Origin: Deltaproteobacteria bacterium
Lineage (GTDB): Bacteria; SAR324; JACQKK01
Direction: 5' to 3'
Assembly: GCA_029858505.1 (NCBI GenBank)
Contig: JAOUEW010000003.1
Coordinates: forward strand, 186,001-250,000
Length of the DNA: 64,000 bases
Part shown: positions 1-64,000 of the stretch, in pieces
Layout of the letters: every line of letters starts with the position of its first letter
Numbering within the stretch: the first letter of the stretch is position 1
The notes under the pieces: model-generated
Told to the model about the DNA's origin: nothing
Seen by the model: only the letters and a program-made list of their open reading frames with translations
Databases searched by the model: none
Made by a program: the position numbers and the translations under genes

Positions 1-1746
1 ACCAAGCGCCCCCCGGCTTTGGCTGGACCCGGCCCCCTGCCTGGGAGAGTTTCCCTCAAAAACCCGGGGCTCAAGGGAGCGGTACAACCAGCCATCGCCC
101 CCACCCCCCCCAGCCCAGCGCCAGCGGGCATCCCTGGAGGCATGGCCCCCCAGGGTGGAGAAGCCCTTCCCTTGCCCCCGCTGGCGGCCAAACGCCAATC
201 CGCCCCGGCAGCAGCTCAACCAACGGTTGCTCAACCCGCCGTATCTCAACCCGTTGTTGCTCAATCAGCCGCGAATCAGCCCGCCGTTGCCCCCAGACCA
301 ACCCCTGCCGCCACGCCAGCCCCGGTGACCCCCAACGCAGCCCCCAAGCCGGCACCCCAGGCAGCCCCCGTGCCATTGGCGCCCAACCCGCAGACCCCCG
401 CGATGGTGCCCCCGGCACAACCTGCCGGTTCGGCGGAAAGCGCCAGGGAAAAAGGCCCCTCCCTCAAACCCCTGGCGGCCGATCTCATCCGTGAGGCTCT
501 CAACAACCGCGGTGAAACGGCCCCCAGCGATACCACGGGAACCCCCGGCGGTCTGATTCGGAAAGACATCCGGGTAGACCTGGAAAAACTGGACGTGTTG
601 ATTGACCTGGTGGGGGAATTGATCATCGCGGAAAGTATGGTGACCCAAAACCCCGACTTGTTTGGGTATGAGTTTGAACGGTTTGAAAAAGCCGCTGGCC
701 ACTTGGCCAAAATCACCCGGGAGATTCAAGACATCGCCATGTCGCTGCGCATGGTGCCCCTGTCTACCGTCTTCCGTAAGATGATCCGGCTGGTGCATGA
801 CCTCTCCCAAAAAAGCGGAAAAGAAGTTGATTTGACCCTGAAGGGAGAAGACACCGAGGTGGACAAAACCGTGATCGAGTTGATTTCGGATCCCTTGGTT
901 CACATGATTCGAAATGCCGTGGACCATGGCGTGGAACCCATGGAAGAACGCTTGGCCGCGGGGAAGCCCCCCAAAGGAAACGTCACCATCGAAGCCCGGC
1001 ACGAAGGCGGAGAGGTGTGGGTCATTGTGCGGGATGACGGGCGGGGCATGAACAAAGAGCGGATTTTGGCCAAGGGCATTGAGCGGGGCCTGGTGAGGGG
1101 CGATGGCAGCGACATGAAAGACGACGAAATCTACCGCTTGGTGTTTGAACCAGGTTTTTCCACCGCCGACCAAGTGACCGATGTCTCTGGCCGAGGCGTG
1201 GGCATGGACGTGGTGAAACGAAACCTGGAGCGCATTAAGGGGAGAATCGACATTCAAACCCTTCCAGGGCAGGGCACAAGGTTTGTTCTGCGTATTCCCC
1301 TTACGCTGGCCATCATCGAGGGCATGTTGATCCGGGTGGGCGAACGCCGCTACATTATCCCCATGACCGCCATTCGCGAGTCCATTCAGGTCAAACCAGA
1401 GGACATCACCCGCACCATGGACGGCCAAGAGATCGTCATGCTGCGGGAAAACCTGTATCCCGTGGTGCGGCTGCATGAAATTCACAAAATCACCCCTATT
1501 CACACCAACTTGGAAGACGGGCTGCTGATGGTAATGGAGCACCAGGGGAGCTTGTTCTGCCTGTTTGTGGATGAACTGATTGGGCAGCTGCAAACGGTAA
1601 TTAAAGGATTGAGCGGAGTACTCGGAATGGTGCGGGGCGTGTCTGGGTGCGCTATCTTGGGAGACGGAGGGGTCAGCTTGATTTTAGACGTAGGCTCACT
1701 GGTTGACCTGGCTAGTTTGAAGGTAGACGAAAGTCAATTGGCTTGA
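1..1746 (+). CDS. cheA: Chemotaxis histidine kinase CheA, 5'-truncated by window edge
   Basis: CheA autophosphorylates and passes phosphate to CheY and CheB in response to chemoreceptors. The frame is open from base 1, so the N-terminal HPt (P1) domain lies outside the window. What remains starts with a long Pro/Ala/Gln-rich linker (about bases 1-540, with repeated VAQPAV-like units). Then come the P3 dimerisation helices (LVGELIIAES, near base 610), the ATPase domain with N-box MIRNAVDHG (near 905), G1 box DDGRGM (near 1033) and G2-type GRGVGMDVV (near 1192), and a C-terminal CheW-like domain from about 1290. No separate receiver domain is seen before the stop. The cheW gene follows after 19 bp, so this is the first gene visible of a chemotaxis operon. 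The length of the missing part is unknown. Confidence 0.96.
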   Translation, partial: TKRPPALAGPGPLPGRVSLKNPGLKGAVQPAIAPTPPSPAPAGIPGGMAPQGGEALPLPPLAAKRQSAPAAAQPTVAQPAVSQPVVAQSAANQPAVAPRPTPAATPAPVTPNAAPKPAPQAAPVPLAPNPQTPAMVPPAQPAGSAESAREKGPSLKPLAADLIREALNNRGETAPSDTTGTPGGLIRKDIRVDLEKLDVLIDLVGELIIAESMVTQNPDLFGYEFERFEKAAGHLAKITREIQDIAMSLRMVPLSTVFRKMIRLVHDLSQKSGKEVDLTLKGEDTEVDKTVIELISDPLVHMIRNAVDHGVEPMEERLAAGKPPKGNVTIEARHEGGEVWVIVRDDGRGMNKERILAKGIERGLVRGDGSDMKDDEIYRLVFEPGFSTADQVTDVSGRGVGMDVVKRNLERIKGRIDIQTLPGQGTRFVLRIPLTLAIIEGMLIRVGERRYIIPMTAIRESIQVKPEDITRTMDGQEIVMLRENLYPVVRLHEIHKITPIHTNLEDGLLMVMEHQGSLFCLFVDELIGQLQTVIKGLSGVLGMVRGVSGCAILGDGGVSLILDVGSLVDLASLKVDESQLA

Positions 1747-1765
1747 TGACGGGCAAGGAGAAAAC

Positions 1766-2287
1766 ATGGCCGACGTGTTTCAGGGAGAGTTTTACGATGA
1801 AGATGATTTTGACGAGGATATACTTCGGGATAAATACCTGACGTTTTTGTTGGGAGACGAAGTGTATGCCATTGACATTAAGTTCGTATCCGAGATTATT
1901 CGGCTGCAGAAGGTGATCCATGTGCCCGACATGCCCCCCTATATTCCCGGGGTGGTCGATATCCGCGGGCGGGTGATTCCCGTGATGGACGTGCGCATGC
2001 GGGTCAACATGGAAGTTCGGGAATACGATGAGCGTACCTGCGTCATCGTCATTCAGGTGGAGCAACAAACCGCCCTGGGCTTGATTGTGGACCGCGTGAT
2101 GGAGGTGGCCATGATTCCCACCGAATCTATCGAAACCCGTCCGCTCATCAACATGAAGGGCCGCGACCTGTTTATCGTGGGAATGGGAAAAATAGAGGGA
2201 GAAGTTCGGATTATTTTGGACGTGAACAAACTGTTGCGCGGCCAGGAGCTGCAATCCATTCACAAAGTCCTGGAAAATTTATCCTAG
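1766..2287 (+). CDS. cheW: Chemotaxis adaptor CheW (copy 1)
   Basis: CheW is the SH3-like adaptor that links CheA to chemoreceptors. The 173-aa product has an acidic N-terminal tail of about 25 residues, followed by a complete CheW domain: KYLTFLLGDEVYAIDI, the VHVPDMP-like turn, GVVDIRGRVIPVMD and LGLIVDRVMEV are all recognisable. An AAGGAG-like ribosome site sits 8 bases before the ATG. It lies between cheA and an MCP gene, and a second cheW follows the MCP, so two distinct adaptors may serve the same array. The acidic N-terminal tail is not usual for short CheW proteins. Confidence 0.95.
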   Translation: MADVFQGEFYDEDDFDEDILRDKYLTFLLGDEVYAIDIKFVSEIIRLQKVIHVPDMPPYIPGVVDIRGRVIPVMDVRMRVNMEVREYDERTCVIVIQVEQQTALGLIVDRVMEVAMIPTESIETRPLINMKGRDLFIVGMGKIEGEVRIILDVNKLLRGQELQSIHKVLENLS

Positions 2288-2373
2288 CCCGGCATCCATG
2301 AATACCGGGACGAATCGACTGTGTTCGCTTAACTTTACGGTTTAAAGATGCGGTTAACCCAAGGAGCCTTACC

Positions 2374-4170
2374 ATGGTGAAAATCGGAACCGACAAGAGT
2401 CTACAAACTCTGACAAGCTTGCTTCCCCGGGGCTCTTGGGGGGTGCAAAACAAACTGATGATCGTCATCATCCTGATCACCCTAACCAACCTGGCGGTGG
2501 TGGGGGTGACTTACCGCACCCTGCAATCCATGCGAGAGGACGCCAACATTCTGAACCGCGCGGGCCAACAGCGGGTGCTCATTCAACAAATGACCAAAGA
2601 ATCCATGGAAATTGGCAAAAGCAAAGACCAAGAATTCGTGGATTTTAAGCGGGAACTGATGGAGTTGAACCACGACCTGTTCGACAAAACCATCACGGGG
2701 ATGCTGGAAGGAAGCCCGCTGATAGGCCTGGAGGCCGTGACGGATCAGGAGTTGAGAGAACAGTTGTACGTGGTGCAAAATATGTGGAGAAATTTCAGTC
2801 CAAAAATCCGCGACATCATTCACAGCCCGGTGGGCACTCCTAAATTCGTCGAAGCCGAAGAGTACCTGGCTGAACACAACATGGAACTGCTGGAGGAAAT
2901 GAACGTGTTCGCGTTCAGTTTCCAAGAAACATCCGACAAAAAAATGACCAACCTCATCCGGGCCCTGGTGCTGGGGCTGGGGGTATCGCTGGTCATCACC
3001 CTGTTCGGGTGGTTCCTCATTTTCCGCATGATTATCCGCCCGGTGATTAACATCGTGGGCATGATTCACGAAATGGAGGCGGGGAACCTGGATCACCGCA
3101 TACGGATGACCCGAGGAGACGAGTTCGGCGAGTTGGGGCGTTCTCTGGACCGCTTCGCCGACAACCTGAAGCACGAAGTGGTGGTGGCCTTTGAAAAATT
3201 GGCCCAGGGAGACCTGACCTTTGAGGCCAAAGGCGTGATTCGAGACGGGTTGGATAAAACCAACATCAGCCTAACCGAACTGCTGCAACAGTTGCGCACC
3301 ACGGGGGATGAAATCGCCAGCGGCGCCACCCAGGTGGCCAACGCCAGCCAAACCCTTTCTCACGGCGCCACCGAGCAAGCGGCCTCGCTGGAAGAAATCA
3401 ACGCCAGCATTGAAGAGATGGCCAGCCAAACCAAACGCTCCGCCGAAAGCGCGTCGGAAGCCAACCGCCTGGCCAACTTGGCCCGGTCTGAAGCTGAAAA
3501 TGGTAACCGACGGATGCAAGACATGAACAAAGCCATGGATGAAATCATCCAAAGCTCCGCCGCCATTTCTAAAATCATCAAAGTGATCGACGAGATCGCC
3601 TTTCAAACGAACCTGCTGGCGTTGAACGCCGCGGTAGAAGCCGGGCGGGCGGGTCGCCACGGAAAGGGTTTTGCCGTGGTGGCGGGCGAGGTGCGAAACC
3701 TGGCCGCGCGCTCCGCCAGGGCCGCCAAAGAAACCAGCCAGCTCATTGCCGGGTCGGTGAAAAAAGTGAAAAACGGCGCGGAAATCGCGGAAGATACGTC
3801 GAAAACCCTCTCGGCCATTGTGGGAAGCATTCAGCAGGCCAGCAAGCTGGTGGCCGAAATCGCCCGCTCGGCCAGCGAACAGGCCGAAGGAATTCACCAA
3901 GTGTCCAACGCCCTGGAATCCATCGAGCGGGTGACCCAGCAAAACACCGCCTCGGCCGAACAAAGCGCCTCGGCCGCCCAAGAGCAAGCCCAGCAGGCCG
4001 ATCAAATGCGTAACATGTTGGCCCGGTTCCGCCTGAAGACGGGCATTCAATCCAGAATGGACAAGCCCAAAAAACGCAGAATGGAAGATGAGGACATGGA
4101 TTTCGGGGGTAAACCCGTGATGCTCCCCCACGATACCGATTCCACCCTTGCAGATTTTGGTAAATATTGA
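2374..4170 (+). CDS. Methyl-accepting chemotaxis protein with PilJ-type sensor
   Basis: A 598-aa transmembrane chemoreceptor. The order is: TM1 at about residues 28-47; a periplasmic region that opens with [15 protein letters not shown], the hallmark of the PilJ/type IV pili MCP sensor family; TM2 at about 196-219; a HAMP domain; and a long cytoplasmic coiled coil with the signalling tip [18 protein letters not shown] near residue 406. There is no C-terminal CheR-tethering pentapeptide; the tail is basic then acidic. The ribosome site AAGGAG is 8 bases before the ATG. It sits between two cheW genes, so it is probably the dedicated receptor of this cluster. The ligand cannot be read from sequence. 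Confidence 0.95.
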
Positions 4171-4191
4171 ACCCCCAAGAGATGACCGCTG

Positions 4192-4674
4192 ATGGAAAAA
4201 AGTGAAATCCGACTCATGTCTGGCATGGTGGCCCCGGATGCCGAGGAGACCCTCCGTGAAAAATACCTGACTTTCCTGTTGGGGGAGGATGAATACTGCA
4301 TGGAGGTTCGCCACGTGCTGGAAATCATCGGGATGCAGAACATCACCCCCATTCCGGATGTTCCGGAATACATCATGGGGGTCATCAACTTACGGGGAAA
4401 GGTGGTTCCCCTGCTGGATATGCGCACCCGCATGGGAATGGAAAAGAAGGCCTTCGATGCCCGGACCTGCATCATCGTGGTCTTGCACAGCACCGGAAAC
4501 ACCGGGTTGGTCGTGGACCGGGTGAAAATGGTGGTCAATATTTCCCGCGATTCTCTTGAAATATATAAGCAATCAGGAACCGTCCTCAGTCATCGCTTCA
4601 TTCGGGGAATGGCCCGCCTGGATGATGGCGTGAAAGTATTGATGAACTTGGACAGCATTCTGGGGCGAGATTAA
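4192..4674 (+). CDS. cheW: Chemotaxis adaptor CheW (copy 2)
   Basis: A second CheW adaptor of 160 aa, clearly related to the first copy (KYLTFLLGEDEYCMEV, IPDVPEYIMGVINLRGKVVPLLDM, GLVVDRVKMVV). It starts 21 bases after the MCP stop, so it is almost certainly co-transcribed. The two paralogues differ in their N-terminal tails and surface residues, which suggests they fill separate positions in the array, though that is inference. A 152-base gap follows, containing a 6-bp hairpin (ACCGCC/GGCGGT near 4779-4796) without a T-tract. Confidence 0.95.
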   Translation: MEKSEIRLMSGMVAPDAEETLREKYLTFLLGEDEYCMEVRHVLEIIGMQNITPIPDVPEYIMGVINLRGKVVPLLDMRTRMGMEKKAFDARTCIIVVLHSTGNTGLVVDRVKMVVNISRDSLEIYKQSGTVLSHRFIRGMARLDDGVKVLMNLDSILGRD

Positions 4675-4826
4675 CCTTGTGTCACCAATCCCCCCCTCAT
4701 TCTCGCCCATATTTCTCCCCATATTTTTTAATCCATTGTTTCTAGCATAGATTTTGAATGGATGGGGCTATCCCCAACCGCCAGGGAAGGCGGTGGATCC
4801 ATTCACTCTAAGCCCATCCGTGCTTC

Positions 4827-5333
4827 ATGGACGAAGCTCCAGTCAAAGATTTTTTCTTAAAACCCGGCCATGTGTTTTTACCCGTGGAGCCGACCCTGAT
4901 TTCCACCGTGGTGAGTTCCGGGATCGCCGTGACCCTTTATGACTTCCGCAAAGGCATGGGCGGAATGGCCTCTTATCTGGAGCCCGTGCGCCCCCAGCAT
5001 GTGCTATCCACCCCGGTATATGCCTGCCCCGCCATCATTGGCTTGATTCAGATGTTCCGCAAAATCGGTTCACGCATGGAACATTTAGAGGCTCAATTGT
5101 TCGGGGGCTCGGAAAACGAGTTGATGAGCGGGTTCGTGGCCGGTCTGGGAGAAAAAAACATCGAGGCCGCCCTGGAAATTTTAGATCGGGAGGGCATTCG
5201 GGTCGCGGGTCAGGATGTGGGGGGATACCGGGGCCGCAAAGTGGTCTTTCAATCCGCCACTGGGGAAGCCTTGGCGGCCCGGGTCAATGCCATCCGGAAA
5301 AAAGATTGGTATCCCTCTCGTCAGGCGATATAA
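4827..5333 (+). CDS. CheD-like protein lacking catalytic Cys and His
   Basis: A 168-aa protein that aligns along its length with the CheD receptor glutamine deamidase: the strand-turn VTLYDFRKGMGGMA, the LFGGSENE loop (GGA.. in CheD), the N-rich AGLGEKNIEAAL segment (NIG.RN) and DVGG.RGR all match in order. In active CheD the GSCV loop supplies the nucleophilic Cys and the following AHxxLP supplies His. Here these are SSGI and ASYLEP, so both residues are lost. It is probably a non-enzymatic CheD fold, perhaps a CheC/CheX- or receptor-binding regulator (inference). No good ribosome site is visible before the ATG. An intact cheD lies 2 kb downstream in the same cluster. Confidence 0.8.
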   Translation: MDEAPVKDFFLKPGHVFLPVEPTLISTVVSSGIAVTLYDFRKGMGGMASYLEPVRPQHVLSTPVYACPAIIGLIQMFRKIGSRMEHLEAQLFGGSENELMSGFVAGLGEKNIEAALEILDREGIRVAGQDVGGYRGRKVVFQSATGEALAARVNAIRKKDWYPSRQAI

Positions 5334-5380
5334 TCCGCTGAACAAACCCACCGCGATCGCCCTCTCTTGAGTTCCTTCCC

Positions 5381-6232
5381 ATGGAAGAAACCTCCATTTT
5401 TTCGCTGATCCAAATTTCGGACGCGGAGTTTTTTACCATTCGCGACATGGTGTTTCAGCAGGCTGGCATCCATCTGACGATCAAGAAAAAGCCCCTGGTG
5501 GTGGGCCGGCTGCACATGCTGCTGCGAGAAAAAGAATTCAACAATTACAACGAATATATTCAGTATGTTCAATCCGATCAAACCGGGAAGGCCCTGGAGG
5601 AACTGGTGGATAAAATTTCCACCAATCACACCTACTTTTTCCGGGAAGAGGCCCATTTCAATTTTTTTCTAGAAACGGCTCTGCCCAACGTCATCGCCCA
5701 GATTGCCAAACGGGGAGAAAAAGACCTGCGGATATGGTCGGCGGGTTGTGCCACGGGAGAAGAGGCCTATATGCTGGTGATGTTGATGAAAGAAGCCCTG
5801 GGCGAGCGTTACAAGGATTGGGATGCGGGGGTACTGGCCACCGATATCTCGAACAATGCCCTGGCGGTGGCCAAGCAGGCGGTGTATCCCCTCGACAAAG
5901 CCCACCAGCTGCCCCCCCATTTGCGGAAAAAATACACCCTGACCACCCAGGAGGATCAGATTGAAATTCATCCAGATATCCGTAAAGAGGTGACCTTTCG
6001 CCGGTTCAACTTGATGAGTGAAACCTTCCCCTTTAAAAAGCCTTTTCATATTATTTTCTGCCGAAACGTGATGATCTATTTCGAGGAAGCGACGCGCCAA
6101 CAGTTGATTCAAAAGTTTCGGGGGCAGTTGGTTCCCCAGGGATACCTGTTTATCGGCCATGCCGAAACCCTGAGAGCCATTGACGAAGGTTTTCACTACC
6201 TCCGCCCGGCGGTGTATCAAAAGGAGTTTTAA
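5381..6232 (+). CDS. cheR: Chemotaxis protein methyltransferase CheR
   Basis: CheR methylates receptor glutamates using S-adenosylmethionine. The 283-aa product has the N-terminal helical CheR_N domain (about residues 10-70) and the Rossmann methyltransferase domain. The SAM-binding motif is IWSAGCATGEEAYM (near residue 120), followed by ILATDIS-type VLATDIS and the FCRNVMIYF motif (near residue 227). Length matches the family. The cheB gene begins one base after its stop, with cheB's ribosome site AAGGAG lying inside the last cheR codons, which indicates translational coupling. Confidence 0.97.
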   Translation: MEETSIFSLIQISDAEFFTIRDMVFQQAGIHLTIKKKPLVVGRLHMLLREKEFNNYNEYIQYVQSDQTGKALEELVDKISTNHTYFFREEAHFNFFLETALPNVIAQIAKRGEKDLRIWSAGCATGEEAYMLVMLMKEALGERYKDWDAGVLATDISNNALAVAKQAVYPLDKAHQLPPHLRKKYTLTTQEDQIEIHPDIRKEVTFRRFNLMSETFPFKKPFHIIFCRNVMIYFEEATRQQLIQKFRGQLVPQGYLFIGHAETLRAIDEGFHYLRPAVYQKEF

Positions 6233-6233
6233 G

Positions 6234-7286
6234 ATGTCTCAGGCCATCCAAGTGCTGTTGGTCGATGATTCTCCCCTGGTGTTAGACCTGCTGCAGCGGG
6301 GGTTGGCCTTGGATTCTTCCATCCAGGTGGTGGGCACCGCCAAAAGCGGCCAGGAAGCCCTGATGAAGGTGAATACCCTTTCCCCCCAGGTCATGACCCT
6401 GGATGTGGAAATGCCCGGCATGAATGGGGTTGATGTTTTGCGACATATAATGCCGGTCAAACCCCTGCCTGTCGTGATGGTCAGTGCCTTGACGAAAAGG
6501 GGGCAACAGATTACGCTGGATGCCTTGGAGGCCGGGGCGGTGGATTTTGTCACCAAGCCATCCGCTGAAGAAGGAGTCGGATTTGATGACATGATTTTGG
6601 AGCTTCGCACCAAAATCAAAATCGCGCGCATGGCCAAGGTGGCCCACTGGAAAGGGAAAAACCCCCCTCCCACCGCCAGCGGCCCAGACCTCCACCTTCA
6701 GCAAACCCCCGAATGGATCGTGGCCATAGGTGCCTCCACCGGAGGAACCGATGCGGTACGGGAAATCCTGACCCGGCTCCCCAGCGCCATTCCGCCTGTG
6801 GTGATTACACAGCACATGCCCGCGCGTTTCACCGCCATGTTCGCCAACCGGCTGAACGAAATTTGCCGGATTCGGGTGAAGGAGGCGGAAGACGGAGAAG
6901 CATTGCAGGCCGGAACGGCCTATTTGGCCCCCGGAGGATTCCAGTTTTCCATTCACCGGGTTCAGGGGCGGCTGATCGCCCGGGTGTACGCCGGGCCAAA
7001 GGTCAACGGTCATTGCCCCTCGGTGGATGTGTTGATGCATTCGGTGGCTGAAACCATGGGGAACCACGCCGTGGGCGTAATGCTGACGGGCATGGGCGGA
7101 GACGGAGCGGAAGGCATGCTGAACATGAAACAGCAGGGGGCCGTGAACATTGCCCAAAACGAAGAAACTTGCGTGATCTTTGGAATGCCCAAGGTGGCTT
7201 GGGAAAAAGGCGCGGTAGAGGAACTCGTTCCCCTTCCCCGCATGGCCGAAACCATCGTGGGAATCTTGGAGAAACAGGGGTTATGA
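6234..7286 (+). CDS. cheB: Protein-glutamate methylesterase/deamidase CheB
   Basis: CheB demethylates and deamidates receptors when phosphorylated by CheA. The 350-aa product carries a receiver domain (acidic pair in LLVDDSP, phospho-acceptor Asp in MTLDVEMPG, Lys in VTKPS), a Pro-rich linker, and the methylesterase domain. That domain shows the catalytic Ser in GASTGGTDA, His in TQHMP and Asp in LTGMGGDGAEGM. The ATG at 6234 is chosen over an upstream in-frame start at 6180 because it follows the AAGGAG site and begins directly with the receiver strand. Its stop overlaps the cheD start (ATGA). Confidence 0.97.
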   Translation: MSQAIQVLLVDDSPLVLDLLQRGLALDSSIQVVGTAKSGQEALMKVNTLSPQVMTLDVEMPGMNGVDVLRHIMPVKPLPVVMVSALTKRGQQITLDALEAGAVDFVTKPSAEEGVGFDDMILELRTKIKIARMAKVAHWKGKNPPPTASGPDLHLQQTPEWIVAIGASTGGTDAVREILTRLPSAIPPVVITQHMPARFTAMFANRLNEICRIRVKEAEDGEALQAGTAYLAPGGFQFSIHRVQGRLIARVYAGPKVNGHCPSVDVLMHSVAETMGNHAVGVMLTGMGGDGAEGMLNMKQQGAVNIAQNEETCVIFGMPKVAWEKGAVEELVPLPRMAETIVGILEKQGL

Positions 7287-7771
7287 GCCAGCAGATCCTG
7301 GGGGTGGGAGAAATGGGCGTCGTTCAGGGGGATGGAAAAACCCTGAAAATCTACGCGCTGGGTTCTTGCGTGGCCACCGTGTTGTGGGAGCGGGAATCGA
7401 AAACCCTGGCGGTTTCCCATGTGGCCCTGCCCGAATCGGCCAATAACCCGGAAAAAGCCCGGGAGATGCCTGGCTATTTCGCCGATACGGCCGTGGTGGA
7501 AATGATCAACCGCATGAAAGGGTTGGGCGCGAAATTGGAACGGGGCGGGGTGGTGGTGAAACTGGTGGGAGGGGCCCAAATGATGGACCAAGAAGGCACC
7601 TTTAATATCGGCAAACGTAACGTGCTCACCTTAAAAAAAGTGCTGTGGGCCAAAGGAATGGCCCCCTTGGCCGAGGAGGTCGGCAGCGACATCAGCCGAA
7701 CGGTCACCATCTACTCTGGCTCTGGCAAGGTAGAAATTGCCACGGCGGGTCTGGAAAGCCGGGTGTTGTAA
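7283..7771 (+). CDS. cheD: Chemoreceptor glutamine deamidase CheD
   Basis: CheD deamidates receptor glutamines and is bound by CheC-family phosphatases. This 162-aa copy is intact: YALGSCVATVLW holds the catalytic Cys, VSHVALP the catalytic His, and KLVGGAQMM plus FNIGKRNV follow as in the family. The start chosen is the ATG at 7283, overlapping the cheB stop by four bases (ATGA), rather than the in-frame upstream start at 7169, which would run through cheB. It is the active counterpart of the degenerate CheD-like gene at 4827. Confidence 0.95.
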   Translation: MSQQILGVGEMGVVQGDGKTLKIYALGSCVATVLWERESKTLAVSHVALPESANNPEKAREMPGYFADTAVVEMINRMKGLGAKLERGGVVVKLVGGAQMMDQEGTFNIGKRNVLTLKKVLWAKGMAPLAEEVGSDISRTVTIYSGSGKVEIATAGLESRVL

Positions 7772-7973
7772 ACGATTTTACGGAAACCTTTTGCAGAAAC
7801 GCCAAACCGTGGTAAATAAAACGAGCGTATCCATTTGAGCCTTCACCCACAATACGAAACCAAAGACGGGGTGATCCATCCCAAGAAATGAAGGGAGCCC
7901 GATTTCACTCCCAAGAATACATGGCAAACCGATACATTCACCCGGCTGAAATCACCCCCTATGGAGAATCACT

Positions 7974-8333
7974 ATGAAAACCATCCTGATTGTTGACGAC
8001 TCCAGTTCCGCCCGGCTGTTTATCCAGCGCTGTTTCGAGGTCTCCGGCTTCAATGGCAGCCAATTCCTGGAAGCGGAAAACGGGCAAAAAGCCATCGAAG
8101 TCTTGGGCGGAAAGCCGGTGGATCTGCTGGTCACCGACCTGACCATGCCCGAAGTAGACGGCCTGGGCCTGCTGCAATGGGCCAAAAAGAACAAGCCTCA
8201 ACTTCCCGTGCTGGTCATCACCAGTTCCGGGAACGAAGCACGCAAAGCCGAACTGATGAGTGCTGGGGCAAAAAGCGTTCTGATCAAGCCCATCTCTCCG
8301 GCGGTGATACAAGAAACCATGAAATCTCTCTAA
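7974..8333 (+). CDS. cheY: CheY-like single-domain response regulator
   Basis: A 119-aa stand-alone receiver domain. It has the acidic pair in LIVDDSS, the phospho-acceptor Asp in LLVTDLTMPEVDG (about residue 54), a switch Ser/Thr in VLVITSSG and the Lys in LIKPIS. There is no output domain, which fits a CheY that binds the flagellar motor or acts as a phosphate sink. It lies 202 bases after cheD and 30 bases before a CheX-type phosphatase gene, a natural enzyme/substrate pair. A weak GGAG site precedes the ATG. Whether it is the true motor-binding CheY of this cell cannot be shown from this window. Confidence 0.9.
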   Translation: MKTILIVDDSSSARLFIQRCFEVSGFNGSQFLEAENGQKAIEVLGGKPVDLLVTDLTMPEVDGLGLLQWAKKNKPQLPVLVITSSGNEARKAELMSAGAKSVLIKPISPAVIQETMKSL

Positions 8334-8363
8334 AGACGGCAAACAGTTTATCTACGGCAACAC

Positions 8364-8861
8364 ATGGCCTATTTTGAAAGCGACCGGTGCAGCGTTACCG
8401 CCCAACTCCACGACATGGTCATCGAGTCGGTGGTAGAGGCGTTCGAGCCCATGGGATTTTTAGAAGTGCTGCCCGCTGAAGCCTTCGTTCCATACGACGA
8501 ACGAATGAACCGGGTTCGCGTTGAAATTATGGTAGAGACCCCCTTCCAGGGGGAAATGCGGCTGATTATCCCCAAAGAAGTGGGCATGGAAATCACCACG
8601 AATTTATACAGTTACGACCGGGGGCAGGTCACCGAAAACATGCTGAACGACATGCTGCGGGAAATACTGAACGTCATCGCCGGAAGGCTGGTGGCCAGAA
8701 TCGTGCCCCCAGAAATTCCGTTTACCATCGGCCTGCCCGAAGTGGGGAAAAAATCCTTCGACGATAAAAACACTCCCTCCTCCACCTTTCACTTCCACCT
8801 GGAACAAAACCCCTTTTGGGTGGTGTTGCTGGGGGAAGGTTTTTTCAGCGCATCCAAATAG
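8364..8861 (+). CDS. cheX: CheX/CheC-type chemotaxis phosphatase
   Basis: A 165-aa protein with one copy of the CheC/CheX signature: the stretch DMLREILNVIAG fits D-x3-E-x2-N-x3-G, in which the Glu and Asn are the dephosphorylation residues of this family. A CheX-like alpha/beta fold is plausible around it. The product is expected to remove phosphate from the CheY-type regulator encoded 30 bases upstream; no cheZ is seen in the window. The last 15 residues (PFWVVLLGEGFFS) are hydrophobic. Only one catalytic motif is present, as in CheX and unlike two-site CheC. Confidence 0.82.
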   Translation: MAYFESDRCSVTAQLHDMVIESVVEAFEPMGFLEVLPAEAFVPYDERMNRVRVEIMVETPFQGEMRLIIPKEVGMEITTNLYSYDRGQVTENMLNDMLREILNVIAGRLVARIVPPEIPFTIGLPEVGKKSFDDKNTPSSTFHFHLEQNPFWVVLLGEGFFSASK

Positions 8862-9205
8862 GTTTCCCACTCGCCCCCTCTTCTCCTCCCCCTTTTCCCT
8901 GCCTCTCCCCTTCCCTCCTCTCCCGTCCTCTCCCGTCCTCTCCCCTAAGCACACACCTTGCCTTGGCGACAAGCCAGCAGCTTGGGGGGAAAATTCCCTA
9001 AGCATTTTGACTTGCCACCAAAGGCATACCTAGGGGCAGCGTCTCCCAACGCAGGGAAACAGAGAAAAAAAAGAGAGGGAAGATGGGGGAAATGATGGGA
9101 TCGCGCGATAAACCCTGTGTGATATTCTTACATTCCTACGGTTTGCTGGGGGCTAGGGTGAAAACAGAAGGGGGGGTTCCCCAACATTTCATCCCAAGAG
9201 GAGCC
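8862..9205 (+). other. Intergenic region with polypyrimidine tract
   Basis: No gene is seen in these 344 bases. From about 8865 to 8945 the forward strand is almost pure pyrimidine (C/T), ending in a 10-bp direct repeat CCTCTCCCGT present 2.8 times (8917-8944). On the reverse strand this is a G/A tract. The remainder is unremarkable apart from an AAGAGGAG ribosome site at its right end, which serves the next gene. Confidence 0.7.
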
Positions 9206-9397
9206 ATGAAGAAGAACCTCGGACGTACCGATCAAATGATTCGCTTGGTTGCTGGCCTTGTGCTGCTGGCCTTGGTGTTTGTGCTGGAAGGAAACGCCCG
9301 CTGGGTGGGGGCCATCGGGGCGGTGCTGCTGGGCACAGCCTTCATGAACTTCTGCCCCATTTACGCTCTACTTCGCCTGAGCACAGTAAAAAAATAA
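9206..9397 (+). CDS. Small inner-membrane protein, DUF2892/YgaP-C type
   Basis: A 63-aa protein with the DUF2892 pattern: a basic MKKNLGRTDQMIRL start, two hydrophobic helices (about residues 13-28 and 34-48) and a conserved NFCPIYALL segment holding the single Cys before the C-terminus. Members are found as lone small membrane proteins or fused to rhodanese domains (as in YgaP). The start at 9206 has an AAGAGGAG site 6 bases upstream; an in-frame start at 9083 would only add non-conserved residues. Function is unknown; a link to sulfur transfer is a family-level guess. Confidence 0.8.
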   Translation: MKKNLGRTDQMIRLVAGLVLLALVFVLEGNARWVGAIGAVLLGTAFMNFCPIYALLRLSTVKK

Positions 9398-9407
9398 ACC
9401 TTCGGGG

Positions 9408-10496
9408 CTAATTGTTCACCAGCAGGAGGCGATCCTTGTGGATGGCCTCCTGCCCCCGGTCCCCCGGCTCCTTGGCCGCCAGCAACCGGGCCAACTCTTC
9501 GGCCGAATAGTTGATCAACCCCACCCCCAGTTTTTCCTCTTTGCCGTTGTAGATATCCACGATATCGCCCTTGCGAAACTCCCCCTCCACTCCGCGAATC
9601 CCCTGGGGCAGCAAACTTTTGTTGCCCTGCAAGGCAGCTTCGGCGCCATCGTCTATCACCACCCGGCCGTTGGTCAGGGCGCCAATTCGCAGCCAGCGGT
9701 GAAAACTTTTCGGGCGCTTTCCCGTGGGCATAAACATGGTCCCCAACGACTCCCCAGCCATCAGGCGCGGCACCACGTTGGGTTCCTTGCCATACACCAC
9801 ATGGGTGCGAATGCCAAACTCAGACACAATCTCGGCGGCTTTCAGTTTAGACATCATTCCTCCCCGCCCGCCATCCGACAGCCGGGCTTCGCACCACCCC
9901 CACATCTGGGGGGTAATCTGGTCCACCTGAGGAATGAGAACCGCCTCGGGGTTTCTGGACGGATCTCCGCCCTGGAAAAAACCCCTGGCCGTGGTGAGCA
10001 GAAACAACCGGTGGGCCCCCAGCATCACCGCCACCCCCGCCGCCAAATAATCATTGTCGCCAAAGGTCAGGGCGTCGTTGGCCACCACATCGTTTTCGTT
10101 GATAATGGGAAGGATATCCAAATCCAACAATCCCTCGATCACGTTCCGGATGTTCAAATAATGCTCCCGCGAGGCAAAGTCTGATCGAGACAACAACGCC
10201 TGGGCCGGTAAAATGGATTCCTCCCGGAGGAAGTCGGCGTAAATTTGCATCAGGCGGCCCTGCCCCACCGCGCACATCATTTGTCGGCGCAGTAAATTTT
10301 TCTTTTCTTTGGAGAAATCGGCCAGCCCCCGGGCCGCCCCGGCCGCCCCCGAAGTCACCAACACAACCCGGTGGCCTTCTCGCCGCAATTGCCCAATTTG
10401 CTCCACCATATGGTGAATCACATTGTAATCCAGCCGGTGGTTGGGCTGGCTTAACACGTTGGTCCCCACCTTGATCACAAGGATTTCCGAAGTCAT
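9408..10496 (-). CDS. proB: Glutamate 5-kinase with PUA domain
   Basis: ProB phosphorylates glutamate in the first step of proline synthesis. The product (362 aa) has the amino-acid kinase fold: IVIKVGTNVL-type start, LVTSGAAGAA loop, NENDVVAND, GDNDYLAA, and GRGGMMSKLKAA, followed by a C-terminal PUA domain (from about residue 275, GVEGEFRKGDIVDI). Length and domain order match bacterial ProB. The ATG at 10496 is preferred to a TTG one codon upstream. proC is 7 kb away on the other strand and proA is not in the window, so the proline genes are scattered here. Confidence 0.96.
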   Translation of the reverse strand: MTSEILVIKVGTNVLSQPNHRLDYNVIHHMVEQIGQLRREGHRVVLVTSGAAGAARGLADFSKEKKNLLRRQMMCAVGQGRLMQIYADFLREESILPAQALLSRSDFASREHYLNIRNVIEGLLDLDILPIINENDVVANDALTFGDNDYLAAGVAVMLGAHRLFLLTTARGFFQGGDPSRNPEAVLIPQVDQITPQMWGWCEARLSDGGRGGMMSKLKAAEIVSEFGIRTHVVYGKEPNVVPRLMAGESLGTMFMPTGKRPKSFHRWLRIGALTNGRVVIDDGAEAALQGNKSLLPQGIRGVEGEFRKGDIVDIYNGKEEKLGVGLINYSAEELARLLAAKEPGDRGQEAIHKDRLLLVNN

Positions 10497-10604
10497 CAAT
10501 CTGGCCTAAGATAAGATGGTTTCAGTTTTTGAAAAATCTACCGATATACATACAGGAAAATCCCTTTTTGAGGGATCCCAGGTAAAGCATAACGTCAAGG
10601 CCCC

Positions 10605-11405
10605 ATGAAAACGCATCCAATGAAAACACGGACACCCTATTTGGTAAAGCCCTTGCCCAGGATGGCATGGGGGCCCAAAATGCTGTGGGTCGCATGGGTG
10701 TTCTGGCTATGCTCGGGGGCGCCCGCCTGGGCCCAGCAAAAAACCTTCATGCGTTTTGCCATTCCCTCTTACTCCTCCATGGCCTTCGACACCCACCCCA
10801 TGCTTCAAATCACCGCCGATACGGCCTATTCCCATGCTTATGGAACCTCAGGGGGGCCCATCGATTTTGGTTATGCCACCATGAAGGGAGAATCCACCCT
10901 TTATCAAATCCTCCATTTGATTCCGCCCATCGGGTTTGAATGGGGCCAAGATTTTGACTTGATTTTTCCCAGGGGGTTTTCCATCGGGGCAGAAATTCAA
11001 TCCCTGCGATTAACCGAGAATCAAGCCCTGTCGGGCCGCACCGCCGCCACCCAGGGCATAGACATGGATACGTATTATTATATCGGTACCGTTCGAATTT
11101 TTATATACCCACCCTCCGAGCCCGGTTTGAACTACTTTTACGGGTTTGGATTTGGGGTGTTCGATGGAATGTTTTACGCGGCACCCTCTGGCGGAACGAC
11201 AGGCTATTACAGAATAAACTCTTCGGCCATCGGCATGACCCGCATTGGCATGGAGTACATGGGAGAACGGTATGGGTTTCGCTACGAAATTAGCTCGGTA
11301 AGCGCGCCCAATGTGCATATTCCGTCCAATCCTTTTCCCGGGGGGGCCACCAGCGTAGACTTTTCCGGAGTCATTCTTCGCATCACCCTCTTGATCCAAT
11401 TGTAG
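10605..11405 (+). CDS. Predicted outer-membrane beta-barrel protein
   Basis: A 266-aa exported protein I do not recognise by family. It has a long, basic n-region, a hydrophobic core (MLWVAWVFWLC) and an AWA-QQ signal-peptidase site near residue 43. The mature part has alternating aromatic and Gly/Ser residues (YYYIGTVRIFIYPP, YGFGFGVFDGMFY, RYGFRYEISSV) and ends in ITLLIQL, typical of small outer-membrane barrels. The start may also be one of the internal Met codons (10620 or 10662). The next gene begins 6 bases after its stop, suggesting an operon with the histidine phosphatase. Confidence 0.7.
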   Translation: MKTHPMKTRTPYLVKPLPRMAWGPKMLWVAWVFWLCSGAPAWAQQKTFMRFAIPSYSSMAFDTHPMLQITADTAYSHAYGTSGGPIDFGYATMKGESTLYQILHLIPPIGFEWGQDFDLIFPRGFSIGAEIQSLRLTENQALSGRTAATQGIDMDTYYYIGTVRIFIYPPSEPGLNYFYGFGFGVFDGMFYAAPSGGTTGYYRINSSAIGMTRIGMEYMGERYGFRYEISSVSAPNVHIPSNPFPGGATSVDFSGVILRITLLIQL

Positions 11406-11411
11406 GGGGCC

Positions 11412-12029
11412 ATGACCCACATCTATCTCACACGCCACGGCGAAAGCGAACACAACCTGCGAACCGAGGTGTTCATGGGGCGTTGGCCCCAATCTCGTCT
11501 GACTAGCAAGGGCCAATCCCAGGCCCGCCGTTTGGGTGAGCGGCTGGCCAAAGAGGCCAAAATCAAGCGGATCGTGTGCTCTAGCCTGCCCAGAACCAGG
11601 GAAACCGCCAACATCATTGCCCAGCAATTAAAACTTTCCACCGTTGAAGAAGACCCGGCGTTTTGGGAACTGAGCAAAGGAAGCTGGGAAGGTACCATGG
11701 GCAAACAGGCCATTCCCCCAGATGTCGCCCAAGACAGAGAGCAAAACCCCTTCACCTTCCGATACCCTGAGGGGGAATCCTACCAGGATGTCTGGCTGCG
11801 GGTGTACCCCGCCTTTGACCAATGGGTCAACCGATTTTCTGGGGAAGAGATTCTATTTGTCGTGCATGGAGACGTGTTGCGGGCTTTGTTGTATCACTTG
11901 ATCCGCTTCCCCCAAGCTCGGATTGACTTGTTTGAAACCGATCCTTGTTCCCTCAATCTGTTCCGAATGGAAAAGAAGGGGGCCATGTTGGTCCGGTGGA
12001 ACGATGGAAGCCACTTGACGGGGCTATAA
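11412..12029 (+). CDS. Histidine phosphatase family (phosphoglycerate mutase-like) protein
   Basis: A 205-aa protein of the histidine phosphatase superfamily. The catalytic RHGES motif (about residues 8-12) carries the phosphorylated His. The second Arg is in SSLPRTRET, the acid is probably in FWELSKGSWEG, and the second His is in VVHGDVLRA. This is the cobalamin (CobC/alpha-ribazole phosphatase-like) or broad-specificity phosphatase type rather than true glycolytic mutase, but the substrate cannot be assigned. It is encoded 6 bases after the beta-barrel gene. Confidence 0.85.
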   Translation: MTHIYLTRHGESEHNLRTEVFMGRWPQSRLTSKGQSQARRLGERLAKEAKIKRIVCSSLPRTRETANIIAQQLKLSTVEEDPAFWELSKGSWEGTMGKQAIPPDVAQDREQNPFTFRYPEGESYQDVWLRVYPAFDQWVNRFSGEEILFVVHGDVLRALLYHLIRFPQARIDLFETDPCSLNLFRMEKKGAMLVRWNDGSHLTGL

Positions 12030-12065
12030 CCTCAAGCTTCATTGGGGAGAGACCTCCGGTCAGGC

Positions 12066-14015
12066 TCATCTTTTTGTTTTCGTGGTTTTCGGTTGGGCTT
12101 TTTTCTTCGCTCCCTTTTCTCCTCTTGCTCCCTTTTCTCTTTTTGCCTCTGTTGTTCTATGATTTTCTGTTTTCTTACCCTGGGCTTTGGCCCGGGTCCG
12201 TGGGGATTGAACGGATGCCAGAGAATGAGCTTGGTCGTCGAACTGCATGAGATACAATTTTCGGTACAATCCGTTCTTCTTCAGCAGATCCCTGTGCGTT
12301 CCCTGTTCGGCCACCCGCCCATGGTCCAGCACATAAATTTGGTTGGCCCGCTGCACCGTAGACAACCGATGGGCAATGACGATGGTGGTTCTGTCGGCCA
12401 TTAACGTTTCGATGGCCTTCTGCACTTCTTTTTCCGATTCAGAATCCAACGCTGAAGTGGCTTCATCCAGAATCAAGATAGGAGCGTTTTTAATCAACGC
12501 CCGGGCAATGGAAATCCGCTGCCGTTGCCCCCCCGACAAATGCATCCCCCCCTCGCCAATATTGGTATCCAAACCGTTCGGAAGATTTTGGATGAACCCC
12601 CAAGCGTGGGCGGCTTTGGCCGCTGCCTCAATTTGTTCTTTGGGGCAATCAATATTTCCGTAGGCAATGTTGTTGGCCACCGTGTCGTTGAACAAAAACA
12701 CTTCTTGGGTCACGATAGCCATTTGGGCCCGCAGCGACGAAATGGTGACGTCTTGAATATCCATGCCATCAATGGAGATCACCCCTTCTTTCACGTCGAA
12801 GAACCTGGGAATGAGATTCACCAGGGTGGTTTTCCCCGCCCCGCTGGCCCCCACCAAGGCCACCACATGGCCCTTCGGCACGCGAATTTTTACGTTACGC
12901 AGCACCGCATCCTCTGGATCCACGTAATAATGGCGTTGAATATCTACCTTCATTTCTTTGCGAATGGGCGGCAGCACCACAGCACCGGGCTTTTCAATAA
13001 TGTCTGGGCGGGTATCGATCAATTGGAACACCCGGTCGGCGGCGGCCAACCCTTCGTTCATTTTCAGGTTAAATCCATTCAACCGTTTGATCGGGTCATT
13101 CAACAGCAGGAATGTAAATAAAAACGAGGCAAAGTCACCCGCCGTGATGGTGTTTTCAATAATCAGGTATCCCCCGGTCAGGATAATCAAAGCCCCAACA
13201 ATCGAACCGATTCCCTCCAGCACGGGGGTGGAATAGGACCCCACTGAAATCATCCGCAAAGTTTGCTTTAAGGCGACCTGGTTGGCCTCCTCATACCGCT
13301 TTTGTTCATAGGCTTCCATGCCAAAGGCCTTCACCACCCGAATCCCCGAAATGGTTTCTACCAGCAGCATGGTTAACCGGCCAAAAGAAGAAAGACTAAG
13401 TTGGGTAAACTGATTGTTCCGCCTTCCGAACACCGAAATCAGCCAAGCCGCCAAGGGAATAATGGCAAGCGATACCATGGCCAAGTGCCACGACCGGGTA
13501 AACAGCAGACCCAGCAAGAAAAACACTTGGGGAATGTCCCGTAGGGGGGCAGTAACGCTCACCTGAAGAGACTCGTGGAGTTTCCCCAGGTCGTTGGTGA
13601 AGCGGGTGATCAAATGACCGCGGGATTTTTCGGTAAAAAACGAGAAGGAGAGGGTGTGCAGGTGAGCAAATAGGTTTACCCGCAGATCGGCCACCAGCCG
13701 CGCCGCAACCGAACCGATCAGATAGGTGTGAACGTAATAGAAGACCCCCCGGGCGGCAAAAATGATGATAATGCCCACGCTGACGATGGCGAAATCGTCC
13801 ATGGAGTGGGAGTCCCCTTTTTTCAGGGAATCCACCACGTCTTTGATGTACCAACCTGGTGCCGCGGTAAACAGGTTATAGCCCACCATGGAAATAAATC
13901 CCATGAACACCGCGGATCTGTAATGCAGAAAAAGTTTGGCCAAGCGAAACAAACTTTCCGATCGGGCTTTTCCCCCGTAAAATCGGTACAACCCGGCCAG
14001 CATCAAACGTTTCAT
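12066..14015 (-). CDS. msbA: MsbA-type lipid A/ABC exporter
   Basis: A 649-aa half-transporter: N-terminal ABC membrane domain with six helices (about residues 30-330) and a nucleotide-binding domain with Walker A GASGAGKTT (near 387), signature LSGGQRQRI and Walker B ILILDEATSALDSE. Sequence style matches MsbA, which flips lipid A-core to the outer face of the inner membrane. The start overlaps the stop of the upstream gene by four bases. After the NBD comes an extra C-terminal tail of about 55 residues that is strongly basic and low-complexity (many Lys, Arg, Ala, Gly), encoded by a pyrimidine-rich stretch. Such a tail is not usual for MsbA. Confidence 0.9.
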   Translation of the reverse strand: MKRLMLAGLYRFYGGKARSESLFRLAKLFLHYRSAVFMGFISMVGYNLFTAAPGWYIKDVVDSLKKGDSHSMDDFAIVSVGIIIIFAARGVFYYVHTYLIGSVAARLVADLRVNLFAHLHTLSFSFFTEKSRGHLITRFTNDLGKLHESLQVSVTAPLRDIPQVFFLLGLLFTRSWHLAMVSLAIIPLAAWLISVFGRRNNQFTQLSLSSFGRLTMLLVETISGIRVVKAFGMEAYEQKRYEEANQVALKQTLRMISVGSYSTPVLEGIGSIVGALIILTGGYLIIENTITAGDFASFLFTFLLLNDPIKRLNGFNLKMNEGLAAADRVFQLIDTRPDIIEKPGAVVLPPIRKEMKVDIQRHYYVDPEDAVLRNVKIRVPKGHVVALVGASGAGKTTLVNLIPRFFDVKEGVISIDGMDIQDVTISSLRAQMAIVTQEVFLFNDTVANNIAYGNIDCPKEQIEAAAKAAHAWGFIQNLPNGLDTNIGEGGMHLSGGQRQRISIARALIKNAPILILDEATSALDSESEKEVQKAIETLMADRTTIVIAHRLSTVQRANQIYVLDHGRVAEQGTHRDLLKKNGLYRKLYLMQFDDQAHSLASVQSPRTRAKAQGKKTENHRTTEAKREKGARGEKGAKKKAQPKTTKTKR

Positions 14016-14935
14016 TTCGCTCCAGGAGTCTTTTCAAAGGGTAAACGAACGGAAAATCCAGCGGCACGGCCGGCCTCGCGATGGAAAGAGACCGCCCCTC
14101 CCTGAAGTTCCACGATTTTTTCCAGATACAGCCAATCCACCACCGAGCCGGCGTTTACGCCGGGCTTAAACACCACGGACCCCACGTCTTGTCCGCCCTT
14201 CGACTCCGACCAGTTCCATTGGCAGCGGATCGTAATGTCCAGCCAGCGTAAACCGCTTTCCGAATCTTCCGAAGGGGGATCGGCCAAAGAAAGACCAATC
14301 CCTATGCCGCTCCCTTTCAAATCCGCCGCCACCAACGCCAATATGCGGGCCGCGGCCAAAGCCGCCATTGGCACCATCCACATATTCGCTGGCAACTGGG
14401 CACCGCCTTCCACCGGAACGGTCATGCCCGCCTTGCCCAGTTCTTCCGCCAACCGGCGGCCCAGTTCTTCCCCGCCAATTTCTTCTTTCCTCAGGGTGAG
14501 GGAATCGGACAACAACCGGTGATTGCGGGTTAACTGCCGGAAGGTATCAAACAGATGGAAGGCCGTTTCCCGGCAGCGTTCCAGTTCAGCCCGGATATCG
14601 GGGTCGGCCACTTGGCGGATCAGGCGTTCCAGCCGGGCGGTTAACTCCTGGGCTGGCATCTGCATGCGGTGGCTGATTTTTCCAGCCAGGTTCTGGTTCC
14701 ACTGGAGATTGTCCCGCTCCTGCCGGGCGGTTTCCGGGTCGGGCGAGGTAAGCCGCTCCTTTTGCTGAAACACCGCCAACTGCCCCTGCAGATGGGACAA
14801 CCGGGACTTGAGGTCGTGAATGATTCGGTCGGACTCATCCGGCAGAGTCACCCCCACAGATTCGGCCTCTTCCTCCTGCCCTAAGGTCTCCACGGGGAGG
14901 AGGCGTTCCAGGGTTTTCCCTGCGTCCTTAGTCAT
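14012..14935 (-). CDS. Degenerate histidine-kinase-like protein
   Basis: A 307-aa soluble protein. After an N-terminal coiled-coil segment (about 35-75), the sequence GKISHRMQMPAQEL resembles an H-box (SHELRTPL) with the His kept. The C-terminal half follows a HATPase layout: an AARILALVAADLKG helix where the N-box should be, and ending VDWLYLEKIVELQGGAVSFHREA...FSVRLPFE, as in the last G-box helix and strands. The N-box Asn residues and the GxGLGL glycines are absent, so ATP binding is unlikely. It is coupled by ATGA overlaps to moaB upstream and msbA downstream. A pseudokinase or scaffold is my inference; no receiver partner is adjacent. Confidence 0.65.
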   Translation of the reverse strand: MTKDAGKTLERLLPVETLGQEEEAESVGVTLPDESDRIIHDLKSRLSHLQGQLAVFQQKERLTSPDPETARQERDNLQWNQNLAGKISHRMQMPAQELTARLERLIRQVADPDIRAELERCRETAFHLFDTFRQLTRNHRLLSDSLTLRKEEIGGEELGRRLAEELGKAGMTVPVEGGAQLPANMWMVPMAALAAARILALVAADLKGSGIGIGLSLADPPSEDSESGLRWLDITIRCQWNWSESKGGQDVGSVVFKPGVNAGSVVDWLYLEKIVELQGGAVSFHREAGRAAGFSVRLPFEKTPGAK

Positions 14936-15519
14936 GGCGTGTGTAAGTGGGAAGAATGTGGGGAAGAAGGGGCTTGCCGCCGGAGTTCATGGACCACATG
15001 GCCCAGCTGAGGCAGAATCAGTTTTTCCATGGCCAACTCCACCGCCTTGGTGGAACCCGGAACAGAAAAGATCACCTTGCCCCTGGTTGCGCCAGCCATG
15101 GCCCGGCTTAACATGGCCGCTGGCCCAATATCTTGGTAACTCAACATGCGGAACAGTTCCCCAAAGCCCGGCAGGGGTTTCTCAATTATTCCATTCAATG
15201 CTTCAAATGTCACATCCCTGACGGATAGTCCGGTGCCGCCATTCAAGATCACCGCCCAAACGTCTTCCCGGGCCAACCCCTGATGCACCAACGCAAGAAT
15301 TCGGGTGGGTTCATCGGGCAGAATATGGTACATAGATACCGGGTGACCCGCCGCCTTCAGCATGTCCTGGATTTTCCGCCCGCTGGTGTCGGTCTCCTCC
15401 GTCCGGGTATCGCTGATGGTCAACACAGCGCAGGGGACCGCTCTCGGCCCAGAACCGTCGTGCCCGGAAGAATGGCCGTGTTTGGCGGGCTCGGCTTCTC
15501 CGGCTTTATGCCATCCCAT
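14932..15519 (-). CDS. moaB: MoaB/MogA-type molybdopterin-binding protein
   Basis: A 195-aa protein of the MoaB/MogA family, which adenylylates molybdopterin during molybdenum cofactor synthesis. Family motifs are CAVLTISDTRTEETDTSG, LNGGTGLSVRDVT (the GGTG nucleotide/pterin loop) and FSVPGSTKAVELAMEKL. The ATG at 15519 is chosen because the longer open frame to 15645 would overlap the divergent engB. The N-terminal 25 residues before the domain are His-rich (HGHSSGH), which is unusual. No other Moco gene is present in the window. The stop overlaps the next start (ATGA). Confidence 0.88.
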   Translation of the reverse strand: MGWHKAGEAEPAKHGHSSGHDGSGPRAVPCAVLTISDTRTEETDTSGRKIQDMLKAAGHPVSMYHILPDEPTRILALVHQGLAREDVWAVILNGGTGLSVRDVTFEALNGIIEKPLPGFGELFRMLSYQDIGPAAMLSRAMAGATRGKVIFSVPGSTKAVELAMEKLILPQLGHVVHELRRQAPSSPHSSHLHTP

Positions 15520-15533
15520 ACCTGGATCACTCG

Positions 15534-16127
15534 ATGGATGTAAAAACAGCCCGATTTTTGACCGGCGCGGTAGGCACCGGTGGGTTTCCCCCACCATTGT
15601 TACCTGAAGTGGCCTTCTCGGGCAAATCAAATGTCGGAAAGTCAAGTCTTCTCAATAAGATGTTAAACCGGAAAAACTTGGTCAAAACCTCCTCCACCCC
15701 AGGGAAAACCAAGGAAATCAATTTTTTTCTGATTAACGAGACCTTCCGCATGGTGGACCTGCCCGGGTATGGCTTCAGTCGGGTGTCCAAGGCCCAACAG
15801 GGGGCCTGGAAACACCTGATGGAAGCCTATCTCACCCAGCGCCCCAACCTGAAGGGAGTCGTGCTGATCGTGGATGTCCGGCACCCGGCCTCTCCGCTGG
15901 ACCTGAGCATGAAAGAATGGTTGGAAGCCACCGGGTTGCCCCATGTCTTGGTGGCCAATAAAACCGACAAACTCTCCCGCTCCCAGCGAAAACCCCAACT
16001 GGAGGAACTGAAGCGGGGATTTTCGCTGGAAACGCCCCCCCTGCCCTTTTCTGCCTTGACGGGAGAGGGTGTTGGCGAACTGTGGAAGGTGATGGAGGGA
16101 TGGCTGTCCGGTGCGGCCAGGCATTAG
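15534..16127 (+). CDS. engB: Ribosome biogenesis GTPase EngB/YsxC
   Basis: EngB is a small essential GTPase acting in 50S subunit assembly. The 197-aa product has G1 FSGKSNVGKSS, the G2 region SSTPGKTKEINFF, G3 MVDLPGYGFS, G4 VANKTDKL and a G5-like FSALTGEG. Length is typical. It starts only 14 bases from the divergent moaB start, so the promoters of the two genes must lie inside one another's coding sequence. Its 3' end overlaps the convergent protease gene by four bases. Confidence 0.96.
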   Translation: MDVKTARFLTGAVGTGGFPPPLLPEVAFSGKSNVGKSSLLNKMLNRKNLVKTSSTPGKTKEINFFLINETFRMVDLPGYGFSRVSKAQQGAWKHLMEAYLTQRPNLKGVVLIVDVRHPASPLDLSMKEWLEATGLPHVLVANKTDKLSRSQRKPQLEELKRGFSLETPPLPFSALTGEGVGELWKVMEGWLSGAARH

Positions 16128-17179
16128 AACGTGGAGCCCCAGGAAAATATCTGCACATGCTGGGTGGGGCGGTCTCGCAAAGAAGCCCAAGACACCAACA
16201 CGTTCCACCAAAAGTGAATGGCCACTCCTTCCCCAATGTCATAATTGTTGTTTTGCTGCAGCCACCCCAAATACAACCCAAACAAAAACGCCTGCCCGGC
16301 GGTGGCCTGCTGGGGGTTTCCGGCATGGACCGCCCCAAACACCGCCGAGGACATGACCAGCCCCATGTTTTCCCCCATGGAATCGCTGAATCCGTTGTTC
16401 AACACCCCTCGAAAAAAAGCCTCCTCCCCCACGCTCACCATCATCATCTCGCCAAAATATCCCGCCCTGGCCTCATCCCGGGTCAGGGGGGGGTCTAACC
16501 GGGTTAGATACCGGTTGGGGGCTGGGGGGTTGGCCAACACATACAAAGGGCCGATAAACATCAGAAACGTTGTGGGGCGAGAGAGATACTCCCAACGAAA
16601 GGGGGCACGGACCAAGTCCTGGAGCGACTCTCGGGGTGCCGGGGTGTTGTAGCCCTCGTTACGCACCCGCAGCCTGGCCGTCCGATAGGCATCGTAGGCG
16701 GAATAAAATTCCATCGTCGTTATGAATGTTGAAGAAATATCCGCTATCATTTCCGTTCGATTCAATACCAGGGTGTAATTCAGCGTATTCACCCTGTTTT
16801 CCGGCAGCCTGTACTCTGGCTGAGACATGGCCCCCCCCAGCACATGCCAGCCCGCGCCATACAACCCCAACTGCAGCGCGCCATTCCACGGTTCTTGGTT
16901 GATGATAACTTGCCCTGCCCCAGGCAGAATAAAACTGGCCGTGGCCGCCCATTCGGCCCGGCTGCGCGCGGGCTGCGGCTCTTGGTCTGTCTCTGTGGGG
17001 GGTGTTTCTTGAACCGTGGGTTCTGGGGCGGGCGCTGAGCCGGCGTCTTGTGTGGGTTTTGGGGCTGGTTCCGTGGGTAGTGCCTCTTGCCCCCAGGCGG
17101 GATTCAATCCCCACAGGGCCAGCCACAGCCCGGCCAACCCTACGGCCCGGGTAAACCTTGAATGGGGAGAATAAAACAT
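16124..17179 (-). CDS. Exported CPBP-type intramembrane protease with extra N-terminal domain
   Basis: A 351-aa membrane protein. After a signal peptide (cleavage near AWG-QE) and a Pro/Thr/Glu-rich linker of about 45 residues there is a hydrophobic region starting ASFILPGAGQVIINQ, like the repeated hydrophobic hairpin of DUF5683-type proteins. The C-terminal part is a CPBP/ABI (Rce1-like) module: EEAFFRG fits the EExxxR motif, FGAVHAG gives the second His, and HFWWN the third motif. These residues are the likely metal/catalytic site. Substrate is unknown; relatives act in prenyl-protein processing or bacteriocin immunity. It is encoded 10 bases after yhbY. Confidence 0.78.
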   Translation of the reverse strand: MFYSPHSRFTRAVGLAGLWLALWGLNPAWGQEALPTEPAPKPTQDAGSAPAPEPTVQETPPTETDQEPQPARSRAEWAATASFILPGAGQVIINQEPWNGALQLGLYGAGWHVLGGAMSQPEYRLPENRVNTLNYTLVLNRTEMIADISSTFITTMEFYSAYDAYRTARLRVRNEGYNTPAPRESLQDLVRAPFRWEYLSRPTTFLMFIGPLYVLANPPAPNRYLTRLDPPLTRDEARAGYFGEMMMVSVGEEAFFRGVLNNGFSDSMGENMGLVMSSAVFGAVHAGNPQQATAGQAFLFGLYLGWLQQNNNYDIGEGVAIHFWWNVLVSWASLRDRPTQHVQIFSWGSTF

Positions 17180-17189
17180 GAACGCCCGG

Positions 17190-17510
17190 TCAGGGAAGGT
17201 GAATCACCGGTTTGTCCGGATGAGGGAGGTACAATAGGATCGTCCGGCCCAGCACCTGGACCAGCGAGGCCCCGGTTTGTTGCGCCAACCGCCTAGAAGC
17301 CTCTGTACGGTTTATCGGACAGGTTTCCAGAATCTTGATTTTCACCAGTTCGTGGGCGGTCAGGCATTGTTTCAATTGGGTTAGGGCTTTTTCAGTAAAG
17401 CCTTCCTTTCCCAGGGTCACCACCGGGCGCAGGTGATGGCCCATGGAGCGCAACATCCGGGTTTGCTTTCCGTTCAATTCCAAAGGGGGTCTCTCGTTGA
17501 AGGGTTCCAT
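17190..17510 (-). CDS. yhbY: YhbY-type CRM-domain RNA-binding protein
   Basis: A 106-aa single CRM (CRS1-YhbY) domain protein, which binds pre-50S ribosomal particles. The family pattern is clear: LNGKQTRMLRSMGHHLRPVV, the GKEG loop, ALTQLKQCLTAHELVKIKI, and a C-terminal LVQVLGRTILLYLP strand. The GxxG RNA-binding loop is represented by LGKEGF. It lies directly upstream of the CPBP protease gene on the same strand and near engB, another 50S assembly factor. Confidence 0.92.
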   Translation of the reverse strand: MEPFNERPPLELNGKQTRMLRSMGHHLRPVVTLGKEGFTEKALTQLKQCLTAHELVKIKILETCPINRTEASRRLAQQTGASLVQVLGRTILLYLPHPDKPVIHLP

Positions 17511-17688
17511 TTCCCATCCAGGATAACAGGATCCGAGGAATCCTCAACCAGGGGCACCCGCAAGAAAAAGAAACCCATTGGGATAGTCATTTCAATCAAG
17601 TAAACCTTGAACCCAGGAGTGGCTTTTGATAGGGTGGGGGTGTTTACAAAAAGAATCTGTTTCAGCCATCACCCTCAAGGAACCAATC

Positions 17689-18486
17689 GTGGATTATGCC
17701 TTTGTGGGGGGAGGAGTCATGGGGGGAGCCCTGATTCGAGCCCTCATCGAAAATCGAGTATCCGCCCCCAACTCCCTGCTGGTGGTCGAGCCCTATTCCG
17801 CCCGGCGAGAGGCCTTTTCCAGGCTGGGCTGCCGAACCGCCGAAGCCCTGCGCTGGGAAATCGGCGAGGCCAAAGCCGTGGTGCTGGCGGTGAAACCCCA
17901 GCAAGCCGAAAGCATATTGGCGGAGCTTAAATCCCTGCTGGATCCCAAAGCCGTGGTGGTCTCCATCATGGCGGGTGTCCGGTGTGGCACCATCGCCGCC
18001 GGTTTGGGCAGCGCCAAAGTCATCCGCTCCATGCCCAATTTGCCCGCTTCGGTGGGCGAAGGCATGAGCGCTTACTACGCGCCGGAGGAGCTGCCCCCTG
18101 AAGACTGCCACCGCGCCGAACGGCTGCTGGCCGCCTGCGGTAAAGTTCTTCGGGTCGCCCAGGAAGACATGCTAGACATGTTTACCGCCGTGGCGGGAAG
18201 CGGCCCGGCCTATGTGTATTACTTGGCCGAGCACTGGGTGGCCGCCGCGCAGGAACTGGGGTTTGAGGAAACCCAAGCCAAAACCATGGTGATGCAAACC
18301 CTGCGGGGGGCCGCGGCCCTGTGGGAGAAAAAAAACCTGGAGGCTGGAGAACTTCGCCAGCAGGTGTCCTCCAAAGGGGGAACCACCGAAGCGGCCATGG
18401 CCGTGCTGAACGAGAAAGGCGTGGGGGATGCCATCCGGTTGGCGGTAAAGGCTGCCCACCGCCGAGCCATAGAGCTGGGCGGATAA
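17689..18486 (+). CDS. proC: Pyrroline-5-carboxylate reductase
   Basis: ProC catalyses the last step of proline synthesis, using NAD(P)H. The 265-aa product opens with the Rossmann motif FVGGGVMGGAL and contains AVKPQQ, IRSMPNLPASVGEG, TAVAGSGPAYVYYLAE and the GGTTEAAM segment of the dimerisation domain. The GTG at 17689 is chosen: AAGGA stands 6 bases upstream and it gives the normal length, whereas the upstream TTG (17626) adds non-family residues. The next gene starts 30 bases later. Confidence 0.95.
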   Translation: MDYAFVGGGVMGGALIRALIENRVSAPNSLLVVEPYSARREAFSRLGCRTAEALRWEIGEAKAVVLAVKPQQAESILAELKSLLDPKAVVVSIMAGVRCGTIAAGLGSAKVIRSMPNLPASVGEGMSAYYAPEELPPEDCHRAERLLAACGKVLRVAQEDMLDMFTAVAGSGPAYVYYLAEHWVAAAQELGFEETQAKTMVMQTLRGAAALWEKKNLEAGELRQQVSSKGGTTEAAMAVLNEKGVGDAIRLAVKAAHRRAIELGG

Positions 18487-18516
18487 CAGCCCGCCACACA
18501 CCCCCTAAGAACCCCC

Positions 18517-20064
18517 ATGAGCCCATCCAACGCACTTGCGCAACCGGTGATTCTGGCGGTGGACGATGAGCCCACCAACCTGCAAATCATCCGCATGGTG
18601 GTTCAACGGGAAAAGCTAGACTGCCGCTTGCTGCTGGCGGAATCGGCCGAGGAAGGCCTAAAGCTGCTGGCGGAAAACCCCGTGGACCTGATTTTGCTAG
18701 ACGTGGTGATGCCGGGCATGAACGGGTTTGAAATGTTTAAAAAAATAAAAACCAACCCCGATTGGGCCTCCGTTCCCGTGGTATTTCTTTCTGCCCTGCA
18801 CGAGCCGGAATACATTAAAACCGGTCTGGAAATGGGCGCTTCCGACTACATCGGAAAGCCGATTATTGCCCAAGTGCTGGTGGCCCGGATACGAACCGTG
18901 CTGCGCATCCGCCAGTTAACCAGCCAGGTCCTTTTGCGCAACAAAGCGCTAGAAGACATCAACAAACTCAAAGACGAGTTTGTCTCCATCTGCTCCCACG
19001 ATCTGCGCTCGCCCTTGTCGGCCATTTTGTTAATTTGCCAGTTCTTCCAAGAAACCTTGGAGGGGAAATCGAATTACCCCACCGATATTCTTCTTCAGCG
19101 GATTAAAAACCAAGCCAACCTGGCACGCCGGCTGGTCGACAGTCTGCTGGATATGAACCGACTGGAAGAGGGTCAGCGGGTGCCCGCCTTCACCTTGTTT
19201 CCGGTGAAAAGCATGGTGGAAACCTGCCTGGAAGACCAGCAGCCGGCCATTCACACCGAAGGGTTAACGGTGGAAGTTTCTCTTCCCGTTGGAAGCATTA
19301 TTTGTTATGGCGACCGGGAAATGCTGGCGCAAATGGTGAGAAACTTATTGGGAAACGCCCTGAAATTCGCCCATTCCAAACTGTTGGTGGAAGGCCGGGT
19401 CAGCGGCCCCCTGGATACCAAAGGGGGAGAACTGCTGCTCGATATTGCCAATGACGGCCCCACGATTTCCAAAGAGCAGCAAGAAGCCATCTTCCAAAAA
19501 TACTTCCGCAGCGACCGCCGAAAAGAAGGCATGGGGCTGGGGCTGTTCATTTGCCGAAAATTCGCCCAAGCCCACGGGGGAGACATCTCCGTGGTTGAAC
19601 GAGAGGACTATCCCACCTGCTTCCGCATTCGACTGCCCATGATTTTCCACGGTGATTCCCTCCCGGATTTGTCCTCCATGGCCGATTCCCAGGTGATGAT
19701 TCTCACCGCCTCCAAAACCCAGGGAGAAACCCTGGAGTCTCTGCTGCTGGCGGCGGGTATGGTGGAAGTCAATCATTTGCAAGGAGACGACGGCTGGAAG
19801 GAGGTGTTGGGCAAACAGCCAGACATTGCCGTGGTGGACCTGCAGGCCTCGGCCGATATGTACGCGGATATTTTAAAAGCCGCCAACGCCGGAGCCAAGA
19901 AAACCGCCTGGATTTTTTTAGGCGGCCGGGAAGAGCAAGAAACACTGGCCTCCCTGGGACTTTCTCACTTTCACTTTCTTTCCAGCCCGGTGAACCCCAG
20001 GGAATACATAGACCTGGTGGGAAAAGCCGCCCTGCTTGGCCGCCAACCCACCGTTTCCGCCTGA
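18517..20064 (+). CDS. Hybrid sensor: receiver + histidine kinase + degenerate receiver-like tail
   Basis: A 515-aa cytoplasmic protein with no membrane segment. Order: receiver domain at about 10-125 (VDDEP, Asp in LILLDVVMPG, Lys in IGKPI); a coiled linker; HisKA with CSHDLRSPL (His near 160); HATPase with N-box NLLGNALKF (near 277), the G1 region ANDGPTIS and G2 GMGLGLFICRKFAQAHGG; then about 125 residues that look like a receiver fold without the acidic pocket (IAVVDLQ, FLGGREEQET). Input therefore probably comes through phosphorylation of the N-terminal receiver. The OmpR-type regulator at 20171 follows on the same strand and is a likely partner. Confidence 0.9.
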   Translation: MSPSNALAQPVILAVDDEPTNLQIIRMVVQREKLDCRLLLAESAEEGLKLLAENPVDLILLDVVMPGMNGFEMFKKIKTNPDWASVPVVFLSALHEPEYIKTGLEMGASDYIGKPIIAQVLVARIRTVLRIRQLTSQVLLRNKALEDINKLKDEFVSICSHDLRSPLSAILLICQFFQETLEGKSNYPTDILLQRIKNQANLARRLVDSLLDMNRLEEGQRVPAFTLFPVKSMVETCLEDQQPAIHTEGLTVEVSLPVGSIICYGDREMLAQMVRNLLGNALKFAHSKLLVEGRVSGPLDTKGGELLLDIANDGPTISKEQQEAIFQKYFRSDRRKEGMGLGLFICRKFAQAHGGDISVVEREDYPTCFRIRLPMIFHGDSLPDLSSMADSQVMILTASKTQGETLESLLLAAGMVEVNHLQGDDGWKEVLGKQPDIAVVDLQASADMYADILKAANAGAKKTAWIFLGGREEQETLASLGLSHFHFLSSPVNPREYIDLVGKAALLGRQPTVSA

Positions 20065-20170
20065 CGAGCAACCCCGTTCATGACAACGAGCCCCAGCCAG
20101 AAATACCCAGGTGTTTGAAATTCTCATTTCATGGTAAGGATAGGGAGATCATCCCTCTAGAGAATTACCC

Positions 20171-20848
20171 ATGACCCGAAAAAAACTGCTGATTGCCGAC
20201 GACGAGTTGGAAAACAGAAATGCCCTGCGGGACATTTTCAAGGATGAGTTTGACGTTGAAATCGTGACCAACGGTAAAGAGGCGGTAGATAAAGCCCCCC
20301 TGTTCCAACCGGATCTGATTCTGCTCGACATCATGATGCCGGTGATGGACGGAAACACGGCCTGTCACATGATTCGGAAAAACCCAAAACTCGCCAACAT
20401 TCCCATCGTATTTCTCACTTCTCGGCAAGACCCAGAGGCTGAAATCTTTGGCCTAGAGTTGGGCGCCAGCGACTTCATCCACAAGCCGTTCAATAAATCG
20501 GTGCTAAAAGCCAGGGTAAAACGGCACCTGTCTCCCCAAGACGCCCCAGAGCAAAACCGCGATCACACTCGGATTGAAGACTTTGAAATTCACTGGGACA
20601 GGCAGGAGGTCTGGCACGGAAAGGAACGAATTCCGCTGACCATGAAGGAGGTGAAGCTGCTGGATCTGCTGGTGAACAGCAAGGGCCGCACCTTAACCCG
20701 GGAAATGATTCTGGAAAAAATCTGGGACGAAACCTTTATTACCGACCGGACGGTAGACAGCCACATCAAAGTGCTGAGAAAGAAAATCCCCCCCCTGATC
20801 AAACGCATCAAAACCGTGTACGGATCGGGCTATCGGCTAGACGAATAA
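20171..20848 (+). CDS. OmpR/PhoB-family response regulator
   Basis: A 225-aa transcription factor. The N-terminal receiver has the acidic pair in IADDELEN, the phospho-acceptor Asp in LILLDIMMPVMDG, Thr in VFLTSRQD and Lys in IHKPF. The C-terminal winged helix has LTMKEVKLLDLL, the recognition helix region TVDSHIKVLRKKI and the closing YGSGYRLDE. It lies 106 bases after the hybrid kinase, so the two probably form one signalling pair. Target genes are unknown; motAB run convergently next to it but no functional link can be shown. Confidence 0.93.
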   Translation: MTRKKLLIADDELENRNALRDIFKDEFDVEIVTNGKEAVDKAPLFQPDLILLDIMMPVMDGNTACHMIRKNPKLANIPIVFLTSRQDPEAEIFGLELGASDFIHKPFNKSVLKARVKRHLSPQDAPEQNRDHTRIEDFEIHWDRQEVWHGKERIPLTMKEVKLLDLLVNSKGRTLTREMILEKIWDETFITDRTVDSHIKVLRKKIPPLIKRIKTVYGSGYRLDE

Positions 20849-20868
20849 CCCCCACCTCGTTTATTGTT

Positions 20869-21570
20869 TTACCGGCTGCTTTTGGGATTGTTCACAAACT
20901 CCACCACCAGCCGAATTTTCCCCCGCCCTTTTTGGGGCTTCCGACCGTTGATCAAGGGGGCGTATTCGCCCAGACCCACGGCCGTCAGGCGGCTGTCGGC
21001 AATCCCGGCATCCTGGCTCAAGGCATCCACCACGGCGGCCGCCCGCAGCGAGGTAAACTTCCAGACCGTCATCCCTCCCTTCCCCGCAATCAATCCCCCA
21101 TGGGCTTCCACCCGAATGCGGTTGTTCACCTCCACCATCAATTGGGCCAAGTCTAGTAGCCTACGGCGGCCAGGGGGGGTCACTTCGGTCCGCCCGGGCA
21201 AAAACAGCAGCGACTCGTCCAACGTAATGACCAGTCCCTCTTTCTCCGACAAGGTGGCGCTGCCCAGGTCATCCATGCCCCCGTCTCCCAGCATCTCGGT
21301 GGCGCTCTCCAACAATTGTTGCAGTTCCTCCGGATACGGCATGGTGGGGGGAAGAATCCGGGCTCCCTCTCGTTCATCAAAGGGGTTTTTCCCCCCCCCC
21401 ATGGAAATCCCCAGGGAAGCCGCCAGCGCTGAATACTTGGCCGCACTGGTGGAACTCATGGAATACAACACCACGAAAAAAATCATCAACAGGGTGATGA
21501 GATCGGCATAGGTCAACAGCCAACGCTCGTGGTTCGGCTCTTTCTCTTCTTTATGCTTTTTTTTCGACAT
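20869..21570 (-). CDS. motB: Flagellar stator protein MotB with divergent peptidoglycan-binding motif
   Basis: MotB anchors the stator and supplies the proton-channel Asp. The 233-aa product has a basic N-tail, a single TM helix with the channel Asp in TYADLITLLMIFFVV (about residues 20-40), a linker, and a C-terminal OmpA-like domain. In ordinary MotB the domain carries a GHTD motif; here it reads EAHGG, so the Asp expected to hold peptidoglycan is missing, although the later Arg (LRAAAVV) is kept. motA lies 137 bases upstream, an unusually wide gap filled by a dispersed repeat. Confidence 0.88.
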   Translation of the reverse strand: MSKKKHKEEKEPNHERWLLTYADLITLLMIFFVVLYSMSSTSAAKYSALAASLGISMGGGKNPFDEREGARILPPTMPYPEELQQLLESATEMLGDGGMDDLGSATLSEKEGLVITLDESLLFLPGRTEVTPPGRRRLLDLAQLMVEVNNRIRVEAHGGLIAGKGGMTVWKFTSLRAAAVVDALSQDAGIADSRLTAVGLGEYAPLINGRKPQKGRGKIRLVVEFVNNPKSSR

Positions 21571-21612
21571 ACACCCGTGACGTGAAAAAAATGATCATCT
21601 GGAAAACGTCTT

Positions 21613-21680
21613 GAGATCTCTGCATAACCTATTTTTTCCCCCTTCCCCCTGCCCTCTTTTCACGGAAAAACCCGGATCAA
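21613..21680 (+). repeat. Dispersed repeat, copy B, between motA and motB
   Basis: Starts GAGATCTCTGCATAACCTAT and runs to about GGAAAAACCCGG. It matches the left end of copy A (51469) and its right block, but lacks the middle part, so it is a deleted or shorter form. It lies in the 137-base gap between the motB start and the motA stop, inside what is normally one tight operon. Confidence 0.65.
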
Positions 21681-21707
21681 GCAAAAATCCCGTCTTTTGT
21701 TTTGATG

Positions 21708-22481
21708 CTATTTCGAGCCGGGGGAAGCCATCTGCATCCGCTCGGTGGGCGACAGGAACGACTTCAGTTTTTCCTCCACCACCCGGGGGTTGGCCCCCTG
21801 TTCAATCAGCAACACGGCTTCAATAATCATGCTGAACCGCATGGATTCTTCTCGATCCAACGCCTTTAATTTCGCGCCCGCGGGCAGCCAAAACACGTTG
21901 GCCGAAGCCACGCCATACAACGTGGCGATGAACGCCACCGCGATGGCCGGCCCCAAAGAACCCGGATCGCTCAGGTTCCCCAACACGTGCACCAGCCCCA
22001 TCACGGTTCCGATAATGCCCATGGTGGGGGCAAAACCACCGGCTGACTCAAACATCCCGGCCATGGTTTTATGCCGCTCGTTGGTGTGTTCCACGTAGGT
22101 GTCCATGATGTCCCGGATCATTTCACGCTGCACCCCGTCGGTCACCAATTGCAATCCAATCCGGGTTAATTCGTCCTCCGCTTCCCGGGCATGGCGTTCC
22201 AAGGCCAGCACGCCCTCCCGCCGCACCAACGCCGATGTATCAATAAAAAAGAAAATGAGAGAAGCCGCGTTATGGTGGGGTTCCGAGAACACCTTCCGCA
22301 GTACCGCGGGGAACCGTTTGAGATCGGCCATGGTATGGGCCAACCCCACCGCACCCAGGGTTCCACCAAACACAATCATGGCCGCCGTATGTACGAACAA
22401 CGCGCCAAAGTGGCCGCCTTCCAGCAGAAAGGCCCCAATCAACATGAAAAAGCTCATGATCAAAAAGCCTAACCCGATCAT
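21708..22481 (-). CDS. motA: Flagellar stator protein MotA
   Basis: MotA forms the proton-driven stator with MotB. The 257-aa product has two N-terminal TM helices, the large cytoplasmic loop with the charged stretch ALVRREGVLALE (rotor contact region), and the C-terminal TM pair with the conserved Pro in AGGFAPTMGIIGTVMGLV and AFIATLYGVASANVFWLP. The ATG at 22481 is preferred, with a CAAGG site about 9 bases upstream; a GTG at 22490 is the alternative start. motB follows on the same strand. Confidence 0.95.
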   Translation of the reverse strand: MIGLGFLIMSFFMLIGAFLLEGGHFGALFVHTAAMIVFGGTLGAVGLAHTMADLKRFPAVLRKVFSEPHHNAASLIFFFIDTSALVRREGVLALERHAREAEDELTRIGLQLVTDGVQREMIRDIMDTYVEHTNERHKTMAGMFESAGGFAPTMGIIGTVMGLVHVLGNLSDPGSLGPAIAVAFIATLYGVASANVFWLPAGAKLKALDREESMRFSMIIEAVLLIEQGANPRVVEEKLKSFLSPTERMQMASPGSK

Positions 22482-22892
22482 ATCACGCACCCTTGAAGAG
22501 GAAAAAGGAACAATACATGAATGATAACAACGGATTTCATGTCTTTAAAATAGATATTCCCCCCTGACGGCCCGAATTGATCTCCTGGTCAGGAATATAA
22601 CGCATTTTCCCCGGGCGCAAGAGGATAACGAAAAAAACGATCTTTCAGGCAATCCCCCTGGACCCCGTTGAAATACAGGCTTCGTCTATGACCCCCAACC
22701 CAACCGTTTTGGGTTTGCTTCCTGCCATGTTATTGTGAAAAGATTTACTTTCACCCATAAACAATTTTTGGGGGGTGTTTCCTCAACAAAATTTCTATCC
22801 ACGGGAATCGTTCACCCCTGATGCTCTCCAATATCCCGCACAGGATTTGACCACCGTGTTACGAGTCCTCAAGCCATAAACACCGAGACCCC
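22482..22892 (+). other. Divergent intergenic region between motA and glycosyltransferase
   Basis: No gene is seen in these 411 bases. It must hold the promoters of motA (reverse) and the glycosyltransferase (forward). A perfect 6-bp inverted repeat GTGAAA-N8-TTTCAC lies at 22735-22754, and AACCC/GGGTT arms at about 22697-22715; either could be an operator, but no matching promoter hexamers are convincing. No sigma-28 or sigma-54 site was recognised. Confidence 0.5.
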
Positions 22893-23981
22893 ATGAACAT
22901 TGCCCTGGAAATCACCGCCACCGCCACCGCGAAGGGAGTGGGCATTAACCGTTACGTGCGCAAACTTACTGAAGGGTTGGTGGCCCAGGCTCCTTCCCTG
23001 GGAGATCACATTTCCTTGGGTTGCCGGTTTTCCCGATTCAAAAATCGGCAATACCTTCCCCATTATCCAGGCGTCAAAAACTTTTGGATTCAAGAACCCG
23101 TTTGGCCGCCTCTCCATCCCTGGCAGGTGGTGCATGGCACCGATGCCCGCGTGCCCGCTTGGCGAAACGTGGCCAGGGTGGCCACCGTGCACGATATGAC
23201 GATCTTTTTGTTTGAGGGCCTTTCCACCGTGCCCTTCCGGGAAAAAATGCGCGCGGCCAACCTGCGGTTAGCCAAAATCTGCCATCGGTTAATCGCCATC
23301 AGCCAGTCGACCAAAGAAGATTTTCTGCGGTTTATTGATTTTCCCCCAGAGCGAATATCCGTTACGCACATGGCGGTGGACCCTCACTTCCAGCCCATGC
23401 CCCGCGATGAGGTACGGGCGGTGCTGGACCCCTTGGGCCTCCCGCCCCGTTATTTGTTGTTTGTGGGAGAAATTTCCGCCCGGAAGAACATCATTGGCTT
23501 GGTCCAAGGGTTTGCCGCCAGCCGCTTGGCTCAAGACACTCCCCTGGTGCTGGCTGGCAGGCCCGGCTTTGGTTTTGCGGAAATCCAACCCATTTTACAG
23601 CCCCATGTAGACGCCGGGCGGATTCGGATGTTGGGGTATGTGGCCGACAGCGTGCTGCCCGCTCTGTACGGCGGGGCCGAAGCATTTTTGTTTCCCACTT
23701 TTTACGAGGGATTTGGCATTCCCGTGGCAGAAGCCCTGGCCTGCGGAACACCCACGGTGGGCGGCAACCTGGGGGCTGTGCCTGAGGTGGCGGGTGGCCA
23801 TGCGGTTTTGGTGGACCCCCACAGTGCTCAAGACATTGCCCGGGGAATTGAGAAGGCCGTGGGCTTTACCCCCCAGCAGCGGGCGGCCGCCAGCCAATTT
23901 GCTCGAAAATACACTTGGCAGGCCACAGCGCAGGCCACCCGGCAGGTGTACCAGCAGGCCTGGGAGGATTTTCAAAGTTGA
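22893..23981 (+). CDS. Family 4-type glycosyltransferase (GT-B)
   Basis: A 362-aa soluble glycosyltransferase of the GT1/GT4 group. The N-terminal domain starts MNIALEITATATAKGVGINRYV with the Gly-rich acceptor-side loop. The C-terminal nucleotide-sugar domain shows YLLFVGEISARKNI, LVLAGRPGFG, VRMLGYV-type IRMLGYVADSVLPALYGGA and the EGFGIPVAEALACGTP signature whose first Glu binds the donor. It is probably involved in surface polysaccharide synthesis, but it stands alone with no polysaccharide cluster, so donor and acceptor are unknown. Confidence 0.9.
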   Translation: MNIALEITATATAKGVGINRYVRKLTEGLVAQAPSLGDHISLGCRFSRFKNRQYLPHYPGVKNFWIQEPVWPPLHPWQVVHGTDARVPAWRNVARVATVHDMTIFLFEGLSTVPFREKMRAANLRLAKICHRLIAISQSTKEDFLRFIDFPPERISVTHMAVDPHFQPMPRDEVRAVLDPLGLPPRYLLFVGEISARKNIIGLVQGFAASRLAQDTPLVLAGRPGFGFAEIQPILQPHVDAGRIRMLGYVADSVLPALYGGAEAFLFPTFYEGFGIPVAEALACGTPTVGGNLGAVPEVAGGHAVLVDPHSAQDIARGIEKAVGFTPQQRAAASQFARKYTWQATAQATRQVYQQAWEDFQS

Positions 23982-24011
23982 GGGGAATGGGGGCAAATCC
24001 CCCCAGTAAAA

Positions 24012-26195
24012 TCATCTGACTTCCTCTGGCCCTGGCTCGGCGCCCCTACCCGCCTGGTATTGCCGCTTTAAAAAATCATCCGACACCGCCAATTCCGCCT
24101 GCAACCACCGCCGCAAAGGGTCTATCCGGGGGTCGCCGGGGGCTTTGATCAGCAGAGAGTCACCAGGTTCCCCCTGCCAGCGGTACAGGTCCCACCCACT
24201 TCCACGGGAAATCACGCTCCCCTCCGGCCCCACGGCCATCCAGCCTTCATCCATCACCCGGTGGCCAGGGGGCAAATTTAACAGGTTGGCCCCCAACGCC
24301 GTGTAACGCTGCCCAGACAGCGCCAAATGATACAACGTGGGGAGAATATCTTGGTGATTCCCCAACACGTTGGTGTTTACCCGTTTCGGCCGAAGAGCGG
24401 GGGGAATGTACAGATAAAGGGGAACCCCCCGCCATGCCATGGCTTCTTCATCTTTGAAGTCTACAATACCCCCAAAGTTATGATCCCCCGTAATAGCCAC
24501 AATGGTGTGGCTGCCCAAGGGCGAGGCCTTCAAGCGGTTGAGAAACCGTCCCAACATCCGGTTGCTGTATTGAAACGACCGAAACCGCTGGGCCACGATG
24601 TCTGCGCTACCCGTGAGGCGAGACTGTAAGGCGGGGGGAACCTTCAACGGCAGGGGTTGATAGTCCGGGGGAACCTCGTAGGGTGGATGATTGGTGGTGG
24701 AAAGCGCCATGATAAACATGGGCTTTTTGGCCGACCGCAGCCGGTGGAAGGTGTAATCCCACAACCATTCGTCATACACCCCCCAGGTGTGGGTAAACCG
24801 CTCTGGGTCGGGGCGCAGTGTCCTGGCGATTTCCTCCTGCCCCTTGACCTCGGAAAACCCCTGCCTTGGAATATAGCGGTCGATGTCGCGCCAGCTTTCG
24901 GTGCCCCCATACACAAACAGGGTATCGTACCCCTGCCGCTGAAAGGGCAGGCCAGCCCCGGTCTCTAACGATGTGTACATGTACCGGCTTTCTTGCAAAT
25001 GTGGCAGACCGGGCAGATATGGAAGATTGCTGACCAGGGTGTTTAGGCTGACAATGGTTCCGTTGCCCCCGGGCAAAAAGCGGGAAAACAGCAAATCCGA
25101 TTTCAGGTGGGGCCCCAATTCTCCGTCCAGATCAAAATCTGGCCCTTGGAACCCCCGCCACCAACTGCCCCAACTTTCCACCACCAGCAGCACCACATGG
25201 GGACGCAGCTTTTCCGCAAGCGGATTGACCGGGGTGGTCTTCTCCAGTGACTTTTCCGGGTCATCGCCAATGGAAGCCAGCGGCTTCCCCAGAAAATCGG
25301 CATAGGCTTGTGCCACCTGCCCCCCATACCCCATGGCGGCCACCACATCGGTCTCAGCGTTTCCATTTTCCAACCGCAGCCCCACCGCCCGGGCCAAACT
25401 GAACACCCCGTTGAAGGCCACTTGGTTAACAAACAAACTGGGAGAAATGGCCGCGTCCATCTGATTCAACGGATACATGCCAAAGGACCCCCGCCCCCCG
25501 GCGGAGGTCACCAACAACACCAGCGGCACCGCCATCCTCCGCCCCCAGCTCCGCTGCCAACGAGTGCTATTGTGTACTCCTCCCGCTTTCACCGGTTGAG
25601 CCGGGCGCAGCAGTTTGCCGGTTCCCCAGACCAAACCCCAGCCATACCCCCCGGCCAGCAGGAAAATCACCGGCAGGTTGTAGTTCTTCCAAAACGTTTG
25701 CATCAAAGCCAGGGTGTCATCCTCCCACAACCCAAAGATCATTACGTTGTAATGATCTTGAAAGTAGGAATAAAATCCCATGTCTCCCGCCAAAATGGCA
25801 CTCACCGCCCCATAGACCCCCACCAAGTACCAGCGGGCGGCCCGCCGCCACAGCACCCACCCCAGGGGCTTGCCCCAGGCCTGAATCCCCCACAACCCCA
25901 GCAATGGAATCACGTTCAGGTAACAGATCACCGCCAGATCAAACCGAAACCCCATCCAGAAGGCCCGGAGCAGATACTCCATCAGCACGGGCGTTTGATC
26001 CGGGGAGGAGAAACGCCAAGCAAATCCCGCGCGAAACAGGGTCATCACCCCTAAAAACACCACGCCCAACAACACCAGAGGCCCAATCACATCCAGCATT
26101 CGCTCCGGCCCCTCCAAGGGGCCTGATGTGGGATGGGGATTGGCGCTGGGATTGGCGCTGACTGGAGAAACCGAGGGAAGAGGCTGGATATCCAT
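24012..26195 (-). CDS. LTA-synthase-like membrane sulfatase/phosphoglycerol transferase
   Basis: A membrane-bound alkaline-phosphatase-superfamily enzyme (727 aa from the start chosen). The N-terminal third holds about five TM helices; the C-terminal domain has the metal ligands of the family: Glu in VVLLVVESWGSW, a candidate nucleophilic Thr in GGNGTIVSLNTLV, and ITGDHNFGG supplying Asp/His. Members transfer phosphoglycerol or phosphoethanolamine to glycans or lipid A. The start is uncertain: ATG 26195 is used, ATG 26099 also fits the first helix, and an open frame runs further up. It is convergent with the glycosyltransferase, so the two may share a surface-glycan theme but not an operon. 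Confidence 0.85.
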   Translation of the reverse strand: MDIQPLPSVSPVSANPSANPHPTSGPLEGPERMLDVIGPLVLLGVVFLGVMTLFRAGFAWRFSSPDQTPVLMEYLLRAFWMGFRFDLAVICYLNVIPLLGLWGIQAWGKPLGWVLWRRAARWYLVGVYGAVSAILAGDMGFYSYFQDHYNVMIFGLWEDDTLALMQTFWKNYNLPVIFLLAGGYGWGLVWGTGKLLRPAQPVKAGGVHNSTRWQRSWGRRMAVPLVLLVTSAGGRGSFGMYPLNQMDAAISPSLFVNQVAFNGVFSLARAVGLRLENGNAETDVVAAMGYGGQVAQAYADFLGKPLASIGDDPEKSLEKTTPVNPLAEKLRPHVVLLVVESWGSWWRGFQGPDFDLDGELGPHLKSDLLFSRFLPGGNGTIVSLNTLVSNLPYLPGLPHLQESRYMYTSLETGAGLPFQRQGYDTLFVYGGTESWRDIDRYIPRQGFSEVKGQEEIARTLRPDPERFTHTWGVYDEWLWDYTFHRLRSAKKPMFIMALSTTNHPPYEVPPDYQPLPLKVPPALQSRLTGSADIVAQRFRSFQYSNRMLGRFLNRLKASPLGSHTIVAITGDHNFGGIVDFKDEEAMAWRGVPLYLYIPPALRPKRVNTNVLGNHQDILPTLYHLALSGQRYTALGANLLNLPPGHRVMDEGWMAVGPEGSVISRGSGWDLYRWQGEPGDSLLIKAPGDPRIDPLRRWLQAELAVSDDFLKRQYQAGRGAEPGPEEVR

Positions 26196-26377
26196 GGGAT
26201 TCACCAGAACAACGGGATAAGGGAATAAAGGGAATACGGAAGTGTTTAGAGAAGAACGGACAGGGGGATCGTTTGATTGGGGCCATCCCCCACTCCCCAA
26301 TGAAACAGATGAAAACCTGATCTTTCGATATATTTTGCCTTCATCCAGAGTAAATGGCTACCCAAACGAAACGGGGG

Positions 26378-26404
26378 TTGATCTCTCTCTGGAAAGCAGA
26401 TAAT
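26378..26404 (+). promoter_or_regulatory. Possible scpB promoter
   Basis: TTGATC (26378-26383) and GATAAT (26399-26404) resemble -35 and -10 hexamers with a 15-base spacer, which is short. It lies 80 bases before the scpB start in the divergent region shared with the sulfatase gene. The call rests on the hexamers alone. Confidence 0.3.
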
Positions 26405-26483
26405 AACATGAAAGGCGCCTGACAAGCACCTCTCGGGCCAACGGAACGGCCTGGGCTGGAAACCATGGAAAGGAGACCGCCGC

Positions 26484-27077
26484 ATGATCGACAAAGATGC
26501 CGTTCGGATTGTGGAAGCCATTTTGTTTGCCTCCCCCGACCCCGTTCCCCCCAAGCAAATCGCTGAAGTGCTGGGAACCGGGCCCGCCGGAACCCCCTCA
26601 GACAACGACATCTCCCCCCGAAAAATTTCTGGGTTCGTGGACCAATTGAACGCGGAGTACGAATCCACTGGCCGGGTGTTCCGCATTGTGGAGGCGGGAG
26701 GCGGCTTTCAAATGCGCACCCTGCCCCTGTACAAAACCTGGATCCAAAAGCTGGAGCCCCTGAAGCCGGTGAAACTGACCCAGGCGGCCCTGGAGACCCT
26801 GGCCATCGTGGCCTATCATCAGCCGGTCATCCGGGCCGACATCGACCACCTGCGGGGGGTAGATTCCTCTCACAATTTGCGGGGGCTGCTGGAAAAGAAA
26901 TTGATCCGCATTTCCGGCAAAGACACCTCCCCCGGCCGGCCCATTCTTTACGGAACCACCAAAACCTTCTTGTCTTTGTTCAACTTGAACGACATGAAGG
27001 ATCTGCCCACCATCGAAGACTTGGACCTGCCCGTGTTGCCGGAACGGGTGGAGCAGTTGTCGCTGGAAGCCAGTTAA
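26484..27077 (+). CDS. scpB: Segregation and condensation protein ScpB
   Basis: ScpB is the winged-helix (kite) subunit of the SMC-ScpAB condensin. The 197-aa product shows the first winged helix (VRIVEAILFASPDPVPPKQIAEVLG), GGGFQMRTLP, and the second winged helix ALETLAIVAYHQPVIRADIDHLRGVDSSHNLRGLLEKKLI, all strongly conserved in ScpB. An AAAGGAG site sits 8 bases before the ATG. scpA normally lies next to scpB but is not adjacent here; the neighbours are a sulfatase gene and a WD40 gene. Confidence 0.95.
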   Translation: MIDKDAVRIVEAILFASPDPVPPKQIAEVLGTGPAGTPSDNDISPRKISGFVDQLNAEYESTGRVFRIVEAGGGFQMRTLPLYKTWIQKLEPLKPVKLTQAALETLAIVAYHQPVIRADIDHLRGVDSSHNLRGLLEKKLIRISGKDTSPGRPILYGTTKTFLSLFNLNDMKDLPTIEDLDLPVLPERVEQLSLEAS

Positions 27078-27095
27078 GCAAGAAGACAAGAAGAC

Positions 27096-27124
27096 AAAAA
27101 AAAAGGGGGGATGCCCATCCCCCC
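27096..27124 (-). terminator. Intrinsic terminator of the WD40 gene
   Basis: On the reverse strand a 9-bp stem (GGGGGGATG paired with CATCCCCCC, forward 27105-27124) is followed by nine T residues (A-run at 27096-27104). It lies 47 bases beyond the stop of the WD40 gene, in the convergent gap with scpB. On the forward strand no T-tract follows, so it acts in one direction. Confidence 0.88.
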
Positions 27125-27171
27125 TCTCGCGTACAAACACAATCTTATTCAATTCTACAACCTATACAGCT

Positions 27172-30105
27172 CTACAATCCTCCCTTTGTTTTTTCATCGT
27201 CCAGGCTCACCTCGGCCACGCCATTCGGCACAATGGTAAAGGCTCTGGCCACTTTGTCCTCCACCTTCAGGTAATAATGCCCCTCGGGCAACAGCAGCCA
27301 TTTCCGGCGGTCTTCCTCCGTCAGGTAGGTCAGCCAATCTCCCCGCCCCCGGCGAAGTTGAAAAGCCAAGCGGTTTCCCGCCCCAAATCCACTCACCGAG
27401 GCCAAGTCCAGTTTCAGCAACCCCGTATTCACCAGGGGGGCTTTGGAAACGTCGATCAGATGGGGCTCTTCCGTTGAACTCAACGACCGTTGAATCACCG
27501 GGGCCTGCTCCACCAAGTAGAACCATTGGTTGATGAACGTCATGTCGTCTTGATCTTGGAACCGGGAGAAATCCACCCGCAGTTGTTTGGCAGCCAACAG
27601 GCGCAGGGTTTCTTGGGGAATGTCTAAATAGGCCAGGTTGGCCGGCATGGAAGCCCGCTTCGTATCTCCCGCGCAGGTTTTAAACTCCAGGTCCAACCCC
27701 CGCCCCGCCCGGGCATAGGCTCCGTTGAACACGTCCCGATCCCACAACTCCAGCCGTTCCCGCACTTCCGGCCCCGGAAGGTAGGTGTACACGCCCCCCA
27801 GATACAAAGCCCGTTTGCCCACCTTGGCCATCAACGCGATCATCTTCATGTCTTGCCGCACAATGGCGGTATTCACCAGGGCATGGTAGGCCGCCTGGTC
27901 GTAAGGCGCCTGAGACAACACATCCAGGGCGGCCCCATCCATCTCTTTTTGCGAGCGACAATACCCGCCTTGGGCCAACAAGTTGTTCAGGTTCCGTTCC
28001 GCCAGCCGCAGTTTTTGGGCGTCAAATTTTTTCTTAAACTTATAGGTTGGGCGTTTTTCCGTATCGTCTTTCTTCAACGCCGCTAGGTCAATGTCACCCC
28101 CCGTGGATTCTTCTTCTGGGGCCGTGGTGTCTTCTCCTCCCTTGTCAGGTTCTCCTTCTTTGGGTTTGGCCGCGGTCTCTTTGCGGCGGGTGGAAAACAC
28201 TTTCAGGGGATACACCATCAGCCGAATTTCCGTGCCGATGGACCCGGTGGCCAATACTTTTCCATCCGGCGAGACGGCCAAAGCCAGCAGTTGCTCCCGT
28301 TCGCCGCTGATGGTGCGGATAAACTTGGCCCCCTGCACATCCCACAGTTTCACGGTTTTGTCGCGAGACAGGGAAATCAGCGAACGGCCATCGGGAGAAA
28401 ATCGCACCGCCGACACGATAAAGTCATGGCCCTCCAGCACGCCCGTCTCCTGACCGGAACTGGTCTTCCATAGCCGCACCAGGCCGTCTTTCGAAGCGCT
28501 GGCCAACAGCCCCCCCAGGGGGGAGAAGCGCAGGTCTCGGATGCCCTGAGGATGGGCCTTCCACCCCCGCAGGGCCTTGCCAGAATCCACTTGCCATATC
28601 CTCACCTCGCCGTCGTCTGCGCCGGTGGCGAATTCTTCGCCATCGGAGGAAAACGCCACGGCGGTCAGTTGATCGTTCCCCCCCACGTCTCGCCGAAAGG
28701 GCGCCCCGCTGGCCAGGTCCCAAATCACCCAGGCTTTATCCGAGCCCACCGATATCATCAGGGGGCGGTTGGGGTGATAGGCCAAGTCGTTCACCTTGCC
28801 GGTGTGGGCCTGAATCGTCCGTTCCACCTGACCGGTTTGGCTGTTCCAAACGCGAATCATGCCATCGGCCCCCCCGGTGGCGAAATGCAGGCCGTCTGGA
28901 GCGTATCGAACCACCTGGGGCTGGTGGTTGTCGGTGGAGAAGCTTCTCGCCATTTTGCGAGCCTGCCAATCCCACACCTTCACGGTCTTGTCCATGGAGA
29001 CCGAAACCAACTCCCCCCCCGACGCCGGAGAAAAATCTAAAGACACCACCGATTGGGCATGCCCAGACAGCCCGGCCAAAAACGTGGACTTATCTAGTTT
29101 CCAAGAGCGGGCCATTTCCGCGGGGTAAGCCGCCAAAATCCGCTTTCCGCTGGTGGCCAGCCGCATGGTGGTCACCTTTCCGTCCACCAAGTTCAGCTCT
29201 TGCAAAATGGCGCGGCTGGTCATGGACCAAATGCGGATGGTCTGGTCGTGGGATGAGGAGATCAACCATTCTTCGTTGGGGTGAAAGGCAAAGGCAGAGA
29301 CCGCCTTGGTGTGCCCCACCAGGGTGGCGGCGTCGGTTTGCTTGGGGTCTTCCCAGTTCCACAATTTAATGGTGCCGTCGGCAGAGGACGACGCCAGAAT
29401 GGAGGGTTTGAAATGAAACCCCACCTGGGTAATGGCCCCGGTGTGGCGGCTCAGCACCACCAAGGGCTTTCCCTTGGCCCAGTCCCACACCTTCACCGAC
29501 CGGTCCTTGCCGCCGCTGGCCAGCCGCTGGCCGTCTGGGTGAAAGGCCAGGCTGGTCACATCCTGATCGTGGGCTTGAAACCGCCCCAACTCCTTGCCCG
29601 AAGCCGCGTCCCACACCAGCACCATGCCATTGGCACCCCCGGCTGCCACAACGGACCCTTGAGCATCCACCGCCACGGCGGTCACCGCCGCCCCCAGCCC
29701 CTTGAACACCTGGGTGGCTTCCGAGCGGGTGGTGTCCCAGGCCATCACTTGGTTGTCTTGCCCGCCGGTGAAAATCACACCCCCTTTGGGGTGGTACACC
29801 GCCACCACGGCCTTGTGGTCGCCGGTGCGAATGTCGCGCACCAAACGGCGGTCCTCGGCCTCCCATACCCGCAGGGCGTGGGTGCTGGCCAGGGTAACCA
29901 GGTAACGGTCATCGGGAGAAATCAGCACGTCGAACACCGGCCCCTTGGGCAGGCGCAGGGTGTGCTCAATGATGTATTCTTCCTTCCCGCCCCCTTCTTG
30001 TTGGGGAAACACTGGCCCGGCGGCCAGCAGCACCGCCGCCAGCCCCATCAGGCACCGTTGCAGGGCACCTGGGCGGCCGGAAGAGATAGGGGAGAATCGG
30101 GTCAT
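27172..30105 (-). CDS. Exported WD40-repeat protein (two beta-propellers plus C-terminal domain)
   Basis: A 977-aa exported protein. A signal peptide (LMGLAAVLLAAGPVFPQ) is followed by about 14 WD40 blades, seen as repeated VRVWD/IKLWN-type ends (LRVWE, VMAWD, VLVWD, VKVWD, IKLWN, IRIWS, VKVWD, IRVWN, VIWD, VRIWQ, VRLWK, VKLWD); this is enough for two seven-bladed propellers (to about residue 650). A charged linker leads to about 300 residues with no family I can name; it ends in a small beta-domain (WLLLPEGHYYLKVEDKVARAF). It is probably a periplasmic or outer-surface scaffold. The ATG at 30105 is used; a GTG two codons upstream is possible. An intrinsic terminator follows. Confidence 0.85.
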   Translation of the reverse strand: MTRFSPISSGRPGALQRCLMGLAAVLLAAGPVFPQQEGGGKEEYIIEHTLRLPKGPVFDVLISPDDRYLVTLASTHALRVWEAEDRRLVRDIRTGDHKAVVAVYHPKGGVIFTGGQDNQVMAWDTTRSEATQVFKGLGAAVTAVAVDAQGSVVAAGGANGMVLVWDAASGKELGRFQAHDQDVTSLAFHPDGQRLASGGKDRSVKVWDWAKGKPLVVLSRHTGAITQVGFHFKPSILASSSADGTIKLWNWEDPKQTDAATLVGHTKAVSAFAFHPNEEWLISSSHDQTIRIWSMTSRAILQELNLVDGKVTTMRLATSGKRILAAYPAEMARSWKLDKSTFLAGLSGHAQSVVSLDFSPASGGELVSVSMDKTVKVWDWQARKMARSFSTDNHQPQVVRYAPDGLHFATGGADGMIRVWNSQTGQVERTIQAHTGKVNDLAYHPNRPLMISVGSDKAWVIWDLASGAPFRRDVGGNDQLTAVAFSSDGEEFATGADDGEVRIWQVDSGKALRGWKAHPQGIRDLRFSPLGGLLASASKDGLVRLWKTSSGQETGVLEGHDFIVSAVRFSPDGRSLISLSRDKTVKLWDVQGAKFIRTISGEREQLLALAVSPDGKVLATGSIGTEIRLMVYPLKVFSTRRKETAAKPKEGEPDKGGEDTTAPEEESTGGDIDLAALKKDDTEKRPTYKFKKKFDAQKLRLAERNLNNLLAQGGYCRSQKEMDGAALDVLSQAPYDQAAYHALVNTAIVRQDMKMIALMAKVGKRALYLGGVYTYLPGPEVRERLELWDRDVFNGAYARAGRGLDLEFKTCAGDTKRASMPANLAYLDIPQETLRLLAAKQLRVDFSRFQDQDDMTFINQWFYLVEQAPVIQRSLSSTEEPHLIDVSKAPLVNTGLLKLDLASVSGFGAGNRLAFQLRRGRGDWLTYLTEEDRRKWLLLPEGHYYLKVEDKVARAFTIVPNGVAEVSLDDEKTKGGL

Positions 30106-30296
30106 CGCCACGGGGAGTTGGGGTTTCTGGGGTTGGATCCCATCTTTTCAATTCAACATATTCAATATCCCAGACCAATATGCCAGAACTGGGCCTTTCA
30201 ATTCCACCCCAACCGGAAACAGTGGCGCCCCCCACCGGTCAATGATAGTCTATTTCCATACCCATCACCCCAGACGTCCTGCCCTCTGTTTCCGTC

Positions 30297-31067
30297 ATGA
30301 ACGACCCCAAACAACTCCCCCCCCCAGACGGTTCACCGGATGATCCGGCCCTTCCTCTCACGGCCCACTTGATTGAGCTGCGCCGGCGGCTGATCGTTGT
30401 GTTCGCGGCTTTGCTGGTGGTGTTCGGCTTCACGCTGAGTTTCAGCGCCGAGTTGATGGAGTTCATTAAAAAACCCGTGCTGAAATACGTCGACAAGTTG
30501 TCGTTCGATACCCTCAGCGATCCGTTCTTCGCCCAGGTGACCCTGGCCTTCTACGCGGCATTGTTTCTCACCTTTCCGGTGGTCATTTGGCAGGCGTGGC
30601 TGTTTCTCCGCCCGGCCCTGTATAAAAAAGAACGCCGGGCGGTATGGCCCTTCCTGTTGTTTTCCTACCCCCTGTTCGTGGGGGGAGGGGTGTTTGTGTA
30701 TATGGTGGTGTTCCCCTTTGGGTTCGACTACTTCATGAATTTTGACCCCACCCTGGTGCCCTCTTTGAGGATTGGGGATTACATGGCCAACACCGTGCAG
30801 TTCATGTTTATGTTCGGCTTGGTGTTTGAACTGCCCCTGGTGGCCCTGTTGCTCACCCGCATGGGGCTGATTACACATACCTTTCTCAACCGCAACCGCC
30901 GCTACGCCATCGTCATTATTTTCGTGGTGGCCGCCATTCTCACCCCCCCCGATGTCATCAGCCAGCTGCTGATGGCCATTCCACTGCTGGTCCTGTATGA
31001 AGTGAGTGTGGTGGTGAGTTGGCTGGCCCGCACCCCGCCCACGGAAACCCGCCTAGAAAACAAATAG
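30297..31067 (+). CDS. tatC: Sec-independent protein translocase TatC
   Basis: TatC is the twin-arginine signal receptor of the Tat translocon. The 256-aa product has the typical six TM helices, with the conserved cytosolic N-terminus AHLIELRRRLI, the PVVIWQAWLFLRPALYKKERR segment after TM2 and the loop FELPLVALLLTRMG. Length is normal. It is divergent from the WD40 gene. The tatA gene lies alone 15 kb away (46218-46388) and no tatB is seen between, so the system may be a minimal TatAC type or have tatB elsewhere. Confidence 0.96.
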   Translation: MNDPKQLPPPDGSPDDPALPLTAHLIELRRRLIVVFAALLVVFGFTLSFSAELMEFIKKPVLKYVDKLSFDTLSDPFFAQVTLAFYAALFLTFPVVIWQAWLFLRPALYKKERRAVWPFLLFSYPLFVGGGVFVYMVVFPFGFDYFMNFDPTLVPSLRIGDYMANTVQFMFMFGLVFELPLVALLLTRMGLITHTFLNRNRRYAIVIIFVVAAILTPPDVISQLLMAIPLLVLYEVSVVVSWLARTPPTETRLENK

Positions 31068-31089
31068 CACCTTCAGCCAGAGCAAGCCC

Positions 31090-32865
31090 ATGGACACCCC
31101 GGCTTTTCTGAAACGGCTGCAACAAGAACTGCCCCGCTGGGAAGCCGCCGGGCTAACTCAACCCCAACACCGCCAAGCCATCCTAGACATGGCCGGGGGA
31201 GCCCCGCCCCAACCCAAAGCCGGGGAAACCGCCCGCCCCTGGCACCAAGAAAACAAACTGACTCTGTTTTTTTACGTGGCTGGGGCCTTGATGGTGGGCA
31301 CCGGGGTGTTGTTGTTTTTCGCGGCCAACTGGCCGTTGATGCCCAAAGCCGTGAAAATGGGCGTGCTGTTTGGGGCCCTGTGGGCGTCTCTGGCCGGGGC
31401 AGGGCTGGCCTTTCGCCGCAACCCCAGCCACCCCCTGGGCCATGGCCTGCTGCTGCTGGCGGCCCTGCTGTATGGGGCCGACATCATGCTGGTGGCCCAG
31501 ACCTACCACATCGAATCCCGCTTTCCGAACGGCATTCTGGCCTGGGCCGTGGGGGCCCTCACCGCGGCGTGGCTGTTCCGCAGTCAGCCGGTGATGATAC
31601 TGGCCCTGGGGCTTTCCCTCACCTGGACCCTGTCTGAATACTTCGCTTACGATGTGTATTTCCATTGGCCGTTCTTGTTGCTGCAGGTTTTCATCTGGCC
31701 GCCCATCCTGCGCCATGGCTGGGTTCCGGCCCGCCGGGCGGCGGTGGGGTTGTTTTTGCTGTGGGCTATCCTTCCCCCCGATTTCTCTTGGTTTTGGACG
31801 GATAGATCCATCCCCTGGTGGGATCGTTTCCCCTGGAATCCCCTGACGGCGGTGGTGCTTCTGGCTGGCCTCGCCTGGTTCCGTCGGCAGCAAGTCTTCC
31901 TGCTCACCGCCCTGGTGTTCTCTGCTCTATGGATGATCTATCTGCATTCCATGTGGCATGAAGGGACATCTCTGGCGGGGATTCGGTTTCCCTGGCCTTG
32001 GCTGTTCCTGCCCATATGGGGGGCCCTGCACTTGTTGGCCCGGCGGGCCGACAACCAATCTTGGTATTCCGAGCCCAGAATCACTCGGGGAATTTCAAGC
32101 GTTTCTTTGGGCAGCAGCACCGTTTCGTGGGGAGTCTTTTCTCTGTGGACCTTCATATCGGTCTTCACGCTGAACGACATGAGCGGAGATATCTTCGAAT
32201 TCACCTGGGGCGATTCTCCCCGCTTTTGGCTGGGTTTCTGGATTCACCTCATCCGGGTGGTCTGGCTGTCGGCAGACAGGACCTCTCTCCACTCCAGGGA
32301 ACTGTTATTTCTCCATGGCGCGCAGGTATTGGTATTTGCCTGGATTCTAAGCTTCGGGGGAAACCACGACGGCATCACGTCTCCCCCGAATATTCCCGTG
32401 CTGGTCACCCTGCTCTTTGTGGCGGGTGTGGCGTTGGCGGGCTGGCGCTACCAGCGCCGCCAAGGTGGATCGGTGGGTGGGCTTGCCCTCAGCGCCGCCC
32501 TGGGGCTGACCGCCGCCGGAGGTTTGTCTCTGACGGAAGCCTATCAGCGGGAACCCCTGGGAAAATGGGCCGCCGCCGGGGTGAACGGCCTGCTGTTCGG
32601 GGGATTGGTTTGGCTGGTAATGGCCGGGACCATCCGCAGAGACAAGGCTTGGATGAACATCGCCTTTGCCGGTCTGGCAGTGCTGATCGTCACCCGCTAT
32701 TTCGACACGTTCTTCACCATGCTGTACCGCTCCTATGCCATGATGTCGGCCGGAATCGTGTTGTTCGCGGGGGGCTGGATGCTGGAAAGAATTCGGCGCA
32801 GACTGCTGGCCCTGATGGACAACCCCCCAAACACCACGCCTAACCTCCGGAGGAACGCCCCATGA
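31090..32865 (+). CDS. DUF2157-type polytopic membrane protein
   Basis: A 591-aa inner-membrane protein. The first 60 residues are soluble (helical, as in DUF2157), followed by WHQENKLTLFFYVAGALMVGTGVLLFFAANW, the hallmark of DUF2157, and then about 14 or more hydrophobic helices to the C-terminus. The start lies 22 bases after tatC. The stop overlaps the start of the GDYXXLXY gene (ATGA), so the two products are probably made in step, a pairing known for these families. No function is known. Confidence 0.85.
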   Translation: MDTPAFLKRLQQELPRWEAAGLTQPQHRQAILDMAGGAPPQPKAGETARPWHQENKLTLFFYVAGALMVGTGVLLFFAANWPLMPKAVKMGVLFGALWASLAGAGLAFRRNPSHPLGHGLLLLAALLYGADIMLVAQTYHIESRFPNGILAWAVGALTAAWLFRSQPVMILALGLSLTWTLSEYFAYDVYFHWPFLLLQVFIWPPILRHGWVPARRAAVGLFLLWAILPPDFSWFWTDRSIPWWDRFPWNPLTAVVLLAGLAWFRRQQVFLLTALVFSALWMIYLHSMWHEGTSLAGIRFPWPWLFLPIWGALHLLARRADNQSWYSEPRITRGISSVSLGSSTVSWGVFSLWTFISVFTLNDMSGDIFEFTWGDSPRFWLGFWIHLIRVVWLSADRTSLHSRELLFLHGAQVLVFAWILSFGGNHDGITSPPNIPVLVTLLFVAGVALAGWRYQRRQGGSVGGLALSAALGLTAAGGLSLTEAYQREPLGKWAAAGVNGLLFGGLVWLVMAGTIRRDKAWMNIAFAGLAVLIVTRYFDTFFTMLYRSYAMMSAGIVLFAGGWMLERIRRRLLALMDNPPNTTPNLRRNAP

Positions 32866-33587
32866 ACCTGCGAGAATGGTATTTGGCTGCCTATCCACAA
32901 TGGGAAGCCCGGGTGGTTGGCTTACGGAGCAAAATTCCCCTGTGGGCGGCCATGGGGGCCCTGACGGCGGGGATGACCCTGGTTCCAGGGAGCATGATTG
33001 TGCAAAAGCAGCGGGTGTTAAACACCGGCACCCCGGTGGTGCTGGAAACCCTGCCCATTGACCCACGGGATCTGTTCCGGGGAGATTACGTTCGGCTCAA
33101 TTATCATATCCATCTTCTGAACACTGCGGCACTGGCCGGAGACGATACGTTTCAACGGCATCAGGCCATCTATGTGGTGCTGGAACCCCAGGGCGAATTT
33201 TGGAGACCCACAGCGGTGTGGAACCAACACCCTGGCATCACGCCTGGGCGGGTGGTGATTCGGGGAGAAGTCAAAGAGGAGGATAGGGCCACATGGGTAA
33301 GTCGGGAGAACATGACCCCCCAGGAATGGGCCGAAGTGCCAGAGGAAACCAAACAAGACTACGCCAAAAGCAAAAACCCCCAGTGGAGAACCTTTCAAGT
33401 GAAACGGGTCCGGGTGGTCTATCACATCGAAAATTACTTCGTGCCGGAAGGAGAAGGCCGGGTGCTGGAAAGGCCCAATCTGGGAGAAAAAGTCTCTCTG
33501 CGGGTGGTGGTGGATGACAAGGGCACGGCCGCCATTCAACAGGTGTTGATCAACGGCCAGCCCCGCTACACCGAAACGCTGTGGTAA
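32862..33587 (+). CDS. GDYXXLXY-domain membrane-anchored protein
   Basis: A 241-aa protein with one N-terminal TM helix (about residues 26-45) and an exported domain carrying the family signature RGDYVRLNY, preceded by LPIDPRDLF. The family's standard companion is the DUF2157/DUF4401 membrane protein, present immediately upstream with a four-base overlap. A GGAGG ribosome site is 8 bases before the ATG. It may act as a periplasmic partner of that membrane protein; no enzymatic role is known. Confidence 0.85.
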   Translation: MNLREWYLAAYPQWEARVVGLRSKIPLWAAMGALTAGMTLVPGSMIVQKQRVLNTGTPVVLETLPIDPRDLFRGDYVRLNYHIHLLNTAALAGDDTFQRHQAIYVVLEPQGEFWRPTAVWNQHPGITPGRVVIRGEVKEEDRATWVSRENMTPQEWAEVPEETKQDYAKSKNPQWRTFQVKRVRVVYHIENYFVPEGEGRVLERPNLGEKVSLRVVVDDKGTAAIQQVLINGQPRYTETLW

Positions 33588-33608
33588 GCGGGGCCCGTCG
33601 TTCCCGCG

Positions 33609-33932
33609 TTAGGCCCGCTTGCGCTGGCCCCAGGCGGCAATGCCGCCTTGCAGGCTTTTCACTTGGTTAAACCCTTTGCCCTGCAGAAACGCCGCCATCT
33701 GCATCGACCGCACCCCGTGGGCGCAGTAGCACAAAATGGGGGTTTCTTTGTCCCATTTCTCCAGCATCTCTTTCATCAAAGCATCGTTCAGTTTCAACGC
33801 CCCTTGAATCATGCCGGTGGCCCATTCCGAGGGGCCCCGCACGTCTACCAGCTTGGGGGGGTTGTCGGACGACAACATTTGCTGGGCTTCCTCAGGGGTG
33901 ACATTCATGGCATTTTTAAACAATCCAAACAT
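33609..33932 (-). CDS. Single-domain rhodanese-like protein
   Basis: A 107-aa rhodanese domain, a sulfur-transfer or sulfur-carrying fold. The active-site loop is CYCAHGVRS, with the catalytic Cys followed by a loop of the single-domain (GlpE/PspE-like) length; the domain starts VTPEEAQQML and has LVDVRGPSEW and LQGGIAAWG. It has no signal peptide, so it is cytoplasmic. AGAGG precedes the ATG by 8 bases. It is convergent with the GDYXXLXY gene. Confidence 0.93.
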   Translation of the reverse strand: MFGLFKNAMNVTPEEAQQMLSSDNPPKLVDVRGPSEWATGMIQGALKLNDALMKEMLEKWDKETPILCYCAHGVRSMQMAAFLQGKGFNQVKSLQGGIAAWGQRKRA

Positions 33933-34006
33933 GGGATATCCTCTCGTGAAGGGTGACAGGGTGAAACAACAGCCCGTGGGCCTGATGTTTTAAGCATTCC
34001 CTCGCC

Positions 34007-34020
34007 GGAGGATTTCCTCC
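34007..34020 (+). promoter_or_regulatory. Palindromic ribosome-binding site of the Sua5/YrdC gene
   Basis: GGAGGATTTCCTCC is a perfect palindrome whose left arm is the Shine-Dalgarno sequence 8 bases before the GTG start at 34021. In RNA the GGAGG can pair with the CCTCC next to the start, which could lower translation. Confidence 0.5.
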
Positions 34021-34746
34021 GTGACAGAATCACACTTGCGTGAAACGATGCCCGTGAACGAGTTGGCCTCCCCCCTTCAGTGGTTCCCACCCCCGGCCAG
34101 CCAGGCGGCCCTTGTGGAACAAACCCTGCGAGACGCCCTGACCCAGGGGCTTCCCCTGGCCTTTCCCACCGAAACCTATTATGCCCTGGGGGGCAACGCT
34201 CTATCGGCAGACCTCACCGCCCAGGTGTACCGGTTGAAGAGCCGCCCTCCAGACAAAGCCCTGCCCCTGCTGATTCACGGCCCCACCATGCTGGATGACT
34301 TGGCGGCGGAGATTTCACCGGAGGCCCAACGGCTGATGGAGCGGTTTTGGCCCGGCCCCCTGACCTTGGTGCTTCCGGCCCGGCGGGGCCTGCCCCCCCA
34401 CCTGGCAGGGCCAGAGGGCACCCTGGCCCTGCGCTGGTCGTCGTCTCCGGTGGTGGAATATTTGCTGGCCGTGGGAAAGGTGCCCTTGGTGGGCACCAGC
34501 GCCAACCTGTCGGGGGAACCCCCAGCCCTGACCGCCGAGGAAGTCATCCGAGCCTTTCCCCAGGGGTTGGCCATGGTGTTGGCCATGGGGATGGCCAATG
34601 TATTCGCCAAGGGAACAGGCCAAGACTTAACCCCCAGCCAAGCGTTTCCCCCACCCTCTACCCTGGTCTCCGCCGTGGGGCCGTCCCTCCAGCTGCTCCG
34701 TCCGGGGGCCATTCCCTGGGAAGCCCTGCTGGCCGCCCTGGATTAA
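34021..34746 (+). CDS. tsaC: L-threonylcarbamoyladenylate synthase (Sua5/YrdC family)
   Basis: Makes threonylcarbamoyl-AMP for the universal t6A37 modification of ANN-decoding tRNAs. The 241-aa product shows PTETYYALG, KSRPPDKALPLLIH, FWPGPLTLVLP and VGTSANLSGEPP, all YrdC-fold substrate residues. It has the YrdC domain without the C-terminal Sua5 domain. The GTG at 34021 has GGAGG 8 bases upstream; an in-frame ATG at 34048 is possible. It overlaps the convergent Lon-like gene by four bases. Confidence 0.93.
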   Translation: MTESHLRETMPVNELASPLQWFPPPASQAALVEQTLRDALTQGLPLAFPTETYYALGGNALSADLTAQVYRLKSRPPDKALPLLIHGPTMLDDLAAEISPEAQRLMERFWPGPLTLVLPARRGLPPHLAGPEGTLALRWSSSPVVEYLLAVGKVPLVGTSANLSGEPPALTAEEVIRAFPQGLAMVLAMGMANVFAKGTGQDLTPSQAFPPPSTLVSAVGPSLQLLRPGAIPWEALLAALD

Positions 34747-37277
34747 CCCAGTTGTTTGGGATAATCCAAGTCTTCCGGCTCATCATCCTGGTCATCATCC
34801 TCTTCATCGCTGGGCTCCTCGCTGTGCCCTGACCCGCCAGAAACCTCCTCCACCACAGTGATTCCCTCTCCTTCCTCGCTCTCTTCGTCGTCATCACTTT
34901 CTTTGGCGCTTTTGGCAAAGGCCGTCAGCTGGGCCATGGCCTTGGCATACAGGGTTCCTTCCGGATAGGTTCCCTCCGGGCCCAGTTCTCCCGCGGGCAA
35001 CCCGGTCATCAACGCCACGCCTTCCTCCACCCGGCGGATGGTGTAGATGTGGAATTTTTCGTCCTTCACGGCCTGGATGATGTCGTCGGACAGCATCAGG
35101 TTCACCCGGTTGGTGTAGGGAATCATCACCCCGCACCCCGTGGGGAACCCCGCGTCTTTCACGAACTCATAAAATCCCCGCACTTTTTCGTTCACCCCCC
35201 CAATCGGCTGAATTTCTCCGTGCTGGTTCATGGACCCGGTCACGGCAATGTTCTGCAGCACCGGCACCCCGCTCAAGGCCGACAGGGTGGCCAAAAACTC
35301 CGCCACGGTGGCCGAGTCGCCCTCGATCAAACCGTAGTTCTGCTCAAAACAAATCGACACCGACAGGGCCAGGGGGTTCTTTTGGGCGAACAGTTTGCCC
35401 AGGTATCCGTTCAAGATCAGCACCCCTTTGGTGTGAATGCGGCCCGACAAGTCGGCCTCCCGCTCGATGTTAATCAACCCCGCCCGGCCCGCGTAGGCTT
35501 GCGCTGTGATGCGGGTCGGCACCCCAAACATGGTCTGCCCCACCTGATACACCGCCAACCCGTTCACCTGCCCCACCTTGCCGCCCTCAAAATCCAGCAG
35601 AATCGTTCCCTCGCGGATTTCCCGCTTCACCAGTTCTTCTATTTTGCTGTGGCGAAAGTCTCGGTTGTCCAGGGCCTGGGCCACCACCGCCCGGTCCAAA
35701 GACGTCTGCCCTTCCAGCCGGGCCAGGGTGTCGGCCTCGGTAAGGATGTCCATGATTTCGATCATCTGGGCGCTCAGGCGGTTTTGGTGGCTCACCGCCC
35801 GCCCCGACTCCTCCACCAGCCGGGCCACCGCCCCCGCTTCCAGGGGCAGCAAGTTTTGCCGCTGGCTCTGGTACAACAGGTAATCCACATAGTGATCCAT
35901 CAGGGCCGGGGTACGGGCCAGGGTGCCTGAAAAATCCGCCTGAATTTTAAACAACCGGTCAAACTCATCGTCCACCACCCGAATCATTCCAATCAGGTCT
36001 TCGTCCCCAATCAAAATCACCTTGGTGCGAAATTCGATCAGTTCAGGTTCCATGTGCGAGTGGGAGCGCAGGCCGTACTCGGCCAGTTGGTCTTGCAGCT
36101 TGATCCGCCCGGCCCGCAGGGCCCGTTTGAGAGCCTGATAGGCCATGGGCTGCTGAACCAAGTCAATGGCCTGCAAAATAAGGTAGCCCCCCGAAGCTTG
36201 CAGCAAAGACCCCGCCCGGATCTGAGAGAAGTCCGTCTTCAACACCCCGTGCTCCTCCGTGTAGTCCACCCCGCCAATCAAGTTCACATAGGTGGGAGAA
36301 AGCTCCACCACCATGGGGGCGTGGTTTTCCCCGGAGCGGTCCACCAAAATATTCAACCGGCTGTTCTTCAAAAACTGCTGGCGGAGCGCCTGCACCTGCA
36401 TTCCCCCAAAGGGGGTCGACACAGCGCTTTCCGCCAAAAACAGAAACCGCTTGTCCACAATTTCTCGCTCTAGTTCTTCCAGAAACTGCCCCAAGGGGGG
36501 GGTCTCCTCCAGCAGCTTCCGCATCCCGCTCACGTACTCGCGCACCAGGGCCGACACCTGCTGCTCGATGAAGGCATCAATGGTTTCTCGTTTTTCTCGG
36601 TCCAGCGCCAGCAGTTTGGGGTTCACCTCGGCCATTTTGCCCAGCAGCTCTTTTCGCCGTTCATCAAACCGCTGCCGCTCCTCCACCGTCAGGCTTAGGT
36701 ATTCCTCCTCTTTCATGGGGTGCCCATCCACCAGGGGAATCAAGTTCACCCCCGTGCTGGTGGTTTGCACCACCATGCCCAAACTTTCGGCGAAGGTTTC
36801 CACCTCTTTGCTCAAGGCTTGTTCCTTGGCCTCCACGGCTTCTTTCATCCGCTGCACGTTGGCCTTCACCGCGGGCTGTTCCAGCAGGTTGGGAATCTGC
36901 CGGTCCAGCAACGAGAGCAATTCCTCGATGTAACGGTTCACCTGCTTGCCCTGGCCTGGCGAAAGGTACAATACCAGGGGGCGTTGGGGGTTGGTGTAAT
37001 TTTGACGCAGGCAAATGTCTTGGCCGGGGGGTTCTCCCTGGGCTTTGTCTTCCACCAGCCGGTGGACCGTGGGGGTTTTGCCGCTGAGAGGCATGCCGGT
37101 CACGGTGATGTTGAACCGCCCCTCCTTCACCGCCAGCCCGAAGGCCAGGGCTTTCAGCCCCCGCTCCTGGCCGGGCAAGGTGGGGGCGGCCTGGGGCACC
37201 TTCCGCTGGCCGATTTGTTCTGGGTCACAAGCGCAGATCAGATCCGACCAACGCAATTCGGTGGGTTTTTCGGTCAT
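34743..37277 (-). CDS. Lon-like (LonB/LonC-type) AAA protease
   Basis: An 844-aa protein: N-terminal AAA-like domain with Walker A GMPLSGKT (near residue 60), a coiled helical insertion (120-290), and the S16 Lon proteolytic domain (about 555-770) with the catalytic Ser in EGDSATVAE and Lys in GGVNEKVRGFY. This is the type of bacterial Lon relative with an inserted helical domain (AAA_32). The Walker B-like strand reads GGYLILQAID, so the expected Asp is Gln; ATP hydrolysis may be altered. The last 50 residues are very acidic and low-complexity. It is divergent from the TPR lipoprotein. Confidence 0.9.
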   Translation of the reverse strand: MTEKPTELRWSDLICACDPEQIGQRKVPQAAPTLPGQERGLKALAFGLAVKEGRFNITVTGMPLSGKTPTVHRLVEDKAQGEPPGQDICLRQNYTNPQRPLVLYLSPGQGKQVNRYIEELLSLLDRQIPNLLEQPAVKANVQRMKEAVEAKEQALSKEVETFAESLGMVVQTTSTGVNLIPLVDGHPMKEEEYLSLTVEERQRFDERRKELLGKMAEVNPKLLALDREKRETIDAFIEQQVSALVREYVSGMRKLLEETPPLGQFLEELEREIVDKRFLFLAESAVSTPFGGMQVQALRQQFLKNSRLNILVDRSGENHAPMVVELSPTYVNLIGGVDYTEEHGVLKTDFSQIRAGSLLQASGGYLILQAIDLVQQPMAYQALKRALRAGRIKLQDQLAEYGLRSHSHMEPELIEFRTKVILIGDEDLIGMIRVVDDEFDRLFKIQADFSGTLARTPALMDHYVDYLLYQSQRQNLLPLEAGAVARLVEESGRAVSHQNRLSAQMIEIMDILTEADTLARLEGQTSLDRAVVAQALDNRDFRHSKIEELVKREIREGTILLDFEGGKVGQVNGLAVYQVGQTMFGVPTRITAQAYAGRAGLINIEREADLSGRIHTKGVLILNGYLGKLFAQKNPLALSVSICFEQNYGLIEGDSATVAEFLATLSALSGVPVLQNIAVTGSMNQHGEIQPIGGVNEKVRGFYEFVKDAGFPTGCGVMIPYTNRVNLMLSDDIIQAVKDEKFHIYTIRRVEEGVALMTGLPAGELGPEGTYPEGTLYAKAMAQLTAFAKSAKESDDDEESEEGEGITVVEEVSGGSGHSEEPSDEEDDDQDDEPEDLDYPKQLG

Positions 37278-37469
37278 GGGCCCCTGGGGAGATCGGGTTC
37301 TTTTGGTTAACCCATTATCTCATATTTCCACCCCCAATTTCCCTGCTCCCCCGGCATAAACACAACTGAATAAATCACCGATTTTCTGACAAGCACGGTT
37401 GTTGCATTAAATGCATTGACCCGGAAGGACAACTTCTGCCCCCAGAGACCATCGCCCACAAATAAAACC

Positions 37470-38261
37470 ATGAAATCTAAAACATATCATCAGGTTATCT
37501 CAACACTCCGAAGCCTAACCCTGGGGTTGGGCGGGGCAGGAATGATCATGCTATGGACGCCAGGATGCTCCTCCCAGGAAGAAATCGCCCTCTCGGCCAT
37601 GACCCATTTTCACAAAGGCGCCGATGCCCACCTGAAGGGGGACCAGCGGGGGGCCATCCGCCACTACAAAATGGCCCTGGAACTGGACGATCACGTTTAC
37701 GAAGCCTGGTACAACCTGGGTCTGGCCTATTACCAAACCGAGAACTACGCGGAAGCCGAGATGAGTTTCCGCAAGGCCCTAGAGGTTCAACCCGACTCCC
37801 CCGATGCCCATTATAATTTGGCGTTGACCCTGGATCGGCTGAACCGGGTGGATGAAGCGGACCGCCAATACCATTTTTACCGCACCTTGATGGCCGCGGC
37901 GGCGGCCACCCCAGCGGCGGCGGCACCCGCTTTGCCCTGGGTCAACGCGCCGGCCGCCAAACCTGCCGTTCAACAAGCCCCCAAACCAGGCCGCCCCGAT
38001 GCCGCCCCGGCTGGGACCCCGGCAGAGGCTACCGCTGGTCAACCCCCACAGTTAGACAAGCCCCCCTTGGGGCAGTCTGCTGCGCCGTCTTCTCAACCCC
38101 AGGCTGGCACCCCGGTTCGTCCAGGGCCCAGGCCAGGGGCCCAGGCCCCCAGGCCTGCCCCGCGGGCCACACCGCAGGCAGCCCCCAGGGCTTCTTCCTC
38201 TCAACCGGCTTCTCATGGAGCATCTGAAAAATGGTGGAACAAGGAGTTCCCGAATCCCTGA
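37470..38261 (+). CDS. TPR lipoprotein with Pro/Ala-rich tail
   Basis: A 263-aa exported protein. After a signal sequence ending WTPGCSS (an imperfect lipobox before a single Cys, about residue 34) there are at least two TPR motifs (DDHVYEAWYNLGLAYYQ, SPDAHYNLALTLDRL) to about residue 135, then a long Pro/Ala/Gln/Arg-rich disordered tail. The ATG at 37470 is used because the open frame further upstream begins with TTG and non-secretory residues. It is probably an outer-membrane-anchored scaffold. The next gene starts inside its last 31 bases. Confidence 0.8.
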   Translation: MKSKTYHQVISTLRSLTLGLGGAGMIMLWTPGCSSQEEIALSAMTHFHKGADAHLKGDQRGAIRHYKMALELDDHVYEAWYNLGLAYYQTENYAEAEMSFRKALEVQPDSPDAHYNLALTLDRLNRVDEADRQYHFYRTLMAAAAATPAAAAPALPWVNAPAAKPAVQQAPKPGRPDAAPAGTPAEATAGQPPQLDKPPLGQSAAPSSQPQAGTPVRPGPRPGAQAPRPAPRATPQAAPRASSSQPASHGASEKWWNKEFPNP

Positions 38262-40603
38262 TCCCAGGGCAAACTGAACCAAGTCTGCCCCCACTCCCCT
38301 CCCTGCACGGGGGCGGAGATATCCTGCGGCTGGATTTTTTAATTCAAAGCCTGGATCACCCGGATTCCCAGGTGGCCATGTGGGCCGCCTACACCCTGGT
38401 GGAACGCCACCAGGAACAGGTGCATTTGTTTTTGGACCGGTTGGTGGCCTCTCCCCTGGATGACGTGCGGGAGTCTGGGGTGAACTTGGCCGGAAAACTC
38501 CGGCTGTCGGCCTATGGGTTTCCTCTGCTGCGGCTGTTTCTCCAGGCCCAGGGTGAAATCAAAGCCTCGGCGGCGGCGGCCCTGGGGCGGCTGGCCTATG
38601 CCCCGGCGGAAAAGGCCCTGCTGGAATACTTCGAACAGTCGGTACTGCAAGCCGAGCGAAACCTGCCCGACCTGGAGGCGGCGGCCCAGGCCCTGCTAGA
38701 CTTAAACCCCGAACGCCATTGGAAGCGGGTGGCCGCCCAGTTGGCCCCGGCCATCAAAAGTCACCCCCTGTTTACCAGCCTGTACCGGGTGCTCAGCCGC
38801 CACGCCACCACCGGCGAGCGGATGGCGCAACTGGCCCAGGCCTACCAATCTCCCCGCAAGCTGTTCCACGATTTCAACTTGGTGCGCCACCTGATGGAAC
38901 TCACCGGAAGGCCCAACACCAGCCGCCACCTGCAGGCCCGCCTGAACCACGGGCTGACCCTGCCAGAAGCCTACCGGGAAGCCCTGGGGGTGCTGGGGCT
39001 GGACGAGGCCATGGCCCGCGCCGAAGAGGAAATCACCGCGCTGCGGGCCTGCGCCCCCACCGCCGAAGGGGTGGCTCATTTGTTGGAGTGCATTCCCCCC
39101 TTGCTGCGGGCGCTGCTGCCCGGAGACGAAGAAGCCGAACGCCTGATTCAACTGGCCAAGGGCTGCCAAGCCTGGACCGCCGAGTGGGACGAAGCCATTT
39201 TGAAAGTGCGAGAGATGGAATATCACTTTTTGGCCGCCCTGCCCCTCACCGCCGCCTTGAAACACGCCGAACACACCTGCCTGGAGAAACCAGAGGCCCA
39301 CGCCCTCACCATCGCCCAAATTTATCGCTCTCCCATGCTGTCTCCCAGCTTCATGCGCCGGGTGCTGGGGCTGATGGCGGTTCCCACCCCCGACGGCCAT
39401 GCTGAACCTGACGGAGAAGGCCCCCCGGAATGGCTGTGGGACGATGAAAAGGAAGCCCTGTGGAAACTGTTTTCCGGACAATTGGAAAAAGCCGATTATC
39501 CGTTTGAACAGGTGCTGCCCCAACCTTGGAATTATCAAATTCCCGGATTGATGGAGCGGCTGGCCCGCCTGCTGGAGCGACGGTTGCCCTACTTTTTAAA
39601 CACCGGTCGGCGCAAGGCCGTGGATTACACCCTGGAGGTGCTGCGGCGTGCCGGCCAAGCCGATGCCGCTAGCCTGCTGGCGGCCCGGTTCGACCCCCTG
39701 ATGATCCGCCACCGCCAAGCATTTCTGGAATTCATCAGCCACCTGCCAGACCGGCGGTTCTTGGCCCCCCTGGTGCGCCACACCCGAGAGTACGACCCGG
39801 ACCAGGACCGGTTGATCCGATTCATCGCGGCCGTACACGGCCTGCAAGCCCCGGCCCTGCCCGAGCCCGCCCAGCCACGCCCCCTGGGGGCCAACCCCAC
39901 CACCGCCCGGCTGGTGTGCCCCTCGTGCCATTCGGTTTACCATTACCTGCTGCAAGAGGTGTATGTTTCTTTAGACCGGGTGGAACAACGGCAAATCCCC
40001 CGGGAGGAAGACATTTGGCTGCCCGCCCCCCTGGTGTGCAAAAATTGCCACGAGACGGTTCCCTTTCATCCGGACCTGCCTTTTTTGCAGGAACTCTACG
40101 CCGATATTTTGAACATGCGGATGATTCACTTGAACCACCGCGACAACTCCGGCCCCAGCCACCTGCATCTCATCGCCTTTCCCCATTTGGACGGAAAGCC
40201 GGTGCATCCCGCGTTGTTCTTGGCGGACGTTCAGCAGGCCCTGGCTCACCCAGACAGCCTGACCCCCGCCCGCCGGGCACTGCTGCAAACCGAAGCCGGA
40301 AAACTCTACCTAGAAATGGGGAACCGGGAAAAAGCGCGGGAGGCCTTCCAAGACATTCTCACCGGATCGGAACGAAACCCCGCGGCGCTGTATCACCTGG
40401 GGCTCATCGCCTTCCAAGAGAAAAACCTCCACGACGCAAGAGTGTATTTCTCTCTGTTGGTGCAGTCGTGCGCCAGGGAGTCGTTTGAAAAAGACGCCGA
40501 GAACCCGGTGGACCTGGCCCAGCACTACCTGCGGCTGCTGGACCGCCCAGACTACAAGCGCACTCAGTTCCGGCTGATTTCTTCAGACCCTTCCCCCGGC
40601 TAA
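38231..40603 (+). CDS. HEAT-like repeat, zinc-ribbon and TPR protein of unknown function
   Basis: A 790-aa cytoplasmic protein I do not recognise as a named family. Residues about 35-200 look like helical HEAT-type repeats (QVAMWAAYTLVERH, SAAAALGRLAYAPA). The middle is helical. Near residues 561-605 there is a split zinc ribbon CPSCH ... CKNCH. A TPR follows at about 690-760 (LYLEMGNREKAREAFQDIL, LYHLGLIAFQEKN). The start overlaps the TPR lipoprotein gene by 31 bases, so the two are probably co-expressed. The zinc ribbon inside a repeat protein suggests a scaffold that binds a partner; that is inference. Confidence 0.75.
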   Translation: MVEQGVPESLIPGQTEPSLPPLPSLHGGGDILRLDFLIQSLDHPDSQVAMWAAYTLVERHQEQVHLFLDRLVASPLDDVRESGVNLAGKLRLSAYGFPLLRLFLQAQGEIKASAAAALGRLAYAPAEKALLEYFEQSVLQAERNLPDLEAAAQALLDLNPERHWKRVAAQLAPAIKSHPLFTSLYRVLSRHATTGERMAQLAQAYQSPRKLFHDFNLVRHLMELTGRPNTSRHLQARLNHGLTLPEAYREALGVLGLDEAMARAEEEITALRACAPTAEGVAHLLECIPPLLRALLPGDEEAERLIQLAKGCQAWTAEWDEAILKVREMEYHFLAALPLTAALKHAEHTCLEKPEAHALTIAQIYRSPMLSPSFMRRVLGLMAVPTPDGHAEPDGEGPPEWLWDDEKEALWKLFSGQLEKADYPFEQVLPQPWNYQIPGLMERLARLLERRLPYFLNTGRRKAVDYTLEVLRRAGQADAASLLAARFDPLMIRHRQAFLEFISHLPDRRFLAPLVRHTREYDPDQDRLIRFIAAVHGLQAPALPEPAQPRPLGANPTTARLVCPSCHSVYHYLLQEVYVSLDRVEQRQIPREEDIWLPAPLVCKNCHETVPFHPDLPFLQELYADILNMRMIHLNHRDNSGPSHLHLIAFPHLDGKPVHPALFLADVQQALAHPDSLTPARRALLQTEAGKLYLEMGNREKAREAFQDILTGSERNPAALYHLGLIAFQEKNLHDARVYFSLLVQSCARESFEKDAENPVDLAQHYLRLLDRPDYKRTQFRLISSDPSPG

Positions 40604-40652
40604 TCTTCTGCCGGGGTATTCTTCTCTGCTTGTGATGTTCCCCCCCCGAGAA

Positions 40653-40723
40653 GCACCCCTCCCTGGCACCTTCGGTGCCTGTCCCTCCCCATCATGGAGG
40701 GGATGCCCGCAGGGGAGGGGTGC
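40653..40723 (+). other. Three-way-junction structured sequence
   Basis: An outer stem of 11 Watson-Crick pairs plus one G-U (40653-40664 with 40712-40723) encloses two hairpins: GGCACC-TTC-GGTGCC (40665-40679) and a 6-bp stem with 7-base loop (40682-40702). There is no T-tract after it, so it is not a plain terminator. It lies in the 210-base gap between the HEAT/zinc-ribbon gene and the cysteine desulfurase gene. Confidence 0.6.
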
Positions 40724-40813
40724 AAGGATGGGATGGCTTTTTCTTGCGGCAATTGAAAAGATGGACTTGGTTCTCTGTGTTCCCTCTCCCCCCAATGCCC
40801 AAACCACCCGGCC

Positions 40814-41977
40814 ATGGCCGACACCCCCTGCATCTACCTGGATTACAACGCCACCGCCCCTTTGTGGCCAGAAGCCGCCCACACCCTTTCCCGGGCCGCC
40901 GCTGAGGCCTGGGCCAATCCTTCCAGCACCCACCGGCCCGGCCAGCAGGCCCGGGCTGCCCTGGAGGAGGCCCGGGGGGCCCTGGCCCGTTGGCTGTCCA
41001 TAGAGCGTGCCCAGCTCACCTTTACCAGCGGCGGCAGCGAGGGCAACAACACCCTGCTGGGCTGGCTGGCCTGGGAACCCCGCCCTGTTCATCTGGTGAT
41101 ATCCGCCGTGGAGCATCCCTCGGTGCTGCGGGTGGCGGAGTGGCTGGAGAGCCGGGGGGTAGAAGTCAGCCGCCTGCCAGTGAACCCCCAGGGGCAGGTG
41201 ATGGCCGACCGACTGGAAGAACTGCTGCGGCCCCACACCCGGCTGGTGAGCGTGATGACGGCCAACAGTGAAACCGGGGTGATTCAACCCCTGGGGGCTC
41301 TGGGGGCCCTGCTGGCCCGCCTGAACCAAGACCGCCCCCCCCAGCAGCGCGTCTGGTTTCACACCGACGCCGTCCAGGCCGCCGGGCGGATTCCCCTGGA
41401 TTGGAAGGGCTGGGGGGTGGATGCCGCCACCCTTACTGCCCACAAAATGGGGGGGCCCAAGGGCATTGGGCTGCTGTGGGCCGCCCGTGAATACCCCTTC
41501 CACCCCTTGGTGCGGGGGGGCGGCCAGGAACGGGGCCGGCGCTCTGGCACCGAACCGGCTTACCTGGCGGCGGCCTTCGCCACGGCGGCGGAGCAGACCG
41601 CCCGGCACCAAACCGAATTCACCCAACGCTGGCGGGAATGGCGCGATGCCCTGGCCAGGGAGCTGGCCCAAGAGCCGGGGTTCTTCCTGGTGGGGGAACT
41701 GAGCGAGCGGCTGCCCAACACCCTGAACGGCGGGTTCGAGGGGGTTCCCTCCGATCTGTTGGCCATTCGGCTGGACCTGGCGGGGGTGGCGGTGTCCACT
41801 GGCTCCGCCTGCCAGTCGGGGGCGGCCCATGCCAGCCATGTGCTGGAAGCCATGGGGCTGCCCGAAGCCCGCCGCGAGGCCGCCATCCGCATCAGCCTGG
41901 GCCATGGCACCACCTGGGAACATTGCCAGCAAGCCGCGGAGATCATCCGCCGAGAGGCCGCCTTTTTACGGGGCTAA
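40814..41977 (+). CDS. Cysteine desulfurase (NifS/IscS-like)
   Basis: A 387-aa PLP enzyme that takes sulfur from cysteine for Fe-S clusters, thiolation or cofactor synthesis. Family marks: YLDYNATAP, ANPSSTHRPGQQAR, TFTSGGSEGNN, the PLP Lys in TAHKMGGPKGIG, RSGTEPAYLAA and the catalytic Cys in STGSACQSG. The Cys loop is of the longer class I type. It is not next to iscU or other Fe-S assembly genes but lies 2 kb before cysM and a CysO-like carrier, which would fit a role in sulfur supply. Confidence 0.94.
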   Translation: MADTPCIYLDYNATAPLWPEAAHTLSRAAAEAWANPSSTHRPGQQARAALEEARGALARWLSIERAQLTFTSGGSEGNNTLLGWLAWEPRPVHLVISAVEHPSVLRVAEWLESRGVEVSRLPVNPQGQVMADRLEELLRPHTRLVSVMTANSETGVIQPLGALGALLARLNQDRPPQQRVWFHTDAVQAAGRIPLDWKGWGVDAATLTAHKMGGPKGIGLLWAAREYPFHPLVRGGGQERGRRSGTEPAYLAAAFATAAEQTARHQTEFTQRWREWRDALARELAQEPGFFLVGELSERLPNTLNGGFEGVPSDLLAIRLDLAGVAVSTGSACQSGAAHASHVLEAMGLPEARREAAIRISLGHGTTWEHCQQAAEIIRREAAFLRG

Positions 41978-42445
41978 AAAATAGAGGTAAAATAGAGCAT
42001 CGGGCTTATGACTATTTTAACCTGAAAGAAGCAAATCTTTTCTTAAAAAAGCAACGCCCCGTTTTTCGTCTGCTGTCCGTTTCCATGGAAAGCAGGGATA
42101 AAGAGAGTATAGAAACGCCTACATAACCAGGATTTTTGCTGTAAAAAGGGGAATGGGGGGCGAAGCCCCCAAAAGTCAGGGGGACGGGAACAAGGAAGAG
42201 AACTTGCGGGGCTCGGCTTAAGAATTCTTCCAGGGGGCCGATACTCTTGGTAGGCAGAACTTCCGTTCAGCCTTAAAGCCCCGATGGGGGCACGGGAAGG
42301 CAGGGAAGCTTTCTCATTCCACCGGCAGGGACGCCGGAGACCCGTATCCACGGGACATCTTTGCTCCCCTCCGGGAGGCGGACCCTCCCGGATGGTTCAC
42401 CTGTGCTGGCCCATTGCTCCACACCCGATCGCAGGAGCCATTCCC
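41978..42445 (+). other. Intergenic region with repeat copy C
   Basis: No gene is seen in these 468 bases. It holds a copy of the dispersed repeat (42127-42172) and, at 42031-42050, an A/T-rich 20-mer whose inverse lies at 44381-44400. A 6-bp GC hairpin (GGGGGC-GAA-GCCCCC) lies within the repeat copy. An AGGAG ribosome site at the right end serves the next gene. Confidence 0.6.
42127..42172 (-). repeat. Dispersed repeat, copy C (partial)
   Basis: Matches the reverse complement of 51551-51593 in copy A: shared blocks TTTTTGCTGT and GGCGAAGCCCCCA with only a few changes between. It lacks the left-end GAGA.CTCTGC motif, so it is a fragment. Confidence 0.6.
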
Positions 42446-42847
42446 ATGGCCCATTCCATTCTTTCCTGGCTGAAACCCCTTTCTCGCGCCCTGGTCATCA
42501 CCCTGGCCATGACCCTGATGCTGGCGCCCGCCGCCCAGGCCCAGCGCTACAAAAAGCATCGGAATTTCTACGACATCAAAGAGTTGCAAAAGTTGTTCGC
42601 CGTGGCCAGAGAATCGGGCCTGTCTCAAAAAGACATTGAAGCCATGGTGATTGAGGATAACGGCAAGGTCATTAACGCCTGGAAATACCTGCAAGACCTG
42701 CTGAAAGCGGAGAAAGAGAAGGAAGCCCGCCGCCAAGCCCTGCTGGCCAAACGCTATCTAAGCCCCACGGAAATCATGGACGAAATGGACCAGTCTCAGC
42801 CAGAAGATTTGACCCAACTGCGGGATTCGTTCAGCGTAAACCCCTAA
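42446..42847 (+). CDS. Small exported protein of unknown function
   Basis: A 133-aa secreted or periplasmic protein. The signal peptide is clear (basic n-region, LVITLAMTLML core, AQA-QR cleavage near residue 32). The mature part is helical and highly charged (KELQKLFAVARES, DLLKAEKEKEARRQALL). The ATG at 42446 follows AGGAG by 9 bases and is preferred to an in-frame start at 42284 that would add a non-secretory extension. No domain is recognised. Confidence 0.75.
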   Translation: MAHSILSWLKPLSRALVITLAMTLMLAPAAQAQRYKKHRNFYDIKELQKLFAVARESGLSQKDIEAMVIEDNGKVINAWKYLQDLLKAEKEKEARRQALLAKRYLSPTEIMDEMDQSQPEDLTQLRDSFSVNP

Positions 42848-43010
42848 CCTAAACTCCCCGCTTTCCTGTTCGCCTTTTTTTCCCTAGAATAAGACTGGCC
42901 TTAAGCCTTGTTGGCTTACCGGGGAGGTTTCCCAGGCGAATTGAAAGCCCTGGGAATGCTGTTGATTTCTCCCATTTTCCCAACCCCCTGTGTTCCTTGT
43001 CGTGGATCCG

Positions 43011-43982
43011 ATGACCACCCCCGCCCAGGCCGCCCAAGAACTTCCCCCGTTGGGCCAAACCTTAACCAGTTTGATTGGCAACACGCCCCTGCTGCGGCTG
43101 GCCCACCTGTGCCCGGCGGGGCGCCTGCTGGCCAAGGCCGAGTGGTACAACCCCGGTCAGTCGGTGAAAGACCGGGCCGCCTGGAACATCATTCACCAAG
43201 CTGAAGTGGCTGGCCGCCTGAAGCCCGGCATGGAGCTGCTGGACGCCACCTCTGGCAACACCGGTATTGCCTATGCCATGATCGGCGCGTCTCGCGGCTA
43301 TAAGGTCACCCTGTGCATGCCCGCCAGCGTCACCCCCTCCCGGGTGAAAATCCTGAAAGCCTACGGGGCCGAGTTGATTCTGACCGACCCCGCCCTGTCT
43401 TCCGATGGGGCTATTTTGAAAGCTCGGGAAATGTACCGGGCCGACCCCGACCGGTTCTTCTACGCCGACCAGTACAGCAACGACAACAATTGGCGGGCCC
43501 ATTTTCAATCCACCGGCCCGGAAATCTGGCAGCAAACCGAAGGGCGGATCACCCACTTCGTGGCCACCCTGGGCACCTCTGGCACCTTCATGGGGGTCAG
43601 CCGTTACCTAAAAAGCCGCAATCCGGCGGTTCAGGTGGTCGAAATCCAACCCGATTCCCCCTTTCATGGCCTGGAAGGCATGAAACATATGGAAAGCTCC
43701 ATCGTTCCAGCGTTCTACGACCCCGCCTTGGCCGACCGGAAAATGACCGTGCGCACCGAACGGGCCTACCGGCGGGTGGTGGAAGCCTCCCGCCGGGAGG
43801 GCCTGCTGCTGGGCATCTCTTCCGGCGCTGCCCTGGAAGGGGCCCTGACCCTGTGCGCCGAGAACCCCCAGGGGGTGGTGGTCACCCTGTTCCCCGACAG
43901 TGGAGTAAAGTATTTGAGCGAACATTTTTGGAATGATACCCTGGAAGACATGACCCCACCCAGCGGAACGAAAACCCCGTAA
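43011..43982 (+). CDS. cysM: Cysteine synthase, CysM type
   Basis: A 323-aa PLP-dependent O-acetylserine/O-phosphoserine sulfhydrylase. Family marks: LIGNTPLLRL, the PLP Lys in GQSVKDRAA, the substrate loop TSGNTGIAYA and the phosphate-binding GTSGTFMG, and SSGAALEGA near the end. The ATG at 43011 is used; a GTG at 42990 is possible. It is followed 52 bases later by a MoaD/ThiS-type sulfur carrier, the arrangement of the CysM-CysO route in which sulfide is delivered as a protein thiocarboxylate (established for mycobacteria). The Mec peptidase and a ThiF-type activating enzyme are not adjacent. Confidence 0.94.
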   Translation: MTTPAQAAQELPPLGQTLTSLIGNTPLLRLAHLCPAGRLLAKAEWYNPGQSVKDRAAWNIIHQAEVAGRLKPGMELLDATSGNTGIAYAMIGASRGYKVTLCMPASVTPSRVKILKAYGAELILTDPALSSDGAILKAREMYRADPDRFFYADQYSNDNNWRAHFQSTGPEIWQQTEGRITHFVATLGTSGTFMGVSRYLKSRNPAVQVVEIQPDSPFHGLEGMKHMESSIVPAFYDPALADRKMTVRTERAYRRVVEASRREGLLLGISSGAALEGALTLCAENPQGVVVTLFPDSGVKYLSEHFWNDTLEDMTPPSGTKTP

Positions 43983-44034
43983 CTATTTTATTTCACTATC
44001 TTATCAATAACATACCAATACCCGGAGAACACCC

Positions 44035-44316
44035 ATGACCGCCCGAATCGAAATCCCCTCGGCCCTGCAAAAATTTGCCAACAACCAAATGGACGTGGAA
44101 GTGGAAGGTCACAACGTACAGGAAACCCTGGAGAATTTGCTGAAACAACACAGCCAACTCCGGGATCACCTGTATGATGAAAAGGGGCGCATCCGCAGTT
44201 TCATCAACATTTATCTCAACGATGAAGACATCCGCTACACCGACAACCTAGACACCAAGGTGAAAGCGGGGGATGTCATCCAAATCGTTCCCTCCATTGC
44301 CGGCGGCCAGCAATAA
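44035..44316 (+). CDS. MoaD/ThiS-family sulfur carrier (CysO-like)
   Basis: A 93-aa ubiquitin-like sulfur carrier. The fold pattern is clear: TARIEIPSALQKF, NIYLNDEDIRY, LDTKVKAGDVIQIVPSIAGG. The C-terminus is GGQQ rather than bare GG, so two residues would have to be removed before the Gly-Gly carboxylate could be thiocarboxylated. It is placed 52 bases after cysM, so its likely role is sulfur donation to CysM. A CGGAG site precedes the ATG by 7 bases. Confidence 0.85.
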   Translation: MTARIEIPSALQKFANNQMDVEVEGHNVQETLENLLKQHSQLRDHLYDEKGRIRSFINIYLNDEDIRYTDNLDTKVKAGDVIQIVPSIAGGQQ

Positions 44317-44691
44317 CGGCTGTTGGCCGCCCCCCCACGTTTGCCACGTCATTCCCCTCAAGTCTCTGACTCCGCACTGATTTTTTAAGAAAAGGTTTGT
44401 TTTTTCCCCCAAAGTCGGGTATAAATGCCTTCAGAACGACACCATGGAGAAAAAAAAGAACATGATGTGAAGGCAAAAGGGGTGAAATGGCCCGTTCTTT
44501 TCATAGCCTTGGGTGAGCCTCCCTTTCCGGGATGGCCATTGGGGACAAGGAATGCCCCACCCTAGCCAAGGACGGCCCCGCCTGCCAGGTTTTCGGAATA
44601 CAGGCCAACGGGTCTCGCCAGGGTTTTTTCCTTCCGCTCTAAACCGCGGAAGCAGGGGGTTTGCCCTCTGAATCCTACATGGAGTCCGGCC
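44317..44691 (+). other. Intergenic region before the MBL-fold gene
   Basis: No gene is seen in these 375 bases. It contains the inverse partner (44381-44400) of the 20-mer at 42031-42050, and a 7-bp hairpin CTTCCGC/GCGGAAG with an 8-base loop at 44632-44653, about 40 bases before the next start. Neither matches a riboswitch class I know. Confidence 0.5.
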
Positions 44692-46092
44692 TTGCAAACG
44701 AAAACCAAAACCGAGGCGCAGCTGCACCAGCTGACGGAAGGTTCCTACCTGTTTTGCTGCCCCCAGGGGAACATCCTGCTGGGCTGCCCCCCCGAAATCC
44801 TCAAACGGATTCTGGCCACTCACCTGCCCATGCCAGACACCGTGGTGGTGCCCCAGGTGCTGCACCACCAATCCTCTTCCCAGGCTTCCCTAGAATTCCC
44901 CCTGTATCACTTTCTGTTCGTGCAGCGGGGATTGGAGCGGAACCGCCAGTTCAGGGTCATTGCCACCCAGCCGCAATGCCGGGGGTTGAGCGAACTGTTA
45001 CGCATTACCGTGGTGGGGCCCGATGCCGCCGAAATGGAAAAAAGCGGCCAAGATGCCGGGTTGTCGAAAGAGCTGTACCAGGAAACCCTGTTCATGGCCT
45101 TGAAAGACTCCAAGACCCGCCAGGCCTTTCCCATTGAGCACATGGTGCAATTCACTCCCCTGGAAAACGGGAAGCATTGTGAGGTGTATCCCAACCGGCA
45201 AAAGCTGCCCGCCTGCCGGGTGGAGCGGCTGGGGGACGCCAAGTTCCGCGTGCTGTATGGCGAAGACGCCTTCCTGGTGGATCTGGCCATCAAAGCCCCC
45301 CAAGAGCCCAACTACCCCATTCAGCACAAACCCCACCACCGCGCCAAGGGCGGTTTCAGCCTAACGGTGCTGGGGCGGTCCAATGGGTTTGACCCCAAAG
45401 ACGGCGCCAATGGGTACCTGCTCGACCTGAACGGAAAACTGGTGCTGTGGGATTGCCCAGCCTATCTGCACCTGCACCTGAAGGCCCTGAAGATTGGCAT
45501 GGAAGACCTAGACGGCATGGTGCTTTCTCACGTGCATGAAGACCATATTGACGTGGTGGAGTCGGTGGCCAAAAAGCCCCTGACGGTGTATACCACCCCC
45601 GAAATTTATTACTCCATGCTGATGAAGCTGACCGCCGTGTTTGGCTGCTCGCTGGAGGAAGCCAAGGCCATGCACCGCTGGGTGCGCATCGACACGGGCA
45701 AACCCATCGACATCGCCGGCGGACAATGGACCTTTTTCCACGCGGTGCATGCCATCCCGGCCCTGGGCGTCAGGCTGGCGTTTCAAGCCCAGGGAAAATC
45801 CGGGTTGCTCCATATCTCTGGCGATCATCTCTCCAACTCGGCCCTGGCCACCATGCTGGAAGCCGGAGGCATTTCCAAACGTCGGTATGAGCAGATGATC
45901 TCTCTGATCAACGGAAAAGAAGACCTGCTGCTGGTGGACGTGGGCGGCGGGATTATTCACGGAGATTACAGAGACTACCTGGAGTACAAGGGAAAGGGAC
46001 GGATTGGCTTTATGCACACGGGCCTGGTGCCGAGCGACCTGCCTGCCAACATGAAACTGGTGGATTCGGGCGAGGTGTGGACAATCTTTTAG
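44692..46092 (+). CDS. MBL-fold metallohydrolase with N-terminal extension
   Basis: A 466-aa protein. The C-terminal half is a metallo-beta-lactamase fold with the metal motif SHVHEDHID and a later SGDHLSN. The N-terminal 220 residues (LTEGSYLFCCPQGNILLGCPPE ...) form a separate domain I cannot name. It starts with TTG, supported by TGGAG 7 bases upstream; no ATG in frame gives a comparable start. The substrate is unknown. It follows the CysO-like gene after 375 bases, but no evidence links it to sulfur transfer. Confidence 0.8.
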   Translation: MQTKTKTEAQLHQLTEGSYLFCCPQGNILLGCPPEILKRILATHLPMPDTVVVPQVLHHQSSSQASLEFPLYHFLFVQRGLERNRQFRVIATQPQCRGLSELLRITVVGPDAAEMEKSGQDAGLSKELYQETLFMALKDSKTRQAFPIEHMVQFTPLENGKHCEVYPNRQKLPACRVERLGDAKFRVLYGEDAFLVDLAIKAPQEPNYPIQHKPHHRAKGGFSLTVLGRSNGFDPKDGANGYLLDLNGKLVLWDCPAYLHLHLKALKIGMEDLDGMVLSHVHEDHIDVVESVAKKPLTVYTTPEIYYSMLMKLTAVFGCSLEEAKAMHRWVRIDTGKPIDIAGGQWTFFHAVHAIPALGVRLAFQAQGKSGLLHISGDHLSNSALATMLEAGGISKRRYEQMISLINGKEDLLLVDVGGGIIHGDYRDYLEYKGKGRIGFMHTGLVPSDLPANMKLVDSGEVWTIF

Positions 46093-46134
46093 CCCGCACC
46101 CTGCCGCCCCCCCATTTACCCCGCCATATCCCCA

Positions 46135-46167
46135 CAAAAAATCCTCCCCGGCCAGGCCAGGGAGGAT
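46135..46167 (-). terminator. Intrinsic terminator of tatA
   Basis: On the reverse strand a 13-bp stem with one mismatch (forward 46141-46167, arms ATCCTCCCCGGCC and GGCCAGGGAGGAT) is followed by a T-tract (A-run 46135-46141). It lies 51 bases beyond the tatA stop. The forward strand lacks the T-tract. Confidence 0.85.
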
Positions 46168-46217
46168 ATCGGGGTAAAGCAACCGTCTTGAAGGGAAGAT
46201 CGTAACTATTTGGGGAG

Positions 46218-46388
46218 TTACTTGCCTGAGTCTTTTTTATCCGGCGGCTCAATCTCGTTCATGGATTTCCGGAAGTTATTGATCATTTGGCCCAGACCCT
46301 GGCCCAGGGCCGGAAGGCGCCCAGCCCCGAACATCACCACCACAATTCCAAAAATCAACAGCAGTTCCATCCATCCTAGTCCAAACAT
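46218..46388 (-). CDS. tatA: Twin-arginine translocase subunit TatA
   Basis: A 56-aa protein found by translating the reverse strand by hand. It reads MFGLGWMELLLIFGIVVVMFGAGRLP, a TatA TM helix with the FG-x-GRLP hinge, then an amphipathic helix (ALGQGLGQMINNFRKSMNEI) and a short charged tail. The N-terminal TM segment and hinge are standard for TatA/E. It stands alone: tatC is at 30297-31067 and no tatB is seen. An intrinsic terminator lies 51 bases downstream, so it is a single-gene transcript. Confidence 0.93.
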   Translation of the reverse strand: MFGLGWMELLLIFGIVVVMFGAGRLPALGQGLGQMINNFRKSMNEIEPPDKKDSGK

Positions 46389-47484
46389 GGTCGTTCTCTA
46401 TCAATAGGGTTCACAGCAACACAAGTCATGCCGATCAGTGACTCCAGGGTATCACATCTCCATCCAAGCAAAACAAAATTTTCACGCCTTGTCACCCAAG
46501 CGTCCCCCCGTTGGTTTGATGCTTCCGCTGGGTTAGGGGTTCAACCCCACGAAGCCACTTTCCGCCAGAACCAGCCTTACGCACAAAGCCGCGGCTTTCG
46601 TCTCTCCATCCCCTATTCCTATTTGATTTTTTTTCTATCCGGCATGATGATGCGTGGTTTTTTCCTTCACCTGGCATATCGTTGATTATACGAATTTTAT
46701 AGACCGCCCCCCCTTTGGGCGCGCCTGTTTTAACGTTTTCATTACAATTTGTTACCCCCATAACCGTTTCATCCAAAAACAGAAACCTCTCGGTTGTTTT
46801 TTTCTTGCGATTCCCCCGAAAGAGCGAAATATTCACGACAGCGTAGGGGAATGATTTCACCTCTTCGTCCAGATCCCCCCGGATCTCGTTGCGTACCTTA
46901 TTTTCTTATTTCTGTCATTGCCCTGGGTTTGCCGAATAGGAATATTATTTATTTTATATGGCCACCCAACAAAAGCCCCATTGAAATCTTTTCAGGATTT
47001 CAGGGGATAAGAATGGTAAGCAGAATACAGGAAATGAAATAAGAGTACGTCAATGAAAGCCGGGAGCCATACCGGAAAGGCCCAGGGAGGGCCGCCCCAA
47101 CCGGATTCCTACCCCCAACGGGGAGGAACAAATCGGGGCTACGGATGACCAGGGATGGTCCACATGTTTCGCCGCCGCTCAACCCACCGCCGCGACGTTC
47201 TTGTCCCTGTTTTACCTCCGTTTTCTCCCCCCGTTGTTAGGCTGCACTGTAAAACACCATTGTCAGGCTGCACAGTCAGGCTGACCGCCCCGGAGTTGGG
47301 CTGTTCTTGCCCCAGCGAAACCTGTGCCTTTGTAGGCCCTTTCGCAGGCAGACCCCCGTGAAATCCGGCAGGCAAATCAGGTAAAATAGTCTGACCACAT
47401 GAAACCCTATTGATCAGCGGGTGCCCGGCAATTGGATGCTCGGCCCTTTGTTTGCCCCAACCTCTTTTAAGGAAACGAACCTCC
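46389..47484 (+). other. Long AT-richer intergenic region before nrdJ
   Basis: About 1.1 kb with no convincing gene. The segment 46600-47050 is clearly richer in A/T than the coding neighbours. Open frames on both strands (for example 46492-46860 reverse, 122 codons) have no ribosome site or recognisable motif and odd composition. The right part has phased 13-bp repeats (47236-47285) before nrdJ, whose ribosome site AAGGA lies at 47469-47473. It may be a scar of a lost insertion. Confidence 0.6.
47236..47285 (+). repeat. Phased short repeats upstream of nrdJ
   Basis: GTTAGGCTGCACTG (47236-47249), GTCAGGCTGCACAG (47262-47275) and GTCAGGCTGAC (47275-47285) share a GTYAGGCTG core with starts 26 and 13 bases apart. 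The last one is itself an 11-bp palindrome (GTCAG-G-CTGAC). This looks like a cluster of binding sites about 200 bases before nrdJ. Confidence 0.5.
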
Positions 47485-50400
47485 ATGAAACCTCCCGTCA
47501 AAGCCCTTCCCGCCCAGGCGAAAGCGGCGGGTCAACCCCAGCGAGGATTGTCCTTCTCCCGTTACTTTACCATCGCCGGGCAGGACCCCCTCCAGGGCAT
47601 CCGCTTCGTCAAGCGCCGCTCCGTCATCACCGAGCCCAATGGCCATGTGGTGTTTGAAATGAAAAACGCCGAAGTGCCGGAAACCTGGAGCCAATTGGCC
47701 ACCGACATTTTGGTGTCTAAATACTTCCGCAAGGCCGGGGTGCCTGGGACCGGCCACGAGGTTTCGGCCAAGCAGGTCATCCACCGCATCACCCACTCCA
47801 TCCGCGCCTACGGAGAAGCCCACGGTTATTTTCAAACCCCGGCCGACGCCGAAACCTTTGAGGATGAACTGACCTGGCTGATGATGACCCAGCGGGGGGC
47901 CTTCAACAGCCCGGTGTGGTTCAACGTGGGGCTGTGGGAGGAATACGGCATCACCGGCAGCGGAGGCAACTGGGCTTGGGAAGATCAACTGGGGCGGGTG
48001 GAGGCGGTCTCCAACGGCTATCAGCGCCCCCAGTGCTCGGCCTGCTTCATCCAAAGCGTTTCCGATGACCTGATGTCAATTTTCGACTTGGTGCAAAAAG
48101 AAGCCCGGGTGTTCAAGTATGGTTCTGGCACTGGCACCAACTTTTCCCACCTGCGCTCCAAATACGAGCTTCTCTCCGGCGGCGGAACGTCCTCTGGGGT
48201 CATGAGCTTTCTGGAAGTGTTAGACAAAGGCGCTGGGGCCACCAAATCTGGCGGCACCACCCGCCGCGCGGCCAAAATGGTCTCCCTCGACATGGACCAC
48301 CCGGAAATCATGGACTTCATCCAATGGAAGGCCAAAGAGGAAAAGAAAGCCAAGATTCTGATCGCCAACGGCTACGACTCCGACTTCAACGGAGAGGCCT
48401 ACCACACGGTCAGCGGGCAAAACTCCAACAACTCCGTGCGGATGACCGACGCCTTCATGAAGGCCTATGAAACGGGCGGCACCTGGAACACCACCAACCG
48501 CACCGATGGAGCCACCCACCAAACCTATCCGGCCAAAGAGATGATGCGGGCCATTTCTGCCGCGGTGTGGGAGTGCGCCGACCCCGGCGTGCAGTTCGAC
48601 ACCACCATCAACGACTGGCACACCTGCCCCGACACCGACCGGATCAACGCCTCCAACCCCTGCTCCGAGTTCATGTTTCTCGACGACTCGGCCTGCAACT
48701 TGGCCAGCCTGAACTTGGTGAAATTCACCCGGGATGACCACACCTTCGATGTGGAAGCCTATCAAAAGGCCATCCGGTTGTTCGTGACCGCCCAAGAAAT
48801 TTTGGTGGGCTACGGCTCTTACCCCACCCGGGAAATTGCCCACAACAGCCAAATGTACCGCCCCCTGGGGCTGGGATACGCCAACCTGGGCACCTTGCTG
48901 ATGACCCGCGGCCTGCCCTATGACAGCGAGGAGGGCCGGGCCTTGGCTGGCGCCCTGACCGCCCTGATGAGCGGCGAGGCCTACGCGGTATCGGCGGAAA
49001 TCGCCGGAAACGTGGGGCCCTTCGAGGGGTTCTCTCGCAACCGGGCGGCCATGCTGCGGGTGATGGGCAAGCACAAAGAAGCCGCCCAACGGATTGACCG
49101 GCGCATCTGCCCGGCCAACCTGTGGGAAGCCGCCCAAGAATCCTGGAGCCGCGCCGAAGAACTGGGGAACGTGAACGGATACCGCAACGCGCAAATTTCC
49201 GTGCTGGCCCCCACGGGCACCATCGGCCTGCTGATGGACTGTGACACCACCGGGGTCGAGCCCGACTACTCCCTGGTGAAATGGAAGAAACTGGCCGGGG
49301 GCGGTTATTTAAAAATCGTCAACGGTTCGCTGAAAGAAGCCCTGGGCCGCCTGGGTTACACCACCACCCAGACCCAAGACATCCTGACCCATATTCTGGG
49401 CACCGGCTCCCTGGAAGACGGCGGGTCGCTGGACCTGGGCCGCCTGAAGGCCCTGGGGTTCTCCGATGAGCAAATCCAAGAAGCCGCCCTGTCGGTAAAG
49501 TCCTCCAGCCGCTTCAATAGCTTCACCCCCCACATCAACCCGGCCAGCCTGGCGGAAAAGGGCATGACCCAACAAGAGGTGGAGGAAGCCATCGTCCGCA
49601 TCAACGGCATGGAAACCATCGAGGGTGCCCCCCACCTGAAAAACGAACACCTGCCGGTGTTCGACTGCGCCAACAAGTGCGGTGAGAAAGGCCAGCGCTA
49701 TCTGCAGCCCCTGGCCCACATTAAAATGATGGCCGCCGTGCAGCCGTTCATCAGCGGGGCCATCTCCAAAACCATCAACGTGCCGAACCACACCACGGTG
49801 GAAGAAATTGAAGACCTGTACGTTCAGTCTTGGCGGTATGGGCTGAAGGCCGTGGCCCTCTACCGAGACGGCTCCAAGGGCAGCCAGCCCCTCACCTCCA
49901 CCGATGACAAGTCGAAGAACAAAGAAACCCTCAGCGAGGCGCTGGCGGCGGTGGAACTGAACAAACCGGCGGGCCTGGGTTGGGGCACCCGCCGCGAACT
50001 GCCCACCGAACGCAAAGGTTTTACCCTGGAAGCCCTGGTGGGCGGCCATAAATTGTTCCTGCGCACCGGAGAATACGAAAACGGTGAACTGGGCGAAATC
50101 TTCATCGACATGTACAAGGAAGGCGCCGCCTATCGCAGCATGATGAACAGCTTCGCCCAGGCGGTTAGCGTGGGGCTGTCCTATGGGGTTCCCCTGGAAA
50201 AATACGTGAAGATGTTCACCTTCACCCGGTTCGAACCCTACGGCATCACCGACCATCCCAACGTGCGCACCTGTACCTCCATTTTGGATTTCATCTTCCG
50301 CATTTTGGCGATGAAATACCTGGGCCGCCACGACTTCATTCACGTGCCCCCCAAAATGCTGGATACCAGCTCGGACGGGGTAGATGAAGTCGCCCGCGCG

Positions 50401-50574
50401 GCGGCCAAGCAAAGCGCCGCCCCGGCGCGCCCCGCCACGGCAGACTCGCTGGATGAGCACCTGGCCGAAATGATGGGAGATGCCCCGGTGTGCGATACCT
50501 GCGGGCACCTCACCGTGCGGAACGGGTCGTGCTACCGCTGTCTGTCTTGCGGGGCTTCGATGGGTTGCTCATAA
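47485..50574 (+). CDS. nrdJ: Adenosylcobalamin-dependent ribonucleotide reductase (class II)
   Basis: A 1029-aa class II RNR that reduces ribonucleotides using a cobalamin radical, with or without oxygen. Motifs: [19 protein letters not shown] near the N-terminal catalytic region, [34 protein letters not shown] (the NPCSE loop with the radical-cycle Cys), and a C-terminal zinc/redox tail CDTCGH...[14 protein letters not shown]. The start ATG 47485 follows AAGGA by 11 bases; the longer frame to 47410 begins upstream of any ribosome site. A terminator follows. No class I RNR genes lie in the window. Confidence 0.96.
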
Positions 50575-50887
50575 CCGGGTAATTCGCCTGGTCCCTGTTG
50601 GCCCATGCTCATGCCCATGTGCAAACAAAATCATCATCACAAAGCCCTCCGGCGGAAACGCCGGGGGGTTTTTTTATAAGCCATCAGAAGAAAGGCGAGA
50701 GAAGAAAACAGGAAGAGAGAACAGAACGAGAAGACAGACAAGAATAGAACAAAAGCGAATAAAACACTGTGAAAAGTGGAGAAAAAAAGGGAACAGGAAC
50801 TAAAAACCCGCACAAAGCAGACAACAACCAGCATGCACGTCAGCCGCAACACACCTGGCGGGCAGCACGGAACCATCCGGGGTTGAA
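50575..50887 (+). other. Intergenic region with polypurine tract
   Basis: No gene is seen in these 313 bases. After the nrdJ terminator, from about 50682 to 50850 the forward strand is strongly purine-rich (A/G) and of low complexity, with repeated AGAA/AACA-like words. The next gene on the right runs in the opposite direction and ends at 50888. Confidence 0.7.
50645..50675 (+). terminator. Intrinsic terminator of nrdJ
   Basis: CCCTCCGGCG (50645-50654) pairs with CGCCGGGGGG (50659-50668), closed by a GAAA tetraloop and followed by seven T residues (50669-50675). One pair is U-G. It lies 70 bases after the nrdJ stop. Confidence 0.93.
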
Positions 50888-51100
50888 TCAGTTATTCAAC
50901 CCCTCGCTGCCAGTGGGGGCGGTCTCTCCGCCTTCCGAGATGGACTCGAACATGCCCCATTTGCCCCCCACCAAACTGTGCCGAATCACCACTTGGGGCG
51001 GCAGTTTTTGAATCAGCCCGCCGTTGGCCTGAAACTTCCGCAGGGCTTTTTGAATGTCATCGTGGGAGACCACCGACGCTTTCATTTTTTTCGCTCTCAT
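50888..51100 (-). CDS. Small protein of unknown function with its own promoter/operator
   Basis: A 70-aa protein, MRAKKMKASVVSHDDIQKAL onwards, with the segment IQKALRKFQANGGLIQKLPPQ and a later WGMFESIS. The GG.I.KLPPQ pattern looks like a conserved small domain, but I cannot name it. The basic N-terminus and small size would suit a regulator or RNA/RNAP-binding protein, which is a guess. The start at 51100 has GGAGAA 7 bases upstream; an in-frame start at 51169 would overlap the promoter. A strong promoter and an 8-bp inverted repeat lie just upstream, so it is tightly controlled. Confidence 0.7.
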   Translation of the reverse strand: MRAKKMKASVVSHDDIQKALRKFQANGGLIQKLPPQVVIRHSLVGGKWGMFESISEGGETAPTGSEGLNN

Positions 51101-51133
51101 GACGTTCTCCAATGGGTATGTGGCTGTATCTGC

Positions 51134-51158
51134 TAGCAGTCTAGTACGATGACTGCTA
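51134..51158 (-). promoter_or_regulatory. Operator: perfect 8-bp inverted repeat
   Basis: TAGCAGTC (51134-51141) and GACTGCTA (51151-51158) are exact inverse copies 9 bases apart. The left arm overlaps the -10 hexamer and the right arm lies in the spacer next to the -35, so a bound dimer would block RNA polymerase. Confidence 0.75.
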
Positions 51159-51166
51159 AATGTCAA
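51138..51166 (-). promoter_or_regulatory. Sigma-70-type promoter of the 70-aa protein
   Basis: On the reverse strand the -35 is TTGACA (forward 51161-51166, exact consensus), followed by a 17-base spacer and a -10 of TAGACT (forward 51138-51143, four of six). The start codon is 38 bases downstream of the -10. The -35 lies in a palindrome AAATGT-CA-ACATTT. Confidence 0.8.
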
Positions 51167-51468
51167 CATTTCGTCAGGAATCTACCCTTTACATACGTAA
51201 TCGGTGTTCCTGGGTTCCCTAGGGGGCCTATACGCCTTGATTGCCCCAACGCCTTTCCTTTACTTCAAGGAAAGTGCCATTTCATACAAAGCGGGCATCC
51301 CGAACAGAATGCGTGCATATTCATCCATGATATGAGCCCATTGATGATTGAAACGCAGAAAAGGGGAGAACATTCCAAAATCCTCGTTCCTTCATCCCTC
51401 CCAGATTCTGACGAAAAAAAGAAACATTTCGTTTTTCTGATGTGTTGAAAAAGAAACACTTTTGTTTG

Positions 51469-51600
51469 GAGACCTCTGCGTAACCTATGTTTTCCCCCTG
51501 CCTCCTTCCCTGGGAGGAGGTGCTGTCCAGCGGGGCCAATATTCAGTGGGGGCTTCGCCCGTTCCTTCCCCCTGTTCACAGCAAAAACCCGGGTATGTAA
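51469..51600 (+). repeat. Dispersed repeat, copy A (longest)
   Basis: Starts GAGACCTCTGCGTAACCTAT and ends near TTCACAGCAAAAACCCGG. Its left end matches copy B and its right block matches copies B and C. It contains two hairpins: CCTCCT/AGGAGG around 51501-51520 and GGGC-TTCG-CCCG around 51551-51561. About 130 bp with no coding potential, so it is either a small non-autonomous mobile element or a REP-type repeat. Confidence 0.65.
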
Positions 51601-51790
51601 GGTTCTCGGAACAGGTGGATTCCCTGGAAATTTCGCAAACAAAATGGCCCAGCACCGGGGAAACAACCTCCTCAAAAGCGTGGAGGAGTGATACCCTACA
51701 CCCGAGACCCAAGCACCGTCTGTTGTTCTCAGGTTTTTCTGTCCACTGTGTTTTTGGCTTTTCACCCTCCTTTCCGATGACCTATTCCCC

Positions 51791-53143
51791 ATGACCGCCC
51801 AACTGACCGCTGACCAAGCCTCCGACTTCCTGATTTCACTGGCCAAAGAACACAAGGAAGACCATGTCGATGTGCTGACCGAGCGAGGAGAAAGCCTGTC
51901 GGTGAAGGTATTTCGGGGAAAGGTGGAAAAGGTGGACCAGTCGAACGCCCAGGGGGTGGGGGTGCGGGTGGTGCGGGAGGGCCGCACCGGGCTGGCCTTT
52001 ACCGAACGCCTGACCGCCCCAGCCCTGGAACGTGCCTTTGGCGAGGCCAGGGAAAACGCCCGCCTGATGGACCCCACCGAGGTCATTCTGCCAGAGGCAC
52101 CCCCCCCCACCCCTGACCCTGCCGGGCTGGGGCTGTATAACCCGGCCCTGGAAACCGTGGGGGGGCAAGAACTGGGAGCCTTTGCCCTGGCCATGGAACA
52201 AGCCGCCCGGCAGGCCGCCCCCCAGGTGGCGGAAGTTCCCTACGCGGTGGCCTCTTTGGGGTGGGGAGAAACCCGGCTGGTGTCTAGCCGGGGGGTGGAA
52301 TACCGCCAACGCAGCAACCGGGCCGGGGGGTATTGCTCCGCCCTGCTTACGGCTGGAGACCGCCGCAAGAGCGGGCAATACGGCTGGTCGTCACGGACCT
52401 GGGAGCCTGAAGCCGCCCAACGGGTGGGCCACGAAGCCGTGCGGCGGGGTCATGAATTGCTGGAGGCCAGGGCCATTCCGGGGGGCCGCTTTGCCGTGGT
52501 GTTCGACGAATACACCGCCCCGGAAATGCTGGGCCTGTTTTTGGGGGCTTTTTCGGCAGAGGCCGCCCAAAAAGGGCAGTCGCGGCTGGCGGGCCGCCTG
52601 GGAGAAGAAATTGCCTGGAAGGGCATCACCCTAACCGACCTGCCCCACAAACCAGGGGCCGGGGGCTCCCGCTACTTAGACGGCGAGGGTGTGCCCACCA
52701 AGGATCTGGATCTTATTCGGGAAGGGCGGTTTGCTTCGTTCCTCTATCACATCGAATCGGCCCGCAAAGAAGGGCGATCTTCCACCGGCCACGCCTCCCG
52801 GGGGCTGGGGGGCGGGGTCTCCACCACGTTCCATAATTTGGCGCTGCCCCTGGGCAGCCATAGCCTGGAGGCCCTGTGCGCCCAACCGGAGCGCTGCCTG
52901 CTGGTCACCGAACTGGAGGGGGCCGCTGGCTGCAACGCCCTGAGCGGAGACATCTCCATCGGGGTGCAGGGGTTCTGGATGGAGCAGGGCCAGCGGGTCC
53001 AGGCTGTGGAAAGTGTCACCATCGCTGGAAATTTTTTCGACTTGTTAAAGGGCATCCAAGCCGTGGGCGACCGTTACCAACCCAACCTGTCGCGGCTGTT
53101 TATTCCGGCCCTTTTGGTGGATTCCATGGCGGTTTCCGGTTGA
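51791..53143 (+). CDS. pmbA: PmbA/TldE-type metalloprotease subunit
   Basis: A 450-aa protein of the TldD/PmbA family, which forms a TldD-TldE peptidase acting in maturation of modified peptides and antitoxin turnover. This copy has the PmbA/TldE pattern: GVGVRVVREGRTGLAFTERL near the N-terminus and LEGAAGCNALSGDISIGVQGFWMEQG near the C-terminus. The HExxxH metal site of TldD is not present, as expected for TldE. A tldD partner is not in the window. The ribosome site before the ATG is weak. Confidence 0.92.
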   Translation: MTAQLTADQASDFLISLAKEHKEDHVDVLTERGESLSVKVFRGKVEKVDQSNAQGVGVRVVREGRTGLAFTERLTAPALERAFGEARENARLMDPTEVILPEAPPPTPDPAGLGLYNPALETVGGQELGAFALAMEQAARQAAPQVAEVPYAVASLGWGETRLVSSRGVEYRQRSNRAGGYCSALLTAGDRRKSGQYGWSSRTWEPEAAQRVGHEAVRRGHELLEARAIPGGRFAVVFDEYTAPEMLGLFLGAFSAEAAQKGQSRLAGRLGEEIAWKGITLTDLPHKPGAGGSRYLDGEGVPTKDLDLIREGRFASFLYHIESARKEGRSSTGHASRGLGGGVSTTFHNLALPLGSHSLEALCAQPERCLLVTELEGAAGCNALSGDISIGVQGFWMEQGQRVQAVESVTIAGNFFDLLKGIQAVGDRYQPNLSRLFIPALLVDSMAVSG

Positions 53144-53222
53144 TGTTTTGCCTCCGGTTTGGTGGAATGGAGTCCCAGGCCATGCCTCCCCTGTTTAACC
53201 CTCTCCTTGTGTCCGTCCTCCC

Positions 53223-54629
53223 TTGAACCTTCCCACCGACCGCCAAACCACATTCGAATCCTCTTGGGAAGGCGCCACCGTGCTGGGGCCAGAGGAACAC
53301 GGGGTGCAGCGCAAGCAAATCCATCCGGCCGTGTTAGAGGTGGTATCGCGCCTGAGCAAAGCGGGTCACCCCACCCTGGTGGTGGGGGGGGCCGTGCGGG
53401 ACCTGCTGCTTGGCCGGACCCCCAAAGATTTCGACCTCGCCACCTCGGCCCGACCCGAGCAGGTGAAGGCCCTGTTTCAGCAGGCCCGGATCATCGGGCG
53501 GCGGTTCCGCCTGGTGCTCATCCGCCACAAGGGCATTACCGTAGAGGTGGCCACCTTCCGGGCCGAGCCCAGCCGCAAGGGGGAAGCCGCCATGATTATG
53601 CGCGACAACCGCTTTGGCACCCCCCGAGAAGACGCCTTCCGCCGAGACTTCACCATCAACGCCATGGGGTTCGATCCCCTTACTTTCTCGGTGATTGACT
53701 ACGTGGGGGGGCTGAAAGATTTAAAGCAGCGCACCCTGCGCACCCTGTTTTCGCCCCAAGTCTCCTTCACGGAAGACCCCGTGCGCATGCTGCGGGCCGT
53801 GCGCTTTCAGGTGCGCCTGGGCTTTCAGATGGACCCCGAAATGGAGCGGACCATCCGCGCCATGGCCACGGAAATTTCCCCGGTGGTGCGCCACCGGCTG
53901 GCCGAAGAAACCCAGCGGTTCTTGACCGGCGGGTTTGCCGTGGCCAGCTTTCAGCGCTTCCAGGAACTGGGCCTGCTAAAACCCCTGCTGGCCCTGCAAG
54001 ACCACCGTTGGTTTTTTGCCCACGACGCCCTGGAAAACGCCCTGCCCAAAATGACCCCCTACCTTAAGGCCCTCGACGCCTGGGCGGAGGAGGAACGGGA
54101 GAAGGTGTCTCCCACGGTGGCCTTGCTGGGCTTGCTGTTGATGTTGGGCCACCCCGACTACTTGGCGTTTCTGGCGGCGGAACCCATGGCGGTGGACCGC
54201 CGCCGTAAAGTGATGAATGCCTTTCGGCGGGGCGTGCCCGACATGCTGGCGGAATGGGGCCTGTTAAAAGGGCAGGTGGACCCGGCCATGTTCATTCTGC
54301 TGGCCGCCCATTCTTTGCTACGAGACCGCTGGAAGGCCCGCTTTCACCCCGGACGGCTGATGGGGGGCATTCGGGAAGCCTGGTTGCTGGTGGCCCTGCT
54401 GGCCGGGCATTTGAACCTGGACCGCTCGTTTGTGGCCAAGGGCTTGGCCCTGCTGCCGGAACTGCCGGTGTTTCCCATCCTGGACCACCCCCGGCCAGAC
54501 CGGCACGGCGGAGTGTACGACCCCAGGGCCAAAACTCCTCCCCGCCTGAAACCCCGGGGAGAAGGCCCCCCTGCCAAACGCCGCCGCCGGGGTGGAAAGC
54601 GCGGAAGGGGCCGAGGAACGGGGGGATGA
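53223..54629 (+). CDS. pcnB: Poly(A) polymerase (PcnB type)
   Basis: A 468-aa nucleotidyltransferase of the poly(A) polymerase/CCA-enzyme family. GVQRKQIHPAVLEVV and LVVGGAVRDLLLGRTPKDFDLATSA hold the active-site DxD; FRRDFTINAMGFDP and TEDPVRMLRAVRFQVRLGF follow. The C-terminal tail is strongly basic (KRRRRGGKRGRGRG), as in E. coli PAP I and unlike short CCA enzymes, so polyadenylation is favoured. The start is TTG at 53223 because no earlier ATG exists and the conserved QRK region follows; it is the least certain part. Confidence 0.9.
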   Translation: MNLPTDRQTTFESSWEGATVLGPEEHGVQRKQIHPAVLEVVSRLSKAGHPTLVVGGAVRDLLLGRTPKDFDLATSARPEQVKALFQQARIIGRRFRLVLIRHKGITVEVATFRAEPSRKGEAAMIMRDNRFGTPREDAFRRDFTINAMGFDPLTFSVIDYVGGLKDLKQRTLRTLFSPQVSFTEDPVRMLRAVRFQVRLGFQMDPEMERTIRAMATEISPVVRHRLAEETQRFLTGGFAVASFQRFQELGLLKPLLALQDHRWFFAHDALENALPKMTPYLKALDAWAEEEREKVSPTVALLGLLLMLGHPDYLAFLAAEPMAVDRRRKVMNAFRRGVPDMLAEWGLLKGQVDPAMFILLAAHSLLRDRWKARFHPGRLMGGIREAWLLVALLAGHLNLDRSFVAKGLALLPELPVFPILDHPRPDRHGGVYDPRAKTPPRLKPRGEGPPAKRRRRGGKRGRGRGTGG

Positions 54630-54709
54630 AATTTCCTGGTAGAGGCAAAATCTCCTCTGTGGTACAAATAATTGGCCCTCTTCACCCGAAAATCATTCAA
54701 GGATGTTCC

Positions 54710-55402
54710 ATGAATCCCCTTTCCCTATTTGTTTCTCTCCGCCTTGTTTCTCTCCGCCGCTTGCCCATGACCCTGGTCGTGGCGGTTCTTATGTCGGGTG
54801 CCGTGCCCCAGTTGGCCCTGGCCGAAGGCGAAGTTCAGGCCGCCGTGTCTCCCATTCCAGCCGCCCTTCCGGCCCCGGCCTGGGCCGCCCCCCAAGACCA
54901 GGGGCTGGTGTGGCTGAAGGCCTCGATCATCACCCCCAAAAGTAAAAACCCCAGAGATGGGACCCAGACCCACCAGGCCACCCAGGTGGTGTTGACCGAC
55001 GGCAATCAAGAATTTCTGCTGGAAAACCGCCAAGGGGTACTGGCGGGAACCTTGCCCCCCGGAACCTATCACCTCATCGAAATTCGGCGGAAGGAAGAAT
55101 TCAACGGCAACATCACCGTGTTCCGCTACTTCCCTCCGGTGGAAAACTGGATGACGGTCCGTTCTTCCGCCGGTGGAACCGTGTTTGTCGGCATCCTGGA
55201 AATTCGGGCCAAGGGTTTTCTCACCTGGAACGATAAAATCCCCTTCCTGCGCACCGCCACGGCTAAGGAAGAGCAATCCAGCCGCACCCAGTTGGCGGCC
55301 ACCCTGCCCGACAACCACCCCTGGGCGGCAGCCCTGGCCAAACCCGGCCGGGTCGAAGCCCCCCCGGCCCATGTTCCCGGTAAACGCCGGCGGCACCGGT
55401 AA
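54710..55402 (+). CDS. Exported protein of unknown function
   Basis: A 230-aa exported protein. The signal peptide (LPMTLVVAVLMSGAVPQLALA-EG) is clear; the mature part is beta-rich (VVLTDGNQEFLLENRQGVLAGTLPPGTYHLIEI, RYFPPVENWMTVRS), resembling small periplasmic beta-sandwich domains, then a Pro-rich, basic end (GKRRRHR). The ATG at 54710 has AAGGA 6 bases upstream. It follows pcnB after 80 bases and precedes coaBC. No family is recognised. Confidence 0.75.
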   Translation: MNPLSLFVSLRLVSLRRLPMTLVVAVLMSGAVPQLALAEGEVQAAVSPIPAALPAPAWAAPQDQGLVWLKASIITPKSKNPRDGTQTHQATQVVLTDGNQEFLLENRQGVLAGTLPPGTYHLIEIRRKEEFNGNITVFRYFPPVENWMTVRSSAGGTVFVGILEIRAKGFLTWNDKIPFLRTATAKEEQSSRTQLAATLPDNHPWAAALAKPGRVEAPPAHVPGKRRRHR

Positions 55403-55420
55403 CGCTCCCCTCACCGCCCC

Positions 55421-56635
55421 ATGAACCCACTGCAAGGCCGCGAAATTGTGCTGGGCGTGTGCGGAGGCATTGCCGCTTACAAAGCGGTGAGCCTGCTGCG
55501 CCTGCTGGTGCAGGCCGGGGCCGGGGTGAACGTGGTGATGACCGCCGGGGCCCAGCGGTTCGTGGCGCCCCTTACCTTTCAAACCTTGTCTGGCCGCCCA
55601 GTGGGCACCGACCTGTTCAGCCTGGATCAAGAAAGCCGCATGGGCCACATTCAACTGGCCGACTCGGCCCAGGCCGTGGTCGTGGCCCCCGCCACCGCCC
55701 ACCTGCTGGCCAAGCTGCGGGCCGGTTTGTCCGACGACCTCCTCTCCACCCTGCTGTTGGCCACCCCGGCCCCGGTGTTTCTGGCCCCGGCCATGAACGA
55801 CCGCATGTGGGTCCACCCCGCCACCACGGAAAACCTGGCGGTGTTGCAACAGCGGGGGGTGCATATCATTCCCCCAGAGCACGGTTACTTGGCGGAGGGA
55901 CGGGAAGGCGTGGGCCGCTTGGCGGAGCCGGAGACCATCTTGGCGGGGCTGGCGGCTTGGTTTTCTCGCGGGGAAGGTATCTTGAACGGCCGCACGGTGA
56001 TCGTTTCCGCCGGGCCCACCGAGGAACCCCTGGACCCCGTGCGCAGCCTGACCAACCGTTCCAGCGGAAAGATGGGATTTGCCCTGGCCCAAGCCGCCCA
56101 AGAGGCCGGTGCCAAGGTGTTGTTGGTGAGCGGCCCCGTGGCCCTGCCCACCCCGCCGGGGGTAGAGCGGGTGAACGTGCGCACGGCGGTAGACATGGAG
56201 CAGGCCGTGCTGGGGCGCCAAGCCCAGGCCGATGCCCTGATTCTGGCCGCCGCCGTGGCGGATTACCGGCCCAAAGAAGCCAGCCTGTCGAAGATCAAAC
56301 GAGCCCTCCGCCCGGCCCTAACCCTGGAACTGGTGGCCAACCCAGACATTGCCGCCCAAGCGGGCCGCGCCAAACAACCAGGGCAGGTGCTGGCCGTGTT
56401 CGCCGCTGAAACCGAGCAGTTAGAAACCCATGCCGCCGCCAAGCTGGCCGCCAAAAATGCCGACTTGGTGGTGGCCAACAACCCCACCCTGCCCGGCGCC
56501 GGGTTTGGAGACGATTTGAATGAAGGTTGGCTGCTGCGAAAAGGGGAGGAACCAGAGGCACTGCCACGCCAAACCAAGGCCGCCATGGCCCGCCGGGTCA
56601 TCGAGGCGGTGGCCGCCCTGCTGCCCAAGCCCTAG
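55421..56635 (+). CDS. coaBC: Phosphopantothenoylcysteine decarboxylase/synthetase
   Basis: A 404-aa bifunctional enzyme of CoA synthesis. The CoaC part has the flavin loop GVCGGIAAYKAVSL, HIQLAD (the catalytic His region) and PAMNDRMW; the CoaB part has SAGPTEEPLDPVR, LTNRSSGKMG (the acyl-transfer Asn), AAAVADYRP and KIKR. In the CoaC flap, where many CoaC proteins have LACG with a catalytic Cys, this one reads LAEGREGVGRL, so that Cys is Glu. The product is otherwise complete. Its 3' end overlaps the convergent mraY by four bases. Confidence 0.93.
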   Translation: MNPLQGREIVLGVCGGIAAYKAVSLLRLLVQAGAGVNVVMTAGAQRFVAPLTFQTLSGRPVGTDLFSLDQESRMGHIQLADSAQAVVVAPATAHLLAKLRAGLSDDLLSTLLLATPAPVFLAPAMNDRMWVHPATTENLAVLQQRGVHIIPPEHGYLAEGREGVGRLAEPETILAGLAAWFSRGEGILNGRTVIVSAGPTEEPLDPVRSLTNRSSGKMGFALAQAAQEAGAKVLLVSGPVALPTPPGVERVNVRTAVDMEQAVLGRQAQADALILAAAVADYRPKEASLSKIKRALRPALTLELVANPDIAAQAGRAKQPGQVLAVFAAETEQLETHAAAKLAAKNADLVVANNPTLPGAGFGDDLNEGWLLRKGEEPEALPRQTKAAMARRVIEAVAALLPKP

Positions 56636-57888
56636 CGCACTTTAAAATACACCATCAGCGACAACGCCAGCAGCCACAAAGACAAAATGTGCAGCCGCCA
56701 CACCACCCGGCTGTTCACGTCTTCCGCGCGGTTCAACTGGTCGGCCACCTCAGGGGGGTGAAAGCCCAGCCGCTTCTTAAACTCAACCCACACCGATACA
56801 ATCTTGCGGGGTTCCTCTCGCCAGGTCCACAGGGCCTGCAAATGGTGGTGGTAGGGGGCCCGATAAAAAAACCGCACCCGCTCCGCCGTCTCCCGCCCCT
56901 TCCAGGCCAGCATCAGCTTAAAGAAACTTCGCTGAATCATGGTCGACACCGTGGTCAGCACCATCATGCCCCCCACCAGCGGGAAGAACAGCTCGACCTT
57001 TAAGAAAATGAACATGGCCCCCAGCACCGCCCCCAGGGAAAGTGCCCCCAGGTCGCCCATGATAATGAGCGCTGGCGGGGCGTTGAACCGCAGAAAGGCC
57101 AACCCGCTGGCCAAAATGGCCGCCGAAAACACCGCCAGTTCTTTCAGGTCAGGGTCAAGGGCTGGCACCCGCAGCCGCGCCGCCAAGTCGGCGTCGCCCC
57201 CCACATAGGCCACGGCGGCCAAAAACAGCGTGTTGGTAAGGATGGGTACGGTGGCCAGCGAGTCCATGCCGTCGGTGAGATTCACCGCGTTGGCCCCGGC
57301 CACAATCACGAACACCATGAAGGGAATGAACAGGTGCTTGGGCAGGTAGGGGTACCACCAGTCGAGGGGAATTCCTGGAACCACCATGTGACCGTCAATG
57401 GCCACGTAACGGTACAGACCCGCCACCACCACCAGCGCCACCACCACCTCCAGCAACAGGCGCAAGGAGCCAGAAATTCCATCGGCTTTGTCGGTATAGT
57501 GTTTCTTTTCCGCTTGACCCTCTTCCACCCTGCGGCGGTGAATGATCTTCACCACGTCGTCCCAGGCCCCAATCAGCGCGAACGACACCAGAATGGCCAG
57601 CAGGGCCAGCACGAACTGGTTGGGCCGTGTCCACAACAGCACGCTAACCGTAATGGCCACCGTTAGCAGCGCCCCCCCCATGATGGGCTTGGCTCCGCTG
57701 TAGGGGAACCCATGTTGGGGTGCCGGGCGGAAATCGGCGGTGATGCCCCGGGCGCGAAAGGCGCGGATCATGCCCGGCATGAAGAAAATCACCAGCCAAT
57801 AGGTGGAGAGAAAGGCCATCCCCCCCCGAAAAAAAACGGATTGGAAAATTTGATAGGGCCAATTGGAATACAGCAGGTCAGAGACCAT
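56632..57888 (-). CDS. mraY: Phospho-N-acetylmuramoyl-pentapeptide-transferase MraY
   Basis: MraY forms lipid I in peptidoglycan synthesis. The 418-aa polytopic protein shows the family aspartate motifs: GAWDDVVK, NAVNLTDGMDSLA and the FRAPYHHHLQ motif near the C-terminus, with GAKPIMGGAL in the first cytosolic loop. It is about 55 residues longer than the E. coli enzyme. MraY normally belongs to the dcw cluster; here it is the last gene of the rpsB-tsf-pyrH-frr group, 31 bases after frr, and no other murein gene is near. Confidence 0.93.
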   Translation of the reverse strand: MVSDLLYSNWPYQIFQSVFFRGGMAFLSTYWLVIFFMPGMIRAFRARGITADFRPAPQHGFPYSGAKPIMGGALLTVAITVSVLLWTRPNQFVLALLAILVSFALIGAWDDVVKIIHRRRVEEGQAEKKHYTDKADGISGSLRLLLEVVVALVVVAGLYRYVAIDGHMVVPGIPLDWWYPYLPKHLFIPFMVFVIVAGANAVNLTDGMDSLATVPILTNTLFLAAVAYVGGDADLAARLRVPALDPDLKELAVFSAAILASGLAFLRFNAPPALIIMGDLGALSLGAVLGAMFIFLKVELFFPLVGGMMVLTTVSTMIQRSFFKLMLAWKGRETAERVRFFYRAPYHHHLQALWTWREEPRKIVSVWVEFKKRLGFHPPEVADQLNRAEDVNSRVVWRLHILSLWLLALSLMVYFKVR

Positions 57889-57919
57889 GGGGCTAGGGGG
57901 GGAGAAGGGAGGTAGAAGA

Positions 57920-58489
57920 TCAGACCGTCATCAATTCCTTGTCTTTATCCACAACCAGCTTGTCGATGTTTTTCACGTGATTATCGGTGGCCGCCTGCAC
58001 GTGGTCTTGGGCGGTTCGTTCGGCATCCTGAGAAATGGCTTTTTCTTTCTCCATTTTCTTCAAGCGGTCGTTGGCGTCGCGCCGCACGTTGCGGATGGCG
58101 ATTTTGGCGTCTTCCCCCATTTTCTTTACCTGCTTCACCAGTTCTTTGCGGCGTTCCTCGGTGGGGGTCGGCACGGGAACGCGCACCAGCCGGCCGTCTT
58201 GGCTGGCCGTCATGCCCAGGGAAGCGTTGTTGATCGCTTTCTCCACGTCTTTCAAAATGCCGCCATCGTAGGGAGACACCGTGAGCATTTGGCTGTCGAG
58301 CACGGCAATGTTGGCCAGGTTGGGCAGCGGTGTGGGGGTTCCATAATAATCCACCATCACGTGGGCCAGAATGCCGGGGTGGGCACGCCCGGTGCGTACC
58401 GAGGCCAGGTCCTTCTTGAACACCTCGATGGCCTGGTCCATTTTGCGGGCGGTTTCTTTTTCGATCTCCTTGATCTTGGCGTCTTCCAT
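57920..58489 (-). CDS. frr: Ribosome recycling factor
   Basis: RRF splits post-termination ribosomes with EF-G. The 189-aa product has the standard course: KIKEIEKETARKMDQAIEVFKKDLASVRTGRAHP, DYYGTPTPLPNLANI, VSPYDGGILKDVEKAI, RKELVKQVKKMGEDAKIAIRNVRRDAND. The ATG at 58489 is chosen because it gives the family length; the open frame to 58591 would overlap pyrH. It lies 37 bases after pyrH. Confidence 0.96.
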   Translation of the reverse strand: MEDAKIKEIEKETARKMDQAIEVFKKDLASVRTGRAHPGILAHVMVDYYGTPTPLPNLANIAVLDSQMLTVSPYDGGILKDVEKAINNASLGMTASQDGRLVRVPVPTPTEERRKELVKQVKKMGEDAKIAIRNVRRDANDRLKKMEKEKAISQDAERTAQDHVQAATDNHVKNIDKLVVDKDKELMTV

Positions 58490-58526
58490 GGGGGCTTTGG
58501 GGGAGAAAGGTTGAATGAGGGGGGGG

Positions 58527-59240
58527 TCAGCTGACCAGGGTTCCGGCCACGCCGTCGCGCACGGCATGCAGCAGTGAACCTTCCGTTCCAATGTTCACCA
58601 CCATGATGGGCATTTTGTTGTCTTTGCAAAAGGCCACGGCGGTAGAATCCATGACATTGAGGTCTTGTTGCAGCACTTCGTTGTAGGTCAGGCGTTCGAA
58701 CCGTTTGGCGTTGGGGTGAATTTTGGGGTCTTTGTCGTACACGCCGTCCACCTTGGTTCCCTTAATCAAAACGTCGGCCCCCATTTCCGAGGCCCGCAGG
58801 CTGGCCGCGGTGTCGGTGGTGAAGAACGGGTTGCCCGTGCCCGCGGCAAAGATCACCACCCGGTTCATCCGCAGGTGATGGTCCATCCGGCGCTTGATGT
58901 AGGTTTCGGCGATGGCCTTTAGCTCGATGGCGCTCATCACCCGGGTTTCCAGGCCAATCCGCTCCAGGGCATCTTGCAAAAACAGGGCGTTCATCACGGT
59001 GGCCAGCATGCCCATGTGGTCCCCCACCACCCGGTCCATGCCCACCGGGGCCGACCGGGCGCCGCGGAAAATGTTCCCGCCGCCCACCATCAAGCCCACC
59101 TTCACTTGTTCTTTGCAAACTTCGTGAACTTGGCGGGCCAAGCCGTCAATCACGGCGTGATCGAAACCAAACCCGTTCTTTCCGCCGAACACCTCGCCGG
59201 AAAGTTTGATCAGCACCCGTTGAAACCGAAGCTCCGCCAA
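58527..59240 (-). CDS. pyrH: UMP kinase
   Basis: PyrH phosphorylates UMP in pyrimidine nucleotide synthesis. The 237-aa product has RVLIKLSGEVFG, VGGGNIFRG, FAAGTGNPFFTTDTAA and LIKGTKVDGVYDKDP, all family-defining. The start is decided between TTG 59240, with AAGGG 7 bases upstream and the normal N-terminus, and ATG 59300, which overlaps the tsf stop by one base but lacks a ribosome site and places a very strong hairpin in its first codons. TTG is preferred. Confidence 0.9.
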   Translation of the reverse strand: MAELRFQRVLIKLSGEVFGGKNGFGFDHAVIDGLARQVHEVCKEQVKVGLMVGGGNIFRGARSAPVGMDRVVGDHMGMLATVMNALFLQDALERIGLETRVMSAIELKAIAETYIKRRMDHHLRMNRVVIFAAGTGNPFFTTDTAASLRASEMGADVLIKGTKVDGVYDKDPKIHPNAKRFERLTYNEVLQQDLNVMDSTAVAFCKDNKMPIMVVNIGTEGSLLHAVRDGVAGTLVS

Positions 59241-59271
59241 AGGATTGCCCTTAAACGATGTTTTTGAAATG

Positions 59272-59294
59272 GGGGCGGGGTTGCCCCCCGCCCC
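59272..59294 (-). promoter_or_regulatory. Strong GC hairpin at the tsf-pyrH junction
   Basis: GGGGCGGGG (59272-59280) pairs perfectly with CCCCGCCCC (59286-59294), 5-base loop. No T-tract follows on the reverse strand, so it is not a classical terminator; it may block ribosomes at an upstream ATG, stabilise the tsf 3' end, or tune pyrH. Confidence 0.6.
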
Positions 59295-59299
59295 ATCCA

Positions 59300-60154
59300 T
59301 TAAAACTGCAGCTTAATGAAACCCGTCACGTTCAGTTTGGCCCCCAGGGTCTTGCTCTGTTCGGCCAACAACTGGCTGATGGTTTGATCGGGGTTCTTCA
59401 CGAAGGGCTGACTGAACAAGGTGACTTCTTTCAGAAACTTATTCATGCGCCCCTGCACCATTTTTTGGATGATGTCCTCTGGCTTGCCCGATTCGCGGGC
59501 CTGGGCGGTGAAGATTTCTTTCTCTTTGTCTAGCACGGCCGGGTCCAGTTCGCTTTCGTTCAGGGCATGCACTTGAGAGGCCGCGATGTGCATGGCCAGG
59601 TCCCGGCCCAGGGCTTCCAGGGCGGCGGCGGGGGCTTTGCCCTCGGCCGACAGGGTCACCAGCACGCCGATGCGGCCGTTGGAGTGCACGTAACCCCCCA
59701 CCACGCCGCCAGCGGCGGCCTCGACCCGTTTGCCCGCCACCAGCTGAACGTTTTCTCCCATGGTGGCCACCGCCTGGGTAATGCGGTCGGCCACGGTGCC
59801 CGTGCCTTCGGTTAGGGGTTGGGCGGAAATGTTTTGGTCGCCCTTGGCCAGCACCTGTTTGGCCATTTGGGTGAGCAGAGATTGGAATTGGTCGTTGCGA
59901 GAGACGAAGTCGGTCTCGCAGGCCAAATGCACGATGGCGGCCGATTGGCCCCCCGGCCCGAAGGCCACTTGAATGCCGCCCTCTTTGGTTTCTCGGCCAG
60001 ATTTTTTAGCCGCTACGGAAAGACCTTTCTTGCGCAGCCACTCGGTGGCGCTGTCCATATCTCCCCCGGTTTCTTCCAGGGCTTTTTTGCAATCCATCAT
60101 GGCAACGCCGGTGGCGTTTCTCAGTTCCATGACCTTGGCGGCGGTAATCGTCAT
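59300..60154 (-). CDS. tsf: Elongation factor Ts
   Basis: EF-Ts is the nucleotide exchange factor for EF-Tu. The 284-aa product starts MTITAAKVMELRNATGVAMMDCKKAL (the UBA-like domain; the ATG at 60154) and has CETDFVSRNDQF, the hallmark TDFV motif. The long open frame up to 60271 crosses the repeat array and is not conserved, so it is not used. A 260-base leader with an intrinsic terminator and a 4x13-bp repeat separates it from rpsB. Confidence 0.95.
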   Translation of the reverse strand: MTITAAKVMELRNATGVAMMDCKKALEETGGDMDSATEWLRKKGLSVAAKKSGRETKEGGIQVAFGPGGQSAAIVHLACETDFVSRNDQFQSLLTQMAKQVLAKGDQNISAQPLTEGTGTVADRITQAVATMGENVQLVAGKRVEAAAGGVVGGYVHSNGRIGVLVTLSAEGKAPAAALEALGRDLAMHIAASQVHALNESELDPAVLDKEKEIFTAQARESGKPEDIIQKMVQGRMNKFLKEVTLFSQPFVKNPDQTISQLLAEQSKTLGAKLNVTGFIKLQF

Positions 60155-60195
60155 CCTGTCATCCGTGTGGTGGTGTGGGGTGTTGAAGATCGTCT

Positions 60196-60247
60196 TACAA
60201 ATCCTTCGTACAAATCCTTCGTACAAATCCTTCGTACAAATCATTCG
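60196..60247 (-). repeat. Four tandem 13-bp repeats in the tsf leader
   Basis: TACAAATCCTTCG is repeated four times without gaps (60196-60208, 60209-60221, 60222-60234, 60235-60247); the last has one change. On the coding (reverse) strand the unit is CGAAGGATTTGTA, so AAGGA recurs every 13 bases starting about 50 bases before the tsf start. Confidence 0.85.
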
Positions 60248-60248
60248 T

Positions 60249-60269
60249 GCGGCAAATATCTGGTGCCGC
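60249..60269 (-). promoter_or_regulatory. Inverted repeat in the tsf leader
   Basis: GCGGCA (60249-60254) and TGCCGC (60264-60269) are exact inverse arms 9 bases apart, right beside the 13-bp repeats. It could form a small hairpin in the tsf leader RNA or be a protein site. Confidence 0.4.
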
Positions 60270-60388
60270 AAAGATCTTGTCGCGTAAACGTCACAGTTCC
60301 GTTGACCTTCGGGTCACGTTGAAAAAGGAGTCATTTTAATACACCAAGCCCTTTGAGCCTCAGCGTTAATCCATGAAACAACAGCCAG

Positions 60389-60411
60389 AAAAAGGGGGCC
60401 CAAAGGCCCCC
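60389..60411 (-). terminator. Intrinsic terminator between rpsB and tsf
   Basis: On the reverse strand a perfect 7-bp GC stem (GGGGGCC with GGCCCCC, forward 60394-60400 and 60405-60411), 4-base loop, is followed by five T residues (60389-60393). It starts 3 bases after the rpsB stop, so it should end or attenuate the rpsB transcript before tsf. Confidence 0.85.
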
Positions 60412-60414
60412 TGG

Positions 60415-61335
60415 TTACTCGGCTGCGGCTTTATCGCTGGCTTTATCGCTGGCTTTGGGGCCTTCAGACTTGGCGGCAGGCTTAGCAGCGGCTTTCTTTT
60501 GGGGCGCTCCGCCTTCCTTCCGGGGGGCATCCTTCCGGGGTTTGGCTTTGGCCTCGGCGCTAACCTCTTCGGCGTTGTCTTCGCCCTTGGCCTTCGGTCC
60601 CTTGCGGGGGGCCTGGGCATCGTCGCCCTGGGTTCTGACACGGGCCTGATAGGCCGCTTTGCCTTCCAACGCCCCGTTGGCGATGGTGTGGGCAAACAGG
60701 CGGATGGCCCGAATGGCGTCGTCGTTGCCGGGAATCACGTAATCAATGCCGTCCGGGTCGCAGTTGGTATCCACCACGGCAATGATGGGAATGCCCAGCA
60801 CCCGGGCTTCTTGGATGGCGATTTTTTCTTTTTTGCAGTCGATGATGAACACCGCTCCGGGGCGGTGGCGCATGTCTACAATGCCCCCCAGCGAAGCCTG
60901 CAGCTTCACCCGGGATTTTTCCATCCGCATGGCTTCTTTTTTAATCACGCCGGGATAGGTGCCCATCTCGCCGCGGGCTTCTTCCATTTTCTTCAGCTTG
61001 GTCACCGACTGGCGGATGGTGTTGAAGTTGGTGAGCAGCCCGCCCAGCCAGCGCTCGTTGATGAAGAACCCCCCGCAGCGCAGGGCTTCTTCTTTAATGA
61101 TCTCCCGGGCCTGCAGCTTGGTGCCCACGAACAAAATGTTTTCTCCACGGGCGGTAATGGTGCGGGCGTATTCGTAGGCCTCTTTCAGGCCCACCAGGGT
61201 TTTTTGCAAATTGATGATGTGGATGCCGTTGCGCGCCCCAAAGATATAAGGCTTCATCTTGGGATGCCACCTGCGGGTCTGGTGACCGAAGTGGACGCCG
61301 GCTTCCAAGAATTGTTTCGTTGAAACAACAGCCAT
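60415..61335 (-). CDS. rpsB: 30S ribosomal protein S2 with long basic/acidic tail
   Basis: S2 (306 aa). The core (about residues 1-232) has [38 protein letters not shown] and [30 protein letters not shown], standard for S2. After the core a tail of about 70 residues is low-complexity, rich in Lys, Ala, Glu and Asp (repeats such as [11 protein letters not shown] at the very end), whereas E. coli S2 has no such tail. A structured leader precedes the gene and an intrinsic terminator follows it. Confidence 0.95.
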
Positions 61336-61388
61336 GGAAATACTCCGGTGAAAAGGGTTTTGGCTTCTTATCCCCCAGGGGGGAGTCT

Positions 61389-61418
61389 CATTCCCTCAGG
61401 CAACAGCGCCTGGGAATG
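61389..61418 (-). promoter_or_regulatory. Hairpin in the rpsB leader
   Basis: CATTCCC (61389-61395) and GGGAATG (61412-61418) pair exactly and enclose a second stem AGGC/GCCT with a 6-base loop. It lies about 55 bases before the rpsB start on the coding strand and is a candidate S2 autoregulation site; S2 autoregulation is known in enterobacteria, but this motif was not matched to a known one. Confidence 0.45.
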
Positions 61419-61696
61419 GAAAAAGGGTTTGGGTGAACCCAAGGTGGTTTCGGCGGCGGCCACGGCAAAACCCCCTGCCCTGCCGCCAACGAAAACCGCC
61501 TAAGGCTGCCTAAAACCTGGGCGCCTCCCCCAGTAAACAGACTTTCCGGGAGAAAACAGGTCCCAAGTGGGCTTAAACAATCATTTTTATCGGAAATTCC
61601 GGGGGGATGCAATGAAAAAAAATTCAGCCAAGCCCCAACCCCAAAACCCCGCCACCCATCCCTTCCCCCTCCTCTAAAATTCTTAAAAAATAACAC

Positions 61697-61725
61697 TTGA
61701 CGATAATGATTAACCTTTGTATGAA
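61697..61725 (+). promoter_or_regulatory. Sigma-70-type promoter upstream of MCP 2
   Basis: TTGACG (61697-61702) and TATGAA (61720-61725) with a 17-base spacer. It is in an A/T-rich stretch about 260 bases before the MCP start, in the right orientation. Confidence 0.6.
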
Positions 61726-61987
61726 GAGAGAAGCAACAATGTTAGCGAATGATTCTCCATCTCTTTCCGGTGGCCAGGAAAGAATGATCACATTGCGCGA
61801 AAGTTAATAATTATAACCTTTATATGACATGCTTGTTTTGCTTGGATGGACGGAAGGATGCTTCACACGCCTGAGCAGTAACATATAGATGTTTTTTATT
61901 CTTTTTTGCTTTGGATGACAGAAGGGCTAAGGCCGATTTCAGCAGTATTCACTGGGGATTCAAATCACTCCAAGGAGATGACTGACA

Positions 61988-64000
61988 ATGGAACAACCGA
62001 AACAAAACGCCATGACCGCCCGAATTACGGGCAAGCTGGGCAACCGCCTGATGGCGGCGTTTTTGGGGGTGGGGCTGCTGCCCTTCGCCATTCTGGCGGG
62101 GCTGGCCTACTGGCAGGCTTCCAGCGCCTTGGAAAGTGAGATCATCGCCAAGTTCGAGGCCATCCGCGACGACCGCAAGGCGGCCCTGGATAACAACTTT
62201 AAATCTATGTTGGGCAACGTGAAGGATTTGAAAAACAATGCCCGCACGAAAAACGGGCTCAAAATTTTCACCCCCATATTCCGCCAGGGGGTAAATAGCG
62301 GAGCCTTTCAGGCCCAGCACGCCCAAACCCTGGCTGGGATGAAAAGCTTGCAAGAAGCCCTGAATGTGTACGACATCTTTCTGATCGACCCCTCGGGGAA
62401 CGTGGTGTATACCCTGGCCAAAGAATCTGACCTGGGGCAAAACGTGGTGACGGGGCCGCTGAAAAACAGCGGCCTGGGGCGGTTGTTTCAGCACGCTAAA
62501 AAAGAAATTCACTTCGAAGACTTTGCCTATTACGAACCCTCCAAGGCCCCGGCGGCTTTCATGGGGACCCCCATCTACGACAACGGGAATTTTCTCGGGG
62601 TGGCGGCTGTGCAGGTGTCGTTGGACGGCATCAATGCCATCACCCAGGGCCGCACCGGCATGGGGGAATCAGGGGAGGTGTACTTGGTGGGGCCAGACTT
62701 TCACTTCCGCAGCGATTCGGTGCTGGACAAAGACGTGACCGTCACCAACTCCTTCAGCAAAAACATGAAGGTTGAAAGCGAGGCGGTCACCCAGGCCCTG
62801 GCGGGCAAGACCGGCGAGGTCACCACCATTGATTACCGGGGCATGGAAAACCTGACTGCCTATACTCCCATCACCATTGATGAAGTCACCTGGGCGTTGA
62901 TCGCCGAGTGTGACACCGCGGAGGCCTTCCGCCCGGTAACCATGATCATGTGGACCATTCTGGCGGTGGCCCTGGTGGGCACGGTGTTGATTATCCTGGC
63001 CGGGTTGATTTTGGCCCGCTCCATCACCACGCCCATTTTGCAGGTGAGCGACGCCATGAAGGTGGTGGCCGGAGGCGACTTCACCGCCCGGGTACACGTG
63101 AACCGCCGGGATGAAATTGGCCAACTGGCCAACGCCATCAACTCTACGGTGGGCACGCTACAAGACCTGTTCCGCCAGTTTACCGACAACGCCAAGAGCC
63201 TGGCCAGCAACTCCGAGGAACTCTCCGCCGTGGCCACCCAGCTGGCGGCCAGCACCGACGAGATGACTCACCAAGCCCAAAACGTGGCCAGCTCCACCGA
63301 GCAGATGTCGGCCAACATCAACTCCATGGCCACCGGGGTGGAAGAAATGAGCGTGAACATCAACTCGGTGTCTACCGGCGCTGAGCAGATGACCACCAAC
63401 GTGTCGAACGTGGCCAGCAGCGTGGAGGAAATGAGTTCCAGCTTCGTCCACATTTCTCAGGCCGCCAACGAGGCCGCTGGCGTGGCGAATAAGGCCCAAA
63501 CCCTGTCCAACAACGCTTCCGACACCATGAACTCCCTGGGTGTGGCGGCCAAGGAAATCGGCGAAGTGACGGAAGTCATCAAGCGCATTGCCGAACAAAC
63601 CAACCTGCTGGCCCTGAACGCCACCATCGAGGCGGCCTCGGCGGGAGACGCGGGTAAGGGCTTCGCCGTGGTGGCCAACGAAATTAAAGAGCTGGCCAAC
63701 CAATCCGCTGGCGCCGCCGAGAACATCGCCAAGAAAATCGGCGATATTCAAAAGCGCACCGATGACGCCGTGAAGGTCATCTCCAACGTCACGGGCATCA
63801 TCGGCACCATCAACGACTCGGTGGGGCTCATCACCAAGTCGGTGAACGAGCAATCCCAGGCCGCCGGAGAAATTGCCAACAACGTGGGAGAAGCCTCCAG
63901 AGTGGTGTCCAACGTGGCGGCCTCCATCGCTGAAGTCTCCAAGGGCTCCAACGATATGTCTCGCAACGCGGGGGAAGCCGCCCGTGGGGCCAACGAGATT
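61988..64000 (+). CDS. Methyl-accepting chemotaxis protein with periplasmic cache-like domain, 3'-truncated by window edge
   Basis: A chemoreceptor whose frame runs to the end of the window (671 codons visible, no stop). The start ATG follows AAGGAG by 9 bases. Order: TM1 at about residues 22-38 (LMAAFLGVGLLPFAILAGLAYW), a periplasmic region with a cache-like course (YDIFLIDPSGNVVYTL, FMGTPIYDNGNFLGVAAVQV, GESGEVYLVG), TM2 (near residue 325), HAMP (ISTPI-type SITTPILQVSD), then the signalling coil with the tip [18 protein letters not shown]. Its methylation regions are incomplete here. It is far from the main chemotaxis cluster. Confidence 0.93.
   Translation, partial: MEQPKQNAMTARITGKLGNRLMAAFLGVGLLPFAILAGLAYWQASSALESEIIAKFEAIRDDRKAALDNNFKSMLGNVKDLKNNARTKNGLKIFTPIFRQGVNSGAFQAQHAQTLAGMKSLQEALNVYDIFLIDPSGNVVYTLAKESDLGQNVVTGPLKNSGLGRLFQHAKKEIHFEDFAYYEPSKAPAAFMGTPIYDNGNFLGVAAVQVSLDGINAITQGRTGMGESGEVYLVGPDFHFRSDSVLDKDVTVTNSFSKNMKVESEAVTQALAGKTGEVTTIDYRGMENLTAYTPITIDEVTWALIAECDTAEAFRPVTMIMWTILAVALVGTVLIILAGLILARSITTPILQVSDAMKVVAGGDFTARVHVNRRDEIGQLANAINSTVGTLQDLFRQFTDNAKSLASNSEELSAVATQLAASTDEMTHQAQNVASSTEQMSANINSMATGVEEMSVNINSVSTGAEQMTTNVSNVASSVEEMSSSFVHISQAANEAAGVANKAQTLSNNASDTMNSLGVAAKEIGEVTEVIKRIAEQTNLLALNATIEAASAGDAGKGFAVVANEIKELANQSAGAAENIAKKIGDIQKRTDDAVKVISNVTGIIGTINDSVGLITKSVNEQSQAAGEIANNVGEASRVVSNVAASIAEVSKGSNDMSRNAGEAARGANEI

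What the first reader, a model, noticed from the sequence alone, without database searches (positions are those of the whole stretch)
4827..5333. CheD pseudoenzyme beside an intact cheD in one chemotaxis cluster
Direct reading: the protein aligns along the CheD fold, but the GSC nucleophile loop reads SSG and the catalytic His loop (AHxxLP) reads ASYLEP, so both catalytic residues are gone. An intact CheD with GSC and SHVALP is encoded 2 kb downstream in the same cluster (7283-7771). Established: CheD deamidates receptors and binds CheC-family proteins. Inference: the degenerate copy may be a non-catalytic regulator, such as a decoy that binds receptors or CheX without deamidating them.
Basis: partly seen in the sequence, partly recalled or inferred. 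Interest (0 to 1): 0.7.

Follow-up and report, generated by a model that had tools for sequence, protein, structure and literature searches.

The report
Dead-enzyme copy of chemotaxis protein CheD
A bacterium of the SAR324 group keeps, inside its chemotaxis gene cluster, a copy of the receptor-modifying enzyme CheD that has lost its catalytic residues but is conserved in distant relatives, which suggests that CheD can work by binding receptors rather than by chemically changing them.

Summary
ORF 4827-5333 is a true CheD homologue: Pfam CheD 64.9 bits; AlphaFold model pLDDT 86 whose best PDB match is T. maritima CheD, 2F9Z chain C. The catalytic Cys is Gly32 (codon GGG) and the catalytic His is Ser49 (codon TCT), each at least two base changes away, so not a single read error. 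A Cys/His-retaining cheD lies 2 kb downstream; these are the only two CheDs in the genome.

It is not a private oddity. Six proteins from different genera form one fully supported clade without the Cys (Gly x5, Ala x1). They sit within a larger CheD paralogue clade with an Arg-x-x-Asp-Trp/Tyr-Tyr-Pro tail. There 19 of 49 sampled rows lack the Cys (Gly, Ala or Ser); all rows outside keep it. A single loss is rejected (AU p = 0.0016; about 8 changes). All 19 genomes also encode a Cys-retaining CheD, usually in the same cluster.

Best explanation: a non-catalytic, receptor-binding adaptation protein. In B. subtilis, CheD's binding matters more than its deamidase activity. A CheC decoy is unsupported: the genome has no CheC and the CheC-contact Met-Phe is absent. 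CheX binding is untested. The "intact" CheD is itself divergent. Function is inferred, not shown.

The parts
4827..5333 (+). cheD* : Cys-less, His-less CheD paralogue (168 aa), 'tailed' CheD clade
4920..4922 (+). codon GGG, Gly32, at the position of catalytic Cys27 of T. maritima CheD
4971..4973 (+). codon TCT, Ser49, at the position of catalytic His44 of T. maritima CheD
4986..5036 (+). residues 54-70, loop and start of helix 1; R55, S61, T62, A66, P68 invariant in the six-member Cys-less clade (the Asp/Asn common in other CheDs is Cys/Ala at 67)
5295..5315 (+). C-terminal tail R157-x-x-D-W-Y-P163, signature of the tailed CheD clade
7283..7771 (+). cheD, Cys- and His-retaining copy (Ile at the Thr21 position, divergent)
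1..1746 (+). cheA, 3' part; the gene starts about 1.2 kb upstream of the window
1766..2287 (+). cheW
2374..4170 (+). mcp (PilJ-type N-terminal domain, HAMP, MCPsignal); has Gln in methylation-site-like motifs ([16 protein letters not shown])
4192..4674 (+). second cheW
5381..6232 (+). cheR
6234..7286 (+). cheB (receiver + methylesterase)
7974..8333 (+). single-domain response regulator (CheY-like, by its translation)
8364..8861 (+). cheX
   Evidence: PF13690, 34.8 bits

Best explanation
The gene encodes a conserved pseudoenzyme of the CheD family. It keeps the CheD fold and, by inference, the face that grips the methylation helices of chemoreceptors, but it should not deamidate because nucleophile and general base are gone. 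It most likely works as a stoichiometric receptor-binding adaptation protein: by docking on the receptor helices it tunes CheA activation and/or shields glutamine/glutamate sites from CheB, CheR and the catalytic CheD made from the same cluster. Shown here: homology, loss of both residues, predicted fold, conservation of the Cys-less state, repeated loss within one paralogue clade, co-occurrence with a Cys-retaining CheD. Inferred: lack of activity, receptor binding, the direction of the effect on CheA, and the division of labour with the second CheD.
For: CheD fold: AF2 pLDDT 86.2, top PDB hit CheD 2F9Z_C (E 5.5e-12, TM 0.76/0.83). Six-member Cys-less clade with 100/100 support and end branches of 0.5-0.9 changes per site, so old and retained, with about 38 invariant columns among five members. 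Same gene order mcp-cheD*-cheR-cheB-cheD in another genus (L066/L142) and cheA-cheW-mcp-cheW-cheD* in G003. All 19 Cys-less rows fall in the tailed clade, with several losses (AU p 0.0016 against one clade). All 19 genomes keep a Cys-containing CheD, 13 of them within the fetched stretch of the same locus. B. subtilis CheD-F102E deamidates normally but fails in taxis like a null mutant, so binding is the main job there (PMC3513319).
Against: No binding, expression or phenotype data. Receptor-contact residues could not be mapped because no receptor complex was modelled. In B. subtilis the binding role is coupled to CheC, which this genome lacks. The paralogue clade also contains many Cys-retaining members, so its shared function need not be non-catalytic.
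Confidence: 0.55

Rival explanations
1. The pseudoenzyme acts on the catalytic CheD rather than on receptors: it forms a mixed complex with it, or alters its turnover, so that the ratio of the two sets the deamidation rate.
For: All 19 Cys-less genomes carry a Cys-retaining CheD, most in the same cluster, two in tandem.
Against: Tailed CheDs that keep the Cys also co-occur with a second CheD (25 of 25 genomes), so the pairing is not specific to the Cys-less state. CheD is not known to need a CheD partner (own knowledge).
Confidence: 0.2
2. The protein is still an enzyme, with another chemistry or another nucleophile.
For: Ser replaces Cys in four tailed relatives (L123, L125, L130, L139) and many Cys-less members keep the His. 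The window protein has Cys67 at the start of helix 1.
Against: In the window clade the residue is Gly or Ala, which cannot act as a nucleophile. The His is lost as well in four of six. Cys67 is Ala in three of six.
Confidence: 0.1
3. The protein has been recruited to another partner through its tail (for example CheX, CheW or CheA) and no longer binds receptors.
For: The tail R-x-x-D-W/Y-Y-P is nearly invariant in the tailed clade and absent elsewhere. The gene lies beside mcp/cheW, cheA or cheX in several loci. The copy in G032 (L034) is outside a full che cluster.
Against: Many Cys-retaining members carry the same tail, which fits a shared receptor-directed role.
Confidence: 0.1
4. The gene is a decaying duplicate without function.
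For: Loss of catalytic residues is a usual step of decay. No clear ribosome-binding site by eye.
Against: Open frame and 44-53% identity kept across genera with the same lesion, plus clade-specific invariant residues.
Confidence: 0.05

Closest known systems
CheD receptor deamidase (Pfam PF03975; T. maritima CheD, PDB 2F9Z; B. subtilis CheD)
   Same: Fold, family profile, position in a che cluster next to mcp/cheR/cheB
   Different: Cys27 -> Gly, His44 -> Ser; extra C-terminal tail; no Met-Phe CheC-contact pair; genome has no CheC
B. subtilis CheC/CheD/CheYp adaptation system (PMC3513319)
   Same: Precedent that CheD's main role can be binding, with minor need for deamidation
   Different: There CheD is still an active enzyme and is controlled by CheC; here there is no CheC and the catalytic residues are lost
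Tailed Cys-retaining CheD paralogues found here (e.g. L080-L098, L120, L124, L132)
   Same: Same tail and same clade (99/96 support)
   Different: Keep Cys and His, so presumably active
Geobacter chemotaxis genes with two or three cheD per genome (PMC2577667)
   Same: More than one cheD per genome
   Different: That paper counts cheD genes but, in the passages read, does not comment on catalytic residues

Membership tests
CheD chemoreceptor glutamine deamidase | Homology over the CheD domain | tested here: met
   PF03975 64.9 bits; 2F9Z_C E 6e-12, profile E 1.4e-18
CheD chemoreceptor glutamine deamidase | CheD fold | tested here: met
   AF2 model pLDDT 86, best PDB match 2F9Z_C
CheD chemoreceptor glutamine deamidase | Catalytic Cys (Cys27 in T. 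maritima) | tested here: not met
   Gly32; Gly or Ala in all six clade members
CheD chemoreceptor glutamine deamidase | Catalytic His (His44) | tested here: not met
   Ser49; S, A, H, H, Y, Y across window, G003, G058, G032, G012, G160
CheD chemoreceptor glutamine deamidase | Deamidates or de-esterifies receptors | not testable with these tools
   Needs biochemistry
CheC-coupled CheD adaptation system | CheC in the genome | tested here: not met
   No PF04509 match in G000 (genome 97% complete)
CheC-coupled CheD adaptation system | Met-Phe pair at the CheC interface (M101/F102 of B. subtilis) | tested here: not met
   GGSENEL against GGASMFE of T. maritima (residues named)
Chemotaxis cluster gene | Encoded among che/mcp genes | tested here: met
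   cheA-cheW-mcp-cheW-cheD*-cheR-cheB-cheD-RR-cheX
Tailed CheD paralogue clade (defined here) | Groups with tailed CheDs and bears R-x-x-D-W/Y-Y-P | tested here: met
   99/96 support

The most novel reading that the evidence does not exclude
A recurrent class of CheD pseudoenzymes exists: one tailed CheD paralogue lineage in SAR324 and another phylum has repeatedly given up catalysis and serves as a dedicated, CheC-independent receptor-binding adaptation protein working beside a catalytic CheD.
Probability: 0.4. Interest if true: 0.65.

Novelty: new variant of a known kind. Interest (0 to 1): 0.5.

Why it matters
In B. subtilis it has been called a paradox that CheD is an enzyme whose enzymatic activity hardly matters for taxis (PMC3513319). 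A lineage in which evolution has removed the catalytic residues several times, while the gene stays in the che cluster beside a Cys-retaining copy, separates binding from catalysis and makes the question directly testable. It also warns that 'CheD' annotations (deamidase) are wrong for a set of genomes. I found no description of a Cys-less CheD in the open-access papers searched, a library that lacks most subscription journals.

Tried and rejected
Recent pseudogene or sequencing error: rejected by the two-base codon differences and by conservation. Replacement nucleophile Cys67: not conserved (3 of 6). CheC decoy: no CheC in the genome and no Met-Phe pair. Single origin of all Cys-less copies: rejected (AU p 0.0016). 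Link between Cys loss and presence of a second CheD: not specific, because Cys-retaining tailed copies have a second CheD too. The first genome-contig scan with the single protein found nothing; the profile scan found six loci. A search of the Dyella phylum failed for want of a handle. A class search around G160 held only two genomes and gave nothing new. No 16S was found in the assembly, so the SAR324 label rests on named relatives. Literature searches for an inactive or second CheD gave nothing relevant.

Full report
OBSERVATION. The ORF at 4827-5333 is a CheD homologue. The T. maritima alignment puts Gly32 at Cys27, Ser49 at His44 and Ser26 at Thr21 (the catalytic roles of Cys27/His44/Thr21 are from my own knowledge of the 2006 Cell paper on 2F9Z, which is cited in the papers read but not held here). 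Codons are GGG and TCT. The second copy at 7283-7771 keeps Cys and His. The genome has no third CheD.

FOLD. An AlphaFold model from an eight-row alignment (window plus loci from the search for related loci) has mean pLDDT 86.2 and pTM 0.83. Its top PDB match is CheD from the CheC-CheD complex, 2F9Z_C, E 5.5e-12, TM 0.76/0.83; next come NTAN1 and YfiH. A Cys/His pair elsewhere is unlikely: the only Cys, Cys67, is Ala in half of the clade, at a position where most other CheDs have Asp/Asn.

ORIGIN AND RELATIVES. Close relatives come from a Deltaproteobacteria MAG (L065, 53%), a SAR324 cluster bacterium (L067, 47%) and a 'Proteobacteria' MAG (L066, 50%), and from same-family and same-order genomes G003, G032 and G012; L065 and L067 are the same contigs as those of G003 and G032. 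A sixth, G160, was found in the phylum of L066. Residues at the Cys position are G, A, G, G, G, G and at the His position S, A, H, H, Y, Y for window, G003, G058 (L066), G032, G012, G160.

THE TAILED CLADE. A profile of the Cys-less proteins pulled in a wider set with the same C-terminal tail. In a tree of 106 rows, built without the Cys and His columns, 49 tailed rows group together (99/96) and hold all 19 Cys-less rows. The 57 other rows all keep the Cys. The window clade of six is 100/100. In a focused tree of 55 rows the fewest changes are 8 (bootstrap 7-8), and holding all Cys-less rows as one clade costs 48.6 log-likelihood units (p-AU 0.0016). Starred branches alone force fewer changes (3 in the large tree, 1 in the focused one), so the exact number of losses is uncertain. 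The sample was picked by similarity to a Cys-less profile, so 19 of 49 is not a prevalence.

NEIGHBOURHOOD. The window cluster is cheA-cheW-mcp-cheW-cheD*-cheR-cheB-cheD-RR-cheX; cheA starts about 1.2 kb upstream of the window. L142 (G058) shows mcp-cheD*-cheR-cheB-cheD-RR-...-cheX, and L033 (G003) cheA-cheW-mcp-cheW-cheD* up to the contig end. Of the 19 Cys-less copies, 13 have a Cys-retaining cheD in the fetched stretch. Four of the other six lie on short or cut contigs; G012 and G032 have none within about 9 kb, though both genomes have Cys-retaining copies elsewhere. Every one of the 19 genomes has at least one Cys-retaining CheD (in G003 only a contig-edge fragment was read). The same pairing holds for tailed copies that kept the Cys, so the tailed protein is in general the second CheD.

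MECHANISM. In B. subtilis, CheD binds receptors and raises their ability to activate CheA; CheC competes for CheD. CheD-F102E deamidates normally yet behaves like a cheD null in proline taxis, and the authors conclude that binding matters most (PMC3513319). A CheD without catalytic residues is thus plausible as a binding-only adaptation protein. The window genome has no CheC, and the Met-Phe pair that marks CheC-partnered CheDs is absent, so control must come from elsewhere, perhaps competition with the second CheD or the receptor's own modification state (inference). The clade-specific invariant residues R55, S61, T62, A66 and P68 lie in the loop after the former His strand and at the start of helix 1, which fits a remodelled binding face (inference). 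The cluster MCP has Gln in methylation-site-like motifs, so a deamidase is still useful, which the second CheD or CheB could supply. The genome encodes FliM, so the organism probably swims.

CAVEATS. The downstream 'intact' CheD has Ile at the Thr21 position, a GG to GS change and a long branch, so its activity is also unproven. No complex was modelled, and all functional statements about the Cys-less protein are inference.

Noticed in passing
7283-7771: The Cys-retaining CheD has Ile at the position of T. maritima Thr21, GG -> GS in the DxGG motif and a long end branch (1.46); it may itself have altered activity.
   Followed up: partly
L167 7476-8480; L169 4053-5085: Tandem cheD pairs in which the tailed copy has Cys -> Ala or Ser and its immediate neighbour keeps Cys.
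   Followed up: partly
L129 793-1998: A tailed, Cys-retaining CheD in an open frame of 402 aa, a possible fusion.
   Followed up: no
G000:C14:259233-259781 (L226), about 9 kb beyond the window end: A second, weak FliM-like match (37.5 bits) besides the clear FliM at C14:39768-40346.
   Followed up: no
genomes of group f2/g11: None of the sampled genomes of this genus in the same order has a CheD match, unlike the sampled genomes of family f3 of the class, which all have one or more.
   Followed up: no
L034 7195-10331: In the SAR324 genome G032 the Cys-less cheD lies directly upstream, on the same strand, of a large protein that looks von Willebrand-type (CbbO/NorD-like by eye) and diverges from an mcp, outside a full che cluster.
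   Followed up: no
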